In this document: piece by piece, positions 1 to 63,012 of the stretch | How positions within the stretch are numbered: position 1 is the stretch's first letter | Layout of the letters: each line of letters starts with the position of its first letter | NCBI GenBank assembly: GCA_014239575.1 | Contig: JAAZYQ010000003.1 | Coordinates: 1-63,012, forward strand | Length of the DNA: 63,012 nt | From: Gammaproteobacteria bacterium | GTDB lineage: Bacteria > Pseudomonadota > Gammaproteobacteria > Arenicellales > UBA868 | Reading direction: 5' to 3' | The notes under the pieces: model-generated | The model's input: only the letters and a program-made list of their open reading frames with translations | Databases searched by the model: none | What the model was told of the DNA's origin: nothing | Translations under genes and position numbers: made by a program

Positions 1-1054
1 CCGCCGCGCCCCGCCGGTTAAGGCCTTCAATTATGTCTAGGCTCGGCGCTTCTCGCAGATCGTCGGTATTCGGCTTGAATGCCAAACCCCACATAGAGAA
101 TCTTTTTCCACTCAAGTCGTCACCAAAACGTGAAACGATCTTGTCGACCAGCGACTGTTTTTGCGACTGGTTAACCTCGTCTACCGCATTAAGGATTCGC
201 GGTTGGTACCCGGCCAGCACCGCCGTTTGTGCGAGCGCCTTCACGTCTTTAGGAAAACAAGATCCACCGTAGCCACACCCCGGGTAAATAAAGTCGTAAC
301 CGATCCGTGGATCAGACCCAATTCCCAGTCGCACGGTTTCGATATCGGCGCCGACGCGTTCCGAGATGTTGGCTAACTCATTCATGAAAGAAATCTTAGT
401 CGCCAGCATCGCGTTCGCGGCGTACTTGGTCAATTCAGCTGACGCTACATCCATGAATAGCAATCGATCATGGCTGCGATTAAAAGGCGCATAAAGTTCC
501 CGCATCCGCGCGCGCGGTCCTTCATCGGCCGCTCCGATGACTATGCGGTCGGGCTTTAGGAAATCCTCGATTGCTGCGCCTTCTTTAAGAAATTCCGGGT
601 TTGAAACTACCGAGAAATCGACAGCAATATTACGTTTGTCTAACTCGGCCTGAATAGTCTTCTCTACTCGTGCAGCCGTACCAACGGGTACCGTCGACTT
701 ATTCACTATCACTAAGGGATCGGAAAGAAACTCGCCAATACCCTTTGCTGCCCCGAGCACATGTGCCAAGTCAGCCGAACCATCTTCCCCTGGTGGTGTA
801 CCTACTGCGATAAACAGAATGTCAGCAAATTTGACGGCGTCGCTGAGACTTGTTGTGAAGCGCAGGCGTCCAACCGTCATATTACTCCGAACCAATTCTT
901 CAAGACCAGGCTCAAAAATAGGTATTGAACCATTTTGTAATTGCTCGACCTTGTCTTTATCAACATCCATGCATAACACATGATTGCCAACGTCGGCCAG
1001 ACACGCGCCTGAAACCAGGCCCACATAACCACTTCCAATAATCGTAATGTTCAT
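1..1054 (-). CDS. ugd: UDP-glucose 6-dehydrogenase, 3' part beyond the window
   Basis: Oxidises UDP-glucose to UDP-glucuronate with two NAD+ in the cytoplasm, feeding capsule, exopolysaccharide or lipid A sugar synthesis. I translated 351 codons from an ATG at 1054; the frame is open to the window edge, so the C-terminus (about 80-100 residues of a ~440-residue family) is missing. The N-terminus starts [20 protein letters not shown], the Rossmann NAD-binding motif. The catalytic cysteine lies in [10 protein letters not shown] near positions 250-275, and [15 protein letters not shown] follows. It is separated from the gene upstream by a strong terminator, so it is its own transcription unit. 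Identification is secure; the truncation is only the window boundary. Confidence 0.95.
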
Positions 1055-1095
1055 ATCAGCAATAACTCTCAGAACCCTCTTCTTTGATAGCCAAA

Positions 1096-1126
1096 AAAGA
1101 AGGGCGCCGGCAGGGCGCCCTTCTTT
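1096..1126 (-). terminator. Rho-independent terminator after comEA-like gene
   Basis: A perfect 13-bp inverted repeat (AAAGAAGGGCGCC at 1096-1108 and its complement at 1114-1126) encloses a 5-nt loop. Read on the minus strand the 3' arm runs into a T-rich tract, so it ends transcription from the comEA-like gene before ugd. Confidence 0.85.
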
Positions 1127-1146
1127 AAAACCAATGGTAGATTTTA

Positions 1147-1440
1147 TCAGTTTTCGAAGGTTTTTCCATCCACCACTAGGGTGTCTGTATTTTCGAGAAC
1201 AATCTTTTGCCCTATTCCGTGTACCGCCAGGAGGTCCTCCGCAGAGGTAAATGGCCCATTTTCCAGCCGATAGGCTACGATCGCCTTGGCTAAAACGGGA
1301 CCGACCCCTATGATATTTTCTGACAGGCTTTGTGCATCGGCAATATTAATGTCAACAGGTTCTGCTCGAAGTACTGGGGAAGCCAGCAACACGCCCGTCA
1401 AAACCAATGTGGCCAATGTATTGATCGTCGATAAAATCAT
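1147..1440 (-). CDS. ComEA-like helix-hairpin-helix exported protein
   Basis: A 97-residue protein with a signal peptide (hydrophobic stretch about residues 6-24, ending ...PVLRAEP) followed by a single ComEA-type helix-hairpin-helix unit: [23 protein letters not shown] and HGIGQKIV. Family members bind double-stranded DNA in the periplasm and serve in DNA uptake, but many short proteobacterial homologues have no proven role. The start has a good ribosome-binding site (AAGGAGAG, 8 nt before the ATG). It lies downstream of lapAB and ends at a strong terminator. The fold call is firm; a competence role is inference. Confidence 0.85.
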
Positions 1441-1556
1441 TTTTTACTCTCCTTGTAATTAGATGTTGATTAAACCTTGTCGCAATCCTTGCGGCGATTA
1501 GAATTATTGATCTCATCACAGTATTTAACAATGGTATTAGTTCACAAAAATCTTTA

Positions 1557-2738
1557 CTAATTAAGAAGTGGACCAAAAGGGCGGGCCGAAGTGGTATTCC
1601 AGTTTCTGCACCCCGGGCATTGCCAATGCAAGGATCGCCCCTGGAACCCACAGAATCGGCACTCGTATCCGGGACGATCCGAAAGCGATTTGCCGGTGAC
1701 ATGGCATAGCAATTGGTAATCCGCGCTAATCTGACTATCACTGGTATCAAGCGCTCGCAACTGCAAGAGACGATGAAGCGCTGGAAGCGACGCGGCTTCA
1801 TTGACTAAATTCAGTAGTACGTTTTCGGCTTCGCTCTTTGAACCATTTTCGGCCAGGTGGTCCACGAGGATGAGTTTCAATCGCTCATCCCCTGTCGCCG
1901 CGATGGCCTGATTAAGAAAATCTAGGAACAAGGAGAGCGTTCCTAGAGCGGTTGAACTCGCCTTGACCAAGTGAACCACCTCACAGAGCATTTCTGGATG
2001 GTCACCCGCCATGCCACTCCAGGAGTCGACCGCATCGAGATGCTCTCCAGAAATGGCCTGCAAGCGACCTTTAAGTATTCTTGCCCGGGCGCAACTCGGG
2101 TCGAGCACGAGCGCCTTACCGACCTCGGCCTGTGCGAGCGGATAGTTACCGGCACCCACCTCTCTTTCGGCGAGTTCGCAATGATATTGCGCGATTACCA
2201 CTCGAAGGTCTCCCCCGGTAATCTGATCCAAGCGGCCAGCGGCCCCAATGGCACTTTTCCACTCTTTCTCGCTTTCGTATATCTGAACCAGAAGGTGTAG
2301 TGAGGGCTCAAGCAATTCCTTCCTTGCTGCGGCCTCTAACAAGAGATTCTCCGACCGATCCAACAACCCGGCCTTGTAATAATCGTTGGCAAGCTCAAGT
2401 AATACTTGGCCCTTTTGTTCGGGATTCAAACCTGCGCGGGCGATTAGCCCCTGGTGCAGTTGTGTTGCGCGTTCGATTTCACCCCGCCGCCTAAATAATC
2501 CGCCCAAAGCCAATTGGATCTCAAGGTCCTCATCGTGTTGCTCAAGAGCCTGAACCAGCACGTCCAAGGCTTTGTCGTGTTGCTCTGTCAGGAGGAAATT
2601 AAGACTCTTGAAATAGGCGGCAGGGGCAGGCGCTCCGGTGTCATTTTCTGCCCGAGCAACCTTGCGATAGCAAGCCGCGAGCCATCCTGAACCGGCCGCC
2701 ATGGGTAACAAGAAGGCTAGCCAGATGGGGTCCATCAC
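1557..2738 (-). CDS. lapB: LPS assembly protein LapB (YciM), TPR adaptor
   Basis: Inner-membrane-anchored adaptor that in E. coli works with FtsH to control LpxC turnover and so lipopolysaccharide synthesis. The 393-residue length matches the family (about 389). An N-terminal membrane helix (about residues 5-22) is followed by several TPR units and a C-terminal rubredoxin-like zinc site with CRFC at 360-363 and CPGC at 374-377. It follows lapA by 2 bp, as in other gammaproteobacteria. The start could be the GTG at 2738 or the adjacent ATG at 2735; the upstream GGGAG fits the GTG slightly better. Its presumed partner FtsH is also encoded in this window (33390-35303). Confidence 0.95.
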   Translation of the reverse strand: MMDPIWLAFLLPMAAGSGWLAACYRKVARAENDTGAPAPAAYFKSLNFLLTEQHDKALDVLVQALEQHDEDLEIQLALGGLFRRRGEIERATQLHQGLIARAGLNPEQKGQVLLELANDYYKAGLLDRSENLLLEAAARKELLEPSLHLLVQIYESEKEWKSAIGAAGRLDQITGGDLRVVIAQYHCELAEREVGAGNYPLAQAEVGKALVLDPSCARARILKGRLQAISGEHLDAVDSWSGMAGDHPEMLCEVVHLVKASSTALGTLSLFLDFLNQAIAATGDERLKLILVDHLAENGSKSEAENVLLNLVNEAASLPALHRLLQLRALDTSDSQISADYQLLCHVTGKSLSDRPGYECRFCGFQGRSLHWQCPGCRNWNTTSARPFGPLLN

Positions 2739-2740
2739 GA

Positions 2741-3025
2741 CTAGGGTCTCCCGAGTGAGTGCGCTCCGACCTCTGGGGAAAGCGGTTGTTCTGCCCGACC
2801 GCGGCGCAGTTCCCGACGCAAAGTCAATATGCGAAAAAGCCCCGTTAATAGCCCAAGCCCGAACCCGATGACGAGTGCGACCAACAACGCGATTACCAGC
2901 GGCCCTTCCCAGCTCAAGTCAAAGTAATACCGCAGTGGCACCTCAATTGGGTTTTTGACAGCCACTGTCACGCCAAAAATACATATCCCAAGAAGCGCGA
3001 TCAATAAGATCACTTTTTTCAGCAT
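2741..3025 (-). CDS. lapA: LPS assembly protein LapA (DUF1049)
   Basis: Small inner-membrane protein of 94 residues with two hydrophobic segments (about residues 3-22 and 42-65) and a basic, polar tail (LRRELRRGRAEQ), the classic LapA/YciS layout. It is thought to act with LapB in coordinating lipopolysaccharide assembly. It lies directly upstream of lapB with a 2-bp gap, so the pair is surely co-transcribed. The 121-bp gap to ihfB on its upstream side shows no gene or hairpin I recognise. Confidence 0.92.
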   Translation of the reverse strand: MLKKVILLIALLGICIFGVTVAVKNPIEVPLRYYFDLSWEGPLVIALLVALVIGFGLGLLTGLFRILTLRRELRRGRAEQPLSPEVGAHSLGRP

Positions 3026-3146
3026 AATCGATCAACCATCCGGGTAGTCTTCCCAGACTAAAGTGCCCTGAGCGAGCCAAGTCCGGTCATCCCGGTCTGA
3101 CACACGATATAGGCTCGGCAGATGCAAATCTACCCAGCCGAAAAAA

Positions 3147-3473
3147 TCAGTCGATCTCGTCAAATTGGGGTGGCGTAGTGGCAGAACTTCGATTGACGCG
3201 CTCACGGAGTAAACGGCCGGGCTTGAAATGCGCTACATACTTACCTGGCACGTTCACCGCTTCTCCGGTTTTCGGGTTACGCCCTGTCCTGGGCATCCGG
3301 AATCTCAGTCCAATACTGCCAAAGCCTCTGACCTCAATGCGGTCGCCTTTGACCAGGCAACGGCGCATATGTTCAAGTACGGCGTTGACGGAGAACTCGA
3401 CATCACGTGGCGGCAAGTGAGGTTGCTCGCGGGCTAGACGCTCGATCAAATCCGACTTGGTCATCGTCTTCAT
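3147..3473 (-). CDS. ihfB: Integration host factor subunit beta
   Basis: Half of the heterodimeric IHF, a sequence-specific DNA-bending protein of the HU/IHF family that organises nucleoid DNA and assists recombination and transcription. The 108-residue product has the DNA-embracing beta-arm motif [14 protein letters not shown] and the family N-terminus [11 protein letters not shown]. That N-terminus suggests the true start may be the ATG at 3464, three codons in. It follows rpsA by 39 bp, the conserved gammaproteobacterial order. It also ends in a charged, Pro/Ser/Thr-containing tail slightly longer than in E. coli (94 residues). Confidence 0.95.
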
Positions 3474-3512
3474 ATCATTGTCTGGTTAATCCGTGAGCCA
3501 GAGCGCATCGAT

Positions 3513-5186
3513 TCAAGCGTCCTGTTTTTCCAATTCTTCCTTAAGTTTGTCGCCAAGGGATGCCCGTCCAGACACCTGTCCACTGTACTCCTGAATAGCT
3601 TGATCCTCGATTTCCGCATCCAGCGCTTTAACCGACAAGGTGATGCGACGAGTCTTGCGATCAATACTGGTAATCTTAGCCTCAATCTCAGCGTCAGCAT
3701 TTAACACAGATCGGGCGTCTTCGACATAATCTCGTGACAGCTCGGTGGCCCGAAGGTACCCTTCGATGCCTTCCGCCAGGTCTACGATGGCGCCTTTCGC
3801 ATCGACACTTCTAATCGTACCCTTAACGGATGAACCTTTTGGATGGGCTCCCACAAAAGCATTAAAAGGATCCTCTTCAGCCTGCTTAACGCCTAAAGAT
3901 ATGCGCTCACGCTCGGGGTCCACCGAGAGCACGATGGCGGTAATCTGATCGCCCTTTTTAAAATCGCGAACGGCTTCTTCGCCTTCCCGATCCCAGGAAA
4001 GGTCGCTCAAATGAATCAGGCCATCAATTCCTCCGTCTAGGCCGATAAAGACACCAAAGTCAGTGATTGATTTGATTTCTCCGGTAATTCGGTCGTTACG
4101 TTGATGGGTGACCGAGAATTCCTCCCAGGGATTGCCGGCGCATTGTTTCATTCCTAGCGAAATTCGGCGCCGCTCAGAATCGACCTCAAGTACCATAACC
4201 TCCACTTCGTCACCCAGATGGCAAACCTTATTCGGGTGAACATTCTTGTTGGTCCAATCCATTTCTGAGACGTGGACTAGCCCTTCAACGCCTTCTTCAA
4301 GCTCAACAAAGGCGCCGTAATCGGTGATATTGGTAACCTTTCCGAAAATTCGGGTCTTTTCTGGATACCGTCTTGCGATATCGGCCCAAGGATCCTCGCC
4401 AAGCTGTTTCATCCCCAGCGATACACGGCTGCGTTCACGATCAAACTTAAGTACTCGGACCTGAAGTTCATCGCCCACGTTCAGCATCTCTGAGGGGTGC
4501 TTGACGCGCTTCCAGGCAATGTCAGTTATATGTAGCAATCCATCCAGACCGCCTAGATTGACGAACGCCCCGTAGTCGGTCAGGTTCTTGACTACCCCGG
4601 TAACCACCTGACCCTCTTCCAGGGTCTCCAAAAGGGTGTTGCGCTCTTCTTGCATTTCTTGTTCAACGACCGCACGCCTTGAGACCACAACGTTGTTTCT
4701 GGCCTGGTCGAGTTTGATCACTTTGAATTCGAGTTCGCGATTCTCCAGATAGGTGGAGTCAGTGACTGGGCGTACATCAGCCAAAGAGCCAGGGAGAAAC
4801 GCTCGTACTTCATCTAGCGATACTGTAAAGCCTCCTTTGACTTTTCCGGTGAGGAACCCCTTGACGACCACTTCATTCTCAAAAGAGTTCCTTAAAGCTT
4901 CCCAGGATTTTTCCCGACGCGCCCTTTCGCGCGATAGTCGGGTGTTTCCGAATCCATCTTCCAGCGCCTCTATCGCAACCTCGACATAATCCCCAATCGT
5001 GACTGAAACGGCGCCATCCGCGTCACGGAATTGAGTAGCCGGTATTTCGGCTTCTGATTTTAGGCCGGCATTGACAACTACATAGTCGGCATTAATATCA
5101 ACAACCTCTGCAGAGATCACTGCACCAATCTGCATAACCGAGTTTTTGAGGCTTTCTTCTAGGAGTTCCGCGAAATTTTCAGACAT
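3513..5186 (-). CDS. rpsA: 30S ribosomal protein S1
   Basis: mRNA-binding ribosomal protein needed for initiation on structured or weak-SD leaders. At 557 residues it equals the E. coli length and shows six consecutive S1/OB repeats; the recurrent signatures [33 protein letters not shown] and [17 protein letters not shown] mark domains 3 to 5. The first two domains, which dock on the ribosome, are more divergent, as usual. It lies between cmk and ihfB. No convincing promoter consensus was found in the 85-bp leader, although TAAAAT occurs there. Confidence 0.98.
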
Positions 5187-5271
5187 TTTTAAATAGGGTG
5201 CCGCGATGACTTCTCGCTGACAACTTGTTTGAGGTGAATTTTAGCCAGTCTACTACTGACCCCCTTTACTT

Positions 5272-6000
5272 CTAAGTTACGATGCCAGGCTTAGTGCTCT
5301 TAACTGGCCGAACGCGAAGGCAAGAGCGGATGCAACCCATGACTTGTTCGACAACCTCGTCGATACTTTTGTGGGATGTATCAACTCTGAAAGCGTCTTC
5401 GGCCAGTATCAAGGGAGACTCCGTGCGCGTGGCATCCTTGTGATCCCGCTCAGCGATCTCTTTCTCAAGGCGCGCGAGATTAACATCGAAACCCTTTTCC
5501 TTCAACTGTTTATAGCGTCTTTCTGCCCTGACTTTGGGCGAAGCGTCGAGAAATATCTTAGCATCGGCGTCCGAAAAGACCACGGTGCCCATGTCTCTCC
5601 CATCCGCAACAAGGCCCGGTGGCTTCCGCGCCGCTCTTTGCCTCGCCAGCAATATCGATCTCACAGCAGGAACAGCGGCGTAGACCGACGCCGCACGCCC
5701 TCCCTCTTCGCTGCGCACCGCATCGGTCACATCCTCCCCCGCCAGGATTATTCGAACCTCACCAGCAATGCTCTCAAATATGATTGCTGAATCAGCATCG
5801 CAATCAACGATCCCTTGAAGATCATCGGGGTTTACTCCCTTGATTCGAGCAGCATAGGCAAACGCGCGGTATAAGGCCCCGCTGTCAAGAACGTGCCAGC
5901 CAAGTCGGCCTGCCACTCGGGCCGCGACAGTCCCTTTCCCGGTTCCACTCGGGCCATCAATGGTCACCACCGGAACATTTAAGCCGGAGTTTTTAATCAC
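5272..6000 (-). CDS. cmk: Cytidylate kinase
   Basis: Phosphorylates CMP and dCMP with ATP in pyrimidine salvage and mRNA turnover. The 242-residue protein has the P-loop GPSGTGKGTVA at about residues 16-26, then DSGALYRAFA and the GRDMGTVVFSDADAKIFLDA segment typical of the family. It starts with GTG, whose last two bases belong to the aroA stop (GTGA overlap at 5997-6000), indicating translational coupling. The aroA-cmk-rpsA order is widely conserved. Confidence 0.96.
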   Translation of the reverse strand: MIKNSGLNVPVVTIDGPSGTGKGTVAARVAGRLGWHVLDSGALYRAFAYAARIKGVNPDDLQGIVDCDADSAIIFESIAGEVRIILAGEDVTDAVRSEEGGRAASVYAAVPAVRSILLARQRAARKPPGLVADGRDMGTVVFSDADAKIFLDASPKVRAERRYKQLKEKGFDVNLARLEKEIAERDHKDATRTESPLILAEDAFRVDTSHKSIDEVVEQVMGCIRSCLRVRPVKSTKPGIVT

Positions 6001-7298
6001 AGTTTCTCGACCAGATGCATCCCCAGCGCACAGCCAGTCTCAACAAACCCTGGGAAGGAAGTTGCAATATTCTGGCAATCATTAACGACTACCGACCCAT
6101 TGCTACAGCACCCCGCAACCGCAAACGCCATCGCGATACGGTGATCGCCTCGACTATCAATGGTTCCAGACCGAAATCGTCCTCCGATGATATCCATACC
6201 GTCCTCGTACTCAACGGCGCTGATCCCAAGATTTCCCAACCCCTCGACTACAGCGTTGATCCGATCAGACTCCTTGAAACGCAATTCAGTGGCCTCCCGA
6301 ATTCGGGTGGTGCCGTCAGCACCAGCCGCAGCTATTGCAAGCACCGGAAACTCATCAATAGCATTGGCCACCAGGCCCCGAGGCACGTCGATTCCTTGTA
6401 GGCCCTGAGATCGCACCCGGAGATCGCATAACGGCTCGCCTGATTCCTGACGTCGCTCACAAATTTCAATGTTCGCCCCCATTAAATTCAAGATTTCCAA
6501 CACTGCCGCGCGGGTCGGGTTGATGCCAATTCCGCAAAGGGTGACGTCACTACCTGGGCATAGCACGGCCGCCACCAGAAAGAATGCAGCCGAAGAAATA
6601 TCGCCAGGAACGGTAATTCGTTGCCCGCGTAAGATGAGACCACTCTTTACTTGAATGGGACTGCCTGGCTCCCACCTCCGACCGGTAAACCCGGCGATCA
6701 TTCGTTCAGTGTGATCTCGCGTTGGCGTCGATTCTTGGATCTCAGTGCTCCCCTTAGCGTACAGGCCGGCGAGCAAAATACTAGACTTCACTTGGGCGCT
6801 TGCCATCGGCAGGCGATAACTGATCCCCTTCAGGCGAGAAACAGGGTTGATTGCCAACGGTGGCTTCCCATCGGCTGCGGTCAAGTCCGCGCCCATCTGG
6901 CCGAGCGGTGTCATTATTCGCTCCATAGGCCTTTGGCGCAAAGAGGCATCTCCAGTGAGGGTCGCCGGGAAGGCCTGGCCGGCAAGCAGTCCGGCCAGTA
7001 GTCGCATGGCGGTACCTGAGTTACCCATATCAAGCGGACTGGCGGGCTTAGTTAAGCCGTTAAGTCCCACCCCATTGATCTTCAAAGATCCGTCGCGGGG
7101 GCCAGACATCTGAACTCCCATCGTCCGAAAAGCAGCCACCGTAGCGAGGACATCCTCCCCTTCAAGTAGGCGCAGTATTTTCGACTCACCGACAGAAATG
7201 GCCCCCAATATCACCGCCCGGTGGCTGATCGACTTATCTCCGGGAACCTGAATCGAACCTTCGAGTCGGCGACTTTCGCTTGCGATTATTGAACTCAT
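5997..7298 (-). CDS. aroA: 3-phosphoshikimate 1-carboxyvinyltransferase (EPSP synthase)
   Basis: Sixth step of the shikimate pathway: transfers enolpyruvyl from PEP to shikimate-3-phosphate. The 433-residue sequence carries the N-terminal GDKSISHRAVI and LDMGNSGTAMRLLAG motifs, the SAQVKSSILLAGLYA segment and a late FKESDRI motif that contacts substrate. The GDKSISHR and SAQVKSSILLAGLYA variants resemble the class found in many non-enteric bacteria rather than the E. coli type; that is a judgement by eye. It overlaps tyrA upstream (7295-7298) and cmk downstream by 4 bp. Confidence 0.96.
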   Translation of the reverse strand: MSSIIASESRRLEGSIQVPGDKSISHRAVILGAISVGESKILRLLEGEDVLATVAAFRTMGVQMSGPRDGSLKINGVGLNGLTKPASPLDMGNSGTAMRLLAGLLAGQAFPATLTGDASLRQRPMERIMTPLGQMGADLTAADGKPPLAINPVSRLKGISYRLPMASAQVKSSILLAGLYAKGSTEIQESTPTRDHTERMIAGFTGRRWEPGSPIQVKSGLILRGQRITVPGDISSAAFFLVAAVLCPGSDVTLCGIGINPTRAAVLEILNLMGANIEICERRQESGEPLCDLRVRSQGLQGIDVPRGLVANAIDEFPVLAIAAAGADGTTRIREATELRFKESDRINAVVEGLGNLGISAVEYEDGMDIIGGRFRSGTIDSRGDHRIAMAFAVAGCCSNGSVVVNDCQNIATSFPGFVETGCALGMHLVEKL

Positions 7299-8203
7299 TC
7301 GGAGTCCGGTTTTCCGGGTGGTCGCAGCTCCTGTATCGCGCTTCTAAGTTCTCGGGCATTCGCAAACCAGGACTCCAACCGAGGGCCATCAGCCGACTCG
7401 ATTAGACGATCCAGTTCTCCAAGCGTATCCCGGTATTTGGCAATTAACTCGCGCACAACGGGGCCATTGTGCAAAAGAATATCGCGCCACATCACCGGAT
7501 CACTAGAGGCGATCCGACTGATATCATAAAACCCCCCCGCGGCGAGCGTCAGGCAGTCATCGCGGGCTGCCTGGGTATCCAACAGGGGCATCAAGGCATA
7601 GGCAACCGCATGGGGCAAATGGCTAATCATACCCAGGACTTGATCATGCAAAGACTCATCCATGAGCCGAGTTCTCGCCCCGGTGGCGGCCCACATATCG
7701 GTCACCAAATCAAGTGCATCTTCATCAGTCTCCGCCAAGGGAGACAAAATAACCCAATGATTGCGGAACAGGTCCGGGTTGGCGGCGCTAGCACCGCTTT
7801 TTTCACTCCCCGCTACCGGATGGCCAGGCACAAAGCGTGGAAACTTGCTCTCCAAGGAAGATCTAGCTGCCTGGGTGACACTCCTTTTTACACTACTAAC
7901 ATCGGTCAGTACGGCCGATGGCCGCAACGCCCGTTCCATCAGAGGCATCAAACTAATCACAGCGTTGATCGGTGCAGCCAGCATCACGATATCACCAGCA
8001 CAGGCGGCTTCCTGGGGATCGTGGGTCCAATAGTCCAACAAGCCGAGATCCAGAGCCTGGTCTAAATTTTCAGCGTTTCGGCCACAGCCAATAATGGTAT
8101 CAACCCTGCCGGAGTCTTTCAGGGCACGGGCCAGCGAGCCTCCGATCAAGCCTACGCCGATAATTGAAACGGTTCCAAATGACTGGCTTGCCCTTTCTAC
8201 CAA
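7295..8203 (-). CDS. tyrA: Prephenate dehydrogenase
   Basis: NAD-dependent oxidative decarboxylation of prephenate towards tyrosine. The 302-residue protein is monofunctional, without the chorismate mutase domain fused in E. coli TyrA. The Rossmann motif IIGVGLIGGSLARAL sits at residues 14-28, and GHPVAGSEKSG in the mid-region holds the catalytic histidine. It begins with TTG one base after the hisC stop, so it depends on coupling. The hisC-tyrA-aroA cluster lets one transcript feed both aromatic amino acid ends. Confidence 0.93.
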   Translation of the reverse strand: MVERASQSFGTVSIIGVGLIGGSLARALKDSGRVDTIIGCGRNAENLDQALDLGLLDYWTHDPQEAACAGDIVMLAAPINAVISLMPLMERALRPSAVLTDVSSVKRSVTQAARSSLESKFPRFVPGHPVAGSEKSGASAANPDLFRNHWVILSPLAETDEDALDLVTDMWAATGARTRLMDESLHDQVLGMISHLPHAVAYALMPLLDTQAARDDCLTLAAGGFYDISRIASSDPVMWRDILLHNGPVVRELIAKYRDTLGELDRLIESADGPRLESWFANARELRSAIQELRPPGKPDSE

Positions 8204-8204
8204 C

Positions 8205-9326
8205 TCACACCCTCACCTGGCGCAATGCCAAATCAAGTGTTTCAAGCAAACGCTGGTTTTCTGGCGGCAGACCAATGGTCGCCCGCAGATGTTCAGGTAA
8301 TCCATAGTTGGCAACAGGTCTCACGATCACTCCCTGACTCAACATCGAGGTATAAATCTGGTTAGCTTTTGATCCAACCTTGACACAAATAAAATTTCCG
8401 CTGGAAGAGATCCAACTTAGTCCCAACGCCTCAAAACCGCGACAAAGCTGACCCATGCCTTTGAGGTTTTCCTCGCGGCTCACTCGAACAAACTGCTCGT
8501 CCGACAGGGCCGCCTCCGCCGCCGCAAGCGCCAGCGAGTTAACATTAAATGGCTGTCGGATTCGGTTAAGCGTTTCAGTAATCGCTTCAGAGGCGATTGC
8601 GTATCCAACCCGAAGTCCCGCTAATCCATAAATCTTGGAAAAAGTTCGAGTCACAACCAGACCCGGGAAACGCTCCATTAATTCAACGCCATTAGGGTAA
8701 TCCCGGCTGTCAACATACTCGAAATACGCTTCATCCAGAACCGTGATCGCGTTCTCCGGGAGTCGCTCCAAAAACCCAAGCAGCTCGTCGTATCCAACAC
8801 AAGTACCGGTCGGATTGTTGGGATTAGCAATAAAAATGAGCTTAGTGTTGTCGTCAACGGCCTGCAACATCGCCTCCAGGTCGTGGCCATAACGGCACGC
8901 AGGTACAGTTGAAATAGTTGCATTGACGCTTTTCGATGCAAGCGTGTAAACCGCAAAGGCGTGTTCCGATACCACGACGCCTTCGCCTGGCTCAACAAAG
9001 CAACGCACCAAAAGTTCAAGGACATCGTTAGACCCGTTGCCAAGCGTGATCTTCCCGCAGGAGATCCCCAGGTGATCACTTAGGGCGTTTTTCAGCCGAT
9101 GCCCAGAGCCATCTGGGTAACGCTCAAGCCCATTCAGAACCTGAACCACCGCAGCCGCGGTAGCGGGTGAAGCCCCCCAAGGATTCTCGTTGGATGCCAT
9201 TTTAATAATCGAACTAAGCCCCAGCTCACGCTCAAGTTCCTCAACCGACTTACCGGGCTGATATGGCTGCAGATCGCGCACCCCTGCCGCAGTCATCGAG
9301 CCCACATCCAAGCTTTTCACGTTCAC
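8205..9326 (-). CDS. hisC: Histidinol-phosphate aminotransferase, aromatic-cluster type
   Basis: PLP-dependent class I/II aminotransferase of 373 residues. The PLP lysine lies in TRTFSKIYGLAGLRVGYAI; IANPNNPTGT and LDEAYFEY complete the fold signature. It is annotated as HisC by similarity, but its place between pheA and tyrA implies that it may also transaminate phenylpyruvate, 4-hydroxyphenylpyruvate or prephenate, as known for HisC2-type enzymes. It starts with GTG overlapping the pheA stop (GTGA, 9323-9326). No other his genes are nearby. Confidence 0.88.
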   Translation of the reverse strand: MNVKSLDVGSMTAAGVRDLQPYQPGKSVEELERELGLSSIIKMASNENPWGASPATAAAVVQVLNGLERYPDGSGHRLKNALSDHLGISCGKITLGNGSNDVLELLVRCFVEPGEGVVVSEHAFAVYTLASKSVNATISTVPACRYGHDLEAMLQAVDDNTKLIFIANPNNPTGTCVGYDELLGFLERLPENAITVLDEAYFEYVDSRDYPNGVELMERFPGLVVTRTFSKIYGLAGLRVGYAIASEAITETLNRIRQPFNVNSLALAAAEAALSDEQFVRVSREENLKGMGQLCRGFEALGLSWISSSGNFICVKVGSKANQIYTSMLSQGVIVRPVANYGLPEHLRATIGLPPENQRLLETLDLALRQVRV

Positions 9327-10396
9327 AAGCCCCGTGGGTAAGACCCAAGTACCTTGAAGAAATTGGACTCCTTCTGAATCGCCTCGACAGCAGCCTTTAC
9401 ACTCGAATCCTCGATGTGCCCTTCAATATCAACAAAGAAGACATACTTCCATAATCCTGCACGCATTGGGCGCGACTCAATTCTAGTCATGCTTATACCG
9501 GCGTCAGCGAGGGGTGCCAGTTGTTGGTACAAGGCGCCGGGTTGATTGGTATTCGACATCACCAGGCTGGTTTTATCCCGTCCACTCCTGCCTACGGGTT
9601 CAGTAGATAAAACTAGAAAACGCGTCGTATTGCCGGGGTTATCTTCAATATTGCGCTCTTTGATTTCAAGATTGTAAAGTGGCGCGGTTGTCGCTGAGGC
9701 GACCGCATAGGTAGTTTTATCAGCACCTGCAGAACGTGCCGCGTCGGCGTTACTGGCTTTGGCCACCAGAGGCACGCCGGGAAAGTGAGTTGCTAACCAC
9801 TCGCGACACTGGGCGAGTGCCTGCTGATGGGCTGCGATCTGGGCGGGAGGACTAGCGCCCTGCTGTGCCAGCAAGCAGTGTGCAATCTTAAGCTCTACCT
9901 CGTTGCTCACCACTAAGCTAGTATCGAGCAATAAATCAAGAGTGGTATTGACGCCGCCCTCTGTGGAATTCTCGACGGGCACGACGCCATACAGCGCCTC
10001 TCCCGCTTCGGTCAGACGGAACACGTCCTCTATACTGACCGCTTCAATCAATGAGATCTGGTGTCCAAACAGTCTGTAAGCCGCCTGCTCACTGAACGTG
10101 CCACTGGGCCCAAGCGCTGCGATGGTCATCTCAGCTTCAGTGGAGCGGGCAATGGAGATTATTTCCCGAAAAATGAAACTGGTCGCCTGGGCCGACAGCG
10201 GGCCTGGGTTTTCTTGGACCAGCCGATCAATAATTTGGGCCTCACGTTCCGGGCGATAAACCGACTCCGCGCGGGTCGCTTTGTCAGTGCCGACTTTGGC
10301 AGCCAGACTGAGCCGCTCGTTGATCAATCGCAATAGTTCGCTATCAATCTTATCGATGCGCGCACGAAGGACTTCAAGAGAGGACTTGGGAGACAT
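9323..10396 (-). CDS. pheA: Bifunctional chorismate mutase/prephenate dehydratase
   Basis: P-protein that makes prephenate from chorismate and then phenylpyruvate. The 357 residues divide into an N-terminal AroQ-type chorismate mutase (about 1-90, LRARIDKIDSELLRLINER), a prephenate dehydratase domain (about 92-270; GPSGTFSEQAA, VPVENSTEGGVN) and a C-terminal ACT domain (about 280-355; ESRPMRAGLWKYVFFVD) for phenylalanine feedback. It is the first gene of the pheA-hisC-tyrA-aroA-cmk run. The serC gene usually found just upstream is absent, and gyrA lies there directly. Confidence 0.95.
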   Translation of the reverse strand: MSPKSSLEVLRARIDKIDSELLRLINERLSLAAKVGTDKATRAESVYRPEREAQIIDRLVQENPGPLSAQATSFIFREIISIARSTEAEMTIAALGPSGTFSEQAAYRLFGHQISLIEAVSIEDVFRLTEAGEALYGVVPVENSTEGGVNTTLDLLLDTSLVVSNEVELKIAHCLLAQQGASPPAQIAAHQQALAQCREWLATHFPGVPLVAKASNADAARSAGADKTTYAVASATTAPLYNLEIKERNIEDNPGNTTRFLVLSTEPVGRSGRDKTSLVMSNTNQPGALYQQLAPLADAGISMTRIESRPMRAGLWKYVFFVDIEGHIEDSSVKAAVEAIQKESNFFKVLGSYPRGL

Positions 10397-10557
10397 GTTT
10401 AAAAAGATCTGGCCTGGCGACTGACGTTAATGGATGCCTCGCGTACCTAGGGCGCTTTGAGTCGCCTGCAGCTACACTGCCGTCAGGGCAAAGAGCAACC
10501 AACCCGCCTTTAACCAAAAATGGTGAGGCACGGCCCTGAATCCACGAATAGTATCAT

Positions 10558-10588
10558 GGGTTTTTGCTGGGCTTATAAAAAACCCAGC
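10558..10588 (-). terminator. Possible gyrA terminator
   Basis: Two alternative hairpins overlap here: GGGTTTTT/AAAAACCC (10558-10585) and GCTGGG/CCCAGC (10566-10588). Neither has a long T-tract on the minus strand; the better T-rich tail lies on the plus strand. The position, 31 bp past the gyrA stop, is what suggests a terminator. Confidence 0.4.
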
Positions 10589-10618
10589 GTTCTTTTCTGA
10601 CTTTGCAACCTGAAAACC

Positions 10619-13186
10619 TCAGGCCTCGTCCGACCCTAACTCATCACCAGAGTCTTCAACTACCTTACCAAGGCTGGTCAACTGCTCTTCAGGTCCCAAC
10701 CGCATTAATCTGACCCCCTGCGTATTTCGCCCCACCACCGTAATCTCCTTTGCCCGAGTTCGCACCAGGCGCCCGCCGCCAGTAATAAGAATAAGGTCGT
10801 CGTCATCCAATACCATCTGGGCTCCAACGACAGGTCCGTTGCGCTCACCCACTTTAATCGCGATAACGCCCTGACCTCCCCGACTCTTACGCGGGAAGTC
10901 GGCTAATTTGGTGCGCTTGCCATAGCCATTTTCAGTCGCGATCAAGACTTTGGCTTCATCAGTTCCGTTATCAATAATAAGCATCGAAATGACGGCCTGG
11001 TTGGGTTTCAGCTTGATACCCCGCACCCCGCGTGCGGTTCGCCCCATAGGCCTGACATGGCTCTCGGGAAACCGAATCACCTTGCCTGCGGAGCTAAAAA
11101 GTAAAATGTCAGACTCACCGTCTGTCAGCCCTACCTCCACGAGTTCGTCGTTATCAGCAAGGTCGACCGCGATCAAGCCGGCAGAACGTGGCCTGGAGAA
11201 ATTCTTAAGAAGCGATTTTTTGGAAATGCCCTGTCGGGTGACCATGAAAACAAATTGCCCTTGGGCTTTATGGTTCAAGGGCAGCACAGCCGTGACACGT
11301 TCCCCATCCTGCAAGGGAAGCAGGTTGACCAGCGGCCGCCCGCGAGCCTGACGCCCCGCTTGTGGCAGCTGATAAACCTTTAGCCAATATACTTTGCCGC
11401 GATCAGAAAAACACATAACCGTATCGTGGGTGTTGGCCACGAACATGGTCTTTACAAAATCCTCCTCTTTGGTCCGGGTTGCAACCCGCCCTTTTCCACC
11501 GCGTCGCTGTGCCTGATAGTCGGCAACCGGTTGCGACTTAGCATACCCTTCGTGGGATAAAGTAACGACCATGTCTTCTGGGGTAATAAGGTCTTCGTTA
11601 TTGAGATCTTCGTGCCGCTCAATGATTTCAGTACGGCGTGCATCACCGTATCGATCGCGGATGTCGACCAGTTCACCCCTCACGACCTCCATCAATCGGT
11701 CAGGATCTTCCAGAATCTCGAGCAGATTTCGAACTCGTTCAAGAACTTCCGTATATTCAGTGCGAATTTTCTCCTGCTCCAGGCCAGTTAAGCGGTGCAG
11801 GCGAAGGTCGAGAATCGCCTGAGCCTGAACTTCGGATAGCCGATACCCGTCTTCGACCATACCGTACCCCGATGCGACATCCTCGGGGGCACTTTCTTCG
11901 ACCCGGGCGGCGACAAGCATTTCGGAGATAACTCCCGGGTTCCACGACTGGGCCAATAACTGAGATCTGGCATCGCCCGGATTGGCAGCTTTTTTAATTA
12001 GCTCTATCACCGGATCAAGGTTTGCCAGTGCCACTGCCAATCCTTCCAGGAGATGAGCTCGGGCTCTGGCTTTTTTTAGATCAAACAAAGTCCTGCGAGT
12101 AACCACTTCGCGCCGGTGAAGAATGAAGTCATCCAGCAACTCTCTCAGGTTAAATAGCCGAGGTTGATTATTTCGCAGTGCCACCAGGTTAATGCCAAAC
12201 ACCGTCTGCATCTGGGTGTGCTGATATAGATTATTAAGGACAACCTCGGGGTTTTCTCCCTTTTTCAGTTCGACCACCATACGCATACCCGATTTATCGG
12301 ACTCGTCTCGCAATCCAGAGATTCCCTCTAAGCGTTTGTCGCGAACCAGTTGGGCAATCTTCTCGAGCAGCCTAGCCTTGTTAACTTGGTAAGGCAGTTC
12401 GACAGCGACAAGCGCCGTCCGATCATTACGCTCAATGGTCTCAATATCGACCCGGGCTCGAACGTGAATTCGCCCTCGACCCGTTTCATAGGCCTCGCGA
12501 ATTCCACGACTACCATTAATGATACCGGAGGTTGGAAAATCCGGCCCTGGCAGCAACCGTATTAATTCATCAAAGCTAACCTCTGGGTGATCAATTAGGG
12601 CAAGACACGCGCTGATAGTTTCAGACAGATTATGTGGTGGGATGTTAGTTGCCATACCAACGGCAATTCCAGTCGAGCCGTTAACGAGAAGGTTTGGGAA
12701 GCGCGCGGGCAGGACCGCGGGCTGATGTTCGGTTTCATCATAGTTTGGAACAAAATCGACTGTTTCCCGATCAAGATCATCAAGTAACTCGTGAGCAATC
12801 CGGGAGAGGCGAATTTCGGTGTAGCGCATGGCAGCGGGGGAATCGCCGTCCACCGAACCAAAGTTCCCCTGTCCATCGACGAGCGGATAGCGCAGCGAGA
12901 AAGATTGGGCTAATCGTACAATCGCATCGTAAACTGCGGTATCACCGTGCGGGTGGTACTTGCCGATGACATCTCCGACCACCCTTGCCGACTTCTTGTA
13001 GGGCTTGTTCCATTCATTACCTAGAACCGACATCGCATACAGCACTCGGCGATGAACAGGCTTGAGCCCATCGCGTACATCAGGTAATGCACGCCCTACG
13101 ATCACACTCATGGCGTAGTCCAGATAGGAGCGACGCATCTCCTGCTCGAGATTCGCAGGTAGGGTTTCTTTAGCTATTTCTTCCAT
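10619..13186 (-). CDS. gyrA: DNA gyrase subunit A
   Basis: Breaks and rejoins DNA in the A2B2 gyrase that introduces negative supercoils. The 855-residue protein has the catalytic Arg121-Tyr122 in [11 protein letters not shown] and the QRDR segment [13 protein letters not shown], with Thr83 and Asp87 in E. coli numbering. The C-terminal half carries beta-pinwheel repeats, with the GyrA-box-like [10 protein letters not shown] around residue 560. It has its own intergenic region on both sides. A TATGATAAAAT stretch at about 13300-13312 could hold a -10 element, but no convincing -35 was seen. It is unusual in following nuoN directly. Confidence 0.98.
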
Positions 13187-13396
13187 AAAGCGCTTGTAGC
13201 CCGCTAGAGGCGGGGCGGGAAAACAGTTGATTGAATCGCTCGCTTGGCCGCCGCACGAGAAGCAAAATGGCGGCGCGCTCTAACGCGAACGAAGCACGAA
13301 TTTTATCATAAAACAAAGGTTTCTAACGACCGATTTTGGGTTCCACCGAAGCTCAGCAGAGGCTGGGCCCCATCCGGAAATCATCTCCCAGATATT

Positions 13397-14875
13397 TTAA
13401 AGTCGGCCAAATCCTTCAAGTGTCCGGGTCAGCCAGTCCACCAGATTGCCAATCCATGGAACGATTAGCACCAAGGAAAGTACGTTCACTGTCAGCACCC
13501 ATCGGACAGCATGGGAACCTCGCTGGAGCTCGGGGGACGATACAACCTGGCCATCTTCATCAGGCAAGTCAAAATACATCAACTTCACTACCCGAAGGTA
13601 ATAAAAGGCCCCCACAACGGCCATTACGACGGCGACGATAACGGTCCAGACGAAGCCGTTCTCGAAAGCAGCTTGTAACACCAGAAGCTTGGCAAAAAAC
13701 CCGGCCGTTGGGGGTACTCCGGCGAGGGAGAACATCACAATCAGCATTAAAAAGGCCAGGCCCGGTCTACGGTGATTTAATCCCTTCAGATCATTCAGTG
13801 CGTCAGATTCAAATTGGGGCCTGGATAAGAGCAGGATGATTCCAAAAGCGCCCAGGGTAATCACGGTGTAGATCACAACATAACTCAGTGATGCCGAATA
13901 CCCGTGGATATTTCCACCCAGGAAACCCAACAGCAAAAATCCCATATGTGAAATGGTCGAATACCCGAGCATCCGCTTAATACTGGTCTGGGCGATGGCA
14001 ACAACATTACCCACTGAGATTGACAATACCGCAGCGATCGCCAACATATCCTGCCAAGCCGTGACCCAATCACCCAGTCCATAGGCCAGCAGCCGAAGCA
14101 TGATTGCAAAGGCGGCTAGTTTTGGAACCGACGACAAAAACAAGGTGGTGCTTGTCGCCGAGCCGTCGTAGACGTCTGGTACCCACATATGAAACGGCAC
14201 AACCCCTAACTTGAATAAAAGACCTGCCACAATCAAAACTACAGCCGTGAGCAATGGAAGATTCGTTGGCGCTAAGGCTCCAGATGACGAGGCCAACTCC
14301 GCTAGTGAAAGCGACCCCGTCAACCCGTATAAAAGTGACATCCCGTACAACAAGATTCCCGAGGCCAAAGCGCCGAGCACAAAATATTTCATCGCGGCCT
14401 CGGCTGCCCGCACCGAATCTTTTTGCATCCCAATCATTGAGTAAAGACAAAGCGCCAGTAACTCCAGTCCGATATAAAGGGTGAGAAGATGATTCGCACC
14501 GATCATCGTCATCATCCCAACTACCGCAAATAGGATGAGTACCAGATATTCAGCTCGCCACAATCCGCGCGCACGAGCATATTCTTGTGAGTAAACCAGA
14601 ACCCCCGCAGCTCCGATTCCAGTGCCCGCCTTAAGCACAGACCCTACGCCATCGCTTATAACCAATTCGTTCAAGGCGGTTATCGAGCCGTTATCCAGCC
14701 CCATCAATGATGCCATTCCGGCACCCAGCAAGGCGACCAGGGTCAATGGGTAGCCCACGCCTGGGCGTTGGTCTGCTGGCATGAATAGGTCTATCAATAG
14801 CACCAAACATGCCACCGTCGACAATAGTATTTCTGGTGCGATCACCCAAAGATTAAGGCTGGCAAGGGTCATCAC
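13397..14875 (-). CDS. nuoN: NADH-quinone oxidoreductase subunit N
   Basis: Antiporter-like membrane subunit of complex I, which couples NADH oxidation by quinone to proton export. The 492 residues are almost wholly hydrophobic (about 14 predicted helices). The Proton_antipo_M core includes KLGVVPFHMWVPDVYDGS, with the conserved lysine and helix-breaking proline, and IKRMLGYSTISHMGFLLLG. It is the last gene of the nuo operon and overlaps nuoM by 4 bp at 14872-14875. Confidence 0.97.
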   Translation of the reverse strand: MMTLASLNLWVIAPEILLSTVACLVLLIDLFMPADQRPGVGYPLTLVALLGAGMASLMGLDNGSITALNELVISDGVGSVLKAGTGIGAAGVLVYSQEYARARGLWRAEYLVLILFAVVGMMTMIGANHLLTLYIGLELLALCLYSMIGMQKDSVRAAEAAMKYFVLGALASGILLYGMSLLYGLTGSLSLAELASSSGALAPTNLPLLTAVVLIVAGLLFKLGVVPFHMWVPDVYDGSATSTTLFLSSVPKLAAFAIMLRLLAYGLGDWVTAWQDMLAIAAVLSISVGNVVAIAQTSIKRMLGYSTISHMGFLLLGFLGGNIHGYSASLSYVVIYTVITLGAFGIILLLSRPQFESDALNDLKGLNHRRPGLAFLMLIVMFSLAGVPPTAGFFAKLLVLQAAFENGFVWTVIVAVVMAVVGAFYYLRVVKLMYFDLPDEDGQVVSSPELQRGSHAVRWVLTVNVLSLVLIVPWIGNLVDWLTRTLEGFGRL

Positions 14876-16359
14876 AGCTTCGACACCGCTGCATGGATTA
14901 GCAAATTGTCAACACTGGCGTGCACAACTTCCAGTAACGGCGCCGGCCATAGCCCCAGTGCCAGCACGGCTATGGCCACCAGGGTGAGTATCAGAAATTC
15001 TCGCGAGTCAACGTCATTCATGTCCTCGACAGCGCTATTGGTTAGCGCTCCAAAAACTACGCGTTTTACCATCCAAAGCGTGTAAGCGGCCCCAAACACT
15101 AAGGTCAGGGCGGCAGCAGCGGCGTACCAGCCATTGACCGAAAAAGTGCCAAGGATCACTAAAAATTCGCCAACAAACCCCGATGTCCCTGGCAATCCGG
15201 CATTGGACATAGCGAAAAACACCAAAAAAAACGTGAACACCGGCATTACTTTTGCTACGCCGCCATAAGTGGCGATCTCTCGCGAGTGCAGGCGGTCATA
15301 AAGCACGCCAACACAAAGGAACAAGGCCCCGGAGATGAAGCCGTGTGAAATCATCTGCACCACAGCGCCCTCCATTGCCATGGTCTCAAAAACAAAAAAG
15401 CCCAGCGTCACAAATCCCATGTGTGAGATCGAAGAATAGGCAATCAATTTTTTCATGTCCTTTTGAACCAAAGCCACCAGAGCGATATAGACGACGGCAA
15501 TCAAGGACAAACTTATCACCCACGGCGCAAACTGGTGCGCCGCATCCGGCGTGATGGGAATAGATAGTCGCAAGAAGCCATAAGCTCCCATTTTCAGGGT
15601 GATCGCAGCCAGGATCACTGAGCCCCCGGTCGGCGCTTCAACATGGGCATCCGGCAGCCAGGTATGAACCGGCACCATAGGGACTTTCACCGCAAATGCG
15701 GCAAAAAAAGCAAGAAATATCAGGGCCTGAGCTGTGGCCCCCAAGGGGAGTTGGTGAAACTCAAGAATATCAAAGGACCCCTGGGCAACCACAGACAGAT
15801 ATATTAAGGCGACCAGCATCAACAACGATCCCAGCAAGGTATAGAGGAAGAACTTGATCGCGGCATAGACTCGATTCGGGCCACCCCAAATCCCGATTAT
15901 GAGAAACATCGGGATCAACATCGCCTCCCAGAACAGGTAGAACAAGACTGCATCCAGCGCGCAGAACACCCCAATCATCAATCCTTCCATGATAAGAAAG
16001 GCGGCGAAGTATTGGGCAACCCGTCGATCAATTACCCGCCAGCTTGAGATAATCACAATGACGGTAAGGAAAGTAGTCAGCAACACCAGGGGCATGGCAA
16101 TACCGTCAATTCCCAAAGAGTAGTGGACGTTGAAACGGTCAATCCACGGCGTTTTTTCAACGAATTGCATGGCAGCTGTTTGGGTATCAAAACGAGTCCA
16201 AAGCGGCAGGCTCAAAACGAAAATGGTGACCGAGAATCCGAGTGCCATGCGCCGGGCCGTGGCCGCATTGCGATCATTCCCGGTGGCAAGCACAAAAATC
16301 CCCGCTAAAACTGGAAACCAGATAAGAACCGAAAGAAGATGTTGGTCGAACCAATTCAA
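14872..16359 (-). CDS. nuoM: NADH-quinone oxidoreductase subunit M
   Basis: Second antiporter-like proton-pumping subunit of complex I. The 495-residue polytopic protein shows the hallmark VKVPMVPVHTWLPDAHVEAP and MKKLIAYSSISHMGFVTLG segments, and the key glutamate sits in the conserved FWEAMLIPMFLIIGIWGG helix. It starts 13 bp after the nuoL stop and overlaps nuoN, so the membrane-arm genes are read as one message. Confidence 0.97.
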   Translation of the reverse strand: MNWFDQHLLSVLIWFPVLAGIFVLATGNDRNAATARRMALGFSVTIFVLSLPLWTRFDTQTAAMQFVEKTPWIDRFNVHYSLGIDGIAMPLVLLTTFLTVIVIISSWRVIDRRVAQYFAAFLIMEGLMIGVFCALDAVLFYLFWEAMLIPMFLIIGIWGGPNRVYAAIKFFLYTLLGSLLMLVALIYLSVVAQGSFDILEFHQLPLGATAQALIFLAFFAAFAVKVPMVPVHTWLPDAHVEAPTGGSVILAAITLKMGAYGFLRLSIPITPDAAHQFAPWVISLSLIAVVYIALVALVQKDMKKLIAYSSISHMGFVTLGFFVFETMAMEGAVVQMISHGFISGALFLCVGVLYDRLHSREIATYGGVAKVMPVFTFFLVFFAMSNAGLPGTSGFVGEFLVILGTFSVNGWYAAAAALTLVFGAAYTLWMVKRVVFGALTNSAVEDMNDVDSREFLILTLVAIAVLALGLWPAPLLEVVHASVDNLLIHAAVSKL

Positions 16360-16371
16360 GAATCTAATTTC

Positions 16372-18309
16372 CTACCGAAAGAGAAACCATGAGATAAATA
16401 AAACCAGCCCGATGATCATGGCGAACGCATAGTGGTACACCAGGCCACTTTGAATCTGACGTAACCAGGTCGCAAGCCGACCCACCGTCGCGGCAGTACC
16501 GTTGACCAGGATGCCATCAATCAAACGACGATCACCCCACTCCCAAAAGGCGTGCCCCACCGCGACGCTGCCGTCAGTAAAAATCCGCTGATACAACGAG
16601 TCAAATCCGTACTTGGAATCTAGAATCCAGTAGACCGTTTTAAACCGTTTGGCGAACTGCCCGGGCCACTTTGGCCGTGCGACATAAAATACCCAAGCCC
16701 CACCGATTCCGGCCAAGGAAAGCCAAAATGGTAATGCAAATGGTGCATGAGCTAGCATGCCAAAAGCGCCCGTCGACATATCACCTTGCTCGTGATCGAC
16801 AAAGGCAACTGCCGCGCCAAAAAGCGTGCCTGTGAGCGCGGGTGCCACCAGGGCCCCGCCGGCGATGACGGATGGTATCGCTAACAAGATCAAAGGGACT
16901 GTCACAACCCAAGGCGGCTCGCGCAGATGCGACCTGACTTCTTGATCCATCCGCGGCTTCCCGTGGAACGTCATAAAAACTAATCTGAAAGAATAAAACG
17001 CCGTAATGATTACGCCCAAAAGTACGGCGAAGTAGGCGAACCCCGCACCCGGAATCGAGGCGCGATGTACAGCCTCGATAATCGCATCCTTTGAGAAGAA
17101 GCCAGAAAATGGGGGTACCCCGGCTAACGCGAGACTTCCGATTAGGCAGGTCAGATAAGTGATAGGCAAGGCTTTACGCAATCCGCCCATTTTCCGCATA
17201 TCCTGCTCATGGTGCATAGCGATAATCACTGAGCCCGCCGCAAGGAAAAGCAAGGCCTTGAAGAATGCGTGCGTAGCCAGATGGAAAATCGCGACTGAGT
17301 ATGCTGATGCCCCCAAGGCCACGGTCATATAGCCCAGTTGGGAAAGGGTGGAGTACGCAACAACCCGCTTGATGTCATTTTGAATCAACGCAACCAACGC
17401 CATCAGTAACGCGGTCAGCGCGCCAATCACCAGAACGACCGATAAAGCCGTCACAGAGAGCTCAAAAAGTGGTGACATTCGCGCGACAAGAAAAATACCC
17501 GCAGTAACCATGGTCGCGGCATGAATCAGAGCCGAAATCGGAGTCGGTCCTTCCATTGAGTCCGGCAACCAGACATGCAGCGGTACCTGGGCCGATTTAC
17601 CCATCGCCCCAACAAACAACAAAAGGCAAATCAAGGTCAGCCAGTGCCATTCATATCCAAGAGGACCCATAATCACTTCATTGACTTTTCCCGGTGCTGC
17701 CGAGAAGACGGTTGCGTAGTCCAGGCTGCCAAAAAGGGCGAGGACCGCGCCGATCCCCAGAACAAGCCCAAAGTCTCCGACCCTATTGACCAGAAATGCT
17801 TTTAGGTTGGCTCGGACAGCAGATTCTCTTTCATACCAAAACCCAATTAGGAGATAAGAAACAAGCCCTACCCCTTCCCAACCGAAAAACAGCTGCAGAA
17901 AATTGTTGGACATCACCAAGATGAGCATGGCGAATGTAAACAGGGCGATATAACTGAAGAATCGGGTATATCCTGGATCATCCGCCATATACCCTATGGT
18001 GTAGATATGGACCATAAGCGAAACAAATGTCACTACAACCATCATCACTACCGACAACTGGTCCAACAAAAATCCAATCTCAAAACGGATCGAGCCACTG
18101 GTCGCCCAGGTATAGATAGTGCCGTTAAAAACGTTTCCTGAAAAAACATCGACCGCTACTACGAGTGACAACAGAAACGATAAGCCGACTCCTGCTATCG
18201 CGACGCGATGGGCCGCAGATCGACCGATCTTGGCGCCGAAAAACCCTGCAATCAGAGCTGCAAAAAGGCACGAAAGCGGAATAGCCAGATATAGGAGTTC
18301 TTTTGTCAT
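16372..18309 (-). CDS. nuoL: NADH-quinone oxidoreductase subunit L
   Basis: Distal antiporter-like subunit of complex I with a long amphipathic lateral helix. The 645 residues begin with a hydrophobic Proton_antipo_N region (SIRFEIGFLLDQLSVVMMV) and contain SAQVPLHVWLPDSMEGPTPI and IKRVVAYSTLSQLGYMTVALG. The C-terminal 100 residues form the lateral helix and final anchor. It starts 10 bp downstream of nuoK. The length is slightly above E. coli NuoL (613), which is normal outside enterics. Confidence 0.97.
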   Translation of the reverse strand: MTKELLYLAIPLSCLFAALIAGFFGAKIGRSAAHRVAIAGVGLSFLLSLVVAVDVFSGNVFNGTIYTWATSGSIRFEIGFLLDQLSVVMMVVVTFVSLMVHIYTIGYMADDPGYTRFFSYIALFTFAMLILVMSNNFLQLFFGWEGVGLVSYLLIGFWYERESAVRANLKAFLVNRVGDFGLVLGIGAVLALFGSLDYATVFSAAPGKVNEVIMGPLGYEWHWLTLICLLLFVGAMGKSAQVPLHVWLPDSMEGPTPISALIHAATMVTAGIFLVARMSPLFELSVTALSVVLVIGALTALLMALVALIQNDIKRVVAYSTLSQLGYMTVALGASAYSVAIFHLATHAFFKALLFLAAGSVIIAMHHEQDMRKMGGLRKALPITYLTCLIGSLALAGVPPFSGFFSKDAIIEAVHRASIPGAGFAYFAVLLGVIITAFYSFRLVFMTFHGKPRMDQEVRSHLREPPWVVTVPLILLAIPSVIAGGALVAPALTGTLFGAAVAFVDHEQGDMSTGAFGMLAHAPFALPFWLSLAGIGGAWVFYVARPKWPGQFAKRFKTVYWILDSKYGFDSLYQRIFTDGSVAVGHAFWEWGDRRLIDGILVNGTAATVGRLATWLRQIQSGLVYHYAFAMIIGLVLFISWFLFR

Positions 18310-18319
18310 CCAAAGATGA

Positions 18320-18625
18320 TCAGCCTTGCAGCCTATCTAGATCCTGAACGTTGATTGAGCGTCGTGTGCGAAAAAGCACGATCAAGATTGCCAGCCCAAC
18401 CGCTGCCTCTGCGGCAGCAACAGTCAAAATGAAAAATACAAACACTTGCCCCGACAGGTCTCCCAGATAGTAGGAGAAAGCGACGAAATTCATATTGGCT
18501 GCTAATAACAGGAGTTCAATTGCCATCAAAATGATGACTAGATTTTTACGATTAATAAAAATCCCAACTACGCTGATTGCAAACAATAATGCGCCAACCA
18601 CCAAATAATGGGAAAGCGGAATCAT
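18320..18625 (-). CDS. nuoK: NADH-quinone oxidoreductase subunit K
   Basis: Small membrane subunit (101 residues, three helices) homologous to MrpC/ND4L. The two glutamates needed for proton transfer are visible in [15 protein letters not shown] and in [17 protein letters not shown]. It overlaps nuoJ by 4 bp (18622-18625) and precedes nuoL by 10 bp, as in the standard nuo order. Confidence 0.97.
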
Positions 18626-19233
18626 GGCTTGTCTTGCGGGCTAGTCGGCATTCGAACGACACGGAGCCGGTCTTGCTTGCGAACTCGAACCTGATCTTTG
18701 GGAGATTGGTTACGAGTTTGGGGGCGACGACGCAGGGTGAGGGAAATGGCAGCGATGATCGCGACCAACAGAATTAATGCCGCTAACTCGAACGCAAAAA
18801 CATAATCGGTGTAAATGACTTCTCCCAGCGCCCGGGTGTTACTGTAGTCAGCTGCATGCCCGGCCGGCCGTGGCGCTTGTTGCAAGCCGAATTCACCGGA
18901 AAGCATCACCAGGGTTAATTCCCCGGCCATGACCACAGCCACGATGAGCCCCAAAGGCAGGTAGCGGGCGAAACCTGCTCTCATTTGAGCAATATTGACA
19001 TCAAGCATCATGATCACGAAGAGGAAGAGCACCATGACAGCTCCGACATAAACCAGCACCAGGGTGATCGCCAAAAACTCCGCTTCAAGCGTTAACCACA
19101 GGCACGCCGCGCTGAAGAATGCCAACACCAAAAAAAGCGCAGCGCGCACGGGATTTCGCACCGTAATAACCATAAGGCTGGCGCCAACCAGTACGGTGGC
19201 AAAGATGTAAAAAATGAGTTGCAGGAAAGTCAC
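18622..19233 (-). CDS. nuoJ: NADH-quinone oxidoreductase subunit J
   Basis: ND6-like membrane subunit of complex I lying between the Q-module and the pumps. I place the start at the GTG at 19233, giving 203 residues beginning [19 protein letters not shown] after the initiator; the frame is open further upstream (to 19296) but that would overlap nuoI with an Arg-rich stretch unlike the family. Five helices are visible, including the [17 protein letters not shown] segment with the pi-bulge region. The tail after the last helix is Arg/Lys-rich and rather long. The start gap to the nuoI stop is 4 bp. Confidence 0.93.
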
Positions 19234-19237
19234 TGTT

Positions 19238-19720
19238 TTAGCGGTACCCAGCGTCTGCCTCACGCGCACGCGCGATCGCACTCTCATGGGTGTCACCTAG
19301 GCGCAGTAAATCTATTTTACTGATAGTGCCCGATGCACCGGTCTCAAAGTGATATTCGTGTAGGTCGGTCAGTACGATCGAATCAACTGGGCAGGCTTCT
19401 TCACAAAACCCGCAGTAAATGCATTTGAATAAGTCGATGTCATACCGGGTGGTCCGGCGGGTTCCGTCATCTCGCTCTTCCGACTCAATAGTGATCGCAA
19501 GCGCCGGACACACAGCCTCGCAAAGCTTGCAGGCGATGCAGCGTTCCTCACCGTTAGGGTAACGGCGTAGCGCATGCAAGCCGCGAAACCGGGGAGATTT
19601 AGGCGTCTTTTCGTCCGGGTACTGGATCGTAAATTTCTTGCGAAAGAAATAACCGCCAGTTACCCCTAGGCCTTTGACAAGCTCGAGTAGAAACCAGGTA
19701 TTAAAGATGCGTTTGAACAT
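19238..19720 (-). CDS. nuoI: NADH-quinone oxidoreductase subunit I
   Basis: Peripheral-arm subunit that carries iron-sulfur clusters N6a and N6b between NuoG and NuoB. The 160 residues hold two 8Fe-ferredoxin motifs: cysteines 61, 64, 67, 71 ([12 protein letters not shown]) and 100, 103, 106, 110 ([12 protein letters not shown]). An amphipathic N-terminal helix docks to the membrane arm. It is placed between nuoH and nuoJ in the standard order. Confidence 0.97.
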
Positions 19721-19729
19721 AGGCGAGTG

Positions 19730-20761
19730 TCAGCCGAACCAGTGACCGAATGGGGTGAAAAATTTGGCAACCCCAATCACGGTAATCCAAACCAGCGTGA
19801 CTGGAATGAAGACTTTCCAGCCCAGTCGCATAATCTGATCATAACGGTAGCGTGGAAACGTAGCCCGAAACCAAAGAAACAAAAAAGCAATCACCGCCAA
19901 TTTGCCAAAAAACCAGAACAGTCCCGGAATCCAGACGAATGGCGGGATTTGGGCTGGCGCGTGCCAGCCGCCAAGAAACATGAGTACGGTCAACGCCGAG
20001 ATGAGAAGCATATTGGCGTACTCGGCCAGAAAAAAGACGGCGAAGCCCATTCCAGAGTATTCAACGTGAAAACCCGCGACGATCTCTGATTCTCCCTCTG
20101 CGACATCAAACGGCGAACGATTGGTTTCCGCGACCCCACTGATGAGGTAGACCAGAAAAAGCGGAAACAAAGGAATAAAAAACCACTGATGCATCCCGCC
20201 TGATTGTGCGAGTACGATCTCCCTGAGATTAAGGCTTCCGGCTGCCATCAACACGCCCACCAAGGCGAAACCCATGGCAATTTCGTAAGCCACGATTTGC
20301 GCGGCGGAGCGCATAGCCCCTAGAAATGCGTACTTTGAATTAGACGCCCAGCCGGCAACGACCACGCCATAGACGCCCATGGAGGTCAACGCCAGTACGT
20401 ACAGCAGACTGGCGTTGACGTCAGCGAGGACCAAGGTATCGGTAAAAGGGACGACTGCCCAGGCGCCCAGGGCAGGAGCAAGGGCCAGTATCGGGGCAAT
20501 AACAAAAAGATAACGATCCGCATTAGTCGGTACGATCATCTCCTTGAACATCAGTTTGACGGCATCAGCTATCGGCTGAAGCAAGCCACGCGGGCCCACC
20601 CGGTTGGGTCCGATGCGTACATGCATATAACCAATGACCTTGCGCTCAGCCAACGTGTAATAAGCGACCGCGACCATCAAAGGGCCAATGATGGCAACTA
20701 TCTTTACGCCAAGTTGCACGATAAGCGGCAGTTCCATCCAGAACGCAAGGAGCCAGGTCAT
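19730..20761 (-). CDS. nuoH: NADH-quinone oxidoreductase subunit H
   Basis: Membrane subunit that, with NuoB and NuoD, forms the quinone-binding chamber. The 343 residues span about eight helices. Conserved signatures are [20 protein letters not shown] (quinone cavity loop) and [20 protein letters not shown], with its acidic residues on the proton route. It lies 5 bp after nuoG. Confidence 0.97.
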
Positions 20762-20766
20762 GGGGT

Positions 20767-23154
20767 TTAGCCTATAGCCTCAACGGATAATCGCTCGGAT
20801 ACAGTAAGGGCCGATGCCTCGGGGTGTGCGCCAGCGAGATAGATCGAACCTGGCGGAATACCGGTATCTGACAATACGCCGATACTTAGGGAATCGAACT
20901 CGTTGAAAACCCGGGCTTTGCCGCCATCGCTCAATCCACGGGACACCATTTCCTGTGGATGCAGGCGGCAATAACTAGCGCGCCAACCATCCTGGGTACG
21001 CTCTAATGCCGTCGCACGGCGAACCACCGGGTCGCCGCGATAGATGGGGACATCCCCTACCCGGAACAGACTTCCAGCCACGACACTGGCGCGCGAAGCG
21101 TTTGGACTGCTCCAGGCTTGGGGCATGGTCCGGGCACAGACCTGAGTGGGTTCTGGAAGTTCCATTGATACGTCAGATATATCGACGTAGTCAAAACCGT
21201 CCAAGTCGAGAAAATTGCCAAGTACCCGTAAAATCTTCCATCCTGGCCGTGAATTTCCCTGTGATTTGATTGCAGCTCGGGAAAACTGCATCTTCCCATT
21301 GCAATTCAAAAAGGTGCCGGAAGATTCAGTATAAGGAGCAATGGGTAACGCGATTCGGGCTTGATCCGGTACACCCGAACGGAATGCATTGAAAGAGATG
21401 ACGTTTCGTGCCCGTGCAAGGAGTTTATTGAGACTTGCGGGGTCTGCGTGATCTAGAGCCGGCTCCACACCAAAAAGCACCACCGTGTCTAGATCAAGCT
21501 CGGTCATTGCCTGAGCGTCAACTCCCTCCCCGGCGGCCTTTACACCTCCGGGTAGGCGGTGTGGTACCGCACCCGACCACCATGCAGCCGCACTATTGTT
21601 TGGGTGAATCCAGCCCGTCCGAGAACCGGTAATTTCGGCCAGCACACTGGCTGCGGCCCGCAATCCAGCAGCCTCTGGATGGTTTACAGCACTTTGCCCG
21701 AGAATAATCAAACCACCGCCCTTTGCACCATCCAAAATCTGAGCAAGGGATAAAAAAAGATCTGCGTCGCCATTGGCATCGGCCCGTGATTGCAGATTTG
21801 CCGGCAACGCATTCGCGCCGTCTTCAAGGGCTAACACCAAAGCACATAAAGCGCCAAGCAAGTCTGGCGGGCTCACTAATTTTTGCGCCACGACCGGGAA
21901 ATTAGGATTGCCCGAAAAACATCCCAGCACGCCAACCTGGCCGCCTGCCAAGGCCATCCGCCGCACTCTTAAACTCGCCAGCGGTAATTCTTTGCGTAGG
22001 TCACACCCTATCAGCAGTACACCGCCGACCTGATCAAACTCTGACAGCGGTGTCTCAATACCCGGATAATCCGGCATGAAGACATCGTCGGAGAAATCTT
22101 TTTGAAATAGACGGTGATCAATATGACACGAGCCCAGGCCGCGGATAAGCTTTTGTAGCAGAAAAAACTCTTCGGCGCTGCTCATCGGGTGAATCAGCGC
22201 TCCGAGACCCTGGCCAGGTGCCTTTTCGGCCTCTTTCAGAATCTCAACTGCTTCTTTAAGGGCCTGCTCCCAGGAAACCTCTTTCATACCCTCACTGGTT
22301 CGAACCAAAGGTTGGGTGAATCGATCGTCACCATCGGCCCCAGCATAGGCAAATCGATCGCGGTCGGACAACCAACACTCATTGACCGACTCATTGGTGC
22401 GAGGCACTACCCGTTTCACCTTACCTTGTGCCGTTTGTATCGTCAGGTTTGATCCGAGGCAATCGTGAGGGCTTATCGCGTCGTGGCTGAGAAGTTCCCA
22501 CGGGCGCGCCGTGAAGCGGTATGGTTTTGAAGTTAGAGCCCCTACCGGGCACAGGTCAATCATATTTCCGGACACCTCGCTATCAACGGTGCCATCTAGG
22601 TAGGTTGTTATAGCCATGCTCTCACCGCGGCCAGTCGCGCCCAACTCCATATTGCCTGCGACCTCTTGGCCAAACCGAACACAGCGAGTGCAATGGATGC
22701 AACGAGTCATCGCAGTAGCAATTAGTGGACCCAGATCGAGCGCTGGCATGGTCCGCTTATTTTCAAGATAACGGGAATTATCCTGACCGTATCCCATTGC
22801 CTGGTCCTGCAGTGGACATTCGCCCCCCTGATCACAAACCGGGCAATCCAGTGGGTGATTGATCAACAGAAATTCCATAGTGCCCTGCTGGGCCTGGATT
22901 GCTAACGCAGAGCGAGTCTTAACCACCATGCCTTCGGCAACCGGGGTCGCGCAGGCTGGCAATGCCTTGGGCGCTTTTTCGACCTCCACCAGACACATGC
23001 GACAGTTGGCCGCGATAGATAGTTTCTCGTGATAACAAAATCGTGGAATGTAAATTCCAACGGCATCGGCCGCCTGAATGACCATAGCGCCAGGCTGGGC
23101 TTGAACTTCACGCCCATCGATACTCAAATTGATCACTGCCGTTGCATCCATCAT
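20767..23154 (-). CDS. nuoG: NADH-quinone oxidoreductase subunit G
   Basis: Largest soluble subunit of complex I, relaying electrons through several Fe-S clusters. Of its 795 residues the first ~80 form a [2Fe-2S] domain ([19 protein letters not shown]), followed by a His-Cys4 cluster region ([18 protein letters not shown]) and a 4Fe-4S pair ([14 protein letters not shown] ... [11 protein letters not shown]). The remainder is a molybdopterin-oxidoreductase-like domain that lacks a working cofactor in this family. It starts ATGATG, overlapping the nuoF stop by 4 bp. Confidence 0.97.
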
Positions 23155-24425
23155 GCCGCCGCCTGCGATGGAATCATTGCCTCGAACTCGTGTCGAAAAT
23201 GTTTTAGAAAACTTTGAACCGGCCAGGCAGCAGCATCACCCAGCGCGCATATTGTGCGCCCCTCGATTTGATCCGCTACCGATTTAAGACGGTCCAGATC
23301 TCCTGGGGTACCGTCGCCAGAGCGGATCCGTCTCAGCATTCGATATAACCAGCCTGTGCCTTCGCGACAGGGTGTGCACTGGCCACACGATTCAACAAAA
23401 TAAAAATAAGAGATACGCTCCAGCACTTGCACCATGCAGGTTGAGTCGTCCATTACGATCACTGAGCCCGCCCCGAGCGCCGATCCAGCCTTCGCCAGAC
23501 CGTCGTAATCCATGGTGCAGGCCATGATCTGCCCGGCTGGGAGTACCGGAACAGACGATCCGCCTGGGATGACGGCTTTCAGGTTTCCTCCATCCAGGAC
23601 TCCCCCTGCCAGATCAAGCAGTTCCGCAAACGGTATCCCCATGGGCACTTCATAGTTACCGGGTCGATTGACGTGTCCGGAAACCGAGAAGATCTTAGTG
23701 CCACCACTGTTTTCAACACCCAAGTCAGAGAACCACTGCGCGCCATTGCGTAAAATTGGCGGGATTGACGCCAAGGTCTCGGTATTGTTGATCGTTGTCG
23801 GGCGGCCAAAAGCTCCAACTTGGGCCGGAAATGGGGGCTTGAAACGGGGCATCCCCTTTTTCCCTTCCAGAGATTCAAGTAAAGCTGTCTCTTCACCGCA
23901 GATATAGGCACCTGCGCCACGCTGGCTATACAGTTGAAAATCAACTCCAGAACCCCGGACATTAACGCCGAGTAGGCCCGCGCCACGAGCTTCGGCCAGT
24001 GCCGCCTCGAAACGAGCCCAGGGCTCATAATATTCGCCCCGGATATAGTTATATCCAACCGTCGCGCCTATCGCATAACCCGCAATGGCCATACCCTCGA
24101 CTAATTGATGGGGGTTGAGTCGCAAAATATCCCGATCCTTAAATGTCCCCGGCTCGCTTTCATCAGAGTTGCAGACTATGTATTTCTGACCCTGAGCATC
24201 ACGCGGCATAAAACTGAGCTTAAGGCCTGTTGGAAATCCAGCGCCGCCGCGCCCACGCAAACCCGACGCCTTGATCACTTCTATCAGATCCCCCGGTGGC
24301 GTATGGCCATCCAATACGCTCTCCCAAACCTGGTAACCGCCCCGCTCCCGATAGGACGCAAGGCTCCACGGCTCCTGGGTTTCCAATGGCGGAAGGCAGA
24401 CAAACACCTGGCTGGAACGGCTCAT
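23151..24425 (-). CDS. nuoF: NADH-quinone oxidoreductase subunit F
   Basis: Binds NADH and FMN and carries cluster N3. The 424-residue protein has the glycine-rich NADH/FMN site ([13 protein letters not shown]), the FMN segment [14 protein letters not shown] and the C-terminal 4Fe-4S motif [15 protein letters not shown]. The start ATG overlaps the nuoE stop (24422-24425). Confidence 0.97.
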
Positions 24426-24907
24426 GGGTACGACTCCAGGATGCTGTCCAACTTTTCTAACTGGAGATCTTCGTGATAATCATCGTCTATTATCATCATC
24501 GGCGCGCCACCGCATGCCCCCAGGCACTCCGCCTCAAGCAGGGTAAAACGTCCGTCGGAACTGGTTTCACCAAAATCAATCGCCAGATCTTCACGCAAGC
24601 GATTCGCGATGCCGGTGGAGCCGCGCAAAAGGCAAGAAATATTGGTACAAACCCGAATGGGATGTCGACCAACAGGCGAGGTATAAAACATATCGTAAAA
24701 GGTTGCGACCTCAAATACCTCTATGGGCTCAAGGTTCAATAGTCTGGCAAGCGCTGCCACAATATCTTGACTGATCCAGCCGTGTTCAGCTTGCGCGTAA
24801 CGTAAAGCCGATTTCACCGCCGCCTTTCGAACCGGATATTTATCCGCCTCAGACTCTATCTTCAGGATTACCGAATCGGATAACCGGAACTCGCTGTCCT
24901 CGTTCAA
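24422..24907 (-). CDS. nuoE: NADH-quinone oxidoreductase subunit E
   Basis: Thioredoxin-fold [2Fe-2S] subunit (cluster N1a) paired with NuoF. In the 161 residues the cluster ligands are Cys87, Cys92, Cys128 and Cys132 (CTNISC and ECLGAC). The start codon is TTG within a TTGA overlap with the nuoD stop; GGAGAG lies 8 nt upstream, which supports this start over later ones. Confidence 0.96.
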
Positions 24908-26157
24908 CGATCTATCTCTCCAAAAACAATATCCTGTGTGCCGATGATCGCGACCACATCGGCCAGCATGTGTCCGCGCGCCATCTCATCAAGCGACGCC
25001 AAGTGAGGGAATCCTGGGGCCCGGATTTTCAAACGGTAAGGCTTATTAGCACCATCGGAAATAATATAGATACCGAATTCGCCTTTAGGAGCCTCTACCG
25101 CCTGATACACCTGCCCCGGAGGCGTGCTGTAGCCTTCGGTGAACAATTTAAAGTGATGAATCAGGGATTCCATGTCCTGTTTCATCTCGGTTCGCTGAGG
25201 TGGCGCCAACTTATGATCTGCGATCATCACCGGGCCCGGGTTGTTTTTCAGCCAGTCTACGCACTGACTGATCACCTGATTGGATTGACGCATCTCCTCT
25301 ACACGCACCAGGTACCGGTCATAACAATCTCCGGTGCTGCCAAGGGGTATATCAAACTGCAGCTGCGGATAAACCTCATAAGGCTGTTTGCGTCGAAGAT
25401 CCCACTCAACGCCGGACCCACGCAGCATCGGACCCGTAAACCCCAACTGCAACGCCCGTTCGGGGGTAACCACTCCTATATCGACCGTGCGTTGCTTCCA
25501 AATTCGGTTATCCGTTAATAATGTTTCGTATTCGTCTACGCACTTGGGGAAGCGCTCGACGAAAGATTCAATAAAATCCAGCACCGAACCTTCTCGGTTA
25601 ATATTCTTCTGTCGGATTTCTTTCTCACTGTGCACCGAAGACGCGGCGTGTTTCGGCATTTCATCCGGTAGGTCACGATAGACGCCGCCTGGCCGGAAAT
25701 AGGCGGCGTGCAACCGAGCACCGGACGTGGCTTCGTAGACGTCGCACAGGTCCTCGCGTTCGCGGAACGCATAAAGGAATACTGCCATCGCTCCGATATC
25801 CAGTCCGTGCGCTGCAATCCATAGCAGGTGATTACGGATCCGGGTAATCTCGGCAAACATGACCCGGATGTATTGAGCCCGAATGGGGGGTGTAATACCC
25901 AGCAGCTTCTCTATCGCCAGCACGTAGGCGTGTTCATTACACATCATAGATACATAGTCGAGTCGATCCATGTATCCGATACTGTGGTTGTAGGGCTTAC
26001 TCTCCGCGAGTTTCTCGGTAGCACGGTGCAGTAGACCTATATGGGTATCGATTCGTTCTACAACCTCTCCATCCATTTCCATGACCAAACGAAGAACACC
26101 ATGCGCAGCGGGGTGCTGCGGGCCGAAGTTCATGGTGTAATTACGAATCTCAGTCAA
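24904..26157 (-). CDS. nuoD: NADH-quinone oxidoreductase subunit D
   Basis: 49-kDa subunit that helps form the quinone pocket and descends from the NiFe-hydrogenase large subunit. The 417 residues begin [19 protein letters not shown] after the initiator and contain [14 protein letters not shown]. The start is TTG in a TTGA overlap with the nuoC stop (26154-26157), supported by AGGAG 9 nt upstream and by the family N-terminus. NuoD is not fused to NuoC, unlike in E. coli. Confidence 0.97.
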
Positions 26158-26741
26158 GAGTTGGGCTCCTGCCGGTTGATCCGCGGCACCGTAACCCGAG
26201 GCTCGATCGATACCGGCTCGTAAACCACGCGACCTTTTTTTTCATCGAAACGCATCTCTACGTGCCCACTCAATGGGAAATCTTTACGGAAGGGGTGGCC
26301 GATAAATCCATAATCGGTCAGTAGGCGTCGCAGATCCGGGTGCCCTTCGAACAAAATCCCGAAAAGATCAAAGGCTTCCCTTTCGTACCAGTTCGCGCAG
26401 GCAAAGATATCGACTGCGCTCGGCACAACCGGGCGATCTTCGGCGACATACACGACCACACGGATTCGATCATTTCGGCTGACCGATAAAAGGTGGTAGA
26501 TCACAGCGAAACGTTCGGGGTGCTCAGTCAGGCTAGATGGATAATCGCTAAAATCAACCCCGCACAGATCAATCAACTGTTCGAATCGAGCCTCGGGGTG
26601 GTCGCGAAGCGTTTCAAGCAATGAAATAAGCTGCTCGGATGGCGCGACAAGCGTGTTTTCGCCGTATGCCGTTCGCATTGAAGCCCCATAGGCCTGGGCG
26701 AGCTGTTCCACCCTCGATGCCGGAGCGCTGTCTTCCATCAT
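26154..26741 (-). CDS. nuoC: NADH-quinone oxidoreductase subunit C
   Basis: 30-kDa subunit of the peripheral arm, structurally linking NuoD and NuoI. The 195-residue sequence has the family signature [20 protein letters not shown] and ends with the [19 protein letters not shown] strand. It begins ATGATG, 12 bp after the nuoB stop. Confidence 0.96.
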
Positions 26742-26753
26742 TTGCCGATCGTT

Positions 26754-27230
26754 TCAGCGCGCGATTGTATCGTCACGTTTGATCTTCTTTTGCAGCTGGA
26801 TGATGCCGTAGATCAAAGCCTCGGGGGTTGGCGGGCATCCAGGCACATAAATATCAACCGGCACGATGCGGTCACAACCTCGCACCACTGAGTAGGAGTA
26901 GTGATAGTACCCACCACCGTTCGCACATGAGCCCATTGAAATTACCCACCGAGGCTCAGGCATTTGGTCGTAGACCCGTCGTAGCGCGGGGGCCATCTTG
27001 TTCGTCAGCGTGCCAGCAACAATCATTACGTCGGACTGACGGGGACTGGGTCGAAAAATGACCCCAAAGCGATCCAGATCATAACGTGAAGCGCCGGCAT
27101 GCATCATCTCTACGGCACAACAGGCAAGCCCGAAAGTCATCGGCCACATGGATCCTGTTCTTGCCCAGTTAATGAGATCATCCAGGCGGGCCGTCGCCCA
27201 CCCCTGTGACATGACTCCTTCAAGCGGCAT
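26754..27230 (-). CDS. nuoB: NADH-quinone oxidoreductase subunit B
   Basis: Carries cluster N2, the last electron carrier before quinone. In the 158 residues the tandem cysteines Cys37-Cys38 ([10 protein letters not shown]), Cys102 ([12 protein letters not shown]) and Cys132 (VPGCPPTPE) are the N2 ligands. It lies 6 bp after nuoA. Confidence 0.97.
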
Positions 27231-27236
27231 AAGGTC

Positions 27237-27593
27237 TTACTCCCATTCCAGCGCCCCTTTCATCCACTCGTAAACAAAACCCACAACTAGAATCAGTAGG
27301 AACACCATCATTGCCATAAAACCGAAAACACCGATTTCATCCAGCACAATTGCCCAAGGAAACAGGAAGGCAATCTCGAGGTCAAAGATAATAAATAGGA
27401 TGGCGACAAGATAATAGCGAACATCGAACTTCATTCGCGTATCTTCGAAAGCCTCAAAGCCGCATTCGTACGACGACAGCTTATCTGGGTAGGGGTTGCG
27501 AGGGCTAAGCACTCTCCCGGCCGCGAGCGCAACTGCGCCGATGCCGATTGCCGTCAGCAGGAACAGTAGGACAGGCAGGTAATTTGCAAGCAT
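27237..27593 (-). CDS. nuoA: NADH-quinone oxidoreductase subunit A
   Basis: ND3-like membrane subunit and first gene of the nuo operon. I place the start at the ATG at 27593, giving 118 residues ([18 protein letters not shown] after the initiator), the usual family length; the frame extends to a TTG at 27638, which has no ribosome-binding site and would lie at the predicted transcript start. Three helices and the cavity loop motif [20 protein letters not shown] are clear. A strong promoter lies just upstream. Confidence 0.96.
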
Positions 27594-27640
27594 CCGACCG
27601 TTACAAGATAGCGGAGAGACCGCCGGGGGAGAAAGCAAGG

Positions 27641-27669
27641 ATTCTAATCTGCCGGTGGTTAAGCGTCAA
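27641..27669 (-). promoter_or_regulatory. Sigma-70-type promoter of the nuo operon
   Basis: On the minus strand TTGACG (27669-27664) is followed by a 17-bp spacer and TAGAAT (27646-27641), a near-consensus -35/-10 pair. Initiation would fall near 27634, about 40 nt before the nuoA ATG. It sits in the 111-bp gap between the methyltransferase stop and nuoA. Confidence 0.75.
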
Positions 27670-27704
27670 CAAAAGAGGTGCACGATGAGGCCTTGATCAG
27701 CGCT

Positions 27705-29711
27705 TCAAGCTATCCAAAGCATGACTGCCTCGACCCTTGTTGGCTGTGAAACCCATTGGCGTCCCAGTAAGCTTAGATCGAATGCCAGCCAGGGGTCGGA
27801 GCCAAGAATCTGCAGTTTAATTTTGTCATTTTCGGTGGTGATCTGAAGATCGTTTGATTCACACTCACTTAGTGAAAAAGCCTGCAGCAGATCAATCTTG
27901 TTTTCTGTGCCTTCGGTGCAGATAGTGAGTGCCTCGAGCACAAGCTGGTCAGGCAAAAACCGGGGTGAATGATTTGAAGGGTCGAAACGCAAGCGTCCAA
28001 TCCGATCACCGTTGTGACCCAGTGCAAGCTTGACTCGTTGTCGGCCTTCGAGTCGGCAAGGTTTCGATGTGCAACGCTCTTCCGAAAACTGTTCTTCCAT
28101 GTCAGCCCAGTAAATGGCGACATGGGTCAGATCGATCGCAGAAGCATCCGTCCTGATATATGGAAAACGTCCCTCTTCGTTACCGATACCCGACAACTGA
28201 TCGCTATCCCTAACCGCCTCCATGACTTGCTTGACTAGCCCAGCGGGGCTATCCAGATCCTTTAATGCCGGAAAAAAACTGAGATCGCCTCCGCCATACG
28301 CGAGGAACCGATCAAGGGCATCCTCAAGCCAGCTTGGGCAATCGAATTGTCGGGTGAGGCTCAAATCGTCAGGCCATGGAAAACATTCCGAAAGTAACTG
28401 CCCATCATAATCAACCAGTAATGATCCGGCGTCATGGGTTAATTCCTGGTCTCTCACTTGCCGATAATGGGCGGCGATGAGTTGTATTAAGCTTTCTTCG
28501 TCCGGTGTTGCGGCGGCATAACGCAACCAGAATCGAAGCAATGGCTCTCCCGAAGGAAGGCTGCGCAAGAACTCCGAGGAGCTTTGATCGACAAAGGCAC
28601 GTGGCGTTTGCTCGCCTACCCTCAGGGCCAACCCTTGGGGTTTTCCCGCCCAGGGTTGATCAAAAACAACCCATTGGTGCGTTAAAACCTCGTCAACTAC
28701 GTCGTTTGCCGCGCCGATAACAATCCCAAATGAGTCGGCGAAGTAGTCGTCCAAACCGGCATCATGAAAAGCGGTCTGTTGCAAGCGAACTGGAGCCATT
28801 CCGTTGGTACCACTGGATCGGCTTACCGGGCCAAAGCGATCTGCCACCGCCAATGCGCCGGGGGCCATAGCGGCACCCTCACTGACCAGCGCCTGAGGCA
28901 ATTTGTAGTCCGGGAGCGGATAAAAGAATCGATGCTTAAGGGTCATCGACTCCAGTAGTTTCACCCATTGGACCGAATCAAAGGTTTGAATCCCCGCGTC
29001 TGCACCCAAAAACCTAGGATATCCCGCGACCCCAGCCCACGGACGGCCAAGATGATCTTCAGAAAACCCGCAAAGATATTTAGCGCCTAGCCGATTCTCG
29101 ATGGCCACCAGGATTACCCCATCCGGGGTTAGAGAAGCAACCGCCTGCGAGAGCATCTTCTTGACAGCAAATTCGGCACTGGAGTTATCTCCTGAGAAAC
29201 GTGCCGCATATTCAAGTACGCCCACAAACAACACCAAATCATAGGTGGCTGGGGGTAAATTCAGATCGTTTATGTCTGCCCGGACTAAAGAGACGCCTTC
29301 CAAGCCGTGACAGCGTAAGGCGGCCAGTTGAGCCCGCACAGGACTTCCCTCGACCGCGTCAACTCGAAATCCCTGGTCGCCCAGATAGCGAGTGATGGCA
29401 CCGCAGCCCGCACCCACCTCCAGCACGGTCTTGCAATTCTTTAGCATCAAACCACGAAGAATATTTGCCCGAAGCGGCGAAAGGTGATATTCCAGCGCCC
29501 AGTCATTGTGGTTTTGGGCCAGGCCCGCAGCGTCCCAGCGCCGATCAGGAGCCTCATGGAGTATCCGTTCGAGCTGACGCTCCTGGACCTCGCCGTCGCT
29601 GTAATTAAGGCCGGCTTTGGAATTCGAGTCGAGCCACACCCCATTCGAAAAAACTAGGGTATTTTCCTCTGAAAGTAAGGGCGGCAAAGCCGCGTCACTC
29701 GATTCAGTCAC
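27705..29711 (-). CDS. Large class I SAM-dependent methyltransferase, target unknown
   Basis: A 668-residue protein with a Methyltransf_11/25-type SAM domain at about residues 85-240: motif I is LEVGAGCGAITRYLG and the acidic loop is VRADINDLNLPPATYDLVLF. The rest, several hundred residues, is not recognised by eye and may hold a second substrate-binding domain. Similar long methyltransferases occur with polysaccharide loci, but no glycan genes are adjacent. The start is fixed at the GTG at 29711 by GGAGG 7 nt upstream; an in-frame extension would run into the tRNA. It lies between tRNA-Leu and the nuo promoter, an unusual place. Confidence 0.75.
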   Translation of the reverse strand: MTESSDAALPPLLSEENTLVFSNGVWLDSNSKAGLNYSDGEVQERQLERILHEAPDRRWDAAGLAQNHNDWALEYHLSPLRANILRGLMLKNCKTVLEVGAGCGAITRYLGDQGFRVDAVEGSPVRAQLAALRCHGLEGVSLVRADINDLNLPPATYDLVLFVGVLEYAARFSGDNSSAEFAVKKMLSQAVASLTPDGVILVAIENRLGAKYLCGFSEDHLGRPWAGVAGYPRFLGADAGIQTFDSVQWVKLLESMTLKHRFFYPLPDYKLPQALVSEGAAMAPGALAVADRFGPVSRSSGTNGMAPVRLQQTAFHDAGLDDYFADSFGIVIGAANDVVDEVLTHQWVVFDQPWAGKPQGLALRVGEQTPRAFVDQSSSEFLRSLPSGEPLLRFWLRYAAATPDEESLIQLIAAHYRQVRDQELTHDAGSLLVDYDGQLLSECFPWPDDLSLTRQFDCPSWLEDALDRFLAYGGGDLSFFPALKDLDSPAGLVKQVMEAVRDSDQLSGIGNEEGRFPYIRTDASAIDLTHVAIYWADMEEQFSEERCTSKPCRLEGRQRVKLALGHNGDRIGRLRFDPSNHSPRFLPDQLVLEALTICTEGTENKIDLLQAFSLSECESNDLQITTENDKIKLQILGSDPWLAFDLSLLGRQWVSQPTRVEAVMLWIA

Positions 29712-29774
29712 AGCGTGGCCTCCGATTACGGGCCTTGTCTCTAATGAGCTGGCCGCGTATTTACGGGCCAGATA

Positions 29775-29859
29775 TGGTGCCGAACGCCGGACTCGAACCG
29801 GCACGGCTTGCGCCACCGCCCCCTCAAGACGGCGTGTCTACCAGTTCCACCAGTTCGGC
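29775..29859 (-). tRNA. tRNA-Leu (anticodon GAG)
   Basis: The minus-strand sequence folds as a class II tRNA of 85 nt including an encoded CCA. The acceptor arms are GCCGAAC and GTTCGGC; the D-loop region is TGGTGGAACTGGTAGACACG, the anticodon loop CTTGAGG reads GAG, and GGTTCGAGTCC forms the T-loop. It lies 34 bp after secG, the same place as leuU in E. coli. Confidence 0.95.
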
Positions 29860-29893
29860 ATATTCAAAATCACATTAAAATTCAGTTTAACCA

Positions 29894-30259
29894 TCAGTTC
29901 CCGGGCTCGGGGACCTTTGGAATATCAGTAGTTATTGCATTCGGGTCGTTAACACCAGCGCCACCCGACTCAGAAGACCCCTTTTCTTCAGCCATGACGC
30001 TGTGGGATGCAGCGCTCTCCTTGGTGTAAATATAGGCCAAGCTAAGGCTTGTGATGAAAAAGACAGCCGCAAGGCCTCCGGTAACCTGACTGAGGAAGGT
30101 CGCAGAGCCCCGACTACCAAACACTGACTGTGATGAGCCGCCTCCACCGAAAGCGGCTCCCATATCGGCACCCTTTCCCTGTTGCAGTAGCACCAGAACG
30201 ACGATGGCTACGGCCGAAATTAGGTTTATAACGGTGAAAATACTGGTTGCAAAGTTCAT
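29894..30259 (-). CDS. secG: Preprotein translocase subunit SecG
   Basis: Two-helix inner-membrane protein that stimulates SecYEG translocation. The 121 residues have helix 1 at about 5-22 and helix 2 at about 52-72, separated by the conserved [20 protein letters not shown] loop. The C-terminal tail is acidic and Gly/Pro-rich. It overlaps the tpiA stop by 4 bp and is followed by tRNA-Leu. Confidence 0.95.
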
Positions 30260-31011
30260 GAGTTAGCCGCTCTGATAATGCCCAAAAAATCTTCAGCCTT
30301 AAGCGAAGCACCGCCGATAAGACCGCCATCGATGTCCGGTTGGGAAAATAATCCAGCAGCGTTTTCCGGTTTCACGCTACCACCATAAAGAATCCGAGTC
30401 GATTGGGCCCCCGCCGAATTGGCCACCGCCAACTGTTCGCGAACCAACGCATGTACGTCCTGAGCCTGTCCATCGGTCGCCGTACGCCCAGTGCCAATAG
30501 CCCACACTGGCTCATAGGCGATTATCGCCTGTGGGAAAATCTCGGGCCCAGCTTCATCAAGTACCGCCACGAGTTGGCGGGTTACCACCTCTCCGGTAGC
30601 CCCGGCTTCGCGTTCCTCGAGCGTTTCTCCGAGACAAATAATAGGTGTCAGGCCCTTGGCAAAAGCAACCCGTGTTTTGTGGGCTATCAATTCATCGGTC
30701 TCGCCGTACAGAGCTCGCCGCTCAGAATGCCCAACAATCACATATTCACATCCAGCATCTATTAATATCTCGGCCGAAATCTCACCGGTGAATGCCCCGG
30801 GTTCATGGGTATCGAGATTCTGGCCGCCCACAGCAATGGATGCACCGTCAGCTGCCTGGAAACACTGTGGGACGAGCACAAATGGCGGGCAAATAACAAC
30901 ATCGACACCACTGATGCCTGACAGGCCGGCGTGCACATCTTTCATTAACCCCGCTGCCATCGCGCGTGATCCATTCATTTTCCAGTTGCCAGCAACAAGT
31001 GGCGTACGCAT
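30256..31011 (-). CDS. tpiA: Triosephosphate isomerase
   Basis: Interconverts dihydroxyacetone phosphate and glyceraldehyde-3-phosphate in the cytoplasm. The 251-residue TIM barrel shows the N-terminal Asn-Lys site (AGNWKMNGS), the catalytic histidine in [10 protein letters not shown], the catalytic glutamate and flexible loop in [12 protein letters not shown], and the phosphate-binding YGGSVKPEN. It is translationally coupled to secG. The 151 bp on its upstream side, towards glmM, hold no feature I recognise. Confidence 0.97.
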
Positions 31012-31162
31012 CTATGGGCTCCAACGAGGGTTAACGCGGCGGACCGTATATTCGGAGCCGACTGAGGGGGGGGCGATGTTACCGGCCGAACGACGGCAAC
31101 GCAACTTTGACCGCTTCGCCCGCCATCCCTGATTTGAGAAAGATTAAGCCGAAAAACTGTTT

Positions 31163-32515
31163 TTAGGACCTGTTTGAAGAGCCTGCCTTCTCCACGGTCG
31201 AAGCTATTTTCGTTGCCATACGCCCTACCGCGTCCGCGCAGTCACCTTCAACCATAATTCGAACCACAGGCTCTGTGCCTGATGGGCGAAGCACGACCCG
31301 GCCTTTATCCGCAAGTTCGAGCTCACACTCTCTAACCACACGTTCGACCTGCTTATTCTGAAGAACACCCGGTGATGAGTCTTGGCTAATGCGCACATTG
31401 ATCATTTGCTGCGGAAAAATAGTTAACCCCGAAACCAACTCGGAAAGTTTATGTTGTGTGTTGACCATCACTTCAAGCACTGCCAAAGCCGCCACTAGTC
31501 CATCTCCGGTCGTTGAGCGCTCGAGGCAGAGGATATGCCCAGAGGGCTCACCGCCCAATGTCCAGTCCCTCGCAAGCAGCTCTTCAAGCACGTAGCGATC
31601 GCCCACATTAGCCCTGACGAAAGGGATGCCACTTTGCACGCAAGCAATCTCTACCCCCAGATTTGTCATTTGCGTACCGACCACCCCACTGTTGGGTTCG
31701 CGGTTCTGGCGTTCCTGGCTTAGCAAGTACAGAATTCCATCACCGTCGACCAGATTCCCCTTGGCGTCAACGAGAATAACCCGATCGGCATCTCCATCAA
31801 AGGCAATGCCGATATCAGCGCCAGTCCGGCAAACCAGCTTGCGAACCGTCTCCGGTACAGTAGAGCCGCTGCCACGGTTAATGTTGAAACCGTCCGGCTC
31901 AACGCCCGTGGTTACTACCTCTGCGCCGAGTTCGCGAAACACGAGCGGTGCGACCTGGTAAGCGGCTCCATTGGCGCAGTCGAGCGCAATTTTAAGGCCA
32001 TCCAGACGAAGGCCCGGCGGTATGGAGTTACGGCAGTGTTCAGCGTAACGAGGCACAGCATCAATCAATCGCTCCGCTTTTCCAAGCGCCTCAGGCGCCA
32101 CTGTCGTCAACGCCTCATTCATCAAAGACTCGATTGCCGCCTCTGTAGCGTCATCGAGCTTACGACCTTGCGCTGAAAAGAACTTAATCCCGTTATCATG
32201 GTACGGGTTGTGTGAGGCGCTGATGACAATGCCGCCACAGGCACCGGTCTGGCGTGTGAGATAGGCAATACCGGGGGTAGGTAAAGGGCCGGTGAGCGCT
32301 ACATCCACACCGGCAGCAGAAAGTCCGGCCTCTAGAGCCGACTCGAGAAGGTATCCGGATATACGAGTATCCTTGCCAATAAGGACCCTACCACGCGCAT
32401 GCCTGGCCCCCAAAACACGTCCGGCCGCCCAACCTAAATGAAGAATTTCACTCGGAGTGACGGGGCTTTTGCCGACCTCACCCCGAACTCCATCGGTACC
32501 AAAATACTTTGTCAT
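31163..32515 (-). CDS. glmM: Phosphoglucosamine mutase
   Basis: Converts glucosamine-6-phosphate to glucosamine-1-phosphate for UDP-GlcNAc, peptidoglycan and LPS. The 450-residue alpha-D-phosphohexomutase carries the phosphoserine loop ISASHNP with Ser101, the Mg-binding FDGDADR, the sugar-binding GGEPSGH and the C-terminal phosphate loop RPSGTEP. Its ATG overlaps the folP stop (32512-32515). The folP-glmM pair is a conserved gammaproteobacterial order. Confidence 0.97.
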   Translation of the reverse strand: MTKYFGTDGVRGEVGKSPVTPSEILHLGWAAGRVLGARHARGRVLIGKDTRISGYLLESALEAGLSAAGVDVALTGPLPTPGIAYLTRQTGACGGIVISASHNPYHDNGIKFFSAQGRKLDDATEAAIESLMNEALTTVAPEALGKAERLIDAVPRYAEHCRNSIPPGLRLDGLKIALDCANGAAYQVAPLVFRELGAEVVTTGVEPDGFNINRGSGSTVPETVRKLVCRTGADIGIAFDGDADRVILVDAKGNLVDGDGILYLLSQERQNREPNSGVVGTQMTNLGVEIACVQSGIPFVRANVGDRYVLEELLARDWTLGGEPSGHILCLERSTTGDGLVAALAVLEVMVNTQHKLSELVSGLTIFPQQMINVRISQDSSPGVLQNKQVERVVRECELELADKGRVVLRPSGTEPVVRIMVEGDCADAVGRMATKIASTVEKAGSSNRS

Positions 32516-33372
32516 GCCTGAGCGCTACCTCTATCAGTCCGAGAAAACGATAGTAGGTCGTGACGAATATCAAGGAATCTTTTAGTGAGTTCCACATCGT
32601 GAACTCGAACCATCGCTGCGCCACGCTCGACCGCGAGTAAAGCAAGCAAGGCGCTAACTTCTTTGATAGCCTCGGGCTCGAAAGAGCGGGCCAGCGCGCG
32701 AACAAAAGACTTACGAGAGATGCCCACAACCAAAGGCGCGCCACATTCGGTGAGTTGCCCAAGTCTATCTAGAAGTGCACAGTTATGCTCACGGGTTTTA
32801 CCAAACCCGAACCCCGGATCCACCAGCAAGTTAGATCGTTCCAACCCCGCGGCGTGGCAGACCTCGATACGTTGGGTCAGAAAACTTTGAATCTCCACCA
32901 CCACATCTTTGTATGACGGTTGGTCCTGCATATTACGGGGGGTTCCCTGCATATGCATCAAGATGACACTCACTTTTAGGTTAACAGCTGTCTCAAGCGC
33001 TCCAGGTTGCTGCAAGGCACAGACGTCGTTAATCATGCAGGCGCCGACCTGCACCGCCTCCCGCATCACCTGGGGTTTGCTGGTGTCGATTGAAACCAAG
33101 ACCCCGTCTGCGGCTAACGCCTCGATAACCGGAATTACGCGATCTAACTCCTGCTCTATACTGACAGAGGCTGCTCCGGGTCGGGTGGACTCCCCGCCGA
33201 TGTCGATCACATTCGCGCCTTGGCTAACGAGTTGCCGTGCGTGAATCAGTGCATCGCCAGCATCAGCGTAGCGACCGCCGTCCGAAAAGGAATCCGGTGT
33301 CACGTTCACGATCCCCATAATAAGGGGCTTTTTCCCAGGCATTGAGCCCAGAGTGCTGGCCAAACTGGCCAC
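32512..33372 (-). CDS. folP: Dihydropteroate synthase
   Basis: Joins p-aminobenzoate and dihydropterin pyrophosphate in folate synthesis. The 286-residue TIM barrel shows MGIVNVTPDSFSDGG, the pterin-binding IDIGGESTRPGA and the phosphate-contacting MQGTPRNMQ. The first in-frame start is a GTG at 33372; an ATG at 33342 would give a start closer to the conserved motif, and I cannot decide between them. It follows ftsH by 17 bp. Confidence 0.95.
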   Translation of the reverse strand: MASLASTLGSMPGKKPLIMGIVNVTPDSFSDGGRYADAGDALIHARQLVSQGANVIDIGGESTRPGAASVSIEQELDRVIPVIEALAADGVLVSIDTSKPQVMREAVQVGACMINDVCALQQPGALETAVNLKVSVILMHMQGTPRNMQDQPSYKDVVVEIQSFLTQRIEVCHAAGLERSNLLVDPGFGFGKTREHNCALLDRLGQLTECGAPLVVGISRKSFVRALARSFEPEAIKEVSALLALLAVERGAAMVRVHDVELTKRFLDIRHDLLSFSRTDRGSAQA

Positions 33373-33389
33373 CGCAGACTATCCGAGGG

Positions 33390-35303
33390 TCACGCCGAAT
33401 CGTTCGCTGGAGAATCCATATTCGGCTTGATATCCGGTCGTGCAGGCTTTTCCCCACTGCTGTCGGTCGGTCGACCGCCTTCGTCTCCAGAACTTGGCGG
33501 TCGCGGTGTTTCGCCTCGCATGATTTGATCAATTTGATCGGACTCGAGCGTTTCCCAATCAATCAATGCGTTCGTCATAGTCTCGATAGTCTCTTTGCGT
33601 GATTCGATGATTTGGCGGGCGCGATCATACTGTTCTTGAATGATACGGCTGACTTCCTGATCGACCTGTTCTGCAATGGCATTGCTGATATTACGATGGG
33701 TGGAGACATCACGGCCCAAAAAGACTTCTGAGTCATTATCGCCGAAGACCCGAGGCCCAAGTTCATCACTCATACCCCAACGCTGAACCATTTTCTGAGC
33801 CAGGTTGGTGGCCTGCTCGAAATCGTTTGCAGCGCCTGTGGTCATCTGCTTCATAAAGACTTCTTCCGCGATTCGCCCGCCCATCAGTACGGCGATTCTG
33901 GCCAGCAAATGCTCCCGATTATGGCTGTATCGATCCTCTTCCGGTAACTGCATGGTGACGCCTAACGCACGGCCTCGGGGAATAATGGTGACTTTGTGCA
34001 CTGGATCGGTATTGTCCGCAAGGATCTTGGCAACTACGGTATGCCCGGATTCGTGGTACGCCGTATTCAAACGCTCCTCCTCAGGCATAACCATTGAGCG
34101 TCGCTCAGCCCCCATGATGACTTTGTCTTTTGCGAGCTCAAACTGCTCCATCGACACTTTTTTGCGACCGGCGCGTGCCGCAAATAGCGCGGCTTCGTTA
34201 ATCAAATTAGCGAGGTCCGCACCTGAAAACCCAGGGCACCCACGGGCAATAACCGATTCTTGGACATCGTCATCGATCGGCACCTTGCGCATATGAACCT
34301 TTAGGATCGCTTCGCGTCCCCGAATATCCGGTAGCGGCACGTGCACTTGCCGATCAAACCGGCCTGGTCGTAACAAGGCCGGATCGAGCACGTCAGGTCG
34401 GTTGGTTGCCGCAATAACAATAACTCCGTCATTGCTCTCAAAGCCATCCATCTCAACCAGCAACTGGTTAAGTGTTTGCTCCCGCTCATCATGTCCACCG
34501 CCTAATCCCGCGCCACGCTGACGGCCTACAGCGTCAATTTCGTCAATGAAGATGATGCAAGGCGCATTCTTTTTCGCCTGTTCAAACATATCCCGGACCC
34601 GCGAAGCGCCCACGCCAACAAACATCTCAACAAAATCAGACCCGGAGATAGTGAAAAAAGGAACTTTGGCTTCCCCCGCAATTGCCTTTGCAAGCAGGGT
34701 CTTGCCGGTACCCGGACTCCCGGTCATCAACACTCCGCGCGGAATGCGGCCACCGAGTTTCTGGAATCTCGAGGGGTCCTCCAAAAATTCAACCAGTTCG
34801 CCAACCTCTTCCTTGGCTTCATCAACACCTGCCACATCTTCGAAAGTCACGTTATTTTGGTCTTCGGTCAGCATTCGCGCTTTACTCTTACCAAAGCTCA
34901 TCGCACCCCGACCACCACCGCCTTGCATCTGACGCATAAAGAATACCCAGACGCCGATTAACAGCAACAGCGGAAACCAACTGATAAATATTTGCATTAA
35001 CAAGGAAGGCTCTTCTTCCTTTTGAGCCTTGATGCCGATATCGGCTTTCAGTAGATCGTTAACCATGCCGGGGTCGCCCGGTGAATAGGTGACAAAGCGT
35101 TCGCCATTCCGGGCGGTCACGTAAATCGCCGAGCCGTCGATCGTGACCTCCTCAATGGCGCCACGCTCAACCTGATTTAGGAAAACCGAATAATCGATCT
35201 CCTGCCCGGACCGGCCCTGTTGAGGTGCAAAATTATTGAAGACAGCCATCAGCACCATGGCAATAACCAGCCAGAGTACGAGGTTTTTGGTCAAATTATT
35301 CAT
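33390..35303 (-). CDS. ftsH: ATP-dependent zinc metalloprotease FtsH
   Basis: Membrane-bound AAA+ protease that degrades LpxC, sigma-32 and misassembled membrane proteins. The 637 residues have two N-terminal membrane helices (about 5-23 and 101-121), Walker A GSPGTGKT at 195-202, Walker [12 protein letters not shown], the [22 protein letters not shown] and the zinc site HESGH at 417-421. The C-terminal tail is hydrophilic and Ser/Pro/Asp-rich. It lies between rlmE and folP as in E. coli. Confidence 0.98.
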
Positions 35304-35419
35304 GCGTTAGTATTACCAAAGCGTAAAAGAGGTTGGTTACTGACAATTGGGGCAAACGCCCGTGAGTCCCAATTCTGAGAGTTTTTCCATTTAAACACAA
35401 TTGAGCGCAGGCCCTCCTA

Positions 35420-36076
35420 TTACTTTACACGGGCTCCGGGGCTGATAGCCTGCCTTATCGGACCTCGAGTCACGAGGTAAATCTCGGCGCTATTAGAGCG
35501 AGAAGCACGGGGTTTTCGAACATGGCAGTCGCGAAACAAGCGGTTGATTTCGTTGCGTAACCCCATTGCATGAGAGCCTTCGAATATTTTCGCCACAAAG
35601 ATCCCTTTTGGCCCAAGGCACGACCACGCGAACCGACTAGCGGCAAGCACCAGATTTTCCATTGCTGCCTGATCGACGCTGCGCACACCAGTTAAATTGG
35701 GGGCCAGATCCGATATTACAAGGTCAGGTTGGCGTGCACCCAGCGCGTCATCCAGTCTTTGCCGAATGTCTGCGTCCGTAAAATCACCTTTGATCTGAAA
35801 AGCCCCCGTAATCGGGGGAAAATCCAGCCGGTCCAGGGCCACAACAAAACCTGCGGGGCCTACCTTTTGGACGGCGTACTGGCTCCAACTCCCAGGCGCG
35901 GCCCCAAGATCGACTACCACCATTCCACGCCTGAACAAAGAATCTTTGTTATCTAACTGTTCGAGTTTGAAAACCGCTCGTGAGCGGTAGGCGCGGGCTC
36001 TTGCTTCACGGACGTAAGGGTCTTTCTCCTGGCGGGCGGTCCAGGCCCGACTTCGCGCGGCACGCTTACTGGTCAT
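35420..36076 (-). CDS. rlmE: 23S rRNA (uridine-2'-O)-methyltransferase RlmE
   Basis: Methylates the 2'-O of U2552 in 23S rRNA during 50S assembly. I use the ATG at 36076 (218 residues); the frame extends three codons to a TTG. Motif I is VVDLGAAPGSWSQ; the K-D-K-E tetrad is represented by YRSRAVFKLEQ, ISDLAPN, GIFVAKIFEG and the late SAEIYLVTRG. It is transcribed divergently from yhbY, as is typical of gammaproteobacteria, and is followed by ftsH after 116 bp. Confidence 0.95.
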   Translation of the reverse strand: MTSKRAARSRAWTARQEKDPYVREARARAYRSRAVFKLEQLDNKDSLFRRGMVVVDLGAAPGSWSQYAVQKVGPAGFVVALDRLDFPPITGAFQIKGDFTDADIRQRLDDALGARQPDLVISDLAPNLTGVRSVDQAAMENLVLAASRFAWSCLGPKGIFVAKIFEGSHAMGLRNEINRLFRDCHVRKPRASRSNSAEIYLVTRGPIRQAISPGARVK

Positions 36077-36094
36077 GGCTGCCAATGTTATGCT
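36066..36094 (+). promoter_or_regulatory. Possible yhbY promoter
   Basis: TTACTG (36066-36071), a 17-bp spacer and TATGCT (36089-36094) fit a weak sigma-70 pattern upstream of yhbY at 36131. The -35 element lies inside the first codons of the divergent rlmE, so the call is tentative. Confidence 0.35.
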
Positions 36095-36130
36095 CGGGTT
36101 TCATTAATCACTACCGTAGTTGACTGTTAA

Positions 36131-36421
36131 ATGGAACTGACTGGGAAACAACTCAACCATCTGCGAGGGCTTGCCCATCATCTCAAGCCGGTGGTTACCG
36201 TCGGTGTCGCCGGGGCAACACCTGCGGTTAGCATGGAGCTGAAACATGCACTGACGGCTCACGAGCTGGTCAAAGTGCGCTTACCCTCCCTGTCAAAGCC
36301 CCAAAAGGCTGAACTTCTCGAGCGACTATGCCAGGAGGTCGGGGCCATCTCCGTTCAACTAATCGGCCGGGTCGGCGTAGCCTACCGGCCAGCGCCGATT
36401 CCGCGAATCCATCTGGCTTAG
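36131..36421 (+). CDS. yhbY: Ribosome-associated RNA-binding protein YhbY
   Basis: CRS1/YhbY-domain RNA-binding protein associated with pre-50S ribosomal subunits. The 96 residues show the diagnostic LRGLAHHLKPVVTVGVAG (the GxxG-like loop is altered here), LTAHELVKVRLP and the C-terminal IGRVGVAYRPAP. It is divergent from rlmE across a short shared control region, the conserved arrangement. Confidence 0.95.
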   Translation: MELTGKQLNHLRGLAHHLKPVVTVGVAGATPAVSMELKHALTAHELVKVRLPSLSKPQKAELLERLCQEVGAISVQLIGRVGVAYRPAPIPRIHLA

Positions 36422-36448
36422 ATATTCTAACGCTCGCCCGCAAATGCT

Positions 36449-37255
36449 ATGTGTTTTATCGCGGTTGCTGTCGGGGTCCATCCGTCTTTCCCGTTCGTGG
36501 TCGCAGCCAATCGAGATGAAATATTTGATCGACCGGCAACACCACTTGGCTTTTGGGAGCATCATCCTCAACTCGCCGCTGGGTGTGATCTGTTCGCCGG
36601 CGGTACCTGGTTAGGCCTCACTCGAGACGGCCGCTTTGCTGCACTGACAAACTGTCGAACCGAAAACGTCTCACCCAAACCCGGAGATCAATCTCGGGGA
36701 GTATTAGTACGCGACTACCTGCTGAATCACTTGGAGACCCGTACGTTAATTGATGCCCGGTCGGTCGAAAATCTGCTCGGGTACGGCGGTTTCAATCTCA
36801 TTGCTGGCACCACCACCCGGTTGAATTTGTTATGCAATGCCACCGGGTTTTCCAGTGTGTGTGCCCAGGGCCTCACAACGCTGAGCAATGCCCCGCCAGA
36901 GGTTCAATGGCCAAAAACCCGGCAGGGGAAAATCGAATTCTCTAGAATCCTTAAGCAAAACCCAGATCGCGATACCCTGGTTGCCCGACTGTTTGATCTC
37001 CTGTGCGATCCAAGGCCGCTCGCCGCCCGCATAGAAAATTCACCGGGAGAAGTCAAAGAAAGGCACCAGCAGGTGTTATTTGTTGAGGGTGCAACGTATG
37101 GCACTCGTGCCAGCAGTGTCATTCTGATTGATCACAGTGGGCGGGTTAGGTTCCAGGAGCGATCTTTTGATAGCGCCGCCACCTGTTTCGACGAGAGCAC
37201 ACTTGAATTTTCTCTCGAGCCTAGGCCCGCCACCATACGCCCACAGGCTCGGTGA
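36449..37255 (+). CDS. NRDE/TANGO2-family protein
   Basis: A 268-residue protein of the NRDE (TANGO2-like) family, related to N-terminal-nucleophile hydrolases. The start MCFIAVAVG places a cysteine at position 2, which would be N-terminal after Met removal, and FVVAANRDE gives the name motif. GGTWLGLTRDGRFAALTN follows, as expected. The cellular role is not established in bacteria; eukaryotic TANGO2 is linked to lipid and heme handling. It starts 27 bp after yhbY and may share its transcript. Confidence 0.85.
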   Translation: MCFIAVAVGVHPSFPFVVAANRDEIFDRPATPLGFWEHHPQLAAGCDLFAGGTWLGLTRDGRFAALTNCRTENVSPKPGDQSRGVLVRDYLLNHLETRTLIDARSVENLLGYGGFNLIAGTTTRLNLLCNATGFSSVCAQGLTTLSNAPPEVQWPKTRQGKIEFSRILKQNPDRDTLVARLFDLLCDPRPLAARIENSPGEVKERHQQVLFVEGATYGTRASSVILIDHSGRVRFQERSFDSAATCFDESTLEFSLEPRPATIRPQAR

Positions 37256-37502
37256 ACTAGGCGATCGCCAAATCTCAGCAGACAACTCGAATCAGTCTTA
37301 CAAATCTCAGCACAGCGTTAACAGCATCACTGACACTGTCGTTATCGATTCCCCCGGTCTAGAGATGCTAATCAACGCAGTTGCTTGCCCTGTTTTAGGC
37401 AACATCATAGTCTCTGCCTGCCATCGACCGTGTTGATGCTGGTGAGAACACTTGCCGCTTGAACCTGCCTGCCGAAGATGGTCCGCAAAGCCACCCAGGC
37501 AC

Positions 37503-38123
37503 TTATTCATCGCCCTGAGCCTGCTGCAGACGGGCCGCGGCCTTAACCAGGGCTTTGCGGTTAATGAAAAGCTGGATTCTTCGACCGCCAAGCTCGTGAA
37601 ACAGATAGGCAGCCCGCACTCCAGCCAGGAGCACTGCGCGGACCTGTATCGGTATCGTCTCGGACTCGAGGTAACGTTGTTCGCCGCGAACCATGATCTT
37701 TGGAGAAATATGACTCAGGGTTGAAACATATATCTCCGATAGCGCTGCAATACCTCGCTCACTGGCCGCGTCAGTCAATTCAGAGTCTTCGCGCAAGGTC
37801 GACAAAGCGCGGTGTATCTGGCCTGACATATGCGAATCTTTCCTAAGCTTCCTTTGTAGTTGTATTAAAGAAATGGTATAGCCAAGGCGTTCCATAGCCG
37901 CCGAGTCCGGGTGGCTGCGGGTGAGCTCGGACAATCCGAGATAAACCCCCCCGATACCGCCTAATGCTTCTTGGGGGTCCTCGCGGTCCAACGCCAGTAC
38001 ACTTCGCACTGCGCAACCAAATGGGTCTCCTTGGGCTTGCCCCCTTCGGGCGAGTTGTTGAACCAAAGCGGAGCACTGCGCAACCCCTGCAAGTGCAAGG
38101 ACACGCTGTTCAAATCGGTTCAC
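37503..38123 (-). CDS. hflD: High frequency lysogenization protein HflD homologue
   Basis: All-helical protein of 206 residues similar to HflD, which in E. coli binds phage lambda CII at the inner membrane; its normal cellular task is unclear. Recognisable segments are RVLALAGVAQCSALVQQLA, LTRSHPDSAAMERLGYTISLIQLQRKL and VRAVLLAGVRAAYLFHELGG. It starts with GTG overlapping the stop of the DUF192 gene (GTGA, 38120-38123). In E. coli hflD sits between mnmA and purB; neither is here. The 247 bp after it towards the NRDE gene hold nothing I recognise. Confidence 0.85.
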   Translation of the reverse strand: MNRFEQRVLALAGVAQCSALVQQLARRGQAQGDPFGCAVRSVLALDREDPQEALGGIGGVYLGLSELTRSHPDSAAMERLGYTISLIQLQRKLRKDSHMSGQIHRALSTLREDSELTDAASERGIAALSEIYVSTLSHISPKIMVRGEQRYLESETIPIQVRAVLLAGVRAAYLFHELGGRRIQLFINRKALVKAAARLQQAQGDE

Positions 38124-38614
38124 TGGGGGATAACTCCTTTAACCTGCAAACGTGCCCCTATCAGTTCTTGAACCCTAGTGCCGAGCCGCCCGGCTGCCAC
38201 CTCCAAAGCAAATTGAAAAACCCTCCCTGGCGAGTAAACCGCTCGCCCATTTTCCTTTGAGTAAACTTCCATGGTCTGCGCATCCAAAACAAACCCGGCC
38301 TTATCGACAAAGAGAATATCCAACGGCCCAAGTACATTGCGCATATGAAAAACGCCCCCAAAGGGGTTATCAAACACAAACAGGATTGCCATGGCTTTTA
38401 TCTGCTTTGCGCACACTCGCTGAAACCCTGCCGACCGTGCTGCCACCGTTTTGGCGAGACGCGCGTTAATCACCTGCTTGGCGGCCCCATCTCGTTGGAT
38501 GGCCACGCTGACCTGGGGCAAAGCCGCTAAAACGGGCGGCAACGGGCTACAGGCGACAGCTGGAGTCGCAACCATCAGCACGTACAGGGCTGCAAACGCC
38601 CATAACCGAGGCAT
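38120..38614 (-). CDS. DUF192 family exported protein
   Basis: A 164-residue protein with an N-terminal signal peptide (FAALYVLMVATPAVACSP, likely cleaved near residue 21) and a DUF192 domain: LAKTVAARSAGFQRV, MAILFVFDNPFGGVFHMRNVLG and LDILFVDKAGFV match the family blocks, where an aromatic and MKNT-like turn are usual. The molecular function of DUF192 is unknown. Its ATG overlaps the stop of the upstream oxidoreductase by one base (TGATG), so the three minus-strand genes here form an operon. Confidence 0.85.
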   Translation of the reverse strand: MPRLWAFAALYVLMVATPAVACSPLPPVLAALPQVSVAIQRDGAAKQVINARLAKTVAARSAGFQRVCAKQIKAMAILFVFDNPFGGVFHMRNVLGPLDILFVDKAGFVLDAQTMEVYSKENGRAVYSPGRVFQFALEVAAGRLGTRVQELIGARLQVKGVIPQ

Positions 38615-39576
38615 CAGTCCAGAGTATGCAACGACTGGTCGATCCGCTGACGCACTTCATGGGCGACACGCAAAGCCCGGAGACCTTCTTCACCGCCTAC
38701 AACCGGTGCACGACCCGAACGGACACACTCAACGAAATCTTCCAGTTCGGCGTCCAGTGGTGGTCGCGGTGTCACTTGAATCGAATCTGTCACGATTGGC
38801 GCAAAAGCCCCGGGGGTCGGTTTGGGTCCGGGACGAGCGATATCGATCTGTTGATCCTCGAAATTAAGTCCTAAATAACACGCCTCGGCGAAAATACGAA
38901 TACGCCGAAATTTTTTGGCGGAAATTCGGCTCGCCGTCACGTTTGCAATCGCCCCATCCTCGAATTCGAGCCGCGCGTTGGCGATATCGACATGCTCAGT
39001 AACCACCTTGGCTCCGACCGCCGATATGTATCGCAGTTCAGATGGAACCAGTGACAACACAATATCGATATCGTGAATCATCAAATCCGTAACCACATCC
39101 ACATCTGTCGCCCGTTCGACGAACTCTCCCAGTCGATGTACCTCGATAAAACGCGGCCGATCGAGCTCCTGGTAGAGCCGTACGACACCGGCGTTAAACC
39201 GCTCCAGATGTCCGATCTGCAACAAAGTACCGGTAGCCTTCGCCAATTCTACGACCCGCTGTGCGTCGACCAAGGTGTGCGCTATCGGCTTTTCAACTAA
39301 TACGGGGATTCTGGCATTCAAAAACGGCTCAGCCACCTCACGATGAGCTGAAGTTGGAACCACAATACTGACAGCATCAACTCGACCCAGCATGGAATGA
39401 GCATCTTGGAAGTAGTCGCAATCGCATTCTTTTGCAACCGGCTCGCCGGCCTTGCGATCAATGTCGGCAATCCCAACCAGATCTACATCTTTCATGCGGC
39501 CATAGATTCGGGCATGAATAGAACCGAGATATCCCGCTCCTATCACCCCGACTTTAAGTCGTTTCTCAACTGTCAC
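38614..39576 (-). CDS. Gfo/Idh/MocA-family NAD(P)-dependent oxidoreductase
   Basis: A 320-residue sugar-dehydrogenase-type protein. The N-terminal Rossmann motif is VGVIGAGYLGSIHARIY; VPVLVEKPIAHT contains the EKP active-site motif, and TDLMIHDIDIVLSLV holds the catalytic histidine. The subgroup resembles enzymes linked to lipid A amino-sugar formation (GnnA-like, acting on UDP-GlcNAc), but no gnnB or lpxA is adjacent, so the substrate is left open. GTG start with AAGGAG 8 nt upstream. First gene of a run with DUF192 and hflD. Confidence 0.88.
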   Translation of the reverse strand: MTVEKRLKVGVIGAGYLGSIHARIYGRMKDVDLVGIADIDRKAGEPVAKECDCDYFQDAHSMLGRVDAVSIVVPTSAHREVAEPFLNARIPVLVEKPIAHTLVDAQRVVELAKATGTLLQIGHLERFNAGVVRLYQELDRPRFIEVHRLGEFVERATDVDVVTDLMIHDIDIVLSLVPSELRYISAVGAKVVTEHVDIANARLEFEDGAIANVTASRISAKKFRRIRIFAEACYLGLNFEDQQIDIARPGPKPTPGAFAPIVTDSIQVTPRPPLDAELEDFVECVRSGRAPVVGGEEGLRALRVAHEVRQRIDQSLHTLD

Positions 39577-39770
39577 CGTGTTGACTCCTTAACAGACAGG
39601 CAAACAACGGTTGAACGGCGGGTAACCGAAATCACCTCAACGTAGATTGCCGAACTAACGACATCATTAAACCTCGTTTTTTATACTGCCTTAAGATATG
39701 ACACAATCAACAACACCAGCGGGCATTATCGCCGAAACCCGCACCAAGCAACACTGTTACTGGATACGCA

Positions 39771-40796
39771 ATGGACCAAACTATCGATCTTCGCAGTGAT
39801 ACCGTTACACGCCCTACCCAAGGCATGCGCCGGGCGATGTCGGACGCGCCAGTGGGCGACGACGTCTATGGTGAAGATCCCTCGGTCAATCGCCTTGAAT
39901 CGCAAATGGCCGAGATGTTCAGTCACGAGGCGGGATTGTTTGTCAGCAGTGGAACTCAGGGAAACCTTCTCGCAATCTTGACTCATTGCCAGCGCGGTGA
40001 AGAATATATCGCCGGCTCCCGCTCTCATGCCTATCTCGACGAAGCCGGGGGCGGCGCCGTCCTTGCCAGCGTTCAACCGCAACCGATTGACAATGAAGTG
40101 GATGGCACTCTTGATCTCGATAAGGTCTCGGCTGCCATTAAGCCCGACGATTTTCATCGGGCCATCACCCGTCTTTTTTGCCTGGAGAATACCTTTGCCG
40201 GCATCCCTTTACCGCTGGATTACCTAAGCCGCGCTCAGGCTCTCGCTAAGAGCCATCAGCTACAATCACACCTGGACGGTGCGCGAGTTTTTAATGCAGC
40301 GGTCCGATACAAAGTAGATGTATCCACCATTACCCAAAATTTTGATTCGGTCTCAACCTGTCTTTCAAAGGGCCTTGGGGCTCCGGTAGGTAGTGTCCTC
40401 ACAGGCGGCCGTGAATTTATCGCACGAGCCAGGCGCTGGCGCAAAATGCTTGGCGGGGGGACCCGCCAGGCCGGTATGCTCGCAGCCGCCGGCCTTTATG
40501 CCCTGGATCATCATATCGAACGCCTCTCACAGGATCACGATAATGCGACGAGCCTTACAGACTTGTTGTCCAGAGTGGACGAAGCCCAAGTTCACGCAAC
40601 CGATCTGCGCACCAATATGGTCTTCGTATCCTTCCCGCCTGACAGCCTTAAAGGCTTGTCTGCCCACTTAAGAGAGCGCGGGATTCTGGTCACAGCGCGG
40701 AGTAACCCTGTTCGCCTTGTCACCCATCTCGACGTTACTGAAGAACATATCGCCAAGACCGTACAAGCCATGAAAGACTACTTTCGCGTGGCTTAA
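39771..40796 (+). CDS. ltaE: Low-specificity L-threonine aldolase
   Basis: PLP enzyme that cleaves L-threonine and L-allo-threonine to glycine and acetaldehyde. The 341-residue protein begins DQTIDLRSDTVTRPTQGMR after Met, the family N-terminus, contains GTQGNLLAIL, and has the PLP lysine in STCLSKGLGAPVGSVL. It is transcribed divergently from the Gfo/Idh/MocA gene across 194 bp; a TATACT at 39690-39695 could be a -10 element, but no good -35 accompanies it. It converges with the indolepyruvate oxidoreductase gene. Confidence 0.93.
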   Translation: MDQTIDLRSDTVTRPTQGMRRAMSDAPVGDDVYGEDPSVNRLESQMAEMFSHEAGLFVSSGTQGNLLAILTHCQRGEEYIAGSRSHAYLDEAGGGAVLASVQPQPIDNEVDGTLDLDKVSAAIKPDDFHRAITRLFCLENTFAGIPLPLDYLSRAQALAKSHQLQSHLDGARVFNAAVRYKVDVSTITQNFDSVSTCLSKGLGAPVGSVLTGGREFIARARRWRKMLGGGTRQAGMLAAAGLYALDHHIERLSQDHDNATSLTDLLSRVDEAQVHATDLRTNMVFVSFPPDSLKGLSAHLRERGILVTARSNPVRLVTHLDVTEEHIAKTVQAMKDYFRVA

Positions 40797-40818
40797 CGAT
40801 CAGCCTAACAACTGATCT

Positions 40819-43800
40819 TCAGGCCGCCTTACTGTCGCTTTTGGGTTTTTCCAGAAAATCACGCCATAAAGGTTCCAGATCGACAATGGCTTTCTCAAAG
40901 GCCTCTTGGCGGACGGGACCGAAGCCGCGCACCTGAATGGGCCATTGGGCTATATGCTTGGCGATCCCGGGCCTGCCCCTGTCGATCCCAGCCCACAGCC
41001 TCTCGAGGGTCTTTTCATATTCTTTTCGGATCTCGCGGGCCAGGTGTCGCTCCTGTGTGTAACGAAACGGGTCGAGCCAAGTATTCCGGATCCACCTCAG
41101 ACGGCTGAGAATTCGAAAGACAATAAAAATCCACGAGCCAAACACCCGCTTCACCGGTCGTCCGGTAGCAGAATCAATTCGTGAGATTATGGGCGGCGCG
41201 AGATGAACCTTTAGCGAAAAATCTCCAGTAAATTCCCTGGCGAGTGATTGCCGAAATTTGGGGTTGGTATAAAGACGGGCAACCTCGTACTCGTCTTTAC
41301 AGTACAACACCTGAAACCCGCTTTCGGCAACCACGACTGCCAGTTCAGGCGGTTGTCCCTCGGCGCAGGCTTGTCTGGCCATGCTCACCCATCCCGATAG
41401 CGTTGACGCTGCCTTTTCTCCATGGGACTCCCGGAGCAGTTCGATTAGTCTCGAGATCTTATCGTCCGATGACTCGGTCCTTTGCTGCTCGCGAATCGGG
41501 TGCTGCCCATCGAGCAATGTGCGGATGGCGTCACTATGGTTTAAGGCAGCACGTCCTAATCGAAACGCTTTCTTATTCATCTCAACCGCTTGCCCGTTAA
41601 GCTCAATCGCTCGTTCGATTGCACTGCTGGGGATCGGCAGAGCGCCCTGCTGGAAAGAAAATCCCAGCATAATCATATTGGCGGCAATCGTGTCGCCGAA
41701 AGCCGCTTTGGCGAGGCGCGTCGCGGCTAAGGTTTTGAAGGCACCGCTGGCCGCGACCTCTTGGATGGTGGCCAGCAATTCATCCAATGGAAATACCTGG
41801 TCTCGCCTATGAATGAACTCGCCGGACATCATCTGGTTGGTATTAATGGCGCAGATCGTATCCTCGTTGAGCTTTTGCCTTGTCTCAGGGGAAGCAGAGG
41901 TAACCAAATCACAGCCCAGCAACAAGTCCGCACCTCCATCGGCGACATGAGTCGCGCTGATGTCACCGGGGCTCGACGCGAGGATGATGTGACTGGTCAC
42001 GGCCCCACCCTTTTGCGCAAGGCCAGCCATATCCAATACCGAACAGCCCATCCGGGCGATGTGGGCCGCCATCCCGAGAATGGCACCAATGGTGACAACT
42101 CCAGTGCCGCCAACACCCGTGAGCACGATGCTGAACTGACCGTTGATGGATGCTGGAGGTGGCTCAAGCATCAGCGAATCAGCCAATGAAATCAGGCCAG
42201 GGTCACCAGCCCCTTGGCGTTTTTCACCACCAATAACAGAAACAAAGCTCGGGCAAAAACCCTTCTGGCAGGAGTAGTCCATATTGCATGAGGACTGATC
42301 TATGGCTCGTTTTCGCCCAAGCGAGGTTTCCGTGGGCACGATCGCCACGCAGTTGGATTGCGTCCCGCAATCTCCACAGGCATCACAGACTGCCTCGTTG
42401 ATAAACAGGCGCTGATGGGGAGTCTCCATCTGCCCACGCCGGCGGCGGCGGCGCTTCTCAGCGGCACAGGTTTGGTCAAAAATGATCGCTGAAGTGCCGG
42501 GAATTTCTCGAAACTCACGCTGTACCCGCATCAGCTCATCACGGTGATGAACCGTAACACCAGGCGCCCAATCAACGTCTGCTGGGTATTTGTTTGGCTC
42601 GTCGGTAACGACTGCAACCCGCATCACCCCTTCTGCATACACCTGCCGCGAGATCCTCGCTACATCCATCGGTCCGTCTACTGACTGTCCTCCGGTCATA
42701 GCGACCGCATCGTTATACAGAATCTTGTAAGTGATATTGACTCCGGCACTGACGCACGCACGAATAGCCAGCAATCCGGAATGAAAATAGGTGCCATCAC
42801 CGATATTCTGAAAAACATGCTCGGTGGTGGTAAACGGACTTTCGCCTATCCAGCTCGCTCCTTCGGCACCCATCTGGGTGAAGGTAGCTGTGTCGCGGTC
42901 CATCCATTGGGCCATATAGTGACACCCAATTCCAGCCAATGCCCGAGACCCGTCCGGAACGACCGTTGAGCTATTGTGTGGACAGCCGGCACAAAAATAT
43001 GGGGTGCGTACCATCGGCGACGGCTTTGACTTATGCCCCTCAACTCGTGCCCGCAAAGCATTGAGGGCTCCGCTCAGAGACTCATTGCTCGTAAACTTCG
43101 TTAACCGCTCACCGATGACGATTGCAATGTGGGCAGCGCCGAGCCTTCCAGACACTGGAAACAGGACAGCGCCCTGTTCATCACGTTTTCCCACCACCTC
43201 AGGCGCCTCGGGGATTCGATAAAGAATGTTGCGGACCTGGTCTTCGATCAGGCCTCGTTTTTCCTCCACAACTATCAACTTGCGCACGCCACGGGAGAAA
43301 TCTTTAATACCCTGTGCCGCCAATGGCCAGGACATACCTACTTTGTAAAGCTTAACCCCGAGATTCTTGGCTTGATCGGATTCGATACCCAATTCAAGAA
43401 GTGCGCGACGCACATCAAGGTAGGATTTACCCGTAGAAATAATGCCAAGTGGTGCACGGTCATCGCCCAGGACTTGTTGATCTAGCGGATTGTGCTGGGT
43501 GAAAGCCGTAACAGCCGGGAGTTTATATTCGTGTAGCCTAATTTCCTGAGCCTGCGGGGTGTCAGGCCAACGCAGGTTAATACCTCCCGTGGGCAATATA
43601 AAATCTGGCGGAACTTCGGTACGCACACGACCAGGGGATACCTCAACCGATGCGGAGGCTTCGACCGTATCGTGCACGCTTTTAAGGCCCACCCAACATC
43701 CAGAAAAACGAGATAGGGCCCATCCGTAAAGCCCAAAATCAAGGATATCCTGAACGCCCGCCGGATTCAGAATCGGGATAAAGGTGTTAACAAGAGAGTA

Positions 43801-44280
43801 CTCACTTTGATGAGCTGTCGTCGAGGATTCGCAAGCGTGGTCATCGCCCATCAGCACCAACACGCCACCGCACGGGCTGCTTCCCGCCAGATTGCCGTGG
43901 CGCAACGGGTCTCCAGATCGATCGACGCCAGGGCCTTTTGCATACCACATGGCATACACGCCATCATAGAGCGCGTCTCCATTTAGGCCCGCTTGCTGGG
44001 TGCCCCACACCGCCGTTGCCGCGAGATCTTCATTGACTCCAGGTTGGAAACGCACATCGTAGGCTTTCAGATGATTACCGGCGATGCTGAGTTGCTGATC
44101 CAGCGCACCGAGTGGAGAGCCCCGATACCCTGTGACATATCCGGCCGTATTGAGGCCGACTCTGCGGTCCGCCTGGCTTTGCAACATGGGAAGACGCACC
44201 AGCGCCTGGATGCCGGTGATGAAAACCTGGCCGGATTCGAGCAGGTACTTATCGTCTATCGCTACCTGCCTAAAATCCAC
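40819..44280 (-). CDS. Indolepyruvate ferredoxin oxidoreductase, fused subunits
   Basis: TPP- and Fe-S-dependent enzyme that decarboxylates aryl pyruvates from aromatic amino acids to aryl-CoA esters and reduced ferredoxin. The 1153 residues join an alpha-like part (TAGYVTGYRGSPLGALDQQL near residue 50; TPP region GIGCHYMAQWMDRDTATF), a cysteine cluster region (VCDACGDCGTQSNC ... CNMDYSCQKGFCPSF) and a gamma-like part (VLTGVGGTGVVTIGAILG) with a DUF6537-type tail. This fused aerobic form is common in proteobacteria. GTG start preceded by GGGGG. The GlxA-type regulator is divergent. Confidence 0.93.
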   Translation of the reverse strand: MDFRQVAIDDKYLLESGQVFITGIQALVRLPMLQSQADRRVGLNTAGYVTGYRGSPLGALDQQLSIAGNHLKAYDVRFQPGVNEDLAATAVWGTQQAGLNGDALYDGVYAMWYAKGPGVDRSGDPLRHGNLAGSSPCGGVLVLMGDDHACESSTTAHQSEYSLVNTFIPILNPAGVQDILDFGLYGWALSRFSGCWVGLKSVHDTVEASASVEVSPGRVRTEVPPDFILPTGGINLRWPDTPQAQEIRLHEYKLPAVTAFTQHNPLDQQVLGDDRAPLGIISTGKSYLDVRRALLELGIESDQAKNLGVKLYKVGMSWPLAAQGIKDFSRGVRKLIVVEEKRGLIEDQVRNILYRIPEAPEVVGKRDEQGAVLFPVSGRLGAAHIAIVIGERLTKFTSNESLSGALNALRARVEGHKSKPSPMVRTPYFCAGCPHNSSTVVPDGSRALAGIGCHYMAQWMDRDTATFTQMGAEGASWIGESPFTTTEHVFQNIGDGTYFHSGLLAIRACVSAGVNITYKILYNDAVAMTGGQSVDGPMDVARISRQVYAEGVMRVAVVTDEPNKYPADVDWAPGVTVHHRDELMRVQREFREIPGTSAIIFDQTCAAEKRRRRRRGQMETPHQRLFINEAVCDACGDCGTQSNCVAIVPTETSLGRKRAIDQSSCNMDYSCQKGFCPSFVSVIGGEKRQGAGDPGLISLADSLMLEPPPASINGQFSIVLTGVGGTGVVTIGAILGMAAHIARMGCSVLDMAGLAQKGGAVTSHIILASSPGDISATHVADGGADLLLGCDLVTSASPETRQKLNEDTICAINTNQMMSGEFIHRRDQVFPLDELLATIQEVAASGAFKTLAATRLAKAAFGDTIAANMIMLGFSFQQGALPIPSSAIERAIELNGQAVEMNKKAFRLGRAALNHSDAIRTLLDGQHPIREQQRTESSDDKISRLIELLRESHGEKAASTLSGWVSMARQACAEGQPPELAVVVAESGFQVLYCKDEYEVARLYTNPKFRQSLAREFTGDFSLKVHLAPPIISRIDSATGRPVKRVFGSWIFIVFRILSRLRWIRNTWLDPFRYTQERHLAREIRKEYEKTLERLWAGIDRGRPGIAKHIAQWPIQVRGFGPVRQEAFEKAIVDLEPLWRDFLEKPKSDSKAA

Positions 44281-44569
44281 GTTACCCCCATTTTTTGGCG
44301 AAGGCCTCTAGCAGCCTTTATATATAGACATCCTACCAGAATTGAGAGGCGATATTAACCAATATGCGGCTAAGGTTTCGGCTCCCATTTTCCATTGCCC
44401 AGCTGCGAAGAATTTATGGCATTACTAGATCCCACACCAAACTCTTAATCGAGGCAGTGCCAAGAATTGCCAAGGCGAACCAATGGGCGATGCTTATTTT
44501 TGGAGATAAACCAGAAATCTATTTTCGCGCCCATCAACAGTGATATATTCTTGCGCGATAAGGAGGGGC

Positions 44570-45628
44570 ATGGAACAAATCATCCGCAAGACTGAGCTAC
44601 CCACGGTTAATCGTTACGGTTTCCTATTGCTTACAGACTTCACGATGATGGCTTTTGCCGCCGCGGTCGAACCGCTGCGTACGGCCAACCGCCATACCGA
44701 GTCTGAGTTATACCAATTCCCCCTGTTCACCCTTGACGGTGCCCCCGGACGTGCCAGCAATGGTCTGACTTTAAATCCGGTCCAACCCCTCAACGGTAAA
44801 GAGTCGCTCGATGCCCTCTTTGTTTGTGCCGGAATCGACCTTCATTCGGTAAACCCCGAACACCTGCGTGAACGACTGAAGCCTTTTATTAGAAGGGGTG
44901 TCGCGATCGGTGGAATCTGCACCGCCACTTACCACCTTGCCCGCGCTGGCCTACTTGACGGCTATCGCTGCACAGTGCACTGGGAGAATATCCCCGATAT
45001 GCACGACGAGTTTCCGCATCTCGTGGTTTCCTCTGGTCTTTTCGAACTGGACCGCGATCGTTATACGTGTTCAGGTGGGACGGCGCCGATGGATATGATG
45101 CTGACCCTGATAAGCCAGAAGCACGGCCGTGAGCTTTCCGGCAGGATATCGGAGGGGATGCTGTGCGAGCGGATTCGCGACGGCTCTGATCGTCAGCGCA
45201 TGCCTTTGCGCCTGCGACTGGGTTCGAGCCAGCCTAAGCTCGTCGAGGCCGTTGAGTTGATGGAGGCCAACATCGAAGAGCCAATGACTCTTGATGAACT
45301 GGCGACCCATGTTGGAATATCTCGACGCCAACTGGAGCGACTTTTTCAAAAACACCTCCAATGCGTGCCAACCCGTTATTATCTTGAGATTCGCCTTCGC
45401 CGCGCCCGTGAACTCCTCCTTCGCACGCCCCGATCCATTGTGGATATCGCGTTTGCCTGCGGTTTTGTTTCTGCACCTCATTTCAGCAAGTGTTATCGCG
45501 ATTTTTTTGGAATCCCACCTCGGGAAGAGCGGTTGCCGCGCGTTGACGGGGTCGCTCCAGAGTCAAACCGTCCGAAGCCGCCCGGCGGTGCTACCAAAAA
45601 AGCGACGACAGCCTCACTGCGGCCCTGA
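44570..45628 (+). CDS. GlxA-family transcriptional regulator
   Basis: A 352-residue regulator with a DJ-1/PfpI-like N-terminal domain (about 15-175; FLLLTDFTMMAFAAAVEPLR, GGICTATYHLARAGLLDG) and a C-terminal AraC-type double helix-turn-helix (about 225-325; LDELATHVGISRRQLERLF, IVDIAFACGFVSAPHFSKCY). It resembles GbdR/CdhR-type activators of quaternary-amine and amino-acid catabolism, though the ligand cannot be read from sequence. The start is the ATG at 44570, set by AAGGAGGGGC just upstream; an open frame 10 codons longer lacks this. It is divergent from the indolepyruvate oxidoreductase, a possible target. Confidence 0.9.
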   Translation: MEQIIRKTELPTVNRYGFLLLTDFTMMAFAAAVEPLRTANRHTESELYQFPLFTLDGAPGRASNGLTLNPVQPLNGKESLDALFVCAGIDLHSVNPEHLRERLKPFIRRGVAIGGICTATYHLARAGLLDGYRCTVHWENIPDMHDEFPHLVVSSGLFELDRDRYTCSGGTAPMDMMLTLISQKHGRELSGRISEGMLCERIRDGSDRQRMPLRLRLGSSQPKLVEAVELMEANIEEPMTLDELATHVGISRRQLERLFQKHLQCVPTRYYLEIRLRRARELLLRTPRSIVDIAFACGFVSAPHFSKCYRDFFGIPPREERLPRVDGVAPESNRPKPPGGATKKATTASLRP

Positions 45629-45655
45629 CCCAACGAAAAAGAGGGGATAGCCTCG

Positions 45656-46144
45656 CTAACCCCGAGTACGGCGGGCAGCGAAAAATTCCTGGAGTAATCG
45701 GGTGCTCTCATCACCGAGCACCCCAGCCTTAACTTCACACTGGTGGTTTACTAACGGACTTTGCAACAGATTAGCAGTACTGCCGACCGCACCGGCTTTC
45801 TCATCGCGCGCGCCAAAAACAACTCTACAAAGGCGCGCCTGCAAGATCGCGCCGGCACACATCAGGCACGGCTCGAGCGTTGCGTATAGCGTCCCTCCAG
45901 GTAAGCGATAGTTACCAACCTTATGACAGGCATCCCGTAGTGCCTGAATCTCGGCATGGGCCGTGGGATCGTTAGAATGCACCGGGCAGTTGTGGCCTAC
46001 CCCGATCACTTCGTTATCGATGACGACAATAGCCCCAACCGGAACCTCGTTATGGTCTAGGGCCGCTTGCGCCTGACGCAAGGCCTCACGCATCCAGTTC
46101 TCATCTGAACCGACAATAAATTCCGATTGGCTTTCGTCACTCAC
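45656..46144 (-). CDS. tadA: tRNA adenosine(34) deaminase TadA
   Basis: Converts adenosine to inosine at the wobble position of tRNA-Arg(ACG). The deaminase zinc site is complete: TAHAEIQAL with His and catalytic Glu, and TLEPCLMCAGAI with both cysteines. I propose the GTG at 46144 (162 residues), which matches the family start ~20 residues before WMREAL. The frame stays open to 46300 inside the dehydrogenase gene, and an ATG at 46093 would remove expected residues. None has a clear ribosome-binding site. It overlaps the end of the upstream dehydrogenase gene only if an earlier start is used. Confidence 0.92.
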   Translation of the reverse strand: MSDESQSEFIVGSDENWMREALRQAQAALDHNEVPVGAIVVIDNEVIGVGHNCPVHSNDPTAHAEIQALRDACHKVGNYRLPGGTLYATLEPCLMCAGAILQARLCRVVFGARDEKAGAVGSTANLLQSPLVNHQCEVKAGVLGDESTRLLQEFFAARRTRG

Positions 46145-46193
46145 AACGTAGCGGTAGATGAATTGCCAATCTTCTCCTGGTTCATTAGATCGT

Positions 46194-47108
46194 CTACTCG
46201 TCTGCCACAACTCTCGCTTTGTCCACGTGAGCCCGTTCACACCAGTAGTCGGCCAAACCGGAAAAATCTTTACTTCCCCAACCATCTGCCTTCGCCGCAC
46301 TCACACTCTCTCGAATTACGGCGCCAATCGGTAAGGGGACTTGCATTTGCGCCGCAGAATCGAGAATCAGGCTCAAGTCCTTGTGAGCTAAATTAATCTG
46401 AAAACCTGGCTCGATATCGCCTTTAAACACTTTGTTAGCGTAGTTAATCTTGAGTTGGCCATTAGTGGCAGTCGTGCCATGTATCACTTCTAGAGTCGTA
46501 GTGAGATCCAATCCGAATCCTTGAGTAAGCGCAACAAACTCTGCATTCATCATGCAAGAGCCAATTGCCAGAAAATTGTTGCACAATTTAGTACGAGTCC
46601 CAGTACCGGGGGCTCCACAATGAATAATCGTCGTACCCATTGCCTCGAGCCGAGGCCTGATTTTTAGAAATTCCTCTTCGTGTGCCCCGACCATAAACAT
46701 CGAAGTACCCTCCCAAGCGTGCTGGGCCAAGCGACCGATGGGTGCATCCACGAACGAAACGTCTTTGGCAGCACAAGCCGCGGCTAATCTGTCTGACGTA
46801 TCTGGAAGCACGGTTGAAAGATCCATGATCAGGTCACCTGCAACTGCATTGTCGAGCAATCCGTCGGCTCCTAGGATAACCTCTTCGACTTCTTTTGGCC
46901 CTGGCAAAACAGTTAGTACGGTGGCGGCTTCGCGCATCACTTCAGCCGGCGAACCCACTGGCGCACTTCCGAATTCTGAGAAACCACGATATTGATCCGC
47001 TCGAGTGTCGTATAGCACCAGTGAAAATTGTTTTCGAGCAAGATTCAGCGCCATACCTTCGCCCATCGAGCCCAGCCCTATAAAACCTGTTTTCTCTTTT
47101 CTGTCCAT
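46194..47108 (-). CDS. 3-hydroxyisobutyrate dehydrogenase-family reductase, YihU-like
   Basis: A 304-residue beta-hydroxyacid dehydrogenase. The Rossmann motif is GFIGLGSMGEGMALNLA; the substrate segment reads FVDAPIGRLAQHAWEGTSMF rather than the DAPVSGG of classic hydroxyisobutyrate dehydrogenases, and the catalytic lysine lies in TRTKLCNNFLAIG. The DxPxGR variant and the INLAHKDLSLILD block look like YihU, the 3-sulfolactaldehyde reductase of sulfoquinovose breakdown, compared from memory. No other sulfoglycolysis gene is near, so substrate is uncertain. It is the last typical chromosomal gene before the AT-rich region. Confidence 0.82.
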   Translation of the reverse strand: MDRKEKTGFIGLGSMGEGMALNLARKQFSLVLYDTRADQYRGFSEFGSAPVGSPAEVMREAATVLTVLPGPKEVEEVILGADGLLDNAVAGDLIMDLSTVLPDTSDRLAAACAAKDVSFVDAPIGRLAQHAWEGTSMFMVGAHEEEFLKIRPRLEAMGTTIIHCGAPGTGTRTKLCNNFLAIGSCMMNAEFVALTQGFGLDLTTTLEVIHGTTATNGQLKINYANKVFKGDIEPGFQINLAHKDLSLILDSAAQMQVPLPIGAVIRESVSAAKADGWGSKDFSGLADYWCERAHVDKARVVADE

Positions 47109-47373
47109 TGGGTTTCCGTTTTATCTCAAAAAGTATCAGTTGAATTCATAAAAACATGAAATAAATCAAGAGTAACACCTGTCCGGAACGCGCCACACTT
47201 ATCGGGCAGGACCGGCACAAATGTTTGATCAAAATCAATCGCAGTCACTTGGTGGTACACCTTGTGTCATGGTTTTGTTTGTAAGTGCCTACTTTTACCC
47301 GCTTGTTGATAAAGTTTGTAGCCACTTTGCAGTCACTGGTCTTTAATAAGGTCTCGAGCTATGATTATTACAT
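47109..47373 (+). other. AT-rich intergenic DNA left of the distal att-like site
   Basis: No gene of credible size. It contains TTTGTAG at 47315-47321 and TTTGCAG at 47326-47332, 11 bp apart, resembling the heptamer pairs near the other two repeat copies. It may be the original chromosomal flank downstream of guaA or a decayed element end. Confidence 0.5.
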
Positions 47374-47390
47374 CACTCCCACTCAGTAGT
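47374..47390 (+). repeat. att-like core, copy 1 (distal)
   Basis: CACTCCCACTCAGTAGT, one mismatch from the last 17 bp of the guaA coding sequence (50114-50130) and identical to copy 2. Similarity to copy 2 continues rightwards for about 40 bp (ATTRCAGTTNTAACTARTTR). Confidence 0.8.
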
Positions 47391-47419
47391 ATTGCAGTTG
47401 TAACTAATTAATATCATCA

Positions 47420-47599
47420 GTGTATTTTAGACTTCGTCGTCATTTTCTAGGACCGTCGCCAGCCGTTGTTCTGAACGATTACGCTTTACCGATTGCTGAA
47501 CGATTGTGGAATGACTTAACTATTATAAAGACGCTGTTCCATACAACTAGCAAGGCTCTGATTACAGAGGCCTGTATTGACCTAGTTAAGAAGAAATAA
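47420..47599 (+). CDS. Short unrecognised ORF (59 aa)
   Basis: An open frame with a GTG start encodes 59 residues starting YFRLRRHFLGPSPAVV after the initiator and ending with a basic DLVKKK tail. No ribosome-binding site is visible and I recognise no family. It could be a decayed gene fragment or chance; it is listed because it is the longest plus-strand frame in this part of element A. Confidence 0.2.
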   Translation: MYFRLRRHFLGPSPAVVLNDYALPIAERLWNDLTIIKTLFHTTSKALITEACIDLVKKK

Positions 47600-47713
47600 A
47601 TGGAGTTACCACAGTTAAGAAAAGCCAGAGTATCTATTCATACAGCGATGGCGAATAGATAAATAGTAGTGCCGTTTCTTTTGTCTACCTGACCACTACA
47701 CTTTCACATAAAC

Positions 47714-47742
47714 AAAAAGGGGATCATTACGATCCCCTTTTT
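47714..47742 (-). terminator. Terminator after the four-helix protein gene
   Basis: Perfect 12-bp stem (AAAAAGGGGATC and complement) with loop ATTAC. The A/T arms make it work in both directions. It is followed on the plus strand by a 25-bp tag (47743-47767) that recurs after the related hairpin at 48225-48253. Confidence 0.85.
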
Positions 47743-47768
47743 GTTTGACTATCTGACTACCTTCTTTA

Positions 47769-48152
47769 TTAGCTTAGTTTCGTCCGTGACCAGAAACTAA
47801 GTATTGCAATTGCTCCTGTGGCTATCACTGGCGGCACGGGCAACGGAAGACCACGAAGGGGACCTTCCATTAAAATTATGACAGCACACATCACAGCGAA
47901 ACCGATAGCAACACCCAAAAGCATTTCTTTTTGGTTATCCACTTTCTCAACTTTTCTGGATTGAAATAAAAGACACACAACAATGAATAACATACCGGCC
48001 ATAATGTATCGTTGAGTTACTCCAATTTCCAGACCTAACCCTTCGGCACCAGGGTACGCCTGTAAAATAAAAAACTGCGGTACAACGGCAAAAGCAATCA
48101 AAAATATTAGAGGCACTATTGCTGCTATAGACATCATTATTTTATATGGCAT
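47769..48152 (-). CDS. Hypothetical four-helix membrane protein, island cargo
   Basis: A 127-residue protein with four hydrophobic segments (about 5-28, 48-63, 78-95, 104-121) and no motif I recognise. A basic/acidic loop (QSRKVEKVDNQKE) separates helices 2 and 3. The ATG at 48152 has AAGGAG about 6 nt upstream, and a strong terminator follows the stop, so it looks like an intact single-gene unit. Its AT-rich DNA differs from the flanking housekeeping genes. Function unknown. Confidence 0.7.
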   Translation of the reverse strand: MPYKIMMSIAAIVPLIFLIAFAVVPQFFILQAYPGAEGLGLEIGVTQRYIMAGMLFIVVCLLFQSRKVEKVDNQKEMLLGVAIGFAVMCAVIILMEGPLRGLPLPVPPVIATGAIAILSFWSRTKLS

Positions 48153-48224
48153 ATAAACTCCTTAATGATTGTTGAGGATGATGATTGATTTTATCTGATT
48201 ATTCATTTCTCCATCATACACAGT

Positions 48225-48253
48225 AAGAGGGGGATCATTACGACCCCCCTCTT
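48225..48253 (-). terminator. Second hairpin, related to 47714-47742
   Basis: AAGAGGGGG pairs with CCCCCTCTT around an ATCATTACGA-like core, giving a stem with one mismatch. Together with the 25-bp tag at 48254-48278 it repeats the layout at 47714-47767. No gene ends just before it on the minus strand, so it may mark a lost gene. Confidence 0.6.
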
Positions 48254-48278
48254 GTTTAACTTTCTGACTACCTTCTTT

Positions 48279-48552
48279 TTCGTGTCACTTGGATTTGATG
48301 TAGTCTTGTAAACGAAAACACAGTGGTCGTGTGTTATTCATACTTGTAATACCCCAGGACTTCCAATGGTCCTCTTCGCATAATATTACAGGGGTTTTCG
48401 AGTACAAGTAATCACTATGTACCCTGATCCACCAGACCTAAGATCAAGCATCCAAACGCTAAAGTACAAAATAAGTCGGGCCTGACTTATTTTAGGGTGA
48501 ATCGATATCGGGGGTACCTGAGTAATCAGGCCCTATCACCAAGCAGCTTGCC
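48279..48552 (+). other. Gene-free part of element A with a hairpin
   Basis: No reading frame of note. A 10-bp perfect hairpin (AAAATAAGTC, loop GGGCCT, complement) at 48468-48493 looks like a bidirectional terminator. Together with the gap before it, this makes an 834-bp stretch between the genes at 48152 and 48987 without a recognisable gene. Confidence 0.5.
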
Positions 48553-48745
48553 AAAACTTTGTAGTCAACAATTGATTTAGAGTAATCGTGTCCACTTTGT
48601 AGTCATGTTTGTATTTGAAAAGCGTATGTTATTGATATTCTTACGTTTAATTTTGTAGACTATTCAAATCTAGTGATAAAAATATACAATATTCCCCTTT
48701 ATAATCAATAACTTAGGAACTATAGGGCCACTCCCACTCAGTAGT
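48553..48745 (+). repeat. 193-bp direct repeat, copy at the element A/B junction
   Basis: Aligned by eye with 49938-50130: same length, about 19 differences including small compensating gaps, roughly 90% identity, with about 59 identical bases from TATGTTATTG onwards. It ends in the core CACTCCCACTCAGTAGT (48729-48745) and carries TTTGTAG at 48558, 48596 and 48652. Confidence 0.9.
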
Positions 48746-48986
48746 ATTACAGTTTTAACTAGTTGATATCATTACTTTTTTAAATACTTTGTAGAGAGTT
48801 TGTAGAACTTATCATCGGTTTATACAATTTTTTTAGGACCAAGAACTTACCTAAGTATCTGATTACACATCATTTGTAGTAAATGATCATCACCTGGAAA
48901 TATTCAGTTTGTAGAATATTCATAGGATTGTTACTAGGTGTGATCCTGGACAGAGCGTCGGTTGCAAATAGAGGAATGATGAATTG

Positions 48987-49220
48987 TTAAAGAGTTTCTA
49001 ACCCGTCTGTACCGTATCTACTTTTACACGTTCCACATTCAACAAATTCTTCCCTTCCCTCATTATTCGCTGTGGGCAGAATTGGAATAAAAAACAGCGT
49101 GAACCATTCTCGAAGACTGATTACCTCGTAGTCTTTTCCCACTCCACACTTTGGACAGATAAATTGTCCCAGCTGTTCAACTCTTCGTCTGTCTGTAGTA
49201 CCAAATAACATTAAGAGCAT
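48987..49220 (-). CDS. Zinc-ribbon protein, island cargo
   Basis: A 77-residue protein with two CxxC pairs (ICPKCGVG and ECGTCKSRYG) around a hydrophobic aromatic segment REWFTLFFIPILPT. This layout matches the small zinc-ribbon family (zinc_ribbon_15-like) found in many phyla, with unknown function. The start could be the ATG at 49220 or the one at 49211; neither has a clear ribosome-binding site. It is followed after 49 bp upstream-wise by the DUF2306-like gene, possibly one transcript. Confidence 0.7.
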   Translation of the reverse strand: MLLMLFGTTDRRRVEQLGQFICPKCGVGKDYEVISLREWFTLFFIPILPTANNEGREEFVECGTCKSRYGTDGLETL

Positions 49221-49269
49221 TCTTGGAAGGAACCTTAGTTCACCTGGATAAAATCCAGAGTCTGGTCAA

Positions 49270-49899
49270 TTAGTAATCACTTTGTGAATTACCTACTTTC
49301 CTAACCCACCAAAAAATACCCGGGACTATTAATGCCGTTGGCAATACCCACCAAACCCATTCAGGATCAGAAGGAGGATTAACAACTAAAACCGCAGTTA
49401 CAACTGCTATTGTTCCACCCATCATATTCGTTAAGTGTTTCTCTATTCTTTCTTTTCCCGTAGCTGTTTTATTTCTATAAGTTCTAAAATTGTTATACCC
49501 CAAACTAATTGCTAAAAACCCAAAGACAAGAAGAACAATATATTGTGAATTTTCATTCATGAAATAATTTATAGACAGTATCCACATCCCTACTCCTGAG
49601 AAAACCATTAACCCAACAGCGATCCAGTCAAGAGGTGCAGCAATACCTGCCCTATTTCTCCCAAATCGCATACCTGAAAAAGCAAGATAGAAAGAAAAGA
49701 TAGCTACAAAAAACAAAAAGATGTTCTCATTAATAATTGACATCGGAATAGCTGTAATAAATATTCCCAACATTGCCCAAAAGAATATCTTGCCTGAAAG
49801 GATATGACGATTTTTCCCCTTCTTAAATGAAAGTGCTGAAACAGCAGAAGCGAGAGCAATTACTCCTGAGATAATATGGATTGGTAATAGAATTTGCAT
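49270..49899 (-). CDS. DUF2306-like predicted membrane protein, island cargo
   Basis: A 209-residue protein with about seven hydrophobic segments. The N-terminal LLPIHIISGVIALASAVSAL followed by KKGKNRHILSGKIFFWAM fits the DUF2306 pattern, in which paired histidines sit on early helices; the fit is by eye. I use the ATG at 49899; the frame opens four codons earlier at a TTG. The codons are AT-rich, unlike the neighbouring guaA. Function is unknown; a heme- or metal-linked membrane role is only a guess from the histidines. Confidence 0.7.
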   Translation of the reverse strand: MQILLPIHIISGVIALASAVSALSFKKGKNRHILSGKIFFWAMLGIFITAIPMSIINENIFLFFVAIFSFYLAFSGMRFGRNRAGIAAPLDWIAVGLMVFSGVGMWILSINYFMNENSQYIVLLVFGFLAISLGYNNFRTYRNKTATGKERIEKHLTNMMGGTIAVVTAVLVVNPPSDPEWVWWVLPTALIVPGIFWWVRKVGNSQSDY

Positions 49900-49937
49900 G
49901 ATCTTTTGCAATATCCCAAATTGATACGACCTGATCT

Positions 49938-50130
49938 AAAACTTTGTAGACAACTACTGATTTAGAGTAATCGTGTCTACTTTGTAGAAAGTCTGTAGTA
50001 GAAAATCGTATGTTATTGATATTCTTACGTTTAATTTTGTAGACTATTCAAATCTAGTGATAAAAAATATACAATATTTCCCTTTATAATCAATAACTTA
50101 GAAATTATAGGGTCACTCCCACTCAATAGT
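49938..50130 (+). repeat. 193-bp direct repeat, guaA-proximal copy
   Basis: Partner of 48553-48745. TTTGTAG occurs at 49943, 49981 and 50036 with a near-match TCTGTAG at 49992, 11 bp after 49981. The final 17 bp (50114-50130) lie inside guaA and encode its C-terminal TIEWE plus stop, so this copy overlaps the coding sequence. Confidence 0.9.
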
Positions 50131-51714
50131 TGCTGGGGGCTTTCCTGAAATATCGTAGGTCACACGGCTGATGCCACGGACCTCGTTGATGATGCGAGTG
50201 GAGATATGTCCAAGAACCTCATAGGGAATCTGTTTCCAGTTGGCTGTCATGAAATCGACCGTTTCGACCGCCCGCAGAGCGATCACATACTCATAGGCCC
50301 GGTTATCGCCGACTACCCCAACTGATCGAACTGGCAGAAACACGGCAAAGGCCTGACTGATTTCATCGTAAAGATTGTTGCGGTGCAATTCTTCCAGATA
50401 AATGGCATCCGCCTGGCGCAGGATATCGGCGTACTCCTTGCGGACTTCGCCGAGAATACGCACCCCAAGGCCTGGACCTGGAAACGGGTGCCGGAGAACG
50501 AGTTCCCGAGGCAATCCCAATTCGATCCCAATACGACGTACCTCGTCTTTAAATAACTCCTTCAAAGGCTCCAAAAGGGACAGGTGCAACGATTCGGGCA
50601 GTCCACCCACATTGTGGTGCGATTTAATGACTTTGGCTTTCCCGGATTTGGCACCAGCTGATTCGATCACATCCGGGTAAATGGTTCCCTGAGCTAACCA
50701 TCGGGCACCGGCTATCTTCTTTGCTTCATCCTGGAAAACATCTACAAATATCCGGCCAATGATCTTGCGCTTTTGTTCAGGATCTGCCACGCCGTAAAGC
50801 GCATCAAGGAAGCGAGCCTCTGCATCAATGCGAATTACCCGCACGCCAAGATGCTTGGCAAAGGTGGCCATTACCTCATTACCCTCATTCAGGCGTAACA
50901 AACCGTTATCGACGAATATGCAGGTCAATTGATCGCCGATGGCGCGATGCAATAACGCCGCAACCACCGAGGAATCGACTCCGCCCGAAAGACCGAGTAT
51001 TACCTGATCTGCACCTACCTGGGTACGCACATCCTCGGTAATAGTGTGAATAATATTTTCCGGGGTCCACTGAGCCGAACACGCGCAGATCTGCCGAACA
51101 AAACGAGACAAAATCTCTCGCCCCTGAACGGTATGGGTCACCTCGGGGTGAAACTGCAGACCGTAAAACCGGCGCCGTTCATCAGCGATAGCCGCAAACG
51201 GAGCGTTGGGGCTTGATGCCATCACAGAAAATCCTGCTGGCAAACGGGTGACTCTATCGCCGTGGCTCATCCACACCTCTAGAGTCGAATCAAGGGTAGT
51301 TTCATCGGCACGCAGGTCACACAACAAACCAGGTGTTGATGAAGGGGTAATACCGGCGAAACCATATTCGCGGTGATCGGCGGTCTGGACTGCACCCCCC
51401 AACTGCGTCGCCATGGCCTGCATGCCATAACAGATTCCCAGCAGTGGACGGTCCCAATCGAATAGCTCAGGCGGTGCGCGATCAGTCGTTTCTTCGGTAA
51501 CCGTATCGGGGCCGCCCGACAGAATCACCCCCGCAGGGTTAAAGGCCCGAATCTGCGAAAACGGCATTTCACATGAATGAATCTCACAGTAGACACCAGC
51601 CTCACGAATGGAGCGGCCAATCAGTTGGGTGTACTGCGATCCAAAATCGAGAATCAGAATCCGCTCGGCATGCGGATCCCGCGCACCGGCCGCCGCTCCC
51701 TCAGCCGCTGCCAA
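50113..51714 (-). CDS. guaA: GMP synthase (glutamine-hydrolysing)
   Basis: Aminates XMP to GMP using glutamine and ATP. The 533 residues comprise a class I glutamine amidotransferase domain (nucleophile in [17 protein letters not shown]), an ATP pyrophosphatase domain ([15 protein letters not shown]) and the C-terminal dimerisation domain ending TIEWE. It starts with TTG two bases after the guaB stop; no better start lies before [17 protein letters not shown]. Its last 17 bp are the att-like core shared with the downstream island. Confidence 0.97.
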
Positions 51715-51717
51715 TCC

Positions 51718-53229
<1,512 letters not shown>

Positions 53230-53295
53230 TCGTCGTTGAAGCAAGTGACTGATTTTTAAGCATAAATTCCATTTATCCTATCAGGAGGAATTACT

Positions 53296-53631
53296 ATGAG
53301 GAAAACAACCAAGGCATCCACCCTAGTAGCGGCTCTGGCGTTTTCATTGGCAAGCGCAACGGCTCTCGCTGGCTCGGCCGCTGCCGATGCCGTTGGACAG
53401 GCAGAAGCCGATCTCAACTCGGCGAAAAGTGCCGGAGCCGTTTGGCGCCTGATTGATCCGGCTACTGGCGGCAAAGCCGTTGGCCTGGGGAAATTATTAA
53501 AAACCGCAAAGGCCAAGTTGGAAGCCAACGATGAAGCCGAAGCTACCCGCCTGGCGCAACGAATCTCCTGGGCTGCACAGATAGGAATCGTACAAGCTGA
53601 ACAGCAAAAGGGCGCAAAACCGAGCTACTGA
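53296..53631 (+). CDS. Small exported protein resembling SoxXA-binding proteins
   Basis: A 111-residue protein with a clear signal peptide (hydrophobic about 9-24, ending ...ATALAGSA). The mature part is helical: AEADLNSAKSAGAVWRLID, then KLLKTAKAKLEANDEAEATRLAQR and AAQIGIVQAEQQKG. The pattern of an Ala-rich helix, a W-R pair, and a paired second helix ending in Q-rich residues recalls SoxK-type SoxXA-binding proteins of thiosulfate oxidisers; this is from memory and moderate. No sox genes are nearby. AGGAGG 7 nt upstream fixes the start, and a strong terminator follows. Confidence 0.65.
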   Translation: MRKTTKASTLVAALAFSLASATALAGSAAADAVGQAEADLNSAKSAGAVWRLIDPATGGKAVGLGKLLKTAKAKLEANDEAEATRLAQRISWAAQIGIVQAEQQKGAKPSY

Positions 53632-53653
53632 TTGAATTCGATAAAGCTGTGCT

Positions 53654-53679
53654 AAAAACCGGGCTTTGCCCGGTTTTTT
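53654..53679 (+). terminator. Terminator of the SoxXA-binding-like gene
   Basis: AAAAACCGGGC, loop TTT, GCCCGGTTTTTTT: an 11-bp stem with a run of seven T, 23 bp after the stop codon. A typical rho-independent terminator. Confidence 0.9.
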
Positions 53680-53736
53680 TATGGGCTAGTGGGTGAATTA
53701 CGGCTCATTAACCTAATTGCTGTATTTCAAGCCTGA

Positions 53737-55137
53737 GTGCACAATCCCCCGATGGATCCGATCATTTACAAGGTCAGCGAGTTTGCACGGGAGGTACGAA
53801 CTCTTCTCGAAGACAACTTCACTGGAATCTGGCTAACCGGAGAGATATCCAACCTCGCGACACCGGCCTCGGGGCATGTATATTTTTCCCTCAAGGATGA
53901 TAAGGCACAACTGCGTTGCGCTATGTTTCGCAACCGACGCATGCGTCATGGCGCTCACCTCGTCGATGGGGCCTCGGTCGTGGTCCGTGGTACTGTTTCT
54001 ATCTATGAATCTCGGGGCGATTTTCAGCTGATAGTCGACTACGTGGAGGCTGCCGGCGAGGGCCGGCTTCGGCAACAGTATGAGATCCTGAAAAAGCGCC
54101 TCGCCGACGAAGGCCTTTTCGATCAAGCCAAACGGCGGGCAATCCCGGTCGTACCATCGCGGATCGGAGTGATTAGCTCACCGTCCAGCGCGGCCATCCG
54201 CGACGTACTTACAACGCTAGCCAGGCGCTTTTCGCTCGCTGAGGTGGCCGTCTACCCGGTGACTGTGCAAGGCCAGGCTGCTGCCGCTGCTATTAGCCGG
54301 GCAATCGCTCAAGCCAGGCTGGCACCGACTCCAGATCTGATCATCCTGGCCCGTGGCGGTGGCTCGCTTGAAGACCTGTGGGCGTTTAACGAAGAGGTTG
54401 TAGTGAGAGCGATCTGCGATTGCGCGGTTCCGGTGGTCACCGGAATAGGCCACGAAACCGACTTCACCCTCGCCGATTTTGCTGCCGATCTACGTTGTGC
54501 TACCCCAACCGCTGCCGCTGAAGCCGTCACGCCGGATCACAAAGAGATTCACTCACATATTCTCAATCTGCGCGACCGAGCGCTTAAGGGGATGCGTTAC
54601 ACCCTGAGGTCGGGTGCGCAACGGCTGGACACCACTCAGCCGCGCATTCGTCACCCCCATGAGCGGCTAGGGTACCAAGGTCAGCAACTTCGGGCGCTCA
54701 CCCAACGATTCCAAAACGCATGGAATGCCAAGACCCGCGACACCGGACACGCCACCACTCGCTTGGCTCAACGGCTGGCTGGAAATTCGCCGAAACAGCG
54801 ACTTCATCGCCTGGGCATGACTCAACAGAATATTAAAAAGCAACTCGTCACCGAAGCCCTACAGGTTACGCATCAGGCGGATCGGAGGCTGACCGCTCTG
54901 ACGACCCATCTACGCGCCCTCAGTCCACTAGCGACCCTAGAACGAGGGTACGCTATCGTCCACACCGAAAAAGGGAATTCCCTGGTACGCTCGGTGCACC
55001 AATTGTCTGCTGGAGCCACCATTCAAACCCGCTTCGCGGACGGCGCAGCTAAATCCCGGGTGGAATCTGTTAGTCACGAAGAAGTCGACAGGATCACAAA
55101 ATCTCGGCCGATTCAAAGGAAACGGAGAAAATCGTAA
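53737..55137 (+). CDS. xseA: Exodeoxyribonuclease VII large subunit
   Basis: Catalytic subunit of exonuclease VII, which degrades single-stranded DNA from both ends. The 466 residues start with an OB fold (IWLTGEISNLATPASGHVYF, LRCAMFRNR), followed by the nuclease core (LARGGGSLEDLWAFNEE, GIGHETDFTLADFAAD) and a long coiled-coil. It starts at GTG 53737 or ATG 53752; no ribosome-binding site discriminates. The small subunit gene xseB is not in this window. It converges with der, 8 bp apart. Confidence 0.95.
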   Translation: MHNPPMDPIIYKVSEFAREVRTLLEDNFTGIWLTGEISNLATPASGHVYFSLKDDKAQLRCAMFRNRRMRHGAHLVDGASVVVRGTVSIYESRGDFQLIVDYVEAAGEGRLRQQYEILKKRLADEGLFDQAKRRAIPVVPSRIGVISSPSSAAIRDVLTTLARRFSLAEVAVYPVTVQGQAAAAAISRAIAQARLAPTPDLIILARGGGSLEDLWAFNEEVVVRAICDCAVPVVTGIGHETDFTLADFAADLRCATPTAAAEAVTPDHKEIHSHILNLRDRALKGMRYTLRSGAQRLDTTQPRIRHPHERLGYQGQQLRALTQRFQNAWNAKTRDTGHATTRLAQRLAGNSPKQRLHRLGMTQQNIKKQLVTEALQVTHQADRRLTALTTHLRALSPLATLERGYAIVHTEKGNSLVRSVHQLSAGATIQTRFADGAAKSRVESVSHEEVDRITKSRPIQRKRRKS

Positions 55138-55145
55138 TGGTTCCC

Positions 55146-56489
55146 TTATTGTCGTTTTCGGCGATGGTGACTCGGTCTTCCAGAGTAAGGGTTGCCGGCT
55201 TTGCGTAACTCAAACCGCACCTGAGTTCCAATTAAACGGAAAGTCTTGGCAAGACTGCGGCCGAGGTAACGCAGATAGCTGGCGGGAAGCTTGTGCAGTA
55301 GATTGCCGTGCAACACCACGATCGGCGGGTTGCGCCCGCCCTGATGAGCGTACTTCGGTTTGACCGTTCGATTATTAACCATCGGCGGCGAATGGTGCTC
55401 CAGGGCACTAGCCAAGGCGCGGTTCAGCGCTCCTGTTCCAAGCTCGACCAGAGCGCTCCCTTGAGCCCTTTGCAGCGCGCCAATCAAATCGCCAATTCCA
55501 GAGCCGTGTAACGCCGAGATAAACAGTGACTCATGTTCGGGTAAAAAGTCCAAACGTCGGGTCAAATCGCGGCGAATCTGGTTGCGATCCCGCCGCTCTA
55601 GTCCGTCCCACTTATTGACGGCCACCACGATAGACCGGCCGCTATCAACAATAATTCCGGCAATGGCGGCATCCTGATCACTGAGCCCCGCTCTGGCATC
55701 CAGCACGAGTAACGCCGCATCAGCATTCGCTAGCGCTTGCAAGGTTTTCACCACTGAAAATTTTTCAAGGGTCTCGTGCACTCGGGACTTACGCCGTACC
55801 CCTGCGGTATCCACCAGCACCATGCGCTGCCCATAACGATCCATTGGCACCTGAATGCTATCCCGGGTTGTCCCAGGCAAGTCTGCAACGATCAGTCGGG
55901 GTTCGCCGACCAGGGCATTGACCAGTGTTGACTTGCCTACATTCGGTCTGCCTACCACGGCGACCCGGCGACCATTGTCAACAGCGTCCTCCCCCGACAG
56001 AGGAAACCTCGCAAGCACCTGGCCCAACAACTCCTCAACACCTTGCCCGGTTCGGGCGGAGATCACCGAAGGGTCTCCTAACGCTAGCTCAAAGTATTCG
56101 GCCCCGGTTGTCGCGCTATCCAGTCCTTCAGCCTTGTTCACGGCTAAAAATATGGGGCTGTCATTTTTACGCAGATTGGCGCCTATTTCGATATCCTGGT
56201 GGGTTAGACCATCTCGTGCATCGACGATAAAGACCACGGCATCGGCTTCCTCAAGCGCCTGGTCAACCTGTTGCCTTACCGCACGACTAAGTTCGTCGGC
56301 CTCGTCGGATAATCCACCGGTATCTACCACCAGCACTTTTTGCGAGGCCCGCCAGACCTCTCCATATAGCCTATCGCGGGTCACGCCGGGCTGATCATCT
56401 ACCAATGCCTGGCGCGAGCGAGTCAACCGGTTAAATAAGGTCGATTTACCGACGTTGGGACGCCCAACCAGTGCAACTACCGGAATCAT
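55146..56489 (-). CDS. der: GTPase Der (EngA)
   Basis: Tandem GTPase needed for 50S ribosome biogenesis. The 447 residues have two G domains, each starting GRPNVGKSTL (near residues 8 and 182), switch motifs DTGGL and DTAGV, NKAEG and NKWDG, and a C-terminal KH-like domain with an Arg/His-rich tail. It is the last gene of the rlmN-to-der run and follows bamB by 43 bp. Confidence 0.97.
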   Translation of the reverse strand: MIPVVALVGRPNVGKSTLFNRLTRSRQALVDDQPGVTRDRLYGEVWRASQKVLVVDTGGLSDEADELSRAVRQQVDQALEEADAVVFIVDARDGLTHQDIEIGANLRKNDSPIFLAVNKAEGLDSATTGAEYFELALGDPSVISARTGQGVEELLGQVLARFPLSGEDAVDNGRRVAVVGRPNVGKSTLVNALVGEPRLIVADLPGTTRDSIQVPMDRYGQRMVLVDTAGVRRKSRVHETLEKFSVVKTLQALANADAALLVLDARAGLSDQDAAIAGIIVDSGRSIVVAVNKWDGLERRDRNQIRRDLTRRLDFLPEHESLFISALHGSGIGDLIGALQRAQGSALVELGTGALNRALASALEHHSPPMVNNRTVKPKYAHQGGRNPPIVVLHGNLLHKLPASYLRYLGRSLAKTFRLIGTQVRFELRKAGNPYSGRPSHHRRKRQ

Positions 56490-56532
56490 TGGAGCCTGGG
56501 CCCACAGGGGCAGGTACGGGTTACCAAGTGAG

Positions 56533-57696
56533 TCAGCCGCGCACTGACCAGGCGGTTAACGTACCATTTTCGGATAGCGTTAGAAAGTTGCCATCCCCGT
56601 CGACTGAAAATATACCCATGACTGCCCCACCACGCCCTTTCTTGTGGCCCAGCAACTTCCCTGATGCCGTGTCAATCAGGTAGAGGTTTCCTTCGTAATC
56701 TCCGACTACGGCATTCGTTGAGTTTCCCAAACCGACCGGAGCCGTCACGCCACGCCCTCGAATTTTGTCCTGCGTCCACTGAACTTTACCGGTATCGATA
56801 GCGACTCCAATCACCGAGCCGTCATCTGCCGTCACCAGCAGTAACTGACCGGACGATCCAAGCGATCGGACGGTTGACAGGGGTGCCTGCCATCGTATGC
56901 GTTGAGTCTGCAGTGACAACGCCGTGATCCGTGACTGGTAGGCTGCGACAAATAATAAGTCACCGATCCGATAGGGGTCCGAATCGATATCAACCAACCG
57001 ATCAATCTCATTGCTGCCCGACGGGCGCGATATCGGTACATTCCAAAGTTCACGGCCGGTTTCAGGATCAATGCCCGAGAGCCGCCCACTGGCAAAGCCA
57101 ACCACAGCTACATCCTCAAGAATCAAAGGGGCAGAAAGTCCACGGACACTCAAGGCCGGTACCGCCCGACGAACCCGCCAGACGATTTCACCGGAAGACA
57201 ACGATAATCCGATCACCTGGCCATCACCCGAACGGAGCAAGACCCTGTTACCCGATACCACGGGTCGTGCTAATACTTCGCTTCCAACCTTCTTGCGCCA
57301 CAGCACCAAACCATCTGCTGCACCCAGCCCAACGACCTCCCCCTCCCTGGTCACCACGACCGCGGTCGTCCCGCCCACCCCAACGCCGGCGGCCAGGGCC
57401 TCTCCGATATCACGTCGCCACAACAGCTTGCCAGTTTGCTTATCCAGCGCGACCACGTCGCCCTTCGGCTCGGCGGCATAGATCCTCCCGGCTCCAACAT
57501 AGGGAATCAGCAAGAAATTGTTGTTGGTATACCCAGCCCCTATATTCCTGCGCCACGACTTTTGAAAAGCAATCTGCTGGTCAACATGAGGCACGCTTCC
57601 TGCAGGCGCTCCCTCGCGCATAAAATGCACAGACCCAGAGCCGCATCCTCCTAAAAAAAATGCCAGCGCCATAATGGCGCAACGCCTAAAACTCAT
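56533..57696 (-). CDS. bamB: Outer membrane protein assembly factor BamB
   Basis: Lipoprotein beta-propeller of the BAM complex that inserts outer-membrane proteins. The 387-residue protein has a lipobox FFLGGC with the modified cysteine at 18, followed by PQQ-like repeats such as VVALDKQTGKLLWRRDIGEA and GIDPETGRELWNVPI. It overlaps yfgM by 4 bp and precedes der, the conserved order. Confidence 0.95.
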   Translation of the reverse strand: MSFRRCAIMALAFFLGGCGSGSVHFMREGAPAGSVPHVDQQIAFQKSWRRNIGAGYTNNNFLLIPYVGAGRIYAAEPKGDVVALDKQTGKLLWRRDIGEALAAGVGVGGTTAVVVTREGEVVGLGAADGLVLWRKKVGSEVLARPVVSGNRVLLRSGDGQVIGLSLSSGEIVWRVRRAVPALSVRGLSAPLILEDVAVVGFASGRLSGIDPETGRELWNVPISRPSGSNEIDRLVDIDSDPYRIGDLLFVAAYQSRITALSLQTQRIRWQAPLSTVRSLGSSGQLLLVTADDGSVIGVAIDTGKVQWTQDKIRGRGVTAPVGLGNSTNAVVGDYEGNLYLIDTASGKLLGHKKGRGGAVMGIFSVDGDGNFLTLSENGTLTAWSVRG

Positions 57697-58358
57697 TGAG
57701 TGTCAGCGCCCTGCCGGGTCATATTCAATTTTGCGTTCAGCAGTTGTCCAGCCGGCGAGTCAGGGACCATCTCTGCCAATGCTGCCTGATAAGCCTGCTG
57801 CGCTTGGCCCCAGTCACCTATCTCAGCCAGGGCGTCGCCAAGCAATTCCTGATATTGGGACGCAAAACCACCGTTCTGTCCTTCAGTTGCAAGGGCTTTA
57901 ATACGGTCAGGCTCTCCAGCTTGTAATGCGAGAACCGCAAGACGAATCCGCGCGGTGTGGCGCATCGCCGGATCTTTCGTTACCGAAAGTAAATCCGCAA
58001 GCAACGTCTCGGCCTGACCATGATCGCCAGCGTCTGCCGCGAGTCGGGCAAGCATGAGTCGAGCGATATCGGCGTAGCCGCTTTCGGGATGACTCGCTAG
58101 CAGTGTATCGGCCGCTCGAGCCACCGACTCATTATCTTCTTTAGCCACCGCCACAAGCATCTGTTCGTAGAACAATGAGGCCTGTCCCGACTGATAATCC
58201 TGGTACATGCGCCACCCCTGGATACCACTGACGCCACCCACGCCGATGACAATACCCGCAACAATTCCGGTGCCGTTACGCTTCCACCATTGCTTTAACT
58301 TTTCGGTCTCATCATCCTGGGCAAAATGCATCTGCGGGTCCCGCGGCTCATCTATCAT
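57693..58358 (-). CDS. yfgM: YfgM-type ancillary SecYEG translocon subunit (TPR)
   Basis: Single-pass membrane protein with a periplasmic TPR domain, which in E. coli associates with SecYEG and PpiD. The 221 residues show a cytoplasmic start (DDETEKLKQWWKRNG), a membrane helix at about 30-47 and TPR_21 helices such as HPESGYADIARLMLARLAAD and YQELLGDALAEIGDWGQAQQ. It lies between hisS and bamB as expected. Confidence 0.92.
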   Translation of the reverse strand: MIDEPRDPQMHFAQDDETEKLKQWWKRNGTGIVAGIVIGVGGVSGIQGWRMYQDYQSGQASLFYEQMLVAVAKEDNESVARAADTLLASHPESGYADIARLMLARLAADAGDHGQAETLLADLLSVTKDPAMRHTARIRLAVLALQAGEPDRIKALATEGQNGGFASQYQELLGDALAEIGDWGQAQQAYQAALAEMVPDSPAGQLLNAKLNMTRQGADTQ

Positions 58359-58370
58359 GTCAAATACCAG

Positions 58371-59654
58371 TTAGTGTGAATCATTGGCAAGGATCTTTTG
58401 GACTGCTTCGACCAGGGCGTGTGTTGGCACGCTCAACTGCGGACCCTGGCTCCGCAAAGGTTTGATACTGACGGTTCCTTGACTGTGCTCATCATGCCCT
58501 ACAATCACTGCCACTTCGGCGCCGCTTGCATTAGCGCGGCGCATCTGCTTCTTGAGGCTTCCCTGACCACAGTTGGACAGCACGTCGAGGCCGGCATCTC
58601 GCAGTTGCTCGCCGTAGGTGACGCCCAACTCCTCAGCGCCCACCGCCACAAGCACCAAAAAGACTTCCGGCCCCACGCGGGCTAAATCCGCCTCGCTAAG
58701 TGCCACCAGATCAATCAGCCGCTCGAGGCCGCAGGCGAATCCAGCTGCCGGAGTTGGGGTGCCGCCAAGCTGCTGCACCAGAGTGTCATAACGTCCGCCT
58801 GCGCAAACGGCACTTTGGGCGCCAAGCTGATCCGTCACCCACTCAAAAACAACCCCCGTATAGTAATCGAGTCCCCGAACCAGGCGGCTATTCACTTTGA
58901 AGTTGATCTTGGCTGCAGTCAGCAAATCCTGCAGTCGCGAAAACTCGGCCAACTCGGTATCGTTAAGAAAGTCCATTAAATCCGGTGCGCCCACGAGCAC
59001 CCGCTGAGTACCCTCATCCTTGCTGTCTAATATACGCAAAGGATTTCGTTGCAAGCGTCGCTGACTGTCCTCGTCAAGAGCGTCCACATGGGCGGCCAGG
59101 TAGTCTCGCAAGGCATCTCGAAAACCGGCTCGGGCCGAGGCAGACCCCAACGTGTTGATCTCCAGACTAACACCGGAAATCCCCAAGGTGCGCCACAACC
59201 TTTCACCAAGGATAATAATCTCGGCGTCTATATCGGGTCCAGGCCATCCTAAAGCTTCGACGCCAAACTGATGAAACTGGCGGTAACGACCCTTTTGCGG
59301 GCGCTCATGGCGAAACATCGGGCCGGTATACCAAAAGCGCTGAGTTTGATTATGCAACAAGCCATGCTCGTTGCCGGCGCGCACACAGCTTGCTGTAGCC
59401 TCCGGCCGCAATGTCAGGCTATCTCCGTTATTGTCGGTAAAGGTGTACATCTCTTTTTCAACAATATCGGTCTGCTCGCCGATAGACCGGTAAAAAAGAT
59501 CAGAGCGCTCAATGACCGGCGTACGGATCTCCTGATAACCGTAACGGCCTGCGACTTCCCGTAACACCGCTTCAACCCGCTGCCAGCGCGCCGTCTGTTC
59601 GGGCAGCAAGTCATTCATCCCGCGCACCGAGCGCACATTATCTCCGAAGGCCAT
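58371..59654 (-). CDS. hisS: Histidine-tRNA ligase
   Basis: Class II aminoacyl-tRNA synthetase. I use the ATG at 59654, giving 427 residues beginning AFGDNVRSVRGMNDLLPEQ; an open frame runs 28 codons upstream but would overlap rodZ. Motifs seen: motif 2 MFRHERPQKGRYRQFHQFG, the histidine loop LVRGLDYYTGVVFEW and motif 3 GFACGLERL, plus an anticodon-binding C-terminus. It starts 4 bp after the rodZ stop. ispG, usually between these genes, is missing. Confidence 0.97.
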   Translation of the reverse strand: MAFGDNVRSVRGMNDLLPEQTARWQRVEAVLREVAGRYGYQEIRTPVIERSDLFYRSIGEQTDIVEKEMYTFTDNNGDSLTLRPEATASCVRAGNEHGLLHNQTQRFWYTGPMFRHERPQKGRYRQFHQFGVEALGWPGPDIDAEIIILGERLWRTLGISGVSLEINTLGSASARAGFRDALRDYLAAHVDALDEDSQRRLQRNPLRILDSKDEGTQRVLVGAPDLMDFLNDTELAEFSRLQDLLTAAKINFKVNSRLVRGLDYYTGVVFEWVTDQLGAQSAVCAGGRYDTLVQQLGGTPTPAAGFACGLERLIDLVALSEADLARVGPEVFLVLVAVGAEELGVTYGEQLRDAGLDVLSNCGQGSLKKQMRRANASGAEVAVIVGHDEHSQGTVSIKPLRSQGPQLSVPTHALVEAVQKILANDSH

Positions 59655-59658
59655 TGCA

Positions 59659-60903
59659 CTAACGACCAATAATAACTTTGGCGTTACGACCCGATTTAGG
59701 AATCGGGATTGCCAGTTCGCGGCCACGGTAAATAACACTCGCGCCTTCAGGATAACTTACCTGGAGGGTAAACGGCGGCTTGCCAGCCAACGTAATGACT
59801 TTGCCAGATTCTACATATCGGCGAAACAGGGTTTGATCATCACGATCCCACACAACGATATGGGTGCTTTCTTTGACTCGAACCGTCAGTTGGCGTGTAT
59901 CTGAAGAAACCGGGTCGCTCGCCGAAGCGTTGTCGGCGCCGGCAGGTTGGGCGCCTGATCCCATCTTCGTGGCAAACTCCGTAGTGACAAAGCGATCTGC
60001 CACTTTAGACTCAAGAGTCGTTTCAGCAGGCGCAGACACATCAGGCTTCTTTTCGATAGAGGGTGTCGGTGTTTGGATTTTGGGTTTAGCCTTCGGTTTG
60101 GCTTTGGGTTTGGCTTTGGGTTTGGCTTTGGGTTTGGGTTTCGCCTCAACCTTGGGTTGTGTTTTCTCTGCCGATTTGGGCTCAGATGAAAGCGTGCCCT
60201 GCGCGTCAACCCGATTGGATTGGGCCGCGGCGACGACCCCATCTGCGGCTACTGCCTTAGGCGTCAATTCAGTTTTCTGTGAACTGCCGATTGCAGCAAC
60301 CGGTTTCTCCTCAGGCCTACTGTCAGAAGTCTTCAGTGGACTATCGACCTTTGGCGAATCATCTACTGTTGGCGCCAGGACAACGGCCAGGGCAACTTTA
60401 GCCGGTTCGGTGGGGTCGGTTTGCCTGGTAGAGGCCGCATGCCCTAGCGCTGACACGGGATCACTACGACTCTCACCGGCCAAATCGACACGGCCACGCT
60501 CAACATCAGTGGAGCGATTCAGGTAGGCGCCATATAAGCCGCCAACAACCAATAGCAGCACAAAGACAGTGACTACCCACCGGTAATGAATTGCAATCGG
60601 TTGATATCGGCTCTTGGAGTGCTCGGTCATCGTGCCGGGGCCGTTTTCTTTGGGCGGCAGATCCGTTTGGTAGTCAGTTATCGCCTGCTCGATACTGACA
60701 CCAGCCAGGCGGGCATAGCTTCGCAGATAACCAACGGCATAAGTCCAACCGGCAGTGTTACTGTAGTCATCAGCCTCCAGCGCACGGACCATATCGGGCA
60801 GAAGGTTCAATTCAACCGCTACCTCCTCGATACTCCAGTCATAGAGTTCTCGAGCCCCACGCAGTATCGCTCCAGGACTGGATTTGCTACCTTTGTCAGT
60901 CAT
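59659..60903 (-). CDS. rodZ: Cytoskeleton protein RodZ
   Basis: Bitopic membrane protein linking MreB to the cell-wall elongation machinery. The 414 residues have a cytoplasmic helix-turn-helix (about 12-80; LYDWSIEEVAVELNLLPDMV), a membrane helix at about 110-126, a long Pro/Lys/Ala-rich periplasmic linker with a KPKA repeat, and a C-terminal DUF4115 beta domain (about 330-414). It overlaps pilF by 8 bp. Confidence 0.92.
   Translation of the reverse strand: MTDKGSKSSPGAILRGARELYDWSIEEVAVELNLLPDMVRALEADDYSNTAGWTYAVGYLRSYARLAGVSIEQAITDYQTDLPPKENGPGTMTEHSKSRYQPIAIHYRWVVTVFVLLLVVGGLYGAYLNRSTDVERGRVDLAGESRSDPVSALGHAASTRQTDPTEPAKVALAVVLAPTVDDSPKVDSPLKTSDSRPEEKPVAAIGSSQKTELTPKAVAADGVVAAAQSNRVDAQGTLSSEPKSAEKTQPKVEAKPKPKAKPKAKPKAKPKAKPKIQTPTPSIEKKPDVSAPAETTLESKVADRFVTTEFATKMGSGAQPAGADNASASDPVSSDTRQLTVRVKESTHIVVWDRDDQTLFRRYVESGKVITLAGKPPFTLQVSYPEGASVIYRGRELAIPIPKSGRNAKVIIGR
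60083..60142 (-). repeat. 12-bp tandem repeat inside rodZ
   Basis: Five 12-bp units; three consecutive ones (60095-60130) are identical GGTTTGGCTTTG on the plus strand and the flanking two are degenerate. They encode the KPKA-type periplasmic linker. Unit length preserves the frame, so copy-number change would alter linker length only. Confidence 0.85.
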
Positions 60904-61657
60904 TGGATTCGCTAACCATAATCGTCCTTAGTGCTTCCGCCTGCTCGCTCGCTGGATAATCTGTGCGTAGTTTAGATGCATACTGCACGACGAGATCCTC
61001 GGCTCGAAGTTTTTGTTCGTTACGAACAGCCAGCAACAGACTGTCGGCTGACGCCGTGCTCGTACTGAAATAGCGCTCCAGAAACCCCCTGGCAGAGAGG
61101 TTTTCCCCCAAATCAAAGCTGACGACAGCGCACTGGTACAGAATCGCGCTGTTATTCGGGCGCGATGCAAGCGCCGCGCGGAACTGGTCTTGTGCTCCAA
61201 ACAGGTCGGACACCCCCAACAAGCAAACACCAAGGCCAAACTGACTGCGATACGTGGCCGTATTGAAGGGGTCATCCAAGGCCGCTCGGAACTGCTGAAT
61301 GCCATCCGCCCAAGCGCCTAATTGGCAAAGAACCGTGCCAAAATCATGGCGAGCGCCGAAATTGCCAGGATCACTGGCCACAGAAATTCCAAACCGTCGG
61401 CGGGCTTCTACTGAGTCACCCAGTTTAAATCTCAGCAACGCCATAGCATGATTTGCCGCCGAATCTTGTGGTGCGATAGCCAGCGCTTCCTCCAAGGCCT
61501 CAAGTGAAGCCGAGAGGCGATCTTGTTTCATATAACCCAGGCCAAGGCGGGTATATAACTCAGCTCTCTGGCTATCGCCCCAGCCCGTTGGGTGTTCCTG
61601 TACGGCGGTACAACCGGCCAACATCATCAGCCCAAAAAATACTGTCGCCCATCTCAT
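60896..61657 (-). CDS. pilF: Type IV pilus assembly lipoprotein PilF/PilW (TPR)
   Basis: Outer-membrane lipoprotein pilotin that helps the PilQ secretin multimerise. The 253 residues begin with a lipoprotein signal (FFGLMMLAGC, Cys16), then TPR repeats: AELYTRLGLGYMKQDRLSAS, ALEEALAIAPQDSAANHAMA and others. It lies between rlmN (one-base overlap) and rodZ, as in most gammaproteobacteria. A pilus role is inferred from the family and from this conserved place; no other pil genes are seen here. Confidence 0.9.
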   Translation of the reverse strand: MRWATVFFGLMMLAGCTAVQEHPTGWGDSQRAELYTRLGLGYMKQDRLSASLEALEEALAIAPQDSAANHAMALLRFKLGDSVEARRRFGISVASDPGNFGARHDFGTVLCQLGAWADGIQQFRAALDDPFNTATYRSQFGLGVCLLGVSDLFGAQDQFRAALASRPNNSAILYQCAVVSFDLGENLSARGFLERYFSTSTASADSLLLAVRNEQKLRAEDLVVQYASKLRTDYPASEQAEALRTIMVSESND

Positions 61658-62748
61658 CAGCCATTACCGCCTAAGGCGTATCGTGCGCTGCGGCTGGTGC
61701 GATCACGAACTTTACCTGCCAGTTGTCCGCAGGCAGCGGCAATATCGGCGCCTCTAGTGCGACGAGTGATGGTCATTAATCCACCCGCCAAGACTTCCTC
61801 ACGAAATCGGTCGATTACCACTTTTGGGGAGCAATCGTATGCAATACCCTCTACCGAATTAAACGGTATAAGATTCACTTTCGCGGGAATATCTCGTAGC
61901 AGGCGCACCAATTTTCGAGCATGGTCGGTAGAGTCGTTTATTCCATCCAGCATAACGTATTCAAAAGTAATCCGTCGCCGGCTGTCGTTATTCAGGAAGC
62001 GCCGGCAAGCATCCAAAAGCTGGTCGATAGGATATTTACGATTCAGTGGCACCAACTGGTCGCGAATATCATCTTCCACCGCATGTAAAGAAACCGCAAG
62101 ACTGACCGGGCAATCTTTGGCCAAACGATCCATGGCTGGCACAACGCCTGCGGTGGAAAGGGTGACACGCCGGCGCGACAGTCCAAACGACAGATCGTCC
62201 AACATCAAACGTATTGCGCTGACCACTGCATCGTAGTTTAGTAGCGGCTCGCCCATACCCATCAGGACCACATTCGTAACGGGTCTTGGCCCGTATCCTG
62301 CATCAGCCAACAACCGTCCCGCCAGCCAGAGTTGGCCAATGATTTCGCTCGCTTGAAGATTGCGGCTGAAGCCTTGCCGGGCAGTTGCACAAAACGTGCA
62401 ATTCAGGGCGCAGCCTACTTGAGATGAGACACACAAGGTTCCCCGATCGTCTTCGGGAATAAATACGGTTTCGATACAGTTTCCATCCTCAAGCCGAAAA
62501 AGCCACTTCCGAGTGCCATCTTTAGAGATTTGTTCACCCGCTTTTTCCGGTAAAGCCAGCATCGCCCTTTCAGACAACGTCTGCCGCAGCGAAAGACCGA
62601 GGTCTGTCATCTGGGAGAAATCGGTAACGCCGCGTTGATAGACCCACTTAAGGAATTGGCGGGCATGAAACTCTTTCACGCCCAGCCCGACGAAATACTC
62701 CTGCAACGCCGACCGATCCAGTCCGAGTAAATTGATCTGCTGTGGCAC
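61657..62748 (-). CDS. rlmN: Dual-specificity 23S rRNA/tRNA adenine-C2 methyltransferase RlmN
   Basis: Radical-SAM enzyme that methylates A2503 of 23S rRNA and A37 of several tRNAs. The 363 residues carry the CxxxCxxC cluster motif at Cys113, 117 and 120 (CALNCTFC), the mechanism cysteine Cys340 near the C-terminus (AAACGQLAG) and Cys106, equivalent to the family's second conserved cysteine. [15 protein letters not shown] binds SAM. It follows ndk by 17 bp. Confidence 0.97.
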
Positions 62749-62765
62749 TCGCTCTTACCCTCGGC

Positions 62766-63012
62766 TCAGCCCGCTCTAGAGCACAGATCAGTCGATTCAA
62801 AGAAAAACCCTATTTCTTCCCGCGCGGTTTCTGGACCATCAGACCCATGAACCGAGTTGGCTTCGAGCGATTCGGCAAAATCAGCGCGGATCGTACCTGG
62901 AGCCGCTTCAACCGGGTTGGTTGCCCCCATGATTTCACGGTTGCGCACAATCGCGTTTTCCCCCTCAAGCACTTGCACCATCACGGGCCCAGAAGTCATG
63001 TACTCGACTAGG
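62766..63012 (-). CDS. ndk: Nucleoside diphosphate kinase, N-terminus beyond the window
   Basis: Transfers gamma-phosphate between nucleoside triphosphates and diphosphates. Only the C-terminal ~82 residues are present; reading enters at the window edge as [20 protein letters not shown] and includes the catalytic-histidine segment [20 protein letters not shown]. The apparent ATG at 62999 is internal, not a start. The ndk-rlmN order is conserved. Confidence 0.95.

Follow-up and report, generated by a model that had tools for sequence, protein, structure and literature searches.

The guaA site of the genomic island GIsul2 is given as 5′-GAGTGGGA-3′ at the guaA 3′ end (PMC9376610). Cis-mobilizable elements (CIMEs) are described in connection with tandem accretion (PMC5704250), and the account of the tandem islands at ssrA in Dehalococcoides counts 15 without an integration module (PMC3146451). 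The locus analyzed here lies on the minus strand of a 63,012-nt stretch of gammaproteobacterial DNA, which we refer to as a whole as the window, and it can be set beside each of these systems. As described for GIsul2, three att sites stand in a row, and the same GAGTGGGA site lies within the core repeat; however, GIsul2 is described as an element of ~15 kb with several genes and an integrase of its own (PMC9376610), whereas the islets in the window have no integrase. Like CIMEs, as presented in PMC5704250, the islets are units bounded by core repeats and arms, lack an integrase, and are arranged in tandem at one target gene, but they measure only 1.36 and 1.39 kb (with counterparts of 0.74 kb in genome G028 and 0.76 kb in G010), and hold one or two genes each. 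The Dehalococcoides islands share the tandem arrangement at one gene end but differ in their target, ssrA, and in the use of a serine recombinase (PMC3146451), sizes not being part of this comparison. One-gene guaA islets were unreported among the matches listed in our literature search, which also gave no report on duplicated terminators in islands.

The borders are marked by three copies of the core repeat GAGTGGGAGTG, all on the minus strand: one at the outer end of islet 1 (47374 to 47390), one between islets 1 and 2 (48729 to 48745), and one within the 3′ end of guaA (50114 to 50130). They bound an outer unit of 1355 bp, which contains both hairpin copies discussed below, and a second unit of 1385 bp. 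The integration target, guaA (50113 to 51714, minus strand), encodes GMP synthase (PF00958, E 5.8e-43) and has the same gene end in 22 genomes. Beside the cores lie conserved minus-strand end arms (48553 to 48728 in islet 1 and 49938 to 50113 in islet 2) that are 91% alike over 193 nt and carry TTTGTAG sites. This motif or its complement, CTACAAA, occurs 11 times in the 2757 bp of the islets (shuffle mean, 0.6; maximum, 4) versus 6 times in the other 60,255 bp of the window, and the repeats look like candidate integrase-arm sites. The GC content is 33 to 40% inside the islets, 42% and 47% in two border-straddling intervals, and 50 to 59% further out. No recombination or transfer genes were found inside the islets among ORFs of 60 aa or more; the six PF00589 matches in the genome to which the window belongs are all on other contigs. 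Islet 2 carries two minus-strand genes, one for a zinc-ribbon protein (PF17032; 48987 to 49220), after which no tag or hairpin was found, and one for a 213-aa protein, by eye a membrane protein (49270 to 49911), with a weak, below-cutoff resemblance to TauE. The latter gene has an 83% DNA match at the guaA of a genome of another genus, G008, and this match includes the guaA arm.

Elsewhere, the guaA end of G012 is followed by similar TTACAAAG repeats and then by a serine-recombinase-like ORF and a tyrosine integrase; TTACAAAGTAGTTACAAAG and TTTGTAG lie beside this integrase-bearing island, with a predicted role as arm sites. A G012-type integrase had no match at an E value of ≤1e-10 in the window's own genome, which is incomplete (77%), and is present in 3 of the 33 genomes of the family, G012 included. 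At least one further core was found near 4 of the 22 guaA ends in the stretches, of unequal length, fetched from the 33 family genomes. The window has two extra cores, and G024 has one, in a decayed guaA fragment 4 kb off; in G010 the extra core is 760 bp off with one GST gene between, and in G028 it is 738 bp off with one isochorismatase-domain gene between, which is followed, by eye, by a different hairpin. Mini-islets of 0.74 to 1.39 kb, in which guaA-type cores enclose one or two genes and no integrase, can be seen in two genera (g1 and g4) of one family (window 47374 to 50130, L045 7737 to 8510, and L099 2309 to 3047). A palindrome, AAAATAAGTC..GACTTATTTT, is 83% alike together with its flanks between window positions 48423 to 48523 and L045 8511 to 8610, in guaA islets of two genera. 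The guaA island of G024, which carries a PLD-domain protein, has a decayed copy of the guaA 3′ end as its outer border (L041 3275 to 3400).

Islet 1 contains a 54-nt direct repeat, at 47714 to 47767 (copy 1) and 48225 to 48278 (copy 2), with 87% identity and a spacing of 511 nt. An earlier, sequence-only reading of this DNA had placed hairpins at 47714 to 47742 and 48225 to 48253 and adjoining tags from 47743 and 48254 and had noted that the tag comes before the hairpin on the minus strand, all of which was borne out. Read 5′ to 3′ on that strand, each copy consists of a 25-nt tag (47743 to 47767 and 48254 to 48278) and then a 12-bp stem with the loop GUAAU. A degenerate pattern for the tag, with up to three mismatches allowed, hits two sites in the whole window (mean of 0.00 in 100 shuffles), and the minus-strand folds of copies 1 and 2 have z-scores of −4.83 and −3.74, with 0 of 200 shuffles as good. 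Nine of the 12 stem pairs are identical. The stem differences had been taken to compensate each other, and this is so for two of the three (A-U to G-C); the third changes A-U to G-U on the minus strand and is an A/C mismatch when read on the plus strand. Pairing is thus preserved only on the minus strand, the strand of both adjoining ORFs, and the third change therefore fits a minus-strand RNA. With two sequences, the compensatory changes do not constitute statistical covariation (125 of 500 shuffles were as good), and palindromes are also correctable by template switching.

The similarity between the copies ends at the edges of the module, the flanks outside the 54 nt being no more similar than in shuffled sequence (393 and 379 of 500 shuffles did equally well). 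These dissimilar flanks give no sign of a larger tandem duplication, and the gene end at copy 2 may or may not have originated as a duplicate of the end of the gene at copy 1. A weak third tag-like stretch (47679 to 47697, minus strand; 14 of 19 matches) lies beyond hairpin copy 1 as seen from its tag; among 500 shuffled islets, 12 equaled it, so that it is only suggestive of a tag on both sides of the hairpin.

Copy 1 stands at the end of a gene for a 127-aa protein (47769 to 48152, minus strand) that appears by eye from its translation to be a membrane protein. The tag begins 1 nt past the stop codon, in agreement with the earlier statement that copy 1 closes a membrane-protein gene, and forms part of the 3′ untranslated region (UTR). 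Including the window's own genome, 8 of 109 genomes of the order have a match to the protein (E ≤ 1e-5), which matched no Pfam or NCBIfam family above the cutoff and no PHROG at an E value of ≤0.001. A stable G+C-rich hairpin behind the stop codon of an ORF is present, by fold and position, in both copies, and with its small loop this arrangement directly past a stop codon resembles an intrinsic (Rho-independent) terminator; copy 1 has, in addition, an A-tract before the stem and a U-tract, UUUUUGUUU, after it. The module differs from such a terminator in the 25-nt tag kept between the copies and in the loss from copy 2 of most of the U-tract. We scored the tails by the usual T-tail sum (an eight-T tail scores 5.13) and obtained 4.76 for copy 1 and 2.11 for copy 2 on the minus strand and 4.63 and 2.56, respectively, on the plus strand. 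Copy 1, with a good U-rich tail directly after its stem, should thus terminate in both directions, and copy 2, with a weak one, should do so poorly. A terminator scan of the window listed neither hairpin, probably since it counts the A/U pairs into the stem.

The same gene is found in a relative, G024, where the gene, the 26 nt 5′ of its start codon (48153 to 48178 in the window, minus strand), and the tag are 94% identical to window positions 47731 to 48178; the homology ends with the 26-nt flank. The hairpin of G024 is interrupted halfway, so that no such terminator exists there, although this genome is a metagenome-assembled genome (MAG) and the broken hairpin may be an assembly effect of a chimeric contig. 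The G024 locus is unlike the guaA site, the gene and tag adjoining a class-III aminotransferase gene. On contig C44 of G010, a homologous gene is matched over its 3′ part (81%) and ends without the tag. The window's own genome contains a second, decayed relative of the 127-aa gene on contig C317 (L066 1332 to 1720), with an in-frame TGA and, by eye, no tag.

Copy 2 had been described as having no gene before it. This description is incomplete: an 18-codon ORF (MNNTRPLCFRLQDYIKSK*; 48341 to 48285, minus strand) ends 6 nt before its tag, and the start of this ORF is homologous to the starts of other ORFs. The shared segment, or leader (48310 to 48397, minus strand), comprises a 5′ UTR and the first codons and matches G032:C29 (80%, E 1.1e-14), G006:C28 (83%, E 7.5e-14), and G006:C5 (81%, E 3.7e-8); G032 has another copy that can be aligned, the fourth (L048 7870 to 7916), and a wider query (48255 to 48545) found matches in 6 of the 33 family genomes, the window's own included (E ≤ 0.1). 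At all of these places the start codon is at an equal distance from the leader and the N termini are hydrophobic (signal-peptide-like by eye). The ORFs so opened are 32 codons long in G006:C28 (MNRTRPLFLFCFLVLASLF...) and at one place in G032 (MNRTRSLFLVCFF...), 51 codons in G006:C5, and 246 codons, encoding by eye a pentapeptide-like repeat protein, at the second place in G032; none of the four is as short as the window ORF. Past the shared first codons the latter has a loose likeness to G006 (25 of 1,000 shuffles as good) and is probably a shortened signal-peptide-like ORF. As an observation in its own right, the leader segment precedes a variety of ORFs across three genera, and most of its copies contain a GGAC...GTCC hairpin (window 48310 to 48397, L048 6757 to 6843 and 7870 to 7916, L050 16477 to 16547, and L051 657 to 713).

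Since copy 2 follows an ORF whose start matches ORF starts in two other genera, it probably closes a shortened gene; the unit that ends at copy 2 probably had the same kind of beginning as these leader-borne genes. The idea that it simply closes a collapsed long gene is weakened by the finding that two of the four leader-borne ORFs elsewhere have only 32 codons. In both of these, the terminal TGA overlaps, in another frame, the start of a longer ORF that by eye encodes a repeat protein (188 and 280 aa). A short ORF need therefore not be a ruin, and the gene following it may be what was lost; the missing part would probably be the remainder of the signal-peptide ORF, a gene that came next, or the two together.

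On balance, we favor the interpretation that the repeat marks the ends of two genes, which share a 3′ module and lie together in a CIME-like islet at guaA that has no integrase, and that coding sequence was lost before copy 2. The module would be a minus-strand gene 3′ end composed of a short 3′ UTR tag and an intrinsic-terminator-like hairpin. Downstream, copy 1 would end transcription of the intact 127-aa membrane gene. Upstream, copy 2 would have closed another cargo unit, of whose coding part most would since have disappeared, so that the leader, 18 codons, and the hairpin are what is left; copy 2 may now at most partly insulate the 127-aa gene from read-through. The islet itself would have been inserted by a guaA-type integrase acting in trans. 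Of the readings offered earlier, that of a remnant of an older fused unit fits best, in that the short ORF closed by copy 2 has a gene start borrowed from elsewhere, although the flanks give no sign of a larger duplication.

The arrangement of leader, ORF, hairpin, ribosome binding site, and gene could instead be that of a leader RNA or attenuator, with a single transcript beginning in the conserved leader, in which an 18-aa leader peptide is followed by hairpin 2, regulating read-through into the 127-aa gene, and by hairpin 1 as the end. The order of the elements suits this idea, as do the survival of the copy 2 stem despite the decay of its U-tract, the present location of copy 2 72 nt upstream of the start codon of the 127-aa gene, the 251-nt leader fold, which is somewhat better than expected by chance (z = −2.62; equaled by 3 of 200 shuffles), and the 32-codon ORFs overlapping a longer ORF in G006:C28 and G032, which show that short leader ORFs exist in the family. 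Against this, two of the other leader copies stand before ORFs of 51 and 246 codons, and the window ORF is shorter than any of its counterparts and only loosely like them past the first codons. Moreover, we saw no run of regulatory codons by eye and, in a nonexhaustive look, no clear antiterminator in the fold, and Rfam gave a single subthreshold match (a leu-phe leader, E 0.74) on the plus strand. We regard attenuation as unlikely. A small noncoding RNA from copy 2 or from both copies would be aided by the promoter-like character of the leader, in which a −10-like GTARTATT is seen by eye in five of five aligned copies, ~150 nt before hairpin 2. Such an RNA is nonetheless very improbable in our judgment, given that no Rfam family scored above threshold, that the tagged copies seen all come from one genus, and that the ORF start 5′ of copy 2 has homologs among the starts of other ORFs.

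The remaining alternatives turn on how widely the module recurs. If the tag-hairpin were a cassette end active in moving gene-plus-terminator units between islands, it should be met behind other cargo, and the presence of the gene with its 26-nt 5′ flank and tag at an unrelated place in G024, with homology stopping at or near both borders, would speak for it. A covariance model built from both copies (R1) had matches in 8 of 109 genomes of the order (E ≤ 0.05), with a convincing tag only in the window's own genome and in G024. No further tagged copy besides the two was found in the own genome, a 378-contig MAG; outside the window these searches gave one convincing tagged copy, that at the end of the corresponding gene of G024, and the pair otherwise comes close to a one-off local duplication. 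A near-exact tag pattern hit one record among 84,980 species genomes (a set that leaves out contigs shorter than 3,000 bases and perhaps also the window's own genome), the gammaproteobacterial MAG contig JAAZZE010000077.1, which corresponds to G024:C210. Viral contigs had no match to the tag pattern or to the 127-aa protein, and phage and plasmid collections had none to the islet DNA, it being understood that these three collections may omit sequences from the genome of the window itself or from its very close relatives. By covariance search, the guaA stretches of window islet 2, G024:C77, G010:C133, G008, and G028 contained no tag-hairpin, and the other fetched leader-bearing loci contained none at a convincing score. 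The earlier proposal of a conserved 3′ cassette end is thus unsupported, since the neighboring islet (48729 to 50114) and the guaA islets of G024, G010, G028, and G008 have different cargo genes and lack the tag and the homologous gene in G010 ends without it. Integron attC sites have the core motifs RYYYAAC and GTTRRRY; the candidates at copy 1 (GTCAAAC and GTTTATG) and copy 2 (GTTAAAC and none) do not fit this consensus. We strongly doubt an active cassette end. A mobile palindrome of the REP or MITE type that came by chance to lie after two ORFs would agree with a palindrome inside a sharp-edged repeat with unrelated flanks, but two tagged copies in the own genome (77% complete) and one in a relative do not make a dispersed family, and we consider this scarcely credible.

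The other R1 matches were set aside individually. Those in G005, G015, and G017 cover only model positions 17 or 21 to 57, that is, the hairpin without most of the tag, and that in G051 has a 10-nt gap in the tag; all were judged to be unrelated terminators. In G103 (37.9 bits, versus 35.4 for G024) and G104 the tag aligned at poor identity, and the hits are A/U-flanked terminators with a different loop and other adjoining ORFs; these two we likewise take to be unrelated terminators, although G103 may yet be distantly akin. A further match in the own genome, at window positions 1086 to 1127, is a hairpin of terminator type that lacks the greater part of the tag. Running R1 on the window plus 17 fetched loci and then on 15 more (no match at an E value of ≤1 in the latter) added nothing certain. 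A candidate in G010:C19 (L056 6967 to 7026; 20.4 bits, E 0.059) has the same loop and “TTTGACT” but was left as an unproven family member because the opposite strand gives the better-paired stem and another inverted repeat flanks it. The same contig has an array-like arrangement in which a repeated stretch, CCGAACTTTCTCGCTAAATC, and variants of it (by eye) lie between small ORFs (L056 5464, 5960, and 7118).

The hairpin pair alone is ordinary, two gene ends with a common terminator, and the guaA mini-islets are the more interesting context, showing how small the cargo of guaA integration can get; islets may keep gene ends while losing genes. One could imagine that guaA in this bacterial family is a landing pad for mini-cassettes (0.74 to 1.39 kb, one or two genes, own gene ends, no integrase), which would be inserted tandemly in the orientation of guaA by an integrase in trans and would trade genes together with their terminators with other islands. 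The duplicated tag-hairpin would then be the scar of one such exchange, followed by the loss of the first gene. This picture is quite unlikely. If the mini-islets do prove to move in trans, guaA would act as a capture site much like an integron but with no integrase of its own in residence.

In G024, an insertion replaces the 5′ part of a conserved intergenic element. This element, which consists of the ~150 nt before CAATCACGACGCCCC and has a terminator-like hairpin at its end, was seen in 13 genomes of genus g1 besides G024 (L103 to L105, L107 to L115, and L118). It had no Rfam match in six loci and no tRNA or tmRNA in 13 loci, and it may represent either a small coding sequence (MSSDSGIVTVSFGV...) or an RNA that has yet to be named.
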